From a virus, in IMG/VR virus record IMGVR_UViG_3300037088_000789, positions 1 to 24,796 of that record: a stretch of 24,796 nucleotides of DNA; one strand, written 5' to 3'. This document shows positions 1-24,796 of the stretch, one piece after another; the first letter of the stretch is position 1, and each line of letters starts with the position of its first letter. The notes beneath the pieces were generated by a model. The model made no database searches. It had not been told where the DNA came from and saw nothing but the letters and a program-made list of their open reading frames with translations. The position numbers and the translations under genes are program-made.

Positions 1-117
1 TTCACACCGATTCGTGGTATCATGACACGTTACGCAAAGAAAATGGTATTGAACAGATACTATGGAAGAATCTTCTGCGATGGTCTTCAGACCTTCGGAA
101 TTGGTGACTTACAGTAA
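1..117 (+). CDS. C-terminal fragment of a virion protein (possibly major capsid protein)
   Basis: The reading frame is open from base 1 and stops with TAA at 115-117, giving the last 38 residues of a protein whose start lies outside the window. The fragment is basic and aromatic (for example RYAKKMVLNRYYGRIF) and ends FGIGDLQ. It is followed at once by a strong terminator and lies upstream of neck-gene candidates, which is where a T4-like phage would carry its major capsid gene. That placement is the main reason for the capsid guess; the residues alone do not prove it. It could be any abundant late structural protein. Confidence 0.5.
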   Translation, partial: FTPIRGIMTRYAKKMVLNRYYGRIFCDGLQTFGIGDLQ

Positions 118-139
118 TCAATAGATAGATAAAAGAAAA

Positions 140-164
140 GGTGATCGATAGGTCACCTTTTTTT
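140..164 (+). terminator. Rho-independent terminator after the first structural gene
   Basis: The arms GGTGATC (140-146) and GGTCACC (151-157) form a 7-bp stem with one T-G wobble and a GATA loop, followed by seven T (158-164). A purine-rich A run precedes it. It lies 23 nt after the stop at 117 and just before the GTATTTAT element at 176, so it separates two late transcription units. Confidence 0.9.
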
Positions 165-175
165 GTTTCCTATTA

Positions 176-183
176 GTATTTAT
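176..183 (+). promoter_or_regulatory. GTATTTAT late-promoter-like element
   Basis: The octamer GTATTTAT, preceded by TTA, ends 18 nt before the ATG at 202 and points toward it. It is one of ten copies in this window placed upstream of a gene in the same orientation. The variable distance to the start codon argues for a promoter rather than a ribosome-binding site. Confidence 0.65.
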
Positions 184-201
184 GTGAGTAACTGTAATAA
201 A

Positions 202-645
202 ATGAAAAAATTAGTAATTATTATCTTGTTGTTTTTTGGATTTGTTGGAATCAGTGCTCAATCAGCCAATAAAAGTATGAAAGAAGATTTAGGTACTTGG
301 GATAAAGCAATATCTCCAGTAAATAAAATTAGTATATCTTCGTATGTTACAAAACAAAAAATTGTAATTGATGTAGCTCAAAAAAAGAATGATACTCAAC
401 CAATATATCATTATGAATTAATTCTAAAAAGTAATTCAATATATAATGATCAACTTACGAAGACATGGATATTTGGAACAAAAGTATTTGTGGATAATAA
501 AGAAGCAACAATTTCACAATCACCAGATGGTTTTACGGCAATAATTAATACAGAACCAACAGTAATTTTTAGATATGATAGCAGCTTGGATACAATTAAT
601 ATTAAAATCACTTGGCAAAGTTCTAAATATTTTCAAGGCAGGTGA
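202..645 (+). CDS. Exported protein with signal peptide, unknown function
   Basis: The 147-aa protein begins MKKLVIIILLFFGFVGISAQ, a classic Sec signal peptide with a lysine pair, a hydrophobic core and a likely cleavage site after SAQ (residue 20). There is no cysteine at the cleavage site, so it is not a lipoprotein. The mature part looks beta-rich, with alternating hydrophobic residues and no recognised motif. I chose ATG 202 over an upstream in-frame ATG at 163 because the signal peptide starts there and the late-promoter-like element (176-183) lies between the two. The gene is probably expressed late and its product acts in the periplasm or envelope. A role in lysis is possible because a membrane protein gene overlaps its end, but this is inference. 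Confidence 0.75.
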   Translation: MKKLVIIILLFFGFVGISAQSANKSMKEDLGTWDKAISPVNKISISSYVTKQKIVIDVAQKKNDTQPIYHYELILKSNSIYNDQLTKTWIFGTKVFVDNKEATISQSPDGFTAIINTEPTVIFRYDSSLDTINIKITWQSSKYFQGR

Positions 646-1024
646 CTGGTTAAAAAATAAATGGAAAAATAAACACAAACCGATGGGATTAAGACAAATT
701 AGCGGAAGCACTCAGATTGTATTTACAGTAAAAACATTCATTGCATTTATTGGCACATTATTAGGATTATTTTATGGCTTCTATCAACTTGTAGTAGTTC
801 CAAGAATGAACACTACTGATGCTATGATTGTAGAGCAAAAAGATCAAAATAAAACTACAGCAGCAGAACTTATTAAGATTAATACCTCAATAGGTACTTT
901 AACTGGTACACTCCAAGTGCTTGTACAAGAGAAAACTACTGGTCAGCCAGTGGGTAATAGTGGTGGTTCATTTGGTGGTAATAATCAACGAAATAATAGT
1001 GATACAACTACTGTACATCACTAA
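575..1024 (+). CDS. Single-span membrane protein overlapping the exported-protein gene
   Basis: The 149-aa frame starts at ATG 575 and overlaps the previous gene by 71 nt in another frame; the only other in-frame ATG is at 683 (113 aa). Residues 1-35 would form a basic amphipathic segment, about residues 48-76 form one hydrophobic helix (FTVKTFIAFIGTLLGLFYGF), residues 80-120 are polar and helical, and the end is Gly/Asn/Thr-rich. This topology fits a phage envelope or lysis protein, but no holin or spanin signature is clear. The gene shares the late unit starting at 176 and ends in a 4-nt convergent overlap with the next gene. Which start is used is uncertain. Confidence 0.6.
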   Translation: MIAAWIQLILKSLGKVLNIFKAGDWLKNKWKNKHKPMGLRQISGSTQIVFTVKTFIAFIGTLLGLFYGFYQLVVVPRMNTTDAMIVEQKDQNKTTAAELIKINTSIGTLTGTLQVLVQEKTTGQPVGNSGGSFGGNNQRNNSDTTTVHH

Positions 1025-1335
1025 TCTTCTTCTTTTATTTTAATGGCTTTAAACACAGTAAAAACTTTTGCAAGGTCTTCTTGCACTATAAGTCTTTTCT
1101 CCATTTGATCATACACAGATGTTATGATTGCTTGAAGCTGGGTTAAATCAGTATCCATTGAACGCATGTCTTCAGAAACATTAACCCAAATAAAACCATT
1201 TTTAATATCAGCGTTTACCATGTCTTTTGCGCTTGGCTTAAACTGACCAGTGACAATGATCGATTCTCTTAACGGGTCAAATGTTATAAGAATTCTTCGA
1301 TCTTTTTTTCCTTCAATTTTTATAATCCATTCCAT
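1021..1335 (-). CDS. Hypothetical protein (104 aa)
   Basis: A 104-aa acidic protein with an N-terminal beta-rich half (MEWIIKIEGKKDRRILITFD) and a helical C-terminal half from about residue 58 (DTDLTQLQAIITSVYDQMEKRLIVQ). I do not recognise the family. It is the last gene of the minus-strand block 1021-4395, lies 3 nt after the SLOG-family gene, and its stop codon overlaps the stop of the opposing membrane-protein gene by 4 nt with no terminator between them. Being co-transcribed with a helicase suggests early or middle expression. Confidence 0.65.
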   Translation of the reverse strand: MEWIIKIEGKKDRRILITFDPLRESIIVTGQFKPSAKDMVNADIKNGFIWVNVSEDMRSMDTDLTQLQAIITSVYDQMEKRLIVQEDLAKVFTVFKAIKIKEED

Positions 1336-1338
1336 AGT

Positions 1339-1692
1339 TTACATCGTATAATTACAAATTCTTATTTTTAAATTATATTTATTTGCTAAATTAATCATAT
1401 GTTCAGTCCCTTTGCTATTGCCATTCCAAAAAGCAATTAATGCATCACCATATTTTGCCATTTCTTCATTTCTGACATATCCAGCAGACTTACCAAGTTT
1501 TTTCCAGTCAGCAGGAAATCTTTTAATCCGATAACCCTTTTCAATACCATATCTTTCGCCTAAATGATCAGCACCTTTGGCAGTACCGCTAACAATTTCA
1601 ATATCTGTTTGATTTTGTAATACATGATCACAGTAACTACGAAGTATTTCATAGTCATCAAAATCTCTACTGCCAGCTATTATTACTTTCAT
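1339..1692 (-). CDS. SLOG-superfamily (DUF2493/YspA-like) nucleotide-binding protein
   Basis: The 117-aa protein has the hallmarks of the DUF2493 branch of the SLOG fold. These are a first strand with GSRDF (residues 7-11), the loop SGTAKGAD (35-42) followed by GERYG, FPADW (59-63) with the conserved GKSAGYVRNEEMA segment, and ALIAFWNGNSKGTEHM (84-99). Family members are predicted to bind or process nucleotide-derived ligands; the exact substrate is unknown. The start ATG overlaps the stop of the upstream gene (ATGA, 1689-1692), indicating translational coupling. In a phage early block it could act in nucleotide salvage or in sensing or sequestering a nucleotide signal; both are inference. 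Confidence 0.85.
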   Translation of the reverse strand: MKVIIAGSRDFDDYEILRSYCDHVLQNQTDIEIVSGTAKGADHLGERYGIEKGYRIKRFPADWKKLGKSAGYVRNEEMAKYGDALIAFWNGNSKGTEHMINLANKYNLKIRICNYTM

Positions 1693-2162
1693 TTTTCAGG
1701 GTATAACCTATCAAACCATTCTTTTACATTTTCATCAGGGTCACCATTATCGCTTAAATGAAAAGCATACCTCTTAATAATTACTATTACTTCTGCTCTG
1801 GTAAATGTCTCATTTTCTGGTATTCTTTGGCATGCATCCGCTTGAAACATTGCTGCCATGTTTACATCAGGATTTCCAGTTAAACCATCCAGTACTCCTG
1901 ATTCTTCCCAGCGTTTTCTTGTTTCTTCTCTTACTTCACGAAGTTGTTCTATGCCATTAACTGGTTTTTCAACATTTTCTTCGTAACCCTTAAGTATTTT
2001 CAGCTTTTCAGCTTTCAACTTTCTTATCTGTTTTTCAAGTTCTTCTTCTTGTCTGATCATATCGCCAGCACAAAGTTCGCTGCCGTAGATTTCTGAAGCT
2101 GATCTATGATGTTCTATCATTTTAGCTAATTCTTTTTCAAGTTGTTCAATAGTCTTTTCCAT
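1689..2162 (-). CDS. Coiled-coil hypothetical protein (157 aa)
   Basis: The N-terminal half (residues 1-65) is rich in Glu, Lys and Leu with heptad-like spacing, predicting a coiled coil. The C-terminal half (about 85-157) is more globular and ends in a segment with aromatic and acidic residues (FHLSDNGDPDENVKEWFDRL). I recognise no family. It overlaps the SLOG gene by 4 nt and overlaps the small basic ORF 2126-2266 by 37 nt at its start. It belongs to the same minus-strand block as the helicase and is probably made early. Confidence 0.65.
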   Translation of the reverse strand: MEKTIEQLEKELAKMIEHHRSASEIYGSELCAGDMIRQEEELEKQIRKLKAEKLKILKGYEENVEKPVNGIEQLREVREETRKRWEESGVLDGLTGNPDVNMAAMFQADACQRIPENETFTRAEVIVIIKRYAFHLSDNGDPDENVKEWFDRLYPEK

Positions 2163-2266
2163 CGTTTTTTCTTTAATTTTACTCCTTTTAATCTTTTTCG
2201 TTCTCGTTTTGAACGATAAGTATTTGTTTTATCTGCTTCTTCAATATCTATTCTTCGTCTGTCCAT
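2126..2266 (-). CDS. Small, very basic protein candidate (46 aa)
   Basis: An uninterrupted frame runs from ATG 2264-2266 to TAG 2126-2128, bridging the only sizeable gap in this block. It overlaps the end of the helicase gene by 19 nt and the start of the coiled-coil gene by 37 nt, as other neighbours here do. The product begins MDRRRIDIEEADK and then becomes extremely basic (RSKRERKRLKGVKLKKKRWK), suggesting nucleic-acid binding. AT-rich DNA can produce lysine-rich frames by chance, so this stays a candidate. Its position downstream of a helicase makes a DNA-binding role plausible. Confidence 0.45.
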   Translation of the reverse strand: MDRRRIDIEEADKTNTYRSKRERKRLKGVKLKKKRWKRLLNNLKKN

Positions 2267-3732
2267 GTACGATCATAAATTAATTCTAATTTTGCTCTTG
2301 TTATTGCAACATAATGTAAATTTTGCTCTTGAATCCATTGCCAACCCTTTACATTTTTCATTGGTAATAAGTCAGGACGTATTATAAATACTCTGTTTGC
2401 TTCCAAACCTTTGATTTTATGTACTGTACTAAGGACAATGCCTTGAATTTCGTCAGTAAATATGGATTTAATACTTGCTTTAAGATCGGTAATGTTGACA
2501 GCAAGTTGTGCTAAAAACAATAATGTTCTTACTTTATCTTCAAGTGCCGAGTATCCGCTATGTTCATATGGATTTAAGATGCCATCAGCTTTCAAATCTC
2601 TTTTAAAACTTGCCAATTCTGCTTCCCAAAATTTAACCAGTTTTTCAAGGCTATCAATTTTGCCAATTAATTCAATTAGATGTAGTCCAATATCAGAACC
2701 TTTTATAATTGCCTTTTTCTTCTGTGTCAAAAATTCGAAGAATAGCTTCACCAGAGGCATTGTTGTTCTACAAAGGATAAAGTCACCACTATATGCTTCT
2801 GTAAGTACGCTACCGTCTCTTACGACCCCTTCAGGGGCATCAGGAAGTGCTTTGATATCTGGTACGATCTTTTGTGCTTCTTTTATTACGTTTTGAGAAC
2901 ATCTGAATGAAACAGATAATGGAAGCACCTTTGTATTTGGAAACTTTTCGAACCATTCGAACGATTTTTCATCTGCAGCATTGAATCCGTAGATGCCTTG
3001 AAAGAAATCACCAACACTTATAAGTCTGCCAGTGATTTTTTTACTCATTCTGTCTTTTTTTAAGACTTTTTCAACGATTTTTATCTGGCAACGGTTTAAA
3101 TCTTGTACTTCATCAACAAAAACATAGTCTTGTGGAAAAAACCAAATACTGTTATCGATTGCAGGTAAATAAATCATGTCAGTATAATCATAAGTATTTC
3201 TATCAATACTCATTTCATCCAAAACCTTTAATACACGCTTAATGTCTTTGGGTTTATTGAGATTAACATCATATCTGTCGGCAACATAAGGTATAAATTC
3301 AGGTTTTACGGTTAAAGATAGTCTACAAAGATTGGCAAGTTTCTTAATTGAATTAAGATAAACGTATATTTCTTCTTCGTCTCTAAATTCTTCTTCTAAC
3401 TCCCATGATTTTGCTTTCTTTTGTATGATTTTATCTGCTTTGAATTCGTCAAACTCAATTTTATCACCATATTTTCTCTTTATTGCAGCATTACCAATAC
3501 CATATGTCGTATAACAACGCACGTAATCAGGTAATTTTGTCTTAAGTTCTTCTTGAATATGTTTATTGAATGCAAGAAATGTTATTGCTTTATCTTTTGG
3601 AAGCAATTTAACGGCTTCAACTATGGTTGTAGTCTTGCCTGTACCTGCGTATGCCCTGATTAATATATTTTCAGGACGTTTTTTTGTGAATAAAAAAATT
3701 TTTTCCTGTTCTTCAGTTGGTCTATGATTCAT
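2248..3732 (-). CDS. UvrD/PcrA-like superfamily 1 DNA helicase
   Basis: The 494-aa protein carries the ordered SF1 motifs. Q-motif-like PTEEQ is at residues 5-9 and Walker A AGTGKTT at 29-35 (Lys33). Walker B DEVQD is at 207-211, motif III GDFFQGIYGF at 241-250 and motif IV SFRCS at 275-279. Motif V STVHKIKGLE is at 435-444 and motif VI YVAITRAK at 474-481. It would unwind DNA 3'-5' using ATP. At 494 aa it is shorter than cellular UvrD (about 720 aa), consistent with reduced accessory domains and similar to compact phage helicases. It likely works in phage replication, recombination or repair. It overlaps the CxxCxxCC gene by 11 nt and heads toward the small downstream genes. Confidence 0.92.
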   Translation of the reverse strand: MNHRPTEEQEKIFLFTKKRPENILIRAYAGTGKTTTIVEAVKLLPKDKAITFLAFNKHIQEELKTKLPDYVRCYTTYGIGNAAIKRKYGDKIEFDEFKADKIIQKKAKSWELEEEFRDEEEIYVYLNSIKKLANLCRLSLTVKPEFIPYVADRYDVNLNKPKDIKRVLKVLDEMSIDRNTYDYTDMIYLPAIDNSIWFFPQDYVFVDEVQDLNRCQIKIVEKVLKKDRMSKKITGRLISVGDFFQGIYGFNAADEKSFEWFEKFPNTKVLPLSVSFRCSQNVIKEAQKIVPDIKALPDAPEGVVRDGSVLTEAYSGDFILCRTTMPLVKLFFEFLTQKKKAIIKGSDIGLHLIELIGKIDSLEKLVKFWEAELASFKRDLKADGILNPYEHSGYSALEDKVRTLLFLAQLAVNITDLKASIKSIFTDEIQGIVLSTVHKIKGLEANRVFIIRPDLLPMKNVKGWQWIQEQNLHYVAITRAKLELIYDRTWTDEE

Positions 3733-3934
3733 AATTCTCGCAAAAATATTGTTTACATCTATATGGTTTATCTTCTTGGATGCTACATTTGTTGTCTTTT
3801 AAATAAGGGCATTGGTCAGTCCAGATATATTCGCCATATACAATCAAACCTTGAAATAAGGATTTTTCGTACTCGCTTGTTAATTTTAATAACCAATGTT
3901 TTTTACAACATTTACCGCAACCTATACAATTCAT
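3722..3934 (-). CDS. YkgJ/UPF0153-like cysteine-cluster protein
   Basis: The 70-aa protein has eight cysteines in the YkgJ/UPF0153 pattern. CxxCxxCC is formed by Cys3, Cys6, Cys9 and Cys10, followed by QCPYL (Cys42), KCSI (Cys50) and KPYRCKQYFC (Cys60 and Cys65). Such clusters bind zinc or an iron-sulfur centre; the biochemical role of the family is not established. At 70 aa it is a minimal version of the domain. It is translationally packed, overlapping the next upstream gene by 4 nt and the helicase by 11 nt, so it probably shares their expression. A DNA-metabolism partner role for the helicase is possible but unproven. Confidence 0.82.
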   Translation of the reverse strand: MNCIGCGKCCKKHWLLKLTSEYEKSLFQGLIVYGEYIWTDQCPYLKDNKCSIQEDKPYRCKQYFCENYES

Positions 3935-4395
3935 GATACGTCAACCCAATTTTCGTTAGTATTACCACCTTGTAATTCGAAGATTTTATTTTCATTTCTT
4001 ACAAAAACTCTTAATCCTTCTTCACGCAAATATAGTCTTTCTCCTTCAAGAATACCAGTAGTTGCTAAACTATCTCTTTCTTCGAGTGTGTCAACAGCTA
4101 CATAGTATGATCTACCCATTACCATTTCAGTGTCGCCATATGCTTTCATTGTATTCCAGAGCAATTCTGCCATTTGATCGCCAACCTGTCCGAGTAAACG
4201 AACGGTTATATCGATTGTTTTTGCTGCTTCTTCGTCAAATTCTTTACTCCTGCGATTATAAACGTTTTGTAAAACATATCTTGCAATTTCAATTGCAAAA
4301 AATTTGTCTTCTGGTTTGTCATTGTAGCTTAGTGGTAATCCAATACAGGGTCTGCCGTGTTCATTTAAATTAATTTCGTAGTCAATTGTATGCAT
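3931..4395 (-). CDS. Conserved-looking phage protein of unknown function (154 aa)
   Basis: This is the first gene of the minus-strand block. The N-terminal part (residues 1-95) includes CIGLPLSYNDKPEDKFFAIE and a helical stretch ending QMAELLWNTMKAYGD. The C-terminal part (about 97-154) holds a beta-rich segment, AVDTLEERDSL followed by RLYLREEGLRVFVRNENKIFEL, like short modules found in some phage virion proteins. I cannot assign a function. A good host-type promoter (4431-4461) lies upstream, giving a leader of about 30 nt. The virion-like module and an early-type promoter pull in different directions, so its timing is open. Confidence 0.7.
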   Translation of the reverse strand: MHTIDYEINLNEHGRPCIGLPLSYNDKPEDKFFAIEIARYVLQNVYNRRSKEFDEEAAKTIDITVRLLGQVGDQMAELLWNTMKAYGDTEMVMGRSYYVAVDTLEERDSLATTGILEGERLYLREEGLRVFVRNENKIFELQGGNTNENWVDVS

Positions 4396-4410
4396 AATAG
4401 TTCTATTAAA

Positions 4411-4418
4411 GTATTTAT
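4411..4418 (+). promoter_or_regulatory. GTATTTAT late-promoter-like element
   Basis: GTATTTAT preceded by TAAA ends 27 nt before the ATG at 4446. It lies immediately downstream of the divergent host-type promoter, so the two promoters overlap functionally. A near-match on the other strand (TTATTTAT, 4420-4427) makes the site look partly palindromic. Confidence 0.65.
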
Positions 4419-4430
4419 GATAAATAACTA

Positions 4431-4461
4431 CAAATATATATCATTATGGCGTTAATTACAA
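4431..4461 (-). promoter_or_regulatory. Bacteroidota-type promoter for the 1021-4395 block
   Basis: Read on the minus strand, TTG (4459-4461) is followed by a 20-nt spacer and TATATTTG (4431-4438), an exact match to the Bacteroidota -7 element TAnnTTTG. Transcription would begin near 4425, about 30 nt before the ATG at 4395. The -33 part and most of the spacer lie inside the start of the divergent gene at 4446. Confidence 0.65.
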
Positions 4462-5564
4462 CAGTTGAAAAAAATAAATTATATCTGCGTATAAAAACCA
4501 TGATGGGTTTTCCACGTAGACCATTCGAATTAGAGGATGAACAGTTAGATTCACTGCTTGAAGTAGGCATTGAAGACTACTCTGCAGCAGTAAATAACTG
4601 GTTAATTCAACAGCAATGGATTGGACTGGAGGGTTTAAACCTTGAAAACAGCGATTTTCTTAGTGCTTTTACTACGAAATCAAATAGTTACATGGAGTCA
4701 TTTACCTATGCTTATTCTAAACAGGTAGGTCTTGGCACAAATGCACCTGCAAAAGCAGGATGGGAGCTAAAGCGTGACTTTATAATTACTGAAGCAAGTA
4801 CACAACATTATATTATACCTAAGAATAGAGAGGTTAATGAAGTATTGTGGGAAACTCCGCCTGAGATTGACGGTGGATTGGTAGACCCGTTTGCATTGAA
4901 TGCATGGTCACCGGGGATGGTCGGTTGGTCTTATCTTGGTCGTCCAGCTATGTATGTTCAGCCAACATTTTCAACATTACTTGCTGCACAGGATAGAAGA
5001 ATGAAACAAAGAGTTCTTCAATCAATTTTAACATATAGAATAACTGGTATGGAGTCGGGTGAAAAAATATTACACCTTTATCCTGTACCGGGTGATCGTC
5101 ACGAGATCAGTGGAGTATGGGGTAAGCATTATGCTGGCAGAAAAGTATGGTATTGGTATTATGATACTAATCATGATGGTAGAGATAAATGTCTTGAAGA
5201 AAATAATGATATTGTTAAATTACCGTCAGATGCTCCGACAAAAGTATTGCAATGGGATAGACTTAATGACGTTGCACGTCAGCAAATAAGAGACTTGCTT
5301 CTCGCACAGGTAAAAATGGTTATCGGTGGTATGAGAGGATTTTATAGTGGTGAACTTGGTGTAACTGACAAACAATTGACTATGGATTATCGTCATTTAC
5401 TTGATGAAGGTCAAAAATTAAAAGATGATACTTTGAAAATGTTATTAGATCAGTTGACTTACTTCAGTCAGGAAAACATGACAAAGATTCGTGCAGATAT
5501 TGCTGAAAACGTTAACAGAGAACGTGGATATCAACCACCTATGTTCCCAATTATATCAATTTAA
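4446..5564 (+). CDS. Neck protein candidate (T4 gp13-like)
   Basis: The 372-aa protein opens with a helical segment, LYLRIKTMMGFPRRPFELEDEQLDSLLEVGIEDY. This fits the N-terminal pattern of phage neck or head-completion proteins: hydrophobic helix, Gly-Pro turn, then 'deQld..le.al..y'. The central part contains aromatic beta-rich segments, and the C-terminal part (about residues 270-350) is a long helical region. Its adjacency to a gp14-like gene, and the gp15-like gene further on, supports a neck role joining head and tail. T4 gp13 is about 309 aa, so this is longer. The identification rests on weak sequence resemblance plus gene order. Late expression is indicated by the element at 4411-4418. 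Confidence 0.55.
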   Translation: MALITTVEKNKLYLRIKTMMGFPRRPFELEDEQLDSLLEVGIEDYSAAVNNWLIQQQWIGLEGLNLENSDFLSAFTTKSNSYMESFTYAYSKQVGLGTNAPAKAGWELKRDFIITEASTQHYIIPKNREVNEVLWETPPEIDGGLVDPFALNAWSPGMVGWSYLGRPAMYVQPTFSTLLAAQDRRMKQRVLQSILTYRITGMESGEKILHLYPVPGDRHEISGVWGKHYAGRKVWYWYYDTNHDGRDKCLEENNDIVKLPSDAPTKVLQWDRLNDVARQQIRDLLLAQVKMVIGGMRGFYSGELGVTDKQLTMDYRHLLDEGQKLKDDTLKMLLDQLTYFSQENMTKIRADIAENVNRERGYQPPMFPIISI

Positions 5565-5565
5565 T

Positions 5566-5877
5566 ATGAAAACAGATAATAGACAACGACTTTTTGAAGT
5601 TATGGAAATGCTCAATCCAGAAATGGATAATAGCTGGGCAGTATTTAGAATATCACAAGGTAAAAAATGCTTCGTCACTTCAATTGAAAATGGCAGTATT
5701 CATATTTGTGACTATGCAAAAAAATATTCAGACTCTGAAGTAATTAAATTACCTTTAGAACAAGCAAAAAAAATTGTAATGGATAATTATAGTTTTTATA
5801 GTACTCTGGGAATTGTGAATAATAAAGGTGTTCAATTAGGTTTGGGTAAATACGATAAAGTTTGGCAAAGAATTTAA
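5566..5877 (+). CDS. Hypothetical protein between neck genes (103 aa)
   Basis: I place the start at ATG 5566, one base after the stop of the preceding gene (5564); a longer reading from 5491 would overlap that gene by 74 nt and is less likely. The protein is mixed alpha/beta with no known motif (for example SWAVFRISQGKKCFVTSIENG). It lies 2 nt before the next start, so the three genes form one late operon. It may be a minor structural or assembly protein, judged only from its position. Confidence 0.65.
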   Translation: MKTDNRQRLFEVMEMLNPEMDNSWAVFRISQGKKCFVTSIENGSIHICDYAKKYSDSEVIKLPLEQAKKIVMDNYSFYSTLGIVNNKGVQLGLGKYDKVWQRI

Positions 5878-5879
5878 TT

Positions 5880-6437
5880 ATGAAAAAGAAAAAAGATTTA
5901 GAAGATATTCAGACTGACAGATATGGCATGTTCATGACTGACAATTCATTTGAACTTGATATTATGTATGGTAGAAATTATCTGCAGACAGATAACGTTA
6001 ATACCGTTATTATACATAGAATTAATGTCATTGAATCAAAGTCACATGTTCTATATGGTCAGGCAAAACCAAAAGATAAAAAATATCTTCCACCTGTTAA
6101 AATAAATGTAATGCCAAATATCGAAGAAGGCAAGCAGGAAAACTATGGCGGAAATCCGGGTGGTATTGCTCGTGATGATACAGGACCGATCAGTTTTGGA
6201 GTATATCTTAAAGAACTTGAAGAAAAAAAAATAACAATTAGTCGTGGTGATATTGTTGAATACAATTTTTCTGGTGAAAAAAAGAGATATTATGAAGTTG
6301 AAAATGCTAATAATGTAACTGATGAAACTAAAAAAAGTATTGGTGGTTTTAAACCTTACTGGAAACGTGTTACTGGTGTGCCTGTGAAGGAAGACGTTAC
6401 TCCATACTTAAGTGAAACAAAAGGAGAAGCTAAATAA
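5880..6437 (+). CDS. Neck protein candidate (T4 gp14-like)
   Basis: The 185-aa protein has features reminiscent of gp14-type neck proteins. An early segment reads NTVIIHRINVIESKSHVLYG (the 'D.iYGE'-like region). A middle segment contains ISFGVYLKELEEKKITISRGDIVEYN, followed by KRYYEVENANNV, matching the 'GD.i.y......fEi..v' pattern. Together with the gp13-like gene two positions upstream, this suggests a head-tail connector component. T4 gp14 is about 256 aa, so this would be a compact version. I chose ATG 5880 because it follows the upstream stop by 2 nt; an in-frame ATG at 5862 would overlap. The family call is tentative. Confidence 0.5.
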   Translation: MKKKKDLEDIQTDRYGMFMTDNSFELDIMYGRNYLQTDNVNTVIIHRINVIESKSHVLYGQAKPKDKKYLPPVKINVMPNIEEGKQENYGGNPGGIARDDTGPISFGVYLKELEEKKITISRGDIVEYNFSGEKKRYYEVENANNVTDETKKSIGGFKPYWKRVTGVPVKEDVTPYLSETKGEAK

Positions 6438-6475
6438 AATTTACTATGAACAGTGAGTATTCTCATTATTTTTCA

Positions 6476-6483
6476 GTATTTAT
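6476..6483 (+). promoter_or_regulatory. GTATTTAT late-promoter-like element
   Basis: GTATTTAT preceded by TTTCA ends 34 nt before the ATG at 6518. It lies between the gp14-like gene and a 50-aa gene, giving the small gene its own likely promoter. Confidence 0.6.
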
Positions 6484-6517
6484 ATAAAAATAATATTAAA
6501 AACTAAAAAATACGGCT

Positions 6518-6670
6518 ATGAAATTAAATCAAACAACCTACAGACTTTGGCTTAGAACAGATATCAATCAGACTGGCTATGCAAACGGACCTGCAATTCT
6601 TGCAGCTATTGCAGCTATCGCAGCATTGGATTTGGCATCACAGAAAAATCCAATTGACAAACAGGACTAA
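6518..6670 (+). CDS. Small late protein (50 aa)
   Basis: A 50-aa frame from ATG 6518 to TAA 6668-6670 begins MKLNQTTYRLWLRTDINQTG and has a hydrophobic Ala/Ile-rich stretch near residues 25-42 (PAILAAIAAIAALDLASQ), then a polar tail. The unit is self-contained, with a late-promoter-like element 34 nt upstream and a strong terminator about 45 nt downstream. That framing makes it much more likely to be real than its length alone suggests. The hydrophobic stretch is short and rich in alanine, so it could be a weak membrane segment or a packed helix. Function unknown; a small virion or lysis-related peptide is possible. Confidence 0.7.
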   Translation: MKLNQTTYRLWLRTDINQTGYANGPAILAAIAAIAALDLASQKNPIDKQD

Positions 6671-6713
6671 TTCTAAGAATTAAAACATAAATAATTTATG
6701 CTTGTTATGATAT

Positions 6714-6741
6714 AAAAAGGGGTCGTAATCGACTCTTTTTT
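6714..6741. terminator. Bidirectional terminator between convergent units
   Basis: AAAAAGGGGTCG (6714-6725), loop TAAT, and CGACTCTTTTTT (6730-6741) form a long hairpin with two G-T wobbles, with an A run on one side and a T run on the other. It serves the 50-aa gene on the plus strand and the large minus-strand block ending at 6749. Confidence 0.88.
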
Positions 6742-6748
6742 GTATTTT

Positions 6749-7036
6749 TTATACATCAGGTTCTTCTCCATAAAACATCATGTCGTCCATATATATTGGT
6801 GTTTTATCACCCATGTATGCGCTTTCAACGTTAAATTCAAAGAATTCTTCAGCATCTTCTTTACTCATTTTGTCTCTGGTAATCAGTACTTCAAGACATT
6901 TACTTCTTGAATAAATAAGTTTGTAAACGCTTTTACTCATATCATAAGCCACACCAATTATACAGTCTTCAAAACCATCTGCTGAAAGAAGTTGTTCATC
7001 AGGATACCATTCTGTTACTATTTCAAGTTTTGTCAT
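6749..7036 (-). CDS. Phage hypothetical protein (95 aa)
   Basis: A 95-aa acidic protein with DCIIGVAYD (about residues 24-32), LIYSRSKCLEVLI, KEDAEEFFEFNVESAYMG and KTPIYMDD near the end. This order, Cys-Ile-Ile-Gly-Val, then a 'Y' strand, then 'edA.effeFNv..ayvG..TPi', resembles a small family seen in many phages with no assigned function. It is the last gene of the minus block 6749-11790, overlapping the previous gene by 14 nt and followed by the terminator. Confidence 0.75.
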   Translation of the reverse strand: MTKLEIVTEWYPDEQLLSADGFEDCIIGVAYDMSKSVYKLIYSRSKCLEVLITRDKMSKEDAEEFFEFNVESAYMGDKTPIYMDDMMFYGEEPDV

Positions 7037-7280
7037 CTTTTTTTACATTAAAATGTTTTTGTTTTATCTTTTCAAGTTCATCAACCAGTTTTTTGTGTTG
7101 TTCTTTTGATTGTATGCCCAGATCATCACCATATTGCTCAAATATATCAATAACAAATATAATAAATTCTTTTTCCTTGTCAGAAATAAACACACCCTTT
7201 TTTAAAAAGTGGTATATTGTCATTGAAAGAAAAAGAACTATTACTGCTAATAGTATAAGCAATATGTATAATGCAATCAT
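7023..7280 (-). CDS. Small membrane protein with cytoplasmic tail (85 aa)
   Basis: Residues 1-27 (MIALYILLILLAVIVLFLSM...) form one strong transmembrane helix. The rest is charged and helical (KEFIIFVIDIFEQYGDD, EQHKKLVDELEKIKQKH), probably a cytoplasmic coiled segment. The protein could be a membrane-anchored host-takeover or superinfection factor, but nothing in the sequence shows which. It lies 4 nt downstream of the Cys-cluster gene, and its end overlaps the last gene by 14 nt. Confidence 0.7.
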   Translation of the reverse strand: MIALYILLILLAVIVLFLSMTIYHFLKKGVFISDKEKEFIIFVIDIFEQYGDDLGIQSKEQHKKLVDELEKIKQKHFNVKKDDKT

Positions 7281-7284
7281 CCAA

Positions 7285-7683
7285 TTATTTTAGTTTGTTT
7301 TCACGCACATATGCTATGTGTGCTTCTCCAAGAATCTTTAACCAATTAATTGGTGTGCCATTTTCACGGTAATCAGCGAAGTATTCTATCATTTTATTCA
7401 TGAATCGTTCTTCTTGTGGTTTCCCTTCCCATACAAGACCACGTTCTTTCCATGTGTCGCCATATCGTTTTTGATCTTCAGAGAGTTGCAGTGCAACGTC
7501 AATAAAAGTTGTGTCCAGTTCGTCAATTAAATTGACATTTTTTAATTTTTCATCCATTTCAATTTTTTTATTTATTTTCATTAAGTCTTGAAAACAAGTA
7601 CAATTTTCTTTTGCATGTAAGCATACGGGACAATACCCACCAGTATGAAAGTTATAATTACACACTTTTCTTTCTGTTTTCAA
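7285..7683 (-). CDS. Cys-cluster hypothetical protein (about 132 aa)
   Basis: The N-terminus has a zinc-ribbon-like set of cysteines (Cys8, then CPVC at 18-21, then CTC at 28-30). The C-terminal region has a conserved-looking helical segment, LQLSEDQKRYGDTWKERG, followed by EERFMNKMIEYFADYRENGTPINWLKILGEAHIAYVRE. The 'QKRYGDTW ... WLK..GeAhIa..RE' pattern resembles small phage proteins of unknown role. The start is uncertain: this frame would begin with TTG at 7683, with GTG at 7665 as an alternative; the next ATG would lose the cysteines. It overlaps the preceding gene by 26 nt in another frame. Confidence 0.65.
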   Translation of the reverse strand: MKTERKVCNYNFHTGGYCPVCLHAKENCTCFQDLMKINKKIEMDEKLKNVNLIDELDTTFIDVALQLSEDQKRYGDTWKERGLVWEGKPQEERFMNKMIEYFADYRENGTPINWLKILGEAHIAYVRENKLK

Positions 7684-7939
7684 TAATTGTATTAAGTGCT
7701 TTGTTTTCAGAATTCATAACTCTAAGCATAATCATACATTCTTCAAGTGTTTTAAGTTGAAGATTAATTCTTAACACTGGTACAAGAGCATCGTGCATTA
7801 CGCACTCATGCGTATAGTCATTCGTCTTAAGTTTTTCACAAAAATGTTCAAGAGCATCGTCACGTTTTTCAGTGATATACTCAATTGCATCAATCAAATC
7901 AAGTTTGAGTTCTTCGGGTTGTTTAATTTCTTCTGCCAT
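7658..7939 (-). CDS. Small helical protein, paralog of its upstream neighbour (93 aa)
   Basis: I use ATG 7937-7939, 4 nt past the stop of the upstream gene, although ATGs at 7963 and 7978 are also in frame. The protein is mostly helical. Its core (LDLIDAIEYITEKRDDALEHF, then CEKLKT) aligns with the neighbour at 7944-8234 over about 60 residues: shared D-L, A-I-E, K-R-D, L-E and K-T positions and similar spacing to a C-terminal R-V. The pair looks like an old tandem duplication. Function unknown. Confidence 0.62.
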   Translation of the reverse strand: MAEEIKQPEELKLDLIDAIEYITEKRDDALEHFCEKLKTNDYTHECVMHDALVPVLRINLQLKTLEECMIMLRVMNSENKALNTIIENRKKSV

Positions 7940-7943
7940 AGGA

Positions 7944-8234
7944 TTATTTATTATTTTCTTCATTATTTTTTTGATCAAGTTTATAGACTCTTACTGCAAC
8001 AGCAGCATCTTCCATTAATTTAATACTTTCGTTCTGCTCCAAAATAATAGTCAGTCTAAGTTCTATTTTTTCTTTATCTTCTTTGAGGACACCTGTTTTA
8101 ATTAAAGTGACTAAATCCTCAAGAGTTTCATCACGCTTTTTCTTTGCAAGTTCAATAGCCAGCATCAAATCAGAATCAATTGGTATATCCAATGAAAATT
8201 CATATTTGCCGATCTTCTTAAACTTCGTATCCAT
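7944..8234 (-). CDS. Small helical protein, paralog of its downstream neighbour (96 aa)
   Basis: The 96-aa protein has a short beta start (KKIGKYEFSLDIPID) then helices (LMLAIELAKKKRDETLEDLV, LRLTIILEQNESIKLMEDA). The helical part matches the next gene in residue pattern and spacing. Its ATG overlaps the thymidylate synthase stop by one base (TAATG), so it is translationally coupled to that gene. No function is recognised. Confidence 0.65.
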   Translation of the reverse strand: MDTKFKKIGKYEFSLDIPIDSDLMLAIELAKKKRDETLEDLVTLIKTGVLKEDKEKIELRLTIILEQNESIKLMEDAAVAVRVYKLDQKNNEENNK

Positions 8235-9319
8235 TATAATTTCTTATATCCTGTAAATAGTTCAGCATCAATTTTTGGATGTGACACATATCCTTTTAAT
8301 TTAAAATCATCAATAGTTAATGCCAGTATATCATCCAAACTTTTTAATTCTTTGTCAATTATCATATATGGTAAATCGTATGGTGTTCTTTTGATTTGCA
8401 TTTTTGCAATTGAAATATGATTTACATATAAATGTGTGTCACCACCAATCCATGCAGCTACACCCTCTTTCATATTACTTGCTTTTGCGATAATCATTAG
8501 AAGTAATGACATGCTGGCAAGATTGAATGGTACACCAAGAAGTGTATCACATGATCTTTGATACATGTTTAAATCCAGATAAAATTTAGGTACACTTAAT
8601 TCATCAAATGCCTTGGTAACTCTATCAATGTTGTCAAAGTTTAATCTCATACCGTGATTAAGTCTTGCATATTCATTGTGCCTTTGATCAAATGTCATGG
8701 GTCTTACAATAAATTGATAAAGCAAATGACATGGTGGAAGTGCCATATCTTTAAAATCAGCAGCATTCCATGCATTGATGATATGGTAACGACTGTATGG
8801 ATTTTCTTTAAGACCGTCAATAACTTTTTTAACCTGATCAACACCATTTTGTTTTCTCCATTGGAAACCGTATACTTTACCTAAATCACCCAAAAAATAT
8901 AGAAACACAACTGAACCAAGTTCTTCAGGCTTAACGCCTTGAGATTTTTTAGTAAATTTATCTAAATGACCTGCCTTTATTGTTTCAATAAATTCTTCTA
9001 TTGAAAATCTATCTTCTTCAGCAATGCCCATTCCATCACAATATCTCAAATACCAACGATATGCATCACCGTTCCAAATATTCACGTTATTATCAACCAA
9101 ATATTTAATGTTTGTATCTCCCCTGAGAATCCAAAGTAATTCATGAATAATACCTTTCCAGAACATTTTCTTTGTAGTAAGAAGAGGAAATCCCTCTTGC
9201 AAATCCATTTCAATCATAGCACGTGATATACCAATTGTATTAGGCATATTGGCTCTGCCACTTTCCTTCTCAACACCATTATCAATAATGTTTTGAAGTA
9301 AATTTAAATACTGTTTCAT
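8234..9319 (-). CDS. thyA: Thymidylate synthase (ThyA type, atypical)
   Basis: The 361-aa enzyme would methylate dUMP to dTMP using methylene-tetrahydrofolate. It has FPLLTTK (44-50), the ELLWILRGDTN helix (60-70), the catalytic ALPPCH with Cys197, QRSC (254-257), GVPFN with Asn266 (the dUMP-selecting Asn) and GGDTHLYVNH (292-301). It is longer than E. coli ThyA (264 aa) because of insertions before Gly-Phe-Gln-Trp and between CHLLYQF and MYQRSC (about residues 204-250). Two positions are unusual. The phosphate-binding pair usually read as Arg-Arg is Arg177-Tyr178, and the RTGTGT loop reads RANMPNT. The Asn argues against dCMP hydroxymethylase. It sits 12 nt after a small basic gene. Confidence 0.93.
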   Translation of the reverse strand: MKQYLNLLQNIIDNGVEKESGRANMPNTIGISRAMIEMDLQEGFPLLTTKKMFWKGIIHELLWILRGDTNIKYLVDNNVNIWNGDAYRWYLRYCDGMGIAEEDRFSIEEFIETIKAGHLDKFTKKSQGVKPEELGSVVFLYFLGDLGKVYGFQWRKQNGVDQVKKVIDGLKENPYSRYHIINAWNAADFKDMALPPCHLLYQFIVRPMTFDQRHNEYARLNHGMRLNFDNIDRVTKAFDELSVPKFYLDLNMYQRSCDTLLGVPFNLASMSLLLMIIAKASNMKEGVAAWIGGDTHLYVNHISIAKMQIKRTPYDLPYMIIDKELKSLDDILALTIDDFKLKGYVSHPKIDAELFTGYKKL

Positions 9320-9331
9320 TTTTAATTAAAA

Positions 9332-9520
9332 CTATTTCTTCTTATTATTTATTGCTTCAATCTCACGATTGATGCGGGTAGTGTCAGCAGGTGTTAGTGC
9401 AACCATATTACTGGTTGTTTTACCGTTGACCTTTTCGGGTTTTGTACCTCTTAAGAGTTGTGCTTCGAGCATTTTCTTAGCAGATTCTCTTCTTGCTTTG
9501 TTTGCAGTTGTGCCTTTCAT
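9332..9520 (-). CDS. Small basic hypothetical protein (62 aa)
   Basis: A 62-aa lysine-rich protein: a helical N-terminus (ANKARRESAKKMLEAQLLRGT), a KPEKVNGKTT turn, then MVALTPADTTRINREIEAIN. It has no hydrophobic core large enough for a stable domain alone and may bind nucleic acid or a partner protein. It lies 2 nt after the neighbouring gene and 12 nt before thyA, firmly inside the metabolic block. Confidence 0.6.
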   Translation of the reverse strand: MKGTTANKARRESAKKMLEAQLLRGTKPEKVNGKTTSNMVALTPADTTRINREIEAINNKKK

Positions 9521-9522
9521 AG

Positions 9523-9882
9523 TTATTTATTTTTATATTGATTTATTTTCATTTCAGCAAATGCTTTAAGAAATGCTGCTTCGGGGTCAACCAATTTGTC
9601 GTATTCTGTCATATCAGCATCTAACCATGAATGCCAGAATTCTTTGCAGGTTTCTAAGACTTGTACTTCAGTTAAATCGACAATCTTTGCAATTCTATAA
9701 AATAGTGGAAGTATTAATACTTCAATTTCTCCTATTCTATCATCAGTGATTATTGGACGGTCTGTAACCCATTTGATGGCAATATTGTAACAAAATACTA
9801 CCATTTCTTTTCGGTCTTCGGGAAGTTCTGCTAATAATCCAAAATCTTCAAATTCTTTTAATGTTTTACAATTTATTTTCAT
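9523..9882 (-). CDS. Helical hypothetical protein (119 aa)
   Basis: A 119-aa acidic protein, almost all helical, with aromatic-rich helices (VVFCYNIAIKWV, VLILPLFYRIAKIV, ETCKEFWHSWLDADMTEYDKL) and an AAFLKAFAEM C-terminal helix. I do not recognise a family. It lies 11 nt downstream of the dUTPase gene and 2 nt upstream of the small basic gene, so it is co-expressed with nucleotide-metabolism genes. Confidence 0.62.
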   Translation of the reverse strand: MKINCKTLKEFEDFGLLAELPEDRKEMVVFCYNIAIKWVTDRPIITDDRIGEIEVLILPLFYRIAKIVDLTEVQVLETCKEFWHSWLDADMTEYDKLVDPEAAFLKAFAEMKINQYKNK

Positions 9883-9893
9883 AGTTACTTATT

Positions 9894-10361
9894 TTATTTT
9901 CCTGTGTGTCCGAAGCCTTGAGGACCTCTATCTGTTTCGCTGAGTTCCTGTGCTTCAACTAATTTTACTTTTGGTATTGGTATGAATATTACTTGTGCAA
10001 CACGTTCACCAATTTCATATGCATTTCCACCGTAATCAAACATCTTTTCAGTACCTGCACTATAAGCATTTACTTTTGTACCGTAGAATCTGCAACGCAC
10101 TTCTCCACGATACCATGCATCAATTACGCCTACCGCATTTTTCAACATCAGGTCTTCTTCAGTCACTGAACTTCTTGGAAATACCAGTCCGATCATACCA
10201 ACAGGTATTTCAAATGCCAATCCTATACCATATTCAACGTACTTTTCACATTCGAATTTAGAAACAGCAGTAAGATCAAAGCCACCATCAGTTTCATATT
10301 TCTGAAAAGGTGTTTTTGCCTCTGGTACTAATTTTTTATACTTTATTTCTGTTATGTCCAT
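9894..10361 (-). CDS. dut: dUTP diphosphatase (dUTPase)
   Basis: The 155-aa protein has all five motifs of trimeric dUTPases. Motif 1 is DGGFDL (25-30), motif 2 PRSSVT (62-67), motif 3 GVIDAWYRGEV (78-88), motif 4 GERVAQVI (118-125) and motif 5 RGPQGFGHTG (145-154), with His replacing the usual Ser in GFGSTG. It hydrolyses dUTP to dUMP and pyrophosphate, keeping uracil out of DNA and feeding dUMP to the thymidylate synthase encoded three genes downstream. The length is typical of the family (about 150 aa). It lies 2 nt after the MazG-like gene. Confidence 0.95.
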   Translation of the reverse strand: MDITEIKYKKLVPEAKTPFQKYETDGGFDLTAVSKFECEKYVEYGIGLAFEIPVGMIGLVFPRSSVTEEDLMLKNAVGVIDAWYRGEVRCRFYGTKVNAYSAGTEKMFDYGGNAYEIGERVAQVIFIPIPKVKLVEAQELSETDRGPQGFGHTGK

Positions 10362-10363
10362 AA

Positions 10364-10741
10364 TTATCTATCATCACCGCTTCCATGTAATGTACCTCTG
10401 TCACGTCTACCTTGTAATTTTTCAATATTTTCTGCTGCAACATCTTCCATTTTAATTCCAAACGTATCACACATTGAAGAAATATACCAAAGCTGATCAC
10501 CGAGTTCTTTTTTTATTGCTTTAACATCTGTAGGAGTAATTTCACCACCAGCATCCCTAATAATCTTCTTTATTTTACCTTGTGTTTCGCCAGCTTCTCC
10601 CATGCCCAGACCATCATATGCAACTCTCATTATGAGAATTACATCTTCTGGTAGATTTGGATGTTTTTCAAGAAATTTATCTAAGGATATTTTAAGAAAA
10701 TTTGCTTTTAGTTGATATTCATTAAACGTTTTTATCTTCAT
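10364..10741 (-). CDS. MazG-like nucleoside triphosphate pyrophosphohydrolase
   Basis: The 125-aa product has the all-alpha NTP pyrophosphohydrolase metal-binding pattern: ExxE in GEAGE (Glu49, Glu52) and ExxD in KKELGD (Glu79, Asp82). Typical flanking features are GLGMGEAGE, KKIIRDAGG, ELGDQLWYISSM and a C-terminal ENIEKLQGRRDRGTLHGSGD. Such enzymes cleave NTPs or dNTPs to monophosphates; phage versions may clean the nucleotide pool or lower alarmone-type signals. I use ATG 10739-10741 (MKIKTFNEYQ); an upstream in-frame ATG at 10765 would lengthen the overlap with the preceding gene from 20 to 44 nt. Confidence 0.88.
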   Translation of the reverse strand: MKIKTFNEYQLKANFLKISLDKFLEKHPNLPEDVILIMRVAYDGLGMGEAGETQGKIKKIIRDAGGEITPTDVKAIKKELGDQLWYISSMCDTFGIKMEDVAAENIEKLQGRRDRGTLHGSGDDR

Positions 10742-11033
10742 TACCAAATAATTTAAAATGCTCAATTAATTTTTGTGGGTCTGCCATATCTTCAGTTGCT
10801 TGAAGTATATCACTTGCAGCCATAAGTCTATCGTAATCCTCTTGCATTTTACGATTTTGTTCGATCAATTCTTCTGTTTGTTTTAAAACAAAACGTGCCT
10901 GACTGCCGTGTTCATCAAGATCAATCGGGGCAATGTTGCCCATCGGTCCGTCATAATTTCTTGCATCTGCATAAAACTCCAATGCTTTTTTTAATAAAGC
11001 AAATACATTCTCATATTCTTCTGGACTATTCAT
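10722..11033 (-). CDS. Phage hypothetical protein (103 aa)
   Basis: The N-terminal half carries a pattern common in small phage proteins, LLKKALEFYADARNYDG followed by PIDLDEHGSQARFVLKQ; its role is not known. The second half is helical and probably coiled coil (ELIEQNRKMQEDYDRLM). Its ATG shares one base with the stop of the next upstream gene and its end overlaps the MazG-like gene by 20 nt. Confidence 0.7.
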   Translation of the reverse strand: MNSPEEYENVFALLKKALEFYADARNYDGPMGNIAPIDLDEHGSQARFVLKQTEELIEQNRKMQEDYDRLMAASDILQATEDMADPQKLIEHFKLFGNEDKNV

Positions 11034-11266
11034 TATTTTGCTGTGTTAAAAAATTCTTTTACTTTCAGATAAATTTCTTTATCATTTTCAACTAATTTGC
11101 CTTTCCAGAAAAAACCCTCTGGATTAATTCGCATCATTTCATTGCCCTGTCCTGCATAAAAAACGATATTGTTTGATTCATAAGCGGATTTAAGTGTAAG
11201 CACAGGAGCGTCTTCATCGCTCTGATATGTTCCTGTACCGCCAGTAACTTGTATTCTATTACTCAT
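11033..11266 (-). CDS. Small phage hypothetical protein (77 aa)
   Basis: A 77-aa beta-rich protein ending in a motif often seen in small phage proteins: MMRINPEGFFWKGKLVENDKEIYLKVKEF. The first half (GGTGTYQSDEDAPVLTLKSA) looks flexible. No function is known to me. It overlaps both neighbours (8 nt upstream, 1 nt downstream). Confidence 0.68.
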   Translation of the reverse strand: MSNRIQVTGGTGTYQSDEDAPVLTLKSAYESNNIVFYAGQGNEMMRINPEGFFWKGKLVENDKEIYLKVKEFFNTAK

Positions 11267-11441
11267 TGCGTTTAAATAAATTTAAAAATCTCTGCCATAA
11301 TGTTGGTTTCTTGTAATCGTCTTCATTTGTATCAACCCAATTAAAAGCAATTGTCGTAGTATAACCACTACTTGCAAGATATTTCTGATCTTCTTTAAGT
11401 GGTATTTGCTGTTCAGGAGTACCGTTTAATTCTTCATTCAT
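11259..11441 (-). CDS. Small hypothetical protein (60 aa)
   Basis: A 60-aa protein with an acidic N-terminus, an aromatic strand (TTTIAFNWVDTNEDDYKKP) and a short basic amphipathic C-terminal helix (LWQRFLNLFKRN) that could contact membrane or a partner. It overlaps each neighbour by 8 nt, which supports it being translated. No family recognised. Confidence 0.55.
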   Translation of the reverse strand: MNEELNGTPEQQIPLKEDQKYLASSGYTTTIAFNWVDTNEDDYKKPTLWQRFLNLFKRNE

Positions 11442-11790
11442 CTTCTTCTTGTTTTTGTTCGTTGATTATTTTTCTGTAATTCTCCACGATCTCCTTGAGT
11501 TCTTTCACTTCTGTGGGATAAAGTGTAAATTCTTTACGATATGGATGTCTTGGATTTTTGTTTATTCGTTTAAAGAACCATTTACCCTGAGATTCAGCAT
11601 TTTCAAATTCTTTATACATTTCAAGCGTGACATTTCCATACGAATAGGTATCACCCCTGCTAAATGCAATATAAAGTCTTTGATTATTAGGAAAGTATGT
11701 GGTTTTTAGTACATTGTCTGATTCAAATACTGATTCTATATATCCCAGACTACCATCTTTTTCTTGAAACTCCTTGTGTTCTGCTAACAT
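11434..11790 (-). CDS. KTSC-domain-like protein (118 aa)
   Basis: Residues 17-80 resemble the KTSC domain. They run from SVFESDNVL into LYIAFSRGDTYSYGNVTLEMYKEFENAESQGKWFFKRI, matching the family pattern 'L.v.F..G..Y.Y..V....y..f..A.S.G..f...I'. The domain is found alone or at the C-terminus of lysyl-tRNA synthetases and its role is not settled. The C-terminal 40 residues are a charged helix. This is the first gene of the large minus block, about 14 nt after the expected start of the host-type promoter at 11809-11839. Confidence 0.75.
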   Translation of the reverse strand: MLAEHKEFQEKDGSLGYIESVFESDNVLKTTYFPNNQRLYIAFSRGDTYSYGNVTLEMYKEFENAESQGKWFFKRINKNPRHPYRKEFTLYPTEVKELKEIVENYRKIINEQKQEEDE

Positions 11791-11808
11791 AAAACTATTT
11801 TAAGTAGG

Positions 11809-11839
11809 CAAATGTAATCAATTAATTATTAAAAGGCAA
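11809..11839 (-). promoter_or_regulatory. Bacteroidota-type promoter for the 6749-11790 block
   Basis: On the minus strand TTG (11837-11839), a 20-nt spacer and TACATTTG (11809-11816) match the Bacteroidota TTG/TAnnTTTG arrangement, with the same spacing as the promoter at 4431-4461. It would drive the whole fourteen-gene block. Confidence 0.7.
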
Positions 11840-11841
11840 GA

Positions 11842-11849
11842 GTATTTAT
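11842..11849 (+). promoter_or_regulatory. GTATTTAT late-promoter-like element
   Basis: AGAGTATTTAT ends 13 nt before the ATG at 11863, the shortest spacing in the set. It is only 2 nt from the -33 element of the divergent host-type promoter, so the two may compete. Confidence 0.65.
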
Positions 11850-11862
11850 ATAAAAAGTTTAT

Positions 11863-12627
11863 ATGTCATTTCCAAAAAAAGCAAAAATAACTGTTGATGT
11901 CAATCCACCAAAGGTAGGTACAGAGTATCTTAAGTATGGATTTGACAGAATCGAAGAACTTATGCGTGCTGCAGATGTTAACACTAAATTTCTACCAAGA
12001 ACTATATTGCTTGAAGATTTAGATCAGTCACTCTTTGATTATGTCAATGAGGAAGGCATGAAATTAGAAATTGACAATAAACCTGTACCAACCTTTTATA
12101 TGGATAATGATCGTTGGGGTGAATTTAGTAAGACTTGGAAATTCAGTGATAACGACAAAAACGTACCGACACCATACATTACAGTCAGACGTATCGATAA
12201 ACAAGCTGGTACAAGACTTGGCACAAAATATCGTGTGCCACAGCCACGTAAATTCAGATATATTGATGTGCCAATATTGGATGACGGAGAAATTATATAT
12301 CTTAGATTTAAAATGCCAGAACCTACAAACGTTGACATGATCTATGAAGTTGCACTATTCACTAAATACAGGGTTGACGTTAATAAATATGATGAACAGG
12401 TCTTGAAAAACTTTGCAAGTCGTCAGGAGTATGTTTTTATTAAAGGCAATCCATTGCCACTTCTTTTCGAAGGTTTCGCTGAAGCCAATCCAATTGAAAA
12501 TATCGATGGTGATAGATTCTTCGTATCAAAATATGCTTTAAAAATCCTTGGTTTTATTCAGGATGAAAAAGAATTCGAAATTACCAGAACTACAAGAAGA
12601 CCAAGAATCTCTTGGATTATGAGATAA
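11863..12627 (+). CDS. Tail completion/terminator protein (T4 gp15-like)
   Basis: The 254-aa protein resembles T4 gp15 (272 aa) in its central region: TNVDMIYEVALFTKYRVDVNKYDEQVLKNF aligns with gp15's 'MIYELSIFTRYEDDMFQIVEQIL' pattern, and a later segment ends in a Trp-containing strand (RPRISWIMR). gp15-type proteins cap the contracted tail tube and sheath and connect to the neck. Its sheath and tube partners lie downstream in this window. It has its own late-promoter-like element, and its last 11 nt overlap the end of the opposing structural gene. Confidence 0.65.
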   Translation: MSFPKKAKITVDVNPPKVGTEYLKYGFDRIEELMRAADVNTKFLPRTILLEDLDQSLFDYVNEEGMKLEIDNKPVPTFYMDNDRWGEFSKTWKFSDNDKNVPTPYITVRRIDKQAGTRLGTKYRVPQPRKFRYIDVPILDDGEIIYLRFKMPEPTNVDMIYEVALFTKYRVDVNKYDEQVLKNFASRQEYVFIKGNPLPLLFEGFAEANPIENIDGDRFFVSKYALKILGFIQDEKEFEITRTTRRPRISWIMR

Positions 12628-13459
12628 TGTAAGTATTTGTCTTATAAACGTAAGTATTACCGCTTGGTGGATTCTGTTGTAAATTATCCATGTTTGCCAC
12701 TGTATTATTGACCTTATCAACAAATAATGTGTTGTTAATAACTTCTTTTGCTGTTATTGTGGGATATGATGTAGTTAAGAATTTCCATGTCATATTGCTT
12801 CGGTCTAATTGTGCTTTGAAAAACAAATATTCTGGAGTTGTTAAACTTGCATTGTCATTATTAAAAAATGTTGTCACTTTTCCTGTCTTTGCATTAAAGA
12901 AACTAAATTTTACATATCCTGTCATTGTTGTACCACTAAAATATGATATCGGCACATACCAACGATAAAATTGATTATTATTGGTTGCACCAATTGTATA
13001 TGAAGGTACTTTATTTAATTTAGTTAAATATGTTGTAAATATTTTTGTTTGACTATTGATGTCGAAAGTATTGTAATAATCTAAAATAAAAAAACTATTA
13101 AGTACATTGAGATTATTATTATTAATTTCATTAGATGTAAAACCAGCAGCAGTAAATAATGTTTGATATGTAGTTGCGGTTACATTATAAAATTGAAATA
13201 TAAGTGTTATATTAGCACTTGGATTAGGATTTAATTTAAACCTTTTTTCTTCACCGTCAATTACAGGATTAACTAAGTCAAGTGTGGTGAATTGAGTTAA
13301 TCTGTCAATTTCTTGCTGATATTCAATTAAATTATCAGTTGAACTTAATGAAATTCTTAAATTCATTGTAGTACCAGTAAAGCCAGTAGTGCCAGTAGTG
13401 CCACCAGTAAGTTTAACCAAACTATTATTAAATCTTATTTTTTCTCTGATTATAGACAT
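12617..13459 (-). CDS. Tail or baseplate structural protein (280 aa)
   Basis: A Thr/Asn-rich, beta-rich 280-aa protein typical of phage tail fibre or baseplate components. Near residues 19-31 it has a brief Gly-X-X stretch (GGTTGTTGFTGTT), too short to be a real collagen repeat. Aromatic-rich strands follow (QFYRWYVPISYF, YVKFSFFNAK), with ISMS-like ends absent. No enzymatic motif is visible. It overlaps the upstream gene by 10 nt, so the two are probably expressed and assembled together. Confidence 0.65.
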   Translation of the reverse strand: MSIIREKIRFNNSLVKLTGGTTGTTGFTGTTMNLRISLSSTDNLIEYQQEIDRLTQFTTLDLVNPVIDGEEKRFKLNPNPSANITLIFQFYNVTATTYQTLFTAAGFTSNEINNNNLNVLNSFFILDYYNTFDINSQTKIFTTYLTKLNKVPSYTIGATNNNQFYRWYVPISYFSGTTMTGYVKFSFFNAKTGKVTTFFNNDNASLTTPEYLFFKAQLDRSNMTWKFLTTSYPTITAKEVINNTLFVDKVNNTVANMDNLQQNPPSGNTYVYKTNTYIIS

Positions 13460-14607
13460 GGCTTTCCAATGTTATTAATATCACTAATTGGTTTTTTTGT
13501 TAAATTTGTGGCATATCTGCTATACCATACTTCTGCAAATGCTGCAAGTGTAGTTGGGTCGTTCAGGTCTGGCACAACATCCAATATTATATTTGAAAAC
13601 AGATATCTTTTTTTATTTACAAAAGGATAATTAACACCCAGATTGGTTGTTGGGTCGGTATAACCTTGTGCTAAAATATCTCTCCAAACAAAATTATTGT
13701 TACCAATTGGTGTTGCATAATATGGTATTGCAGTTGTTTGATCGTATGATGTACTACCAGTGCTTACTTGATTTAATTCGCTTGCAAAATATCTTAATTG
13801 AAGTGAAATAAATGGATTATATCTCCATACTAAGCGTTGACTATAATTATTAAGGTCTTTATATGGTGTTATTATTTTAAATGTTTGTGGAGTTGATTCT
13901 ACCTGAAGAAAATCCTCTTTTGAATATTCGATTAAATCACCAATCTTAACTCCGAAGGTTGACTGTACTGTTTCACCACTAATTAATGTTGCTGGTGCAA
14001 ATGAAAACGGTATTGCTACTCCTGTTGTTGACCACGTAGTGCCTGATAACATTTCAATAGGATTTGTACTTGGTATGTATTGTGCATATAAAAACAATTC
14101 AGTTAAAGGAAAATTGAAATTATCTAATAATCCAGAAACATTAAAATCTTTGTTGAAATTAAAAGCATACGCCTGTTCGCCATATACGTTGTTAGAAAAA
14201 CCAGCAGGAAATATTTCAAATTCATTTGGTGTTGCAATTACCTGAAAATATCTAACATATTTGATACTACTTCCAGCACTTGTATATCCACTCGTTGCAG
14301 GTCTGACAAGGTAAAAATTAAATGAATTAAGAAGGTTTTTACTGTTGATTAATTGTGGATTAAAAAAGTCTGAAAATTTGGTGTAATTATTTATTAATCC
14401 ATTCAAAAGTGACATGTATTCAATTTTACCATAGATTCTGTAGTCTTCATATGCTTCTCTTTCAGCATCGAATATTTCTGTGGCACTCAAAATGTTTCTG
14501 ATATCATATTCATTTATCGCACCTACTTTACGTATTAGTTCGACCTTTTCGTAATTATCAACATTGACCGAATGTACGTTTTTCAGACTATTAAGTAATA
14601 TCTCCAC
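13450..14607 (-). CDS. Tail or baseplate structural protein (385 aa)
   Basis: The frame begins with GTG at 14605-14607 (read as Met); no in-frame ATG occurs soon after it, and a purine-rich AAAGGA lies about 9 nt upstream. The N-terminal 70 residues are helical and charged (KVELIRKVGAINEYDIRNIL, DAEREAYEDY); the rest is beta-rich with many Asn, Thr, Phe and Tyr, typical of virion proteins. Late expression is indicated by the GTATTTAT element at 14623-14630. Its exact position in the virion cannot be told; a baseplate or fibre role fits its location next to sheath and spike genes. Confidence 0.68.
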   Translation of the reverse strand: MEILLNSLKNVHSVNVDNYEKVELIRKVGAINEYDIRNILSATEIFDAEREAYEDYRIYGKIEYMSLLNGLINNYTKFSDFFNPQLINSKNLLNSFNFYLVRPATSGYTSAGSSIKYVRYFQVIATPNEFEIFPAGFSNNVYGEQAYAFNFNKDFNVSGLLDNFNFPLTELFLYAQYIPSTNPIEMLSGTTWSTTGVAIPFSFAPATLISGETVQSTFGVKIGDLIEYSKEDFLQVESTPQTFKIITPYKDLNNYSQRLVWRYNPFISLQLRYFASELNQVSTGSTSYDQTTAIPYYATPIGNNNFVWRDILAQGYTDPTTNLGVNYPFVNKKRYLFSNIILDVVPDLNDPTTLAAFAEVWYSRYATNLTKKPISDINNIGKPCL

Positions 14608-14622
14608 TATTTTTCCTTTACT

Positions 14623-14630
14623 ATAAATAC
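14623..14630 (-). promoter_or_regulatory. GTATTTAT late-promoter-like element (minus)
   Basis: ATAAATAC on the plus strand reads GTATTTAT on the minus strand and ends 15 nt before the GTG start at 14607. It supports that start and gives the 13450-14607/12617-13459 pair a late promoter. Confidence 0.6.
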
Positions 14631-14661
14631 CTTAAAATTTTTTTATGATTTTTGTAACCTT

Positions 14662-14694
14662 TTTGAAACTACATACGTATAAGCTATATGTTTA
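14662..14694 (+). promoter_or_regulatory. Host-type promoter for the lipoprotein gene
   Basis: TTTG (14662-14665), a 21-nt spacer and TATGTTTA (14687-14694) nearly match the Bacteroidota TTTG/TAnnTTTG pattern, differing only in the last base. Transcription would start about 15 nt before the ATG at 14715. No GTATTTAT element faces this gene, unlike its structural neighbours. Confidence 0.55.
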
Positions 14695-14714
14695 ACCGAT
14701 AAAAAATTAAAATT

Positions 14715-15206
14715 ATGAAAAAATTATTTTACATTTCGACTTTGATCTTTGCGCTGGTACTTATGAACACCAGTTGCGAAAAACAGAATGACACTCCTGA
14801 CGACCCTTCAACTGCATTAATTACTCTCAGTGAATTGAATGGTACTTGGAATTTTCAATTACTTCAGTATGCTGGTCTTACTCCTGATGTTACTCCAGCC
14901 ACTACTCAGGCACAATTAAATCTCAACCCTATTACAAAAAGCATGCGTTGGATTAATCTTAGCCTGAAAATCACAGTAAATGGTATTGCAGTATGTGATT
15001 TAATTGATGCGTTTGATAATCCAGTAAATGGTAATGGTTTGGAATTGAACACGACAACTAATATTATTACCCTTGATAATGGTCTGGAGTTTCAAGTTCT
15101 TAGTTACGATAAGACCACTAAGATACTTAAAGCTAAATTAATTGCACCAGTAAAAACTACTGATAATGTCCTTGATGGTGCAACCTACACATTCAAAAAA
15201 CAATAA
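14715..15206 (+). CDS. Outer-membrane-type lipoprotein (moron candidate)
   Basis: The 163-aa protein has a lipoprotein signal: MKKLFYISTLIFALVLMNTS then Cys21 (lipobox MNTSC). The residues after it (EKQNDTPDD) are acidic, resembling the lipoprotein export signal that sends Bacteroidota lipoproteins to the cell surface. The mature domain starts LITLSELNGTWNFQLLQY and is beta-rich, similar in style to lipocalin-like lipoproteins of this phylum. It has a host-type promoter and its own terminator and sits alone between opposite-strand structural genes, the pattern of a moron expressed independently. A role in altering the host surface or excluding other phages is inference. Confidence 0.8.
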   Translation: MKKLFYISTLIFALVLMNTSCEKQNDTPDDPSTALITLSELNGTWNFQLLQYAGLTPDVTPATTQAQLNLNPITKSMRWINLSLKITVNGIAVCDLIDAFDNPVNGNGLELNTTTNIITLDNGLEFQVLSYDKTTKILKAKLIAPVKTTDNVLDGATYTFKKQ

Positions 15207-15217
15207 TTAATTATAAT

Positions 15218-15244
15218 AAAAAAACCCTCAATTGAGGGTTTTTT
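15218..15244. terminator. Bidirectional terminator between lipoprotein and 709-aa tail gene
   Basis: CCCTC (15225-15229), AATT loop and GAGGG (15234-15238) are flanked by seven A (15218-15224) and six T (15239-15244). The symmetry serves both convergent genes. Confidence 0.9.
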
Positions 15245-15247
15245 GTT

Positions 15248-17377
15248 TTACACAAGTCCAAGCGAAATTAAGTATTCGATACAGTTTGATGTTTTATATC
15301 CTTTATAAAAATATGTTCTTGGGTCAGTACCATTTGTTGGAACTGCATTTGTTTTACCTCCTTTATATGGACATGCTGTTGTTACCCATGCTCCTGATGG
15401 TATATATGAACCATTACGATATTTGCCAGTAAGGGTATATGGTAAATCAGTATTATTATCTTTAAAACCTTTACTTGATACTTGATTAATTGCCAACAAA
15501 TCCCGTTTTGGTACTTCGATAAAGTCTGTCCAATGCAAGTCACTACGTGCAAACCATTTTGTATTAAAATCCCCAGCAGCAATTTTCTGTGTGTTATCTT
15601 TATTAAAAAATTCATTATATGCTGCCTGACCTTTCATGCTTGGATGAAAGTTATCTGTGCCTCTAACATCTTTTATGTATGAATATCCTGCAGCTAAAAA
15701 TCCAACTTGTGGAAAATACACACTAAAATTCATCCATTGAGCACCAAATGATTGAAAGTTATTTAATGCAGCAGCATTTGATGGAAATTCATATTGATCT
15801 GAGATATCAACATCATTAATTGTACCAGTTATAATTGCACCAACATTCCAAAATAAATCTAAAGTACCAACATAATTTACTGCTGTATAATGTAAAAAGT
15901 TTGGAAATATCCCATCCTGAAATTGTTTATCATCGTCACCTTCATATCCGTTTTGAGTTGTGCCATGAAATTTTGCCACACTATATATTGTACCACCACT
16001 GAAAATCTTATGTTCTCTTCTCCAGAGTGAAGTTGATATGTCAACACCCCCAAAGTCATTTGCTAATGAATTACCTGCTGGACTCATTTGTGGAAACTTA
16101 TATTTATATCTATATGGTTCTACTCTGGTATTATTTCCAATACTACCAGTAAAGTTCATTGGTATATCTTCATTAGTTATTTCAAGAGTCATAAAACCTC
16201 TAAATCTTGTATATATGCCATCTACTGAATTTTCAGATACTGGAGTTTCATTTCCAAATTCATCAGTAATAATTTTATTGCGATTACAACTTATAATAAA
16301 AACAAAATCACCATCCCTTTTATATGAAGAATATTGTGTAGGGTCTAATATTTTCATTGCAGTTATAGGGTCAGGAGAAGTAGAGAGAAGTGGATTAATG
16401 GCAAGCATTGTATCTGTAATTTCAGGCGGATAATAATAAATTTTTTCTGTTACCTTGCCAGTTCTTTTCGCTATCATTGTTTCATTGGTTTCTGCTGGGT
16501 CTCTGATGCGCCACATTTCAGCAATATATCGACTACTGCTATGATCAAAACCCCACATAGCGTTATCACCATCTGTAAATGCGCTACCAAAAATAACAAA
16601 AGTATTATTAAGGACTGAACGAATTCTAAAATCCTGACGAGTTATACCGATAGTGAAATTTGTAGTATCTCCCCAAAATGGCGCAATATCAACACTAATT
16701 TCTTGTGTTTCAATATTTGGTAAGTCGCCTAAATCATTACTTGGTTTAATTTTACTGCCAACAAATAAGTTTGGTGAGTATCCTAAGTTTGTAACCATAG
16801 CAGCAGGATTCATGCTGTATTTTCCAATATCTGTAATATCAACACTTAGATGAACAGTTTGTGTGCCTGTAGGTACACCAAAGATCATATAGTCGCCAGC
16901 ATTATTTGTTAATGCAGTATATTTATAATACTTTTTATATACATTGAGAAATTCTAAGTTGGTTACAAGTTCTGGTTTAATTGGAAATGAACCAAAAGGT
17001 TGTTTTGGTGATGAAACTCCTGTGTTTGGGTCAATCTGAGAAACACGTGGCAATAAATTATATCTTTTACCGTCATTATTTTTATCTGTTGGATTTACAT
17101 AAGGATATATGCTGGCAATTTCACCAATATTTGCATCAGTATCGCTTAATGGTATAAAGATACTTATTTTTGCGTTAGGTATACCAACACCGCCATTTGC
17201 AATTACTCTTCCCACCAATACACCATAATCTGCATTAAAATCCTGATATACGTCATTAATACCAAGGGTCATGGAAAGAAATTCAAGCGTATCAACTTCC
17301 TGATCAAGTTTAACTAATATGTGACTATCTGTAGATGGAATATTAGGATTAATAGGAATACGTTGTGATTTATTCAT
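15248..17377 (-). CDS. Large tail/baseplate protein with carboxypeptidase-regulatory-like domain (709 aa)
   Basis: I start this at ATG 17375-17377 (MNKSQRIPINPNIPSTDSHI). The frame stays open upstream to 17521, but that part is low-complexity Phe/Lys-rich and lies above the late-promoter-like element. Residues 52-185 form a carboxypeptidase-regulatory (CNA-B-like) beta sandwich: VLVGRVIANGGVGIPNAKISIFIPL, then a long insertion, then TNNAGDYMIFGVPTGTQTVHL. This domain type occurs in tail proteins of several Bacteroidota phages. The rest is a large Asn/Gly/aromatic-rich virion-like protein with many aligned Phe-Trp motifs. It is probably a tail-tip or baseplate adhesin; partner and ligand are unknown. 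Confidence 0.78.
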   Translation of the reverse strand: MNKSQRIPINPNIPSTDSHILVKLDQEVDTLEFLSMTLGINDVYQDFNADYGVLVGRVIANGGVGIPNAKISIFIPLSDTDANIGEIASIYPYVNPTDKNNDGKRYNLLPRVSQIDPNTGVSSPKQPFGSFPIKPELVTNLEFLNVYKKYYKYTALTNNAGDYMIFGVPTGTQTVHLSVDITDIGKYSMNPAAMVTNLGYSPNLFVGSKIKPSNDLGDLPNIETQEISVDIAPFWGDTTNFTIGITRQDFRIRSVLNNTFVIFGSAFTDGDNAMWGFDHSSSRYIAEMWRIRDPAETNETMIAKRTGKVTEKIYYYPPEITDTMLAINPLLSTSPDPITAMKILDPTQYSSYKRDGDFVFIISCNRNKIITDEFGNETPVSENSVDGIYTRFRGFMTLEITNEDIPMNFTGSIGNNTRVEPYRYKYKFPQMSPAGNSLANDFGGVDISTSLWRREHKIFSGGTIYSVAKFHGTTQNGYEGDDDKQFQDGIFPNFLHYTAVNYVGTLDLFWNVGAIITGTINDVDISDQYEFPSNAAALNNFQSFGAQWMNFSVYFPQVGFLAAGYSYIKDVRGTDNFHPSMKGQAAYNEFFNKDNTQKIAAGDFNTKWFARSDLHWTDFIEVPKRDLLAINQVSSKGFKDNNTDLPYTLTGKYRNGSYIPSGAWVTTACPYKGGKTNAVPTNGTDPRTYFYKGYKTSNCIEYLISLGLV

Positions 17378-17393
17378 ACAAATTTTCTTTCTG

Positions 17394-17401
17394 ATAAATA
17401 C
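17394..17401 (-). promoter_or_regulatory. GTATTTAT late-promoter-like element (minus)
   Basis: The octamer, preceded by TTA on the minus strand, ends 16 nt before the ATG at 17377. It decides the start of the 709-aa gene. Confidence 0.65.
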
Positions 17402-17610
17402 TAACAGTAAGAATTTCTTATGTCTACTGAAATTATTTTCAAAAAAAATGAAAAATTTTTTTAATAAAATTCTGAGAAATTTAAGATAAAAAAATCGAAA
17501 TTTTTGAAAATCTGACCCCAAAAGATGAAAAAAGTTAAAGATTTGATTTTATGAGCAAGAACAGCAACAAGATAATAATTAATCTTAAATACCTTTTCAA
17601 GTATTTTTTA
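17402..17610. other. AT-rich spacer between divergent late units
   Basis: Between the two divergent late-promoter-like elements there is no convincing gene; only very short frames occur. The stretch is A/T-rich with several poly-A and poly-T runs and a second, imperfect GTATTTTT at 17601-17608 next to the sheath promoter. Nothing else structured is seen. Confidence 0.5.
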
Positions 17611-17618
17611 GTATTTAT
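17611..17618 (+). promoter_or_regulatory. GTATTTAT late-promoter-like element for the sheath gene
   Basis: TTAGTATTTAT ends 62 nt before the sheath ATG, the longest leader in the set, and is followed by an A-rich leader. A near copy (GTATTTTT) lies 10 nt upstream. Confidence 0.65.
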
Positions 17619-17680
17619 TTGAAAAGTAACGCAGAACTTATATAAGAAAATAATAATAAAAACATTAATAATTAATAAAC

Positions 17681-20467
17681 ATGGCAGATTTTGTATTTAC
17701 CTCTCCGGGTGTAAAATTTAAAGAAAGAGATTTGACTTTCGTAACACGTAATGTAGGTATTACCACATTAGGTTTAGTTGGCGAAACAACGAAAGGACCT
17801 GCTTTTCAACCTGTATACTTACAGGATGCTACACAGTATTCAAATAGATTTGGTGTTCAAAGCACTGAAAAACTATCTAATGGTACATTACGTTATCAAT
17901 TACCTTATGTAGCCAATTCATATTTACAGGAAACCAATCAATTGTATGTAACAAGAGTATTGGGTCTTTCTGGATATGATGCTGGCAAAGCATGGGCAAT
18001 TACATTAAGTGCAGGTGTTGACCCTTCAACGGAAGGTGTTGCAAGCGTAGCACCACCAGCAGTAATACCATTTACTGGACAATTTTATTTGGGTGTTGCG
18101 ATAGATATAGTTGGTCAAACGGGCACAGCATTTAGCGGCTTCACTAAAATAGGTGCAATTGATTTCCAAGGTGTTTCACACGCATTTACCGTTCTCACCA
18201 TAGCAGTTGGTGGGGGTGTTATAACTGGTGGTACTGTCAGTGATGTTTTAACAACATTAACAGGTACATCATATAGTGAATATGAAGGTATGGTACTTGC
18301 AGTTGTTAGAAGTAGAGCTAATGTACATCCACATGCTAATTTACCTCCTACAACAGTGTTTAATACACAAACAGTTACTATGACAGGAAATACCACTAAT
18401 ATTGGTACTGGTGATATGTTTGGACAATTTGCTTTAAAAGCAGTTGGTACTGGTGGAACTCAAAACTATACAGCATCCTTAAATCCAGATGCAAGTAGCT
18501 TTTTACCAAATGTAATTGGTCAAAGTGCAAAAGATAAAAACACTATGTTATGGGTTCAGGCAGCATATCCTGATTTAATTAAATGGTTGGATTCTGAAGG
18601 TTATGGATACGGTCTTAATACAACATTGATCACTGCAACAACTGGTTTATATACAAATTATAAATCAATCTTCCAGACACCTGAAACTCCTTGGGTAGTA
18701 TCACAATTAAAAGGTAGTGAAGTTGACAGATTATTTAAATTTGTTAGCATTTCTGACGGTGATGCAGCTAACCAAGAAATTAAGATTAGCATTGAAAATA
18801 TTAATCCAATTTCTCTTGAATTTGACGTTTATGTTCGTGCATTTTACGATACAGATGCAAATCCAGTGGTATTAGAAAATTATGTAAGAGTTAGTTTGAT
18901 CAAAGGTCAGACAAACTATATTGCACAAATGATTGGTTCGACTGATGGTGAGTATGACATTCAAAGCAACTATATTATGATTGAACTTGCTAAAGATATT
19001 TCTCCCGATTTATTCCCTGCAGGTTTCGAAGGTTATGAATTCAATAATTACGGTACTGGTGTTACTGGTTCTGTAGTTAAGGGTGTAACTCCAAAAATCG
19101 TTTATAAAACAAAATATGTACAAGGTGATAAGATCAGAAAAGTATTCTTGGGTATATCAGAAAACGCATATAGCACAACAAATATAATTGGAACTGGCAT
19201 TAATCAGAATTTCTTCAATTTTATTAATTGGAGAGACGATTCAAGTAACGTTGCTTCAGGTTTTACAAAAACCAAAGGATTCCATATGGATTCAGGTGCA
19301 ACTGGTACATATGTACAGGGTATTACTGATATTGGTCAATTTGAAGTTGGTGCTGGTCAATTCCAGACAATAGATAACGTTGTTGACCCAACAAATCCAT
19401 ATTATGATATTAATACAAGAAAATTCACTCTTGTACCTGCTGGCGGTTTCGATGGTTGGGACGTTAATAATGGATATAATAATGGTATATTCCACACATA
19501 TGGCGATTTATATCGTCAGGGTGGAGTGTTTGATGGCGTTGCTCCGGGCGTTGTTCCAATGAACGACTTCCAAGCATGGGAAACAGCAATTCAAACATAT
19601 TCAAATCCTGAAGAAGTAACAATCAATTTATTTGCAACTCCGGGTATCAATTGGTCAGATCAGACAGTTATGGTTCAAGACACTATCGAAATGGTTGAAC
19701 AACAAAGAGCAGATACATTATATGTAATCGATGCTCCACTTATTGGAAATCCACAAGCAGTTGGTCAACCAAAACAAGATGTTCAATTTGCAAGTGATGT
19801 TGTTGATTTACTTGCTGCAGCCGATCTTGATAGCAGCTATTCATGTACATACTTCCCTTGGATTCAGATAAGGGATACACAGAACAATGTTAACGTTTAT
19901 ATTCCACCTACAGGTGAAGTAGTTAAAGCAATGGCATTTACTGATAACGTTGCATTCCCTTGGTTCGCACCTGCTGGTTTGAATCGTGGTGTAACTGATG
20001 CAAGAAAATCAATGTTTAAGTTATCACAGCAAGCTCGTGATACTTTATATGCTGGTAGAATTAACCCAATGGCTGACTTTGCAGATGCAGGTACAGCAAT
20101 TTTCGGACAGAAAACATTGCAGGTTAAAGCAAGTGCTCTTGACAGAATCAATGTACGTAGATTACTTCTTCAGATCAAGGTTCTTATTGCTAATATTGCA
20201 ATCAGACTTGTATTCGAACAGGATGATCAAACAACAATTGATCAGTTCATAACAAAGGCAACTCCAGTACTTGATACAATCAAGAGAGAAAGAGGTTTAA
20301 ATGACTTCAGAATCAAAATGGATGCTTCTAATAACACAACTGAAACAAACGACAGAAATGAATTGTACGGTGAGTTATTCTTGAAACCAACACGTTCTGT
20401 TGAATTTATTGGAATCACATTCACAATTACACCTTCTGGTGCATCATTCGCTGACGTTGGCGCATAA
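17681..20467 (+). CDS. Tail sheath protein (gp18-like)
   Basis: The 928-aa protein forms the contractile sheath. Its N-terminus has the sheath signature SPGVKFKERDL...GLVGETTKGPAFQPVYL...YSNRFG (about residues 8-58). Its C-terminus has the conserved FPWFAPAGLNRG, ALDRINVRRLLLQIK and GELFLKPTRSVEFIGITFTITPSGASF. T4 gp18 is about 659 aa. The extra length is concentrated in a Gly/Thr/Val-rich region of about 150 residues after position 105, probably a surface-exposed insertion. It is the largest gene in the window, has its own late-promoter-like element and strong terminator, and is followed by the acidic and tube genes. Confidence 0.95.
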   Translation: MADFVFTSPGVKFKERDLTFVTRNVGITTLGLVGETTKGPAFQPVYLQDATQYSNRFGVQSTEKLSNGTLRYQLPYVANSYLQETNQLYVTRVLGLSGYDAGKAWAITLSAGVDPSTEGVASVAPPAVIPFTGQFYLGVAIDIVGQTGTAFSGFTKIGAIDFQGVSHAFTVLTIAVGGGVITGGTVSDVLTTLTGTSYSEYEGMVLAVVRSRANVHPHANLPPTTVFNTQTVTMTGNTTNIGTGDMFGQFALKAVGTGGTQNYTASLNPDASSFLPNVIGQSAKDKNTMLWVQAAYPDLIKWLDSEGYGYGLNTTLITATTGLYTNYKSIFQTPETPWVVSQLKGSEVDRLFKFVSISDGDAANQEIKISIENINPISLEFDVYVRAFYDTDANPVVLENYVRVSLIKGQTNYIAQMIGSTDGEYDIQSNYIMIELAKDISPDLFPAGFEGYEFNNYGTGVTGSVVKGVTPKIVYKTKYVQGDKIRKVFLGISENAYSTTNIIGTGINQNFFNFINWRDDSSNVASGFTKTKGFHMDSGATGTYVQGITDIGQFEVGAGQFQTIDNVVDPTNPYYDINTRKFTLVPAGGFDGWDVNNGYNNGIFHTYGDLYRQGGVFDGVAPGVVPMNDFQAWETAIQTYSNPEEVTINLFATPGINWSDQTVMVQDTIEMVEQQRADTLYVIDAPLIGNPQAVGQPKQDVQFASDVVDLLAAADLDSSYSCTYFPWIQIRDTQNNVNVYIPPTGEVVKAMAFTDNVAFPWFAPAGLNRGVTDARKSMFKLSQQARDTLYAGRINPMADFADAGTAIFGQKTLQVKASALDRINVRRLLLQIKVLIANIAIRLVFEQDDQTTIDQFITKATPVLDTIKRERGLNDFRIKMDASNNTTETNDRNELYGELFLKPTRSVEFIGITFTITPSGASFADVGA

Positions 20468-20486
20468 TAAAATGACTTTAATTAAA

Positions 20487-20517
20487 AGAGACTCACAGTA
20501 ATGTGGGTCTTTTTTTT
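20487..20517 (+). terminator. Terminator after the sheath gene
   Basis: AGACTCAC (20489-20496) and GTGGGTCT (20503-20510), with one T-G pair and a 6-nt loop, are followed by seven T (20511-20517). It ends the sheath transcript before the next promoter element at 20526. Confidence 0.9.
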
Positions 20518-20525
20518 ATGTCTGA

Positions 20526-20533
20526 GTATTTAT
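20526..20533 (+). promoter_or_regulatory. GTATTTAT late-promoter-like element
   Basis: GAGTATTTAT ends 28 nt before the ATG at 20562, directly after the sheath terminator, so the acidic protein gene has its own unit. Confidence 0.65.
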
Positions 20534-20561
20534 TAGAAATAACTTTATAATTTTTTATAAA

Positions 20562-21269
20562 ATGAGCAATAATAAAAACAAAAAAAGGGTGTATAGTAAA
20601 CCAAAAGTTGAAAAACCCGTAGAAGAAAAAATTGAAGAACAGGTAGAAGAAGTAACCGAAGCAAAACCAGTTGACCCAGAAGTATTCGAAACAAAACTAT
20701 TTGTCCCAGATGAACCAGAAGAAGTTATATTCAGTGCTCCAGTTCCAGATGAATTGGGTGAAATTACAGAACTTCCAGTTGAAGAACCTGTTGTTGAAAA
20801 ACTGACAGTTGAACAAATTAATGAAGAAATTAAGGAAACACATTTGAATTTTGATGCACAAGCTGAACTTGAAAAAGTGCTTCAGAAAGAAATGGGTGGA
20901 GAACAATTAGGCGTTGATGCACAAGCTGAATTAAAAAAAGAACTTGAAGAAGTAAACACAAAAATCGAAGAGTTTCAAACAATTCAAGTAGAACCTATCG
21001 TACCTGAACCAGAGTCAATGTATACACTTACTAAAGAACAGGAAGAAGAGGGTGCGCAAGCAGTTGCTGAAATGGTAGACGCACAAATTCTTGCTGAATT
21101 AAAAGCATTAGCTCCTGAAAAAATTCATGGCGAATATTTCTTAACAGAAAAACAGGCACACGAAGAAGTGAAAGCGTTATCTCCTGAAGGTTCAAAAGAT
21201 AAAACTCTTGATACTTTAAGTAATGCTGAATTAAGACATTTTCGTAGAACAGGTCAACTGCCAAGGTAA
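20562..21269 (+). CDS. Glu-rich repeat protein between sheath and tube (235 aa)
   Basis: The 235-aa protein has a short basic N-terminus (MSNNKNKKRVYSKPKVEKP), then a long Glu/Pro/Val-rich, probably disordered region. Heptad-like helical repeats follow: the segment DAQAELEK recurs as DAQAELKK 21 residues later, and a looser copy (DAQILAELK) follows. The C-terminus is helical and basic (LSNAELRHFRRTGQLPR). It lies exactly between sheath and tube genes, which are adjacent in T4, so a role in tail assembly is likely, for example as a chaperone or length/initiation factor. That is inference; no family is recognised. Confidence 0.75.
   Translation: MSNNKNKKRVYSKPKVEKPVEEKIEEQVEEVTEAKPVDPEVFETKLFVPDEPEEVIFSAPVPDELGEITELPVEEPVVEKLTVEQINEEIKETHLNFDAQAELEKVLQKEMGGEQLGVDAQAELKKELEEVNTKIEEFQTIQVEPIVPEPESMYTLTKEQEEEGAQAVAEMVDAQILAELKALAPEKIHGEYFLTEKQAHEEVKALSPEGSKDKTLDTLSNAELRHFRRTGQLPR
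20853..20930 (+). repeat. 63-nt (21-residue) internal repeat in the acidic protein gene
   Basis: The 15-mer GATGCACAAGCTGAA occurs at 20853-20867 and again at 20916-20930, exactly 63 nt (three heptads) apart. It encodes DAQAE twice and indicates duplication of a helical unit. Confidence 0.75.
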
Positions 21270-21306
21270 GAATTAAATTTTATATGAATTGTTTTCCAAC
21301 ATTAAA

Positions 21307-21314
21307 GTATTTAT
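21307..21314 (+). promoter_or_regulatory. GTATTTAT late-promoter-like element for the tube gene
   Basis: AAAGTATTTAT ends 38 nt before the ATG at 21353. The following TAGAAA matches the sequence after the element at 20526, extending the shared pattern. Confidence 0.65.
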
Positions 21315-21352
21315 TAGAAAAATAAGTATTAACAATTTAAATAAACAGAAAT

Positions 21353-21841
21353 ATGGCAGAAATGATAAGGGGTATCCCGTTCCAATATGAACCTAAGAGA
21401 GTAAACAGATTCTTTGCTGAATTTGCAGACGAATTAGGTATTGAAGTATGGAAAATCCAGAAATTCAAAAGACCTTCGATGAAGATCAACTCAGTTACAA
21501 TCGATTTCATGAACGAACGTAACTACGTAGCTGGTAGATATAATTGGGAAGAAATGCAATTAACTTTTCTTGACCCGATAGGACCGTCTACATCACAGCA
21601 ACTTATGGAGTGGGTTCGTTTACATGCAGAATCACTCACAGGACGTATGGGTTACGCAGCAGGTTATAAAAAGAACATTCTTTTAAAGGCAGTTGACCCA
21701 ACAGGTGTTGAAGTTGAAAAATGGACATTAGAGCAATGTATGGTAACAGGTATTGACTTCGGTGAAAACAGTTACGAAGAAGATGCATTGACAACTATCC
21801 AACTCACGATACAGCCGTGGCGTTGCATTTTAAATATGTAG
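21353..21841 (+). CDS. Tail tube protein (gp19-like)
   Basis: The 162-aa protein matches the size (T4 gp19 is 163 aa) and layout of phage tail tube proteins. It has KRVNRFFAEF near the start, EVWKIQKFKRPSMK, a central YNWEEMQLTFLDP strand pair, LMEWVRLHAESLTG, a KKNILLKAVDPTGVEVEKWTLEQC segment and a C-terminal beta strand ending QPWRC. It forms the inner tube inside the sheath. Its own promoter element and terminator indicate a separate, probably abundant, transcript. Confidence 0.88.
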   Translation: MAEMIRGIPFQYEPKRVNRFFAEFADELGIEVWKIQKFKRPSMKINSVTIDFMNERNYVAGRYNWEEMQLTFLDPIGPSTSQQLMEWVRLHAESLTGRMGYAAGYKKNILLKAVDPTGVEVEKWTLEQCMVTGIDFGENSYEEDALTTIQLTIQPWRCILNM

Positions 21842-21865
21842 TCAGTAACTTACGAAAAGAAATTC

Positions 21866-21891
21866 AAAAGCCACTTAGTTGTGGCTTTTTT
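21866..21891 (+). terminator. Terminator after the tube gene
   Basis: AAAGCCAC (21867-21874), loop TTAGTT and GTGGCTTT (21881-21888) with a T run form a strong hairpin. Its 5' arm GCCACTTA (21870-21877) is also perfectly complementary to TAAGTGGC at 21897-21904, allowing an alternative fold. Confidence 0.85.
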
Positions 21892-21967
21892 TATGATAAG
21901 TGGCGAACAGTTACGTACTCTTTAATCGAATGGCTGCATCCAAGCCAACGAACCACTTTATGTCTAT

Positions 21968-22033
21968 AATAGCTAATATTTTATATATTATATGAGGTCC
22001 TCATGTGACAATAGCTATTATTTTATATGTTAT
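21968..22033. repeat. Pair of 24-bp direct repeats around a 13-bp palindrome
   Basis: Copy 1 (21968-21991) and copy 2 (22010-22033) share AATAGCTA..TATTTTATAT.TTAT with two mismatches and are 42 bp apart start to start. The palindrome ATGAGGTCCTCAT (21992-22004) lies between them, directly touching copy 1. Confidence 0.7.
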
Positions 22034-22047
22034 TAATGTATGGTATT

Positions 22048-22611
22048 TTATAATCTTTTGCTTGTTCTTTGGTTATAATCTTTACGAATTATATCAATTC
22101 CTTTAAGTGTTCTAATATAATCTTGAATTATTTTTAAACCTACATTTCCACCATTTTCACATAAAGAAATTGTACTTCTTGCTGCACTCATTTCTCTTGC
22201 CATATCGTTTTGTGTAAGATTTCTATATAATCTTTCTTTTTTTAAAATTTTTCCAGCGTCTTGTACTACAAGTGACAGAAAATTAAATTTATTTTCATCA
22301 TCATCAGTTCGAATGTTTTGTAACGGTGCTTCAACTAACATAATGTTAAGTAGATCAGGATTTAAGCCATGATAATAATTAATCCAATATTTTTCACGTT
22401 CGGCTAAGTCTTCGATATTATCAACTTCTTCAATAATATCAACTATTGGATATTGCCAATTTTCATTTAATTTTTTAACCCATTCGTTTACTCTATCTGA
22501 ATGTGATGATGAAAGATGTTGAAGTGCTCTTTTAGTTCCAACTGTTGACTTACCTATGTATTGGTAGACATCGTTTCTTGGGTCACGTAGACCATAAATT
22601 ATATTTATCAT
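22048..22611 (-). CDS. GIY-YIG endonuclease with C-terminal XRE-type HTH domain
   Basis: The 187-aa protein joins two domains. Residues 1-95 form a GIY-YIG nuclease: IIYGLRDPR (4-12), YIGKS (18-22) with Arg28 and His32, and the metal-binding Glu in EREKYWINYY (71-80). Residues 115-170 form an XRE/Cro-type helix-turn-helix: ILKKERLYRNLTQNDMAREMSAARSTISLCENG. It probably cleaves DNA at a site chosen by the HTH part, as a freestanding homing-type endonuclease inserted between the tube and nuclease genes. A GTATTTAT element points at it, suggesting it borrowed a phage promoter. A partially regulatory function cannot be excluded. Confidence 0.85.
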   Translation of the reverse strand: MINIIYGLRDPRNDVYQYIGKSTVGTKRALQHLSSSHSDRVNEWVKKLNENWQYPIVDIIEEVDNIEDLAEREKYWINYYHGLNPDLLNIMLVEAPLQNIRTDDDENKFNFLSLVVQDAGKILKKERLYRNLTQNDMAREMSAARSTISLCENGGNVGLKIIQDYIRTLKGIDIIRKDYNQRTSKRL

Positions 22612-22629
22612 ATGTATTAAATTTCATAC

Positions 22630-22637
22630 ATAAATAC
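22630..22637 (-). promoter_or_regulatory. GTATTTAT late-promoter-like element for the endonuclease gene
   Basis: On the minus strand TTAGTATTTAT ends 18 nt before the ATG at 22611. It is the only copy in the set that faces a non-structural gene. Confidence 0.6.
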
Positions 22638-22691
22638 TAAAAATACTATAAAAACACATGAATCTTTAAAAATTGTAGTAAATTCCATACA

Positions 22692-23474
22692 TTATGCAGC
22701 TAATTCAAGAAGTCTGTTATTAAGAATCGTTTTAACGTGATATGTTCTATCCAGAGTTTCAATTACCTTATAATCAGGATTGTTATGTGAAAACCAAACG
22801 AGATATGATTTACCAAGTTTAATTGGTACATTCTTTTCAATGATTTGTTTATACATTTCTAACTGTAATGAGTATAATTCTATATCAGTTTCTTCAAGCA
22901 TGCATAATTCATCAAGCAAATGTCTTTTTGGTTCGCTAATTGTAAACTCTTTATTTGTTTTCCAGTCCCAGATTTGAAATTCTTGTGCTTTTATATTCCA
23001 GAATAAAATATCAAGCATACCACCAATTAAAAAATCTTTATCACAAACAATCATTTCAGTTCTGATTGGTATTAACCTGCCTTGAACTTTATTATAAAAA
23101 TTGTCAACATGTTTTTTACAAATATCATAGGTATATTTTACGGGGTCATAACCAAATTCATTTAAAATTAATTGTATTGGATATTCATATTTTTTATTTA
23201 AAAAGAGATTTTCGGCATAATCGTGAATTGCTGAACCTCTGATAGTACCCTTTTTATTAATAAATTTCCACGCTCTGACTATTTCAACTGGACTAATCTT
23301 GTGTTGTGCTCCTTTAATTTCTGACCAGAATTTTTCATCAAATTCTTCTTTATATCTACCAATTAATGTAGTTACTGAGATTAGTTCTTTACCATCAAGA
23401 AAATATTTATGTGGTTCGTCATAAAACGTCACATCATTGAATGCAGTAAATAATTCGTGTGGTATTGTATTCAT
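22692..23474 (-). CDS. PD-(D/E)XK nuclease of the RecB/Cas4-like family
   Basis: The 260-aa protein carries the RecB-type nuclease signature. RGSAIHDYAE is at 79-88, Glu140 is in RTEMIV, GGMLDILFW is at 151-159 (Asp155), IWDWKT at 168-173 (Asp170, Lys172) and QLEMY at 204-208 (motif Q...Y). Such enzymes are exonucleases acting in recombination or end processing, often with a helicase. I use ATG 23472-23474; a TTG 9 nt upstream is in frame but lies inside the promoter. A host-type promoter (23481-23510) would start transcription within a few bases of this ATG, so the mRNA may be leaderless. Confidence 0.85.
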   Translation of the reverse strand: MNTIPHELFTAFNDVTFYDEPHKYFLDGKELISVTTLIGRYKEEFDEKFWSEIKGAQHKISPVEIVRAWKFINKKGTIRGSAIHDYAENLFLNKKYEYPIQLILNEFGYDPVKYTYDICKKHVDNFYNKVQGRLIPIRTEMIVCDKDFLIGGMLDILFWNIKAQEFQIWDWKTNKEFTISEPKRHLLDELCMLEETDIELYSLQLEMYKQIIEKNVPIKLGKSYLVWFSHNNPDYKVIETLDRTYHVKTILNNRLLELAA

Positions 23475-23480
23475 AAGATG

Positions 23481-23510
23481 CAAAAGTAGTTAAATTTTAA
23501 TTAACTACAA
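23481..23510 (-). promoter_or_regulatory. Bacteroidota-type promoter for the RecB-like nuclease
   Basis: On the minus strand TTG (23508-23510), a 19-nt spacer and TACTTTTG (23481-23488) fit the TTG/TAnnTTTG arrangement. Its -33 side lies inside the end of the upstream baseplate gene. The very short distance to ATG 23474 implies little or no leader. Confidence 0.55.
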
Positions 23511-24390
23511 TGTTTTTTTGTAAAATGTTTTCGAAATTAAGATTTTCTAAATCTTTAATTAATGCATCTTTATCTGCTGGCAATTTATCATAACCATGAA
23601 TATGATTTATGATTGCATTTCTAATTATATTTAATGCAGCTACCAGTACATCACCACGTGCAACGGGGTGTCCTTCAGCGAATATTCTTGCTCTATCGGT
23701 AGCTGTTAATTCTGCTGCTTTGAATTGTGGCTTACCGTCATGTGAGATAATTGCAATTTTATCACTTAAAATAACTGTACTACTATAATAATCAGGTGAT
23801 TGTGACGTTAAATTTTTTGGTTCAAAAACAAGATTAATGGATGCTGGATTTGTTGTATTTAATTTAAGAACATTATCAGCTAAGTGTTTACCTGCTCTAA
23901 CATGAACTTCGTTTGTTCTTAAAATAACATCGGTATTACATTTACCTACTATTGCAACATCACTTGGCAAAGGATATACACCAATTGCATCTGGTAAACT
24001 TGATGGTGCTGGGTCTGGTACTGTCATTCCCATATTTGTTGTTGAAAGTGCTGTGTAGATTGTATCAAATCCTATTTTTTGTGGCTGTGATATGACACTA
24101 CCCATCCAATATCTGCTTCTTTCTGGAAATTTAATGTCTTCAATAAAAATTCTAACCATTTCACCAACTTGCGGAAGTAAAAAGAAAAATTTTGGCAACA
24201 TAGGATAACAATAAGGCAAATCAGCATTTGAAGTTCTATTGTCTAAATCGGGTATTTTAACTTGAATTCTGCCACCGTCTGTATTATCGACAATAGATAT
24301 CACTTCACCATAATAAATCGTTCTGGTGTGCTGATAACCCCCTACTTTCTTAAATGGGTCACTTGTTGTTATAATGGGTTTATCAAACAT
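23497..24390 (-). CDS. Baseplate hub/spike protein with gp5-like OB-fold (297 aa)
   Basis: Residues about 22-105 form a gp5/VgrG-type OB-fold: YYGEVISIVDNTDGGRIQVKIPDLDNR, then PQVGEMVRIFIEDIKFPERSRYWMGSVIS. The C-terminal part carries VARGDVLVAALNIIRNAIINHIHGYDKLPADKD, a segment typical of gp5-like hub proteins of such phages. Unlike T4 gp5 there is no lysozyme domain. It likely sits under the tail tube and carries the spike. It lies 13 nt upstream of the nuclease gene's expected transcript end point, and its start shares one base with the upstream gene's stop. Confidence 0.85.
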   Translation of the reverse strand: MFDKPIITTSDPFKKVGGYQHTRTIYYGEVISIVDNTDGGRIQVKIPDLDNRTSNADLPYCYPMLPKFFFLLPQVGEMVRIFIEDIKFPERSRYWMGSVISQPQKIGFDTIYTALSTTNMGMTVPDPAPSSLPDAIGVYPLPSDVAIVGKCNTDVILRTNEVHVRAGKHLADNVLKLNTTNPASINLVFEPKNLTSQSPDYYSSTVILSDKIAIISHDGKPQFKAAELTATDRARIFAEGHPVARGDVLVAALNIIRNAIINHIHGYDKLPADKDALIKDLENLNFENILQKNIVVN

Positions 24391-24596
24391 TATCTTTTAC
24401 TTATTTCTTCGATTAATGTAACATAAAATTTTTCTGCTTCATCGAGTGATGCAATTTTTTTATTAATTTTGTTTTGAAGTTCATCAAGTTCATATGTATG
24501 ACCGATAAGTTCCTTCTTCAATGCCTCATGTGCTGCTTTAACATCAATAAGCATTTTATTCAGTTCAATTGGTGTATATTTACTAAGGTCTTCCAT
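24390..24596 (-). CDS. Coiled-coil small protein (68 aa)
   Basis: The 68-aa protein is almost all helical with heptad spacing (ELNKMLIDVKAAHEALKKEL, YELDELQNKINKKIASLDEAEKFY), suggesting a coiled-coil assembly or accessory factor. Its end overlaps the baseplate gene start by one base, and its start overlaps the stop of the next gene by three bases (TAATG), so these three late genes are translated together. Function unknown. Confidence 0.68.
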   Translation of the reverse strand: MEDLSKYTPIELNKMLIDVKAAHEALKKELIGHTYELDELQNKINKKIASLDEAEKFYVTLIEEISKR

Positions 24597-24796
24597 TATT
24601 GTATAACTCCATAACCTTTTGCAAAATAGATAGTTGAGCCAGCCACGGTGACAGGTCCTGTCGGTCCTATACCTGAAGCCGATAGTGTAATCCCGGGTGG
24701 AATTGCCACCGTAATTACAGCATCTTGTTGAAATGCTCTTACGATTTCTGTCATCCTAATTCTTTCCATAATTTCATCAGGAGAAACACCACCAGA
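24596..24796 (-). CDS. C-terminal fragment of a virion protein
   Basis: The minus-strand frame is open from the window edge and stops at 24596-24598, giving 66 residues of a larger protein. It has an acidic helical start (SPDEIMERIRMTEIVRAFQQD), then a beta-rich Gly/Pro/Thr end (VITVAIPPGITLSASG, GPTGPVTVAGSTIYFAKGYGVIQ). The composition fits a baseplate or fibre component. It is upstream of and coupled to the small coiled-coil gene, and its start lies outside the window. Confidence 0.7.
   Translation of the reverse strand, partial: SGGVSPDEIMERIRMTEIVRAFQQDAVITVAIPPGITLSASGIGPTGPVTVAGSTIYFAKGYGVIQ

What the first reader, a model, noticed from the sequence alone, without database searches (positions are those of the whole stretch)
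14640..15244. Self-contained lipoprotein moron inside the tail gene cluster
A lipoprotein gene on the plus strand sits between two minus-strand structural units. It has its own near-consensus host-type promoter, a lipobox (Cys21) followed by an acidic stretch, and a bidirectional terminator. No late element faces it. This is the expected form of a cargo gene expressed independently of the phage programme, plausibly altering the host surface or excluding competing phages.
Basis: partly seen in the sequence, partly recalled or inferred. Interest (0 to 1): 0.65.

Follow-up and report, generated by a model that had tools for sequence, protein, structure and literature searches.

The report
Early-promoter lipoprotein cassette beside tail gene
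A large phage of Bacteroidota carries, inside its tail genes, an exchangeable gene for a lipid-anchored envelope protein that is switched on by a phage-specific (not host) early-type promoter and whose type always matches the variable half of the neighbouring tail protein, which suggests, without proving it, that it shuts the infected cell to further phages.

Summary
The gene is real and mostly as described: a plus-strand 163-aa lipoprotein (14715-15206, Cys21) between minus-strand tail-module genes, with a bidirectional terminator and no late promoter facing it. The 'host-type promoter' is wrong. The conserved promoter is TGTAAC-N16/17-CGTATAA, an ECF-sigma-type element. It occurs 19-49 times per 320-350 kb relative, in front of rIIA, rIIB, DNA ligase and many small early-like genes, with no hits for the reversed control. 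It is not enriched in 80 Bacteroidota genomes. The five relatives over 320 kb each encode an ECF sigma factor of one clade. So the gene is inside the phage programme, in its early/middle arm. Across 36 distinct relatives the slot is filled by a lipoprotein (21), another secreted protein (1), or is empty or decayed (14). Two lipocalin-like lipoprotein types track two classes of the variable C-terminal half of the neighbouring protein (19/19, five switches on the sheath tree; an added 12th type-1 locus agrees). This resembles T5 Llp beside its receptor-binding protein. I favour early receptor blocking (superinfection exclusion), but the function is untested and physical linkage alone could give the pairing.

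The parts
13450..14607 (-). neighbour gene (385 aa), tail module; follows the phage backbone phylogeny, not the lipoprotein type
14623..14630 (-). late-type motif GTATTTAT facing the 385-aa gene, not the lipoprotein
   Evidence: kept in all slot-filled and most slot-empty relatives
14653..14658 (+). ECF-type -35 element TGTAAC
14676..14682 (+). ECF-type -10 element CGTATAA (spacer N17)
14688..14696 (+). ATGTTTAAC, an extra element conserved in many slot lipoprotein leaders but nearly absent at other promoters of this class (2 of 93)
   Evidence: function unknown
14715..15206 (+). lipoprotein gene, 163 aa; signal peptide 1-20, lipidated Cys21, lipocalin-like mature domain about 32-163
15219..15244 (.). 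bidirectional intrinsic terminator between the convergent lipoprotein and 715-aa genes
15248..17395 (-). neighbour gene (715 aa): conserved N-terminal ~240 aa, variable C-terminal ~480 aa in two classes; candidate adhesin/receptor-binding protein (inferred from architecture only)

Best explanation
The region is an exchangeable cassette (ECF-type promoter - lipoprotein - bidirectional terminator) placed between two late tail genes of a large myovirus of Bacteroidota. Shown by sequence: the cassette, its conserved phage-specific promoter, its gain, loss and swapping at one site, and the pairing of lipoprotein type with the class of the variable half of the neighbouring 715-aa protein. Inferred: a phage-encoded ECF sigma factor directs host RNA polymerase to this promoter early or midway in infection. 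The lipoprotein goes through Sec and signal peptidase II to the outer membrane, possibly to the surface, as a small lipocalin-like barrel. There it blocks or masks the receptor used by the 715-aa protein, so an infected cell and its debris no longer bind sister or rival phages. The convergent terminator keeps early lipoprotein transcription and late tail transcription apart. Rough probabilities: cassette under a phage ECF-type promoter 0.85; class-B sigma as its activator 0.65; receptor-directed exclusion as the function 0.4.
For: Promoter: TGTAAC-N16/17-CGTA (one or two variant bases at -35 in two loci) in front of all 21 distinct slot lipoproteins; all 20 distinct exact sites in 1.45 Mb of tail-region loci (redundant sequence) lie in this slot, 0 reversed-control hits. 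Genome-wide: 20, 38, 20, 19 and 49 sites in five relatives over 320 kb, 0 control, median 26 nt before an ATG, targets include rIIA, rIIB and DNA ligase. Near-absent in more distant sheath relatives (1 hit, 1 control hit in 1.27 Mb) and at chance in 80 Bacteroidota genomes (9 hits, about 22 control hits). ECF sigma: TIGR02937 at E 1e-28 to 1e-30, SigW/SigM-like, with regions 2 and 4, one clade member in each of the five largest genomes. Pairing: lipoprotein type by leave-one-out HMM 20/20; T1 with alpha, T2 with beta 19/19, five parsimony changes on the sheath tree, 0 of 20,000 independent-evolution simulations at each of five rates, plus L198. Fold: lipocalin-like, best 4qrl Z 8.7; Lipocalin_4 weakly matched by 4/11 T1 and 3/8 T2 members. 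Analogy: T5 Llp adjacent and downstream of RBP pb5, expressed early, blocks FhuA (PMC9586334).
Against: No experiment. The window is a 24.8 kb fragment without a sigma gene, so the activator is inferred from relatives. Fragments of 200-246 kb with 6-19 sites showed only the other sigma class (A) or could not be classed, so class B is not proven universal. L198 has a T1 lipoprotein without the promoter. The lipoprotein and the variable half of the 715-aa gene are adjacent, so co-exchange could be linkage alone. T3 lipoproteins occur with both classes. The 715-aa protein has no recognised fold or family, so 'receptor-binding' is architecture only. The lipoprotein model is of middling confidence (pLDDT 67) with no PDB hit at E<=0.001. 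Llp-type proteins are much smaller and periplasmic.
Confidence: 0.5

Rival explanations
1. An early envelope cargo with another job: for example binding a small ligand or nutrient, countering envelope defence, or stopping DNA entry of a second phage after adsorption. The pairing with the 715-aa class is only genetic linkage.
For: Lipocalin-like barrels often bind small ligands; adjacency explains co-exchange; T3 types occur with both classes and the window/L040 pair swapped type without changing class; a different secreted protein occupies the same slot in L020.
Against: Five co-switches with no T1/T2 mismatch in 20 cases, while the gene on the other side of the lipoprotein follows the backbone.
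Confidence: 0.35
2. A host-acquired moron transcribed by a host ECF sigma factor (envelope stress), so independent of phage regulators.
For: ECF promoters with a CGT -10 box exist in flavobacteria (PMC9723704); the sequence has the general ECF form.
Against: The motif is at chance level in 80 Bacteroidota genomes but 19-49 per phage genome and in front of core early-type phage genes; phages encode their own ECF sigma.
Confidence: 0.1
3. A virion or structural lipoprotein of the tail module, expressed with late genes.
For: Located among tail genes.
Against: Opposite strand, own terminator, no late motif facing it, absent from many relatives with an otherwise intact module.
Confidence: 0.04

Closest known systems
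T5 Llp / Cor and Rtp45 superinfection-exclusion lipoproteins
   Same: Phage lipoprotein; Llp is adjacent and downstream of the receptor-binding protein gene and expressed early (PMC9586334); each blocks the outer-membrane receptor of its own phage (Rtp45: PMC12685063).
   Different: Those are about 6-8 kDa periplasmic proteins of coliphages; here about 15 kDa mature, lipocalin-like, with a possible Bacteroidota surface signal, several exchangeable types, an ECF-type promoter and no sequence relation found. No function test.
Bacteroidota lipocalin-like lipoproteins (Pfam PF13648 Lipocalin_4; PDB 4qrl, 4gzv, 4iab)
   Same: Predicted fold, N-terminal lipoprotein signal; some family members give weak Lipocalin_4 matches.
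   Different: The window protein itself has no Pfam match; solved members are bacterial proteins of unknown or putative sugar-binding function.
Phage-encoded sigma factors with phage-specific promoters (T4 gp55; sigma homologues of RNAP-lacking jumbo phages, PMC13282480)
   Same: Sigma redirects host RNA polymerase to a phage motif; the late motif here (GTATTTAT) is A/T-rich like T4's TATAAATA.
   Different: Here the non-late class is a two-domain ECF factor with a bacterial-style TGTAAC-N16/17-CGTATAA motif serving many early-like genes. The pairing of sigma and motif is inferred.

Membership tests
moron (removable phage cargo gene with own promoter and terminator) | present or absent at one site in close relatives | tested here: met
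   Filled in 22 and empty or decayed in 14 of 36 distinct loci; precise empty site in L004 beside filled L005; decayed promoter in L039, remnant gene in L060
moron (removable phage cargo gene with own promoter and terminator) | own promoter and terminator, opposite strand to neighbours | tested here: met
moron (removable phage cargo gene with own promoter and terminator) | expressed independently of the phage programme | tested here: not met
   The promoter class is phage-specific and genome-wide; by sequence only, no expression data
ECF-sigma-dependent promoter | AAC-type -35, CGT-type -10, 16-17 nt spacer | tested here: met
   TGTAAC-N17-CGTATAA; 93 N16 genome sites give consensus TTGTAAC-N16-CGTATAA
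ECF-sigma-dependent promoter | recognition by an ECF sigma factor | not testable with these tools
   Candidate class-B sigma found in relatives; no sigma gene on the window fragment
Llp/Cor superinfection-exclusion lipoproteins | sequence homology to Llp/Cor | tested here: inconclusive
   No match in the phage collection by tblastn, PHROGs or PDB sequences; the families are small and divergent
Llp/Cor superinfection-exclusion lipoproteins | blocks the phage's own receptor | not testable with these tools
   Needs an adsorption or plating assay
Llp/Cor superinfection-exclusion lipoproteins | gene next to the receptor-binding protein gene, early expression | tested here: inconclusive
   Early-type promoter found; the neighbour has adhesin-like architecture but no recognised fold
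Lipocalin-like lipoprotein (PF13648) | Pfam match over cut-off | tested here: not met
   No match for the window protein; best relative E 2e-4
Lipocalin-like lipoprotein (PF13648) | lipocalin-type beta barrel | tested here: inconclusive
   Model pLDDT 67; best VIA Z 8.7 over 87 residues, rmsd 2.3; Foldseek top E 0.018
Bacteroidota surface-exposed lipoprotein (LES) | C-X-K-(D/E)2 after the lipidated Cys | tested here: not met
   Window has CEKQND; exact in L003, L007, L009, L050, L074

The most novel reading that the evidence does not exclude
A widespread, uncultured lineage of large Bacteroidota phages uses its own ECF sigma factor to run an early regulon on host RNA polymerase. Within this regulon an exchangeable family of lipocalin-like lipoproteins, lodged inside the late tail cluster, is matched to the distal half of the neighbouring tail protein: a modular adhesion-plus-exclusion cassette that lets the phage change receptor and receptor block together.
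Probability: 0.3. Interest if true: 0.78.

Novelty: new variant of a known kind. Interest (0 to 1): 0.6.

Why it matters
It gives a defined, testable promoter (TGTAAC-N16/17-CGTATAA) and a candidate cognate sigma for a phage lineage whose 715-aa tail-module protein has no match among the deposited phage records searched. It also marks the slot between the 715-aa and 385-aa genes as a place to find exclusion proteins matched to tail-adhesin classes, which would help to find receptors of uncultured Bacteroidota phages.

Tried and rejected
No match for the lipoprotein in PHROGs, NCBIfam, Pfam, PDB sequences, deposited phages or IMG/VR by direct search; relatives were found only through neighbouring genes. 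A profile search of 118 Bacteroidota genomes gave one strong hit (E 3.7e-32), in the assembly that holds the phage contig L198, plus eight hits at E 5e-5 to 9e-4, so no clear bacterial donor. Fold search with the 715-aa model gave no PDB match at E<=0.001 and only one uncharacterised viral homologue; a family absent from those lists is not excluded. Host sigma70 and host housekeeping TAnnTTTG reading of the promoter rejected. A loose BLAST clustering (E<0.01, no composition correction) merged T1 and T2; leave-one-out HMMs separate them cleanly. Literature searches for phage-encoded ECF sigma factors and for phage lipoproteins in Bacteroidetes found no direct precedent in the held library, which lacks most subscription journals.

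Full report
WHAT THE WINDOW IS. The window is a 24.8 kb virus fragment. It has a T4-like contractile-tail module: sheath 17681-20467 (phrog_23, E 1.2e-59) and tube 21353-21841 (phrog_4542, E 1.4e-24). Neighbouring proteins find 36 (715-aa protein) and 77 (sheath) loci in IMG/VR, on contigs up to 349 kb. The 715-aa protein has no match in 50,697 deposited phages. Two of the five relatives found in a genome collection are assigned to Bacteroidota assemblies with 54-56% identity, and two promoters in the window have the Bacteroidota housekeeping form TTG-N20-TAnnTTTG (upstream of 4395 and 11790; consensus in PMC9723704). I therefore take the host to be Bacteroidota (inferred).

THE GENE. ORF 14715-15206 encodes 163 aa with a signal peptide and Cys21. 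Homologues sit at the same place in relatives. Invariant positions in the type-1 alignment include Cys21, L41, G43, W45, L138 and Y158. The lipobox is weak by the enterobacterial rule (N at -3). The AlphaFold2 model (11 sequences, pLDDT 67, better from residue 32 on) is lipocalin-like: the best structural match is a Bacteroides uniformis lipocalin-like protein, 4qrl, Z 8.7, 87 residues, rmsd 2.3. Foldseek's best E is 0.018, so this is a lead. Four of 11 type-1 and three of 8 type-2 members match Pfam Lipocalin_4 weakly.

THE PROMOTER IS PHAGE-SPECIFIC AND ECF-LIKE. All 21 distinct slot lipoproteins have T(G/A)(T/C)AAC-N16/17-CGTA 5' of the start; L198, added later, lacks it. In the window the site is TGTAAC 14653-14658, N17, CGTATAA 14676-14682, with 0.00 expected by chance. 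In 1.45 Mb of tail-region loci (redundant) all 20 distinct exact sites lie in this one slot; the reversed pattern gives none. In five relatives over 320 kb there are 20, 38, 20, 19 and 49 sites and no control hits. In the regions fetched from four of them, the sites lie a median 26 nt before an ATG, mostly before small orphan genes in clusters, but also before rIIA, rIIB and an ATP-dependent DNA ligase, which are early genes in T4 (general knowledge). More distant sheath relatives have one hit and one control hit in 1.27 Mb. Eighty Bacteroidota genomes have 9 hits against about 22 control hits. The form (AAC at -35, CGT at -10, 16-17 nt) is that of ECF sigma promoters (known for B. subtilis SigW/SigX, general knowledge; a CGT-box ECF motif is reported in F. 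psychrophilum, PMC9723704).

CANDIDATE SIGMA FACTORS. The relatives encode two sigma classes. Class B (G001, G002, G003, G004, G005; one tree clade) has regions 2 and 4 and matches TIGR02937 sigma70-ECF at E about 1e-28 to 1e-30, nearest SigW/SigM-type models. It lies next to motif clusters, for example G005:185753 before sites 186642-204666, and G004:32966 before 34349-44407. Class A is in other relatives too and is a candidate late sigma. Which sigma reads which motif is inferred. Fragments G006, G008 and G009 have the motif but showed only class A (G007 could not be classed), which is a gap.

THE LATE MOTIF. GTATTTAT occurs 11 times in the window (3.0 expected; none of 100 shuffles as many), 8 of them just before gene starts including sheath, tube, the 715-aa gene and the 385-aa gene. 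It does not face the lipoprotein.

AN EXCHANGEABLE SLOT. Of 36 distinct loci, 21 have a lipoprotein, one another secreted protein, and 14 are empty or decayed. L004 is an empty site next to filled L005; L039 keeps a decayed promoter; L060 keeps the promoter and a remnant of a type-3 gene. The window and L040 share an identical 21-residue N-terminus (signal peptide and Cys) but have unrelated mature parts.

PAIRING WITH THE NEIGHBOUR. The 715-aa protein has a conserved N-terminal ~240 aa and a variable C-terminal ~480 aa in two classes, alpha and beta (tree split supported). Lipoprotein types T1 and T2, which leave-one-out HMMs assign 20/20, match alpha and beta 19/19 on a sheath tree where the class changes at least five times; independent evolution never gave this in 20,000 simulations at each of five rates. 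L198 adds a 20th match. The 385-aa gene on the other side follows the backbone. Linkage of adjacent DNA can produce this without function, and T3 occurs in both classes.

MECHANISM. Shown: cassette structure, promoter class, exchange, pairing. Inferred: class-B sigma activation; early or middle timing; outer-membrane location; receptor blocking. The working analogue is T5 Llp, adjacent and downstream of the receptor-binding protein gene, expressed early, which closes FhuA (PMC9586334); Rtp45 is a second such protein (PMC12685063). It works like these if the exclusion step is right; it is not shown to be a member of their family. The window's own N-terminus does not meet the Capnocytophaga surface signal C-X-K-(D/E)2, though several homologues do (PMC5080379), so surface exposure is uncertain.

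VERDICT. A real, ordinary-looking cargo gene with two less ordinary features: a phage-specific ECF-type early promoter inside a late cluster, and a type-matched partnership with the variable half of a tail protein. New variant of a known kind; interest 0.6.

Noticed in passing
window 14688-14696: ATGTTTAAC just after the -10 box is conserved in many slot lipoprotein leaders but its core TTTAAC is found at 2 of 93 other sites of the same promoter class; possibly a regulator site or leader element.
   Followed up: partly
L002/L038 versus window 15248-20467: This contig has a sheath 99% identical to the window's but a 715-aa protein only about 63% identical: a sharp recombination boundary before the candidate adhesin.
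   Followed up: no
L020 / L072 slot: The slot holds a different secreted 174-aa protein and two ECF-type promoters; the 715-aa protein is class beta.
   Followed up: no
L198 8222-8659: A type-1 lipoprotein in the same slot without the ECF-type promoter; how it is transcribed is unexplained.
   Followed up: partly
window 22048-22611: Protein with a weak GIY-YIG/group I intron endonuclease match and a helix-turn-helix part, inserted between tube and the next gene, with its own late motif.
   Followed up: no
window 8234-9319: Thymidylate synthase of 361 aa whose profile matches fall in two or three stretches, as if it holds an internal insertion.
   Followed up: no
G005:C1:193730 (in L166): A different lipoprotein gene under the same promoter class in the early-like cluster of a relative whose tail slot is empty.
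   Followed up: no
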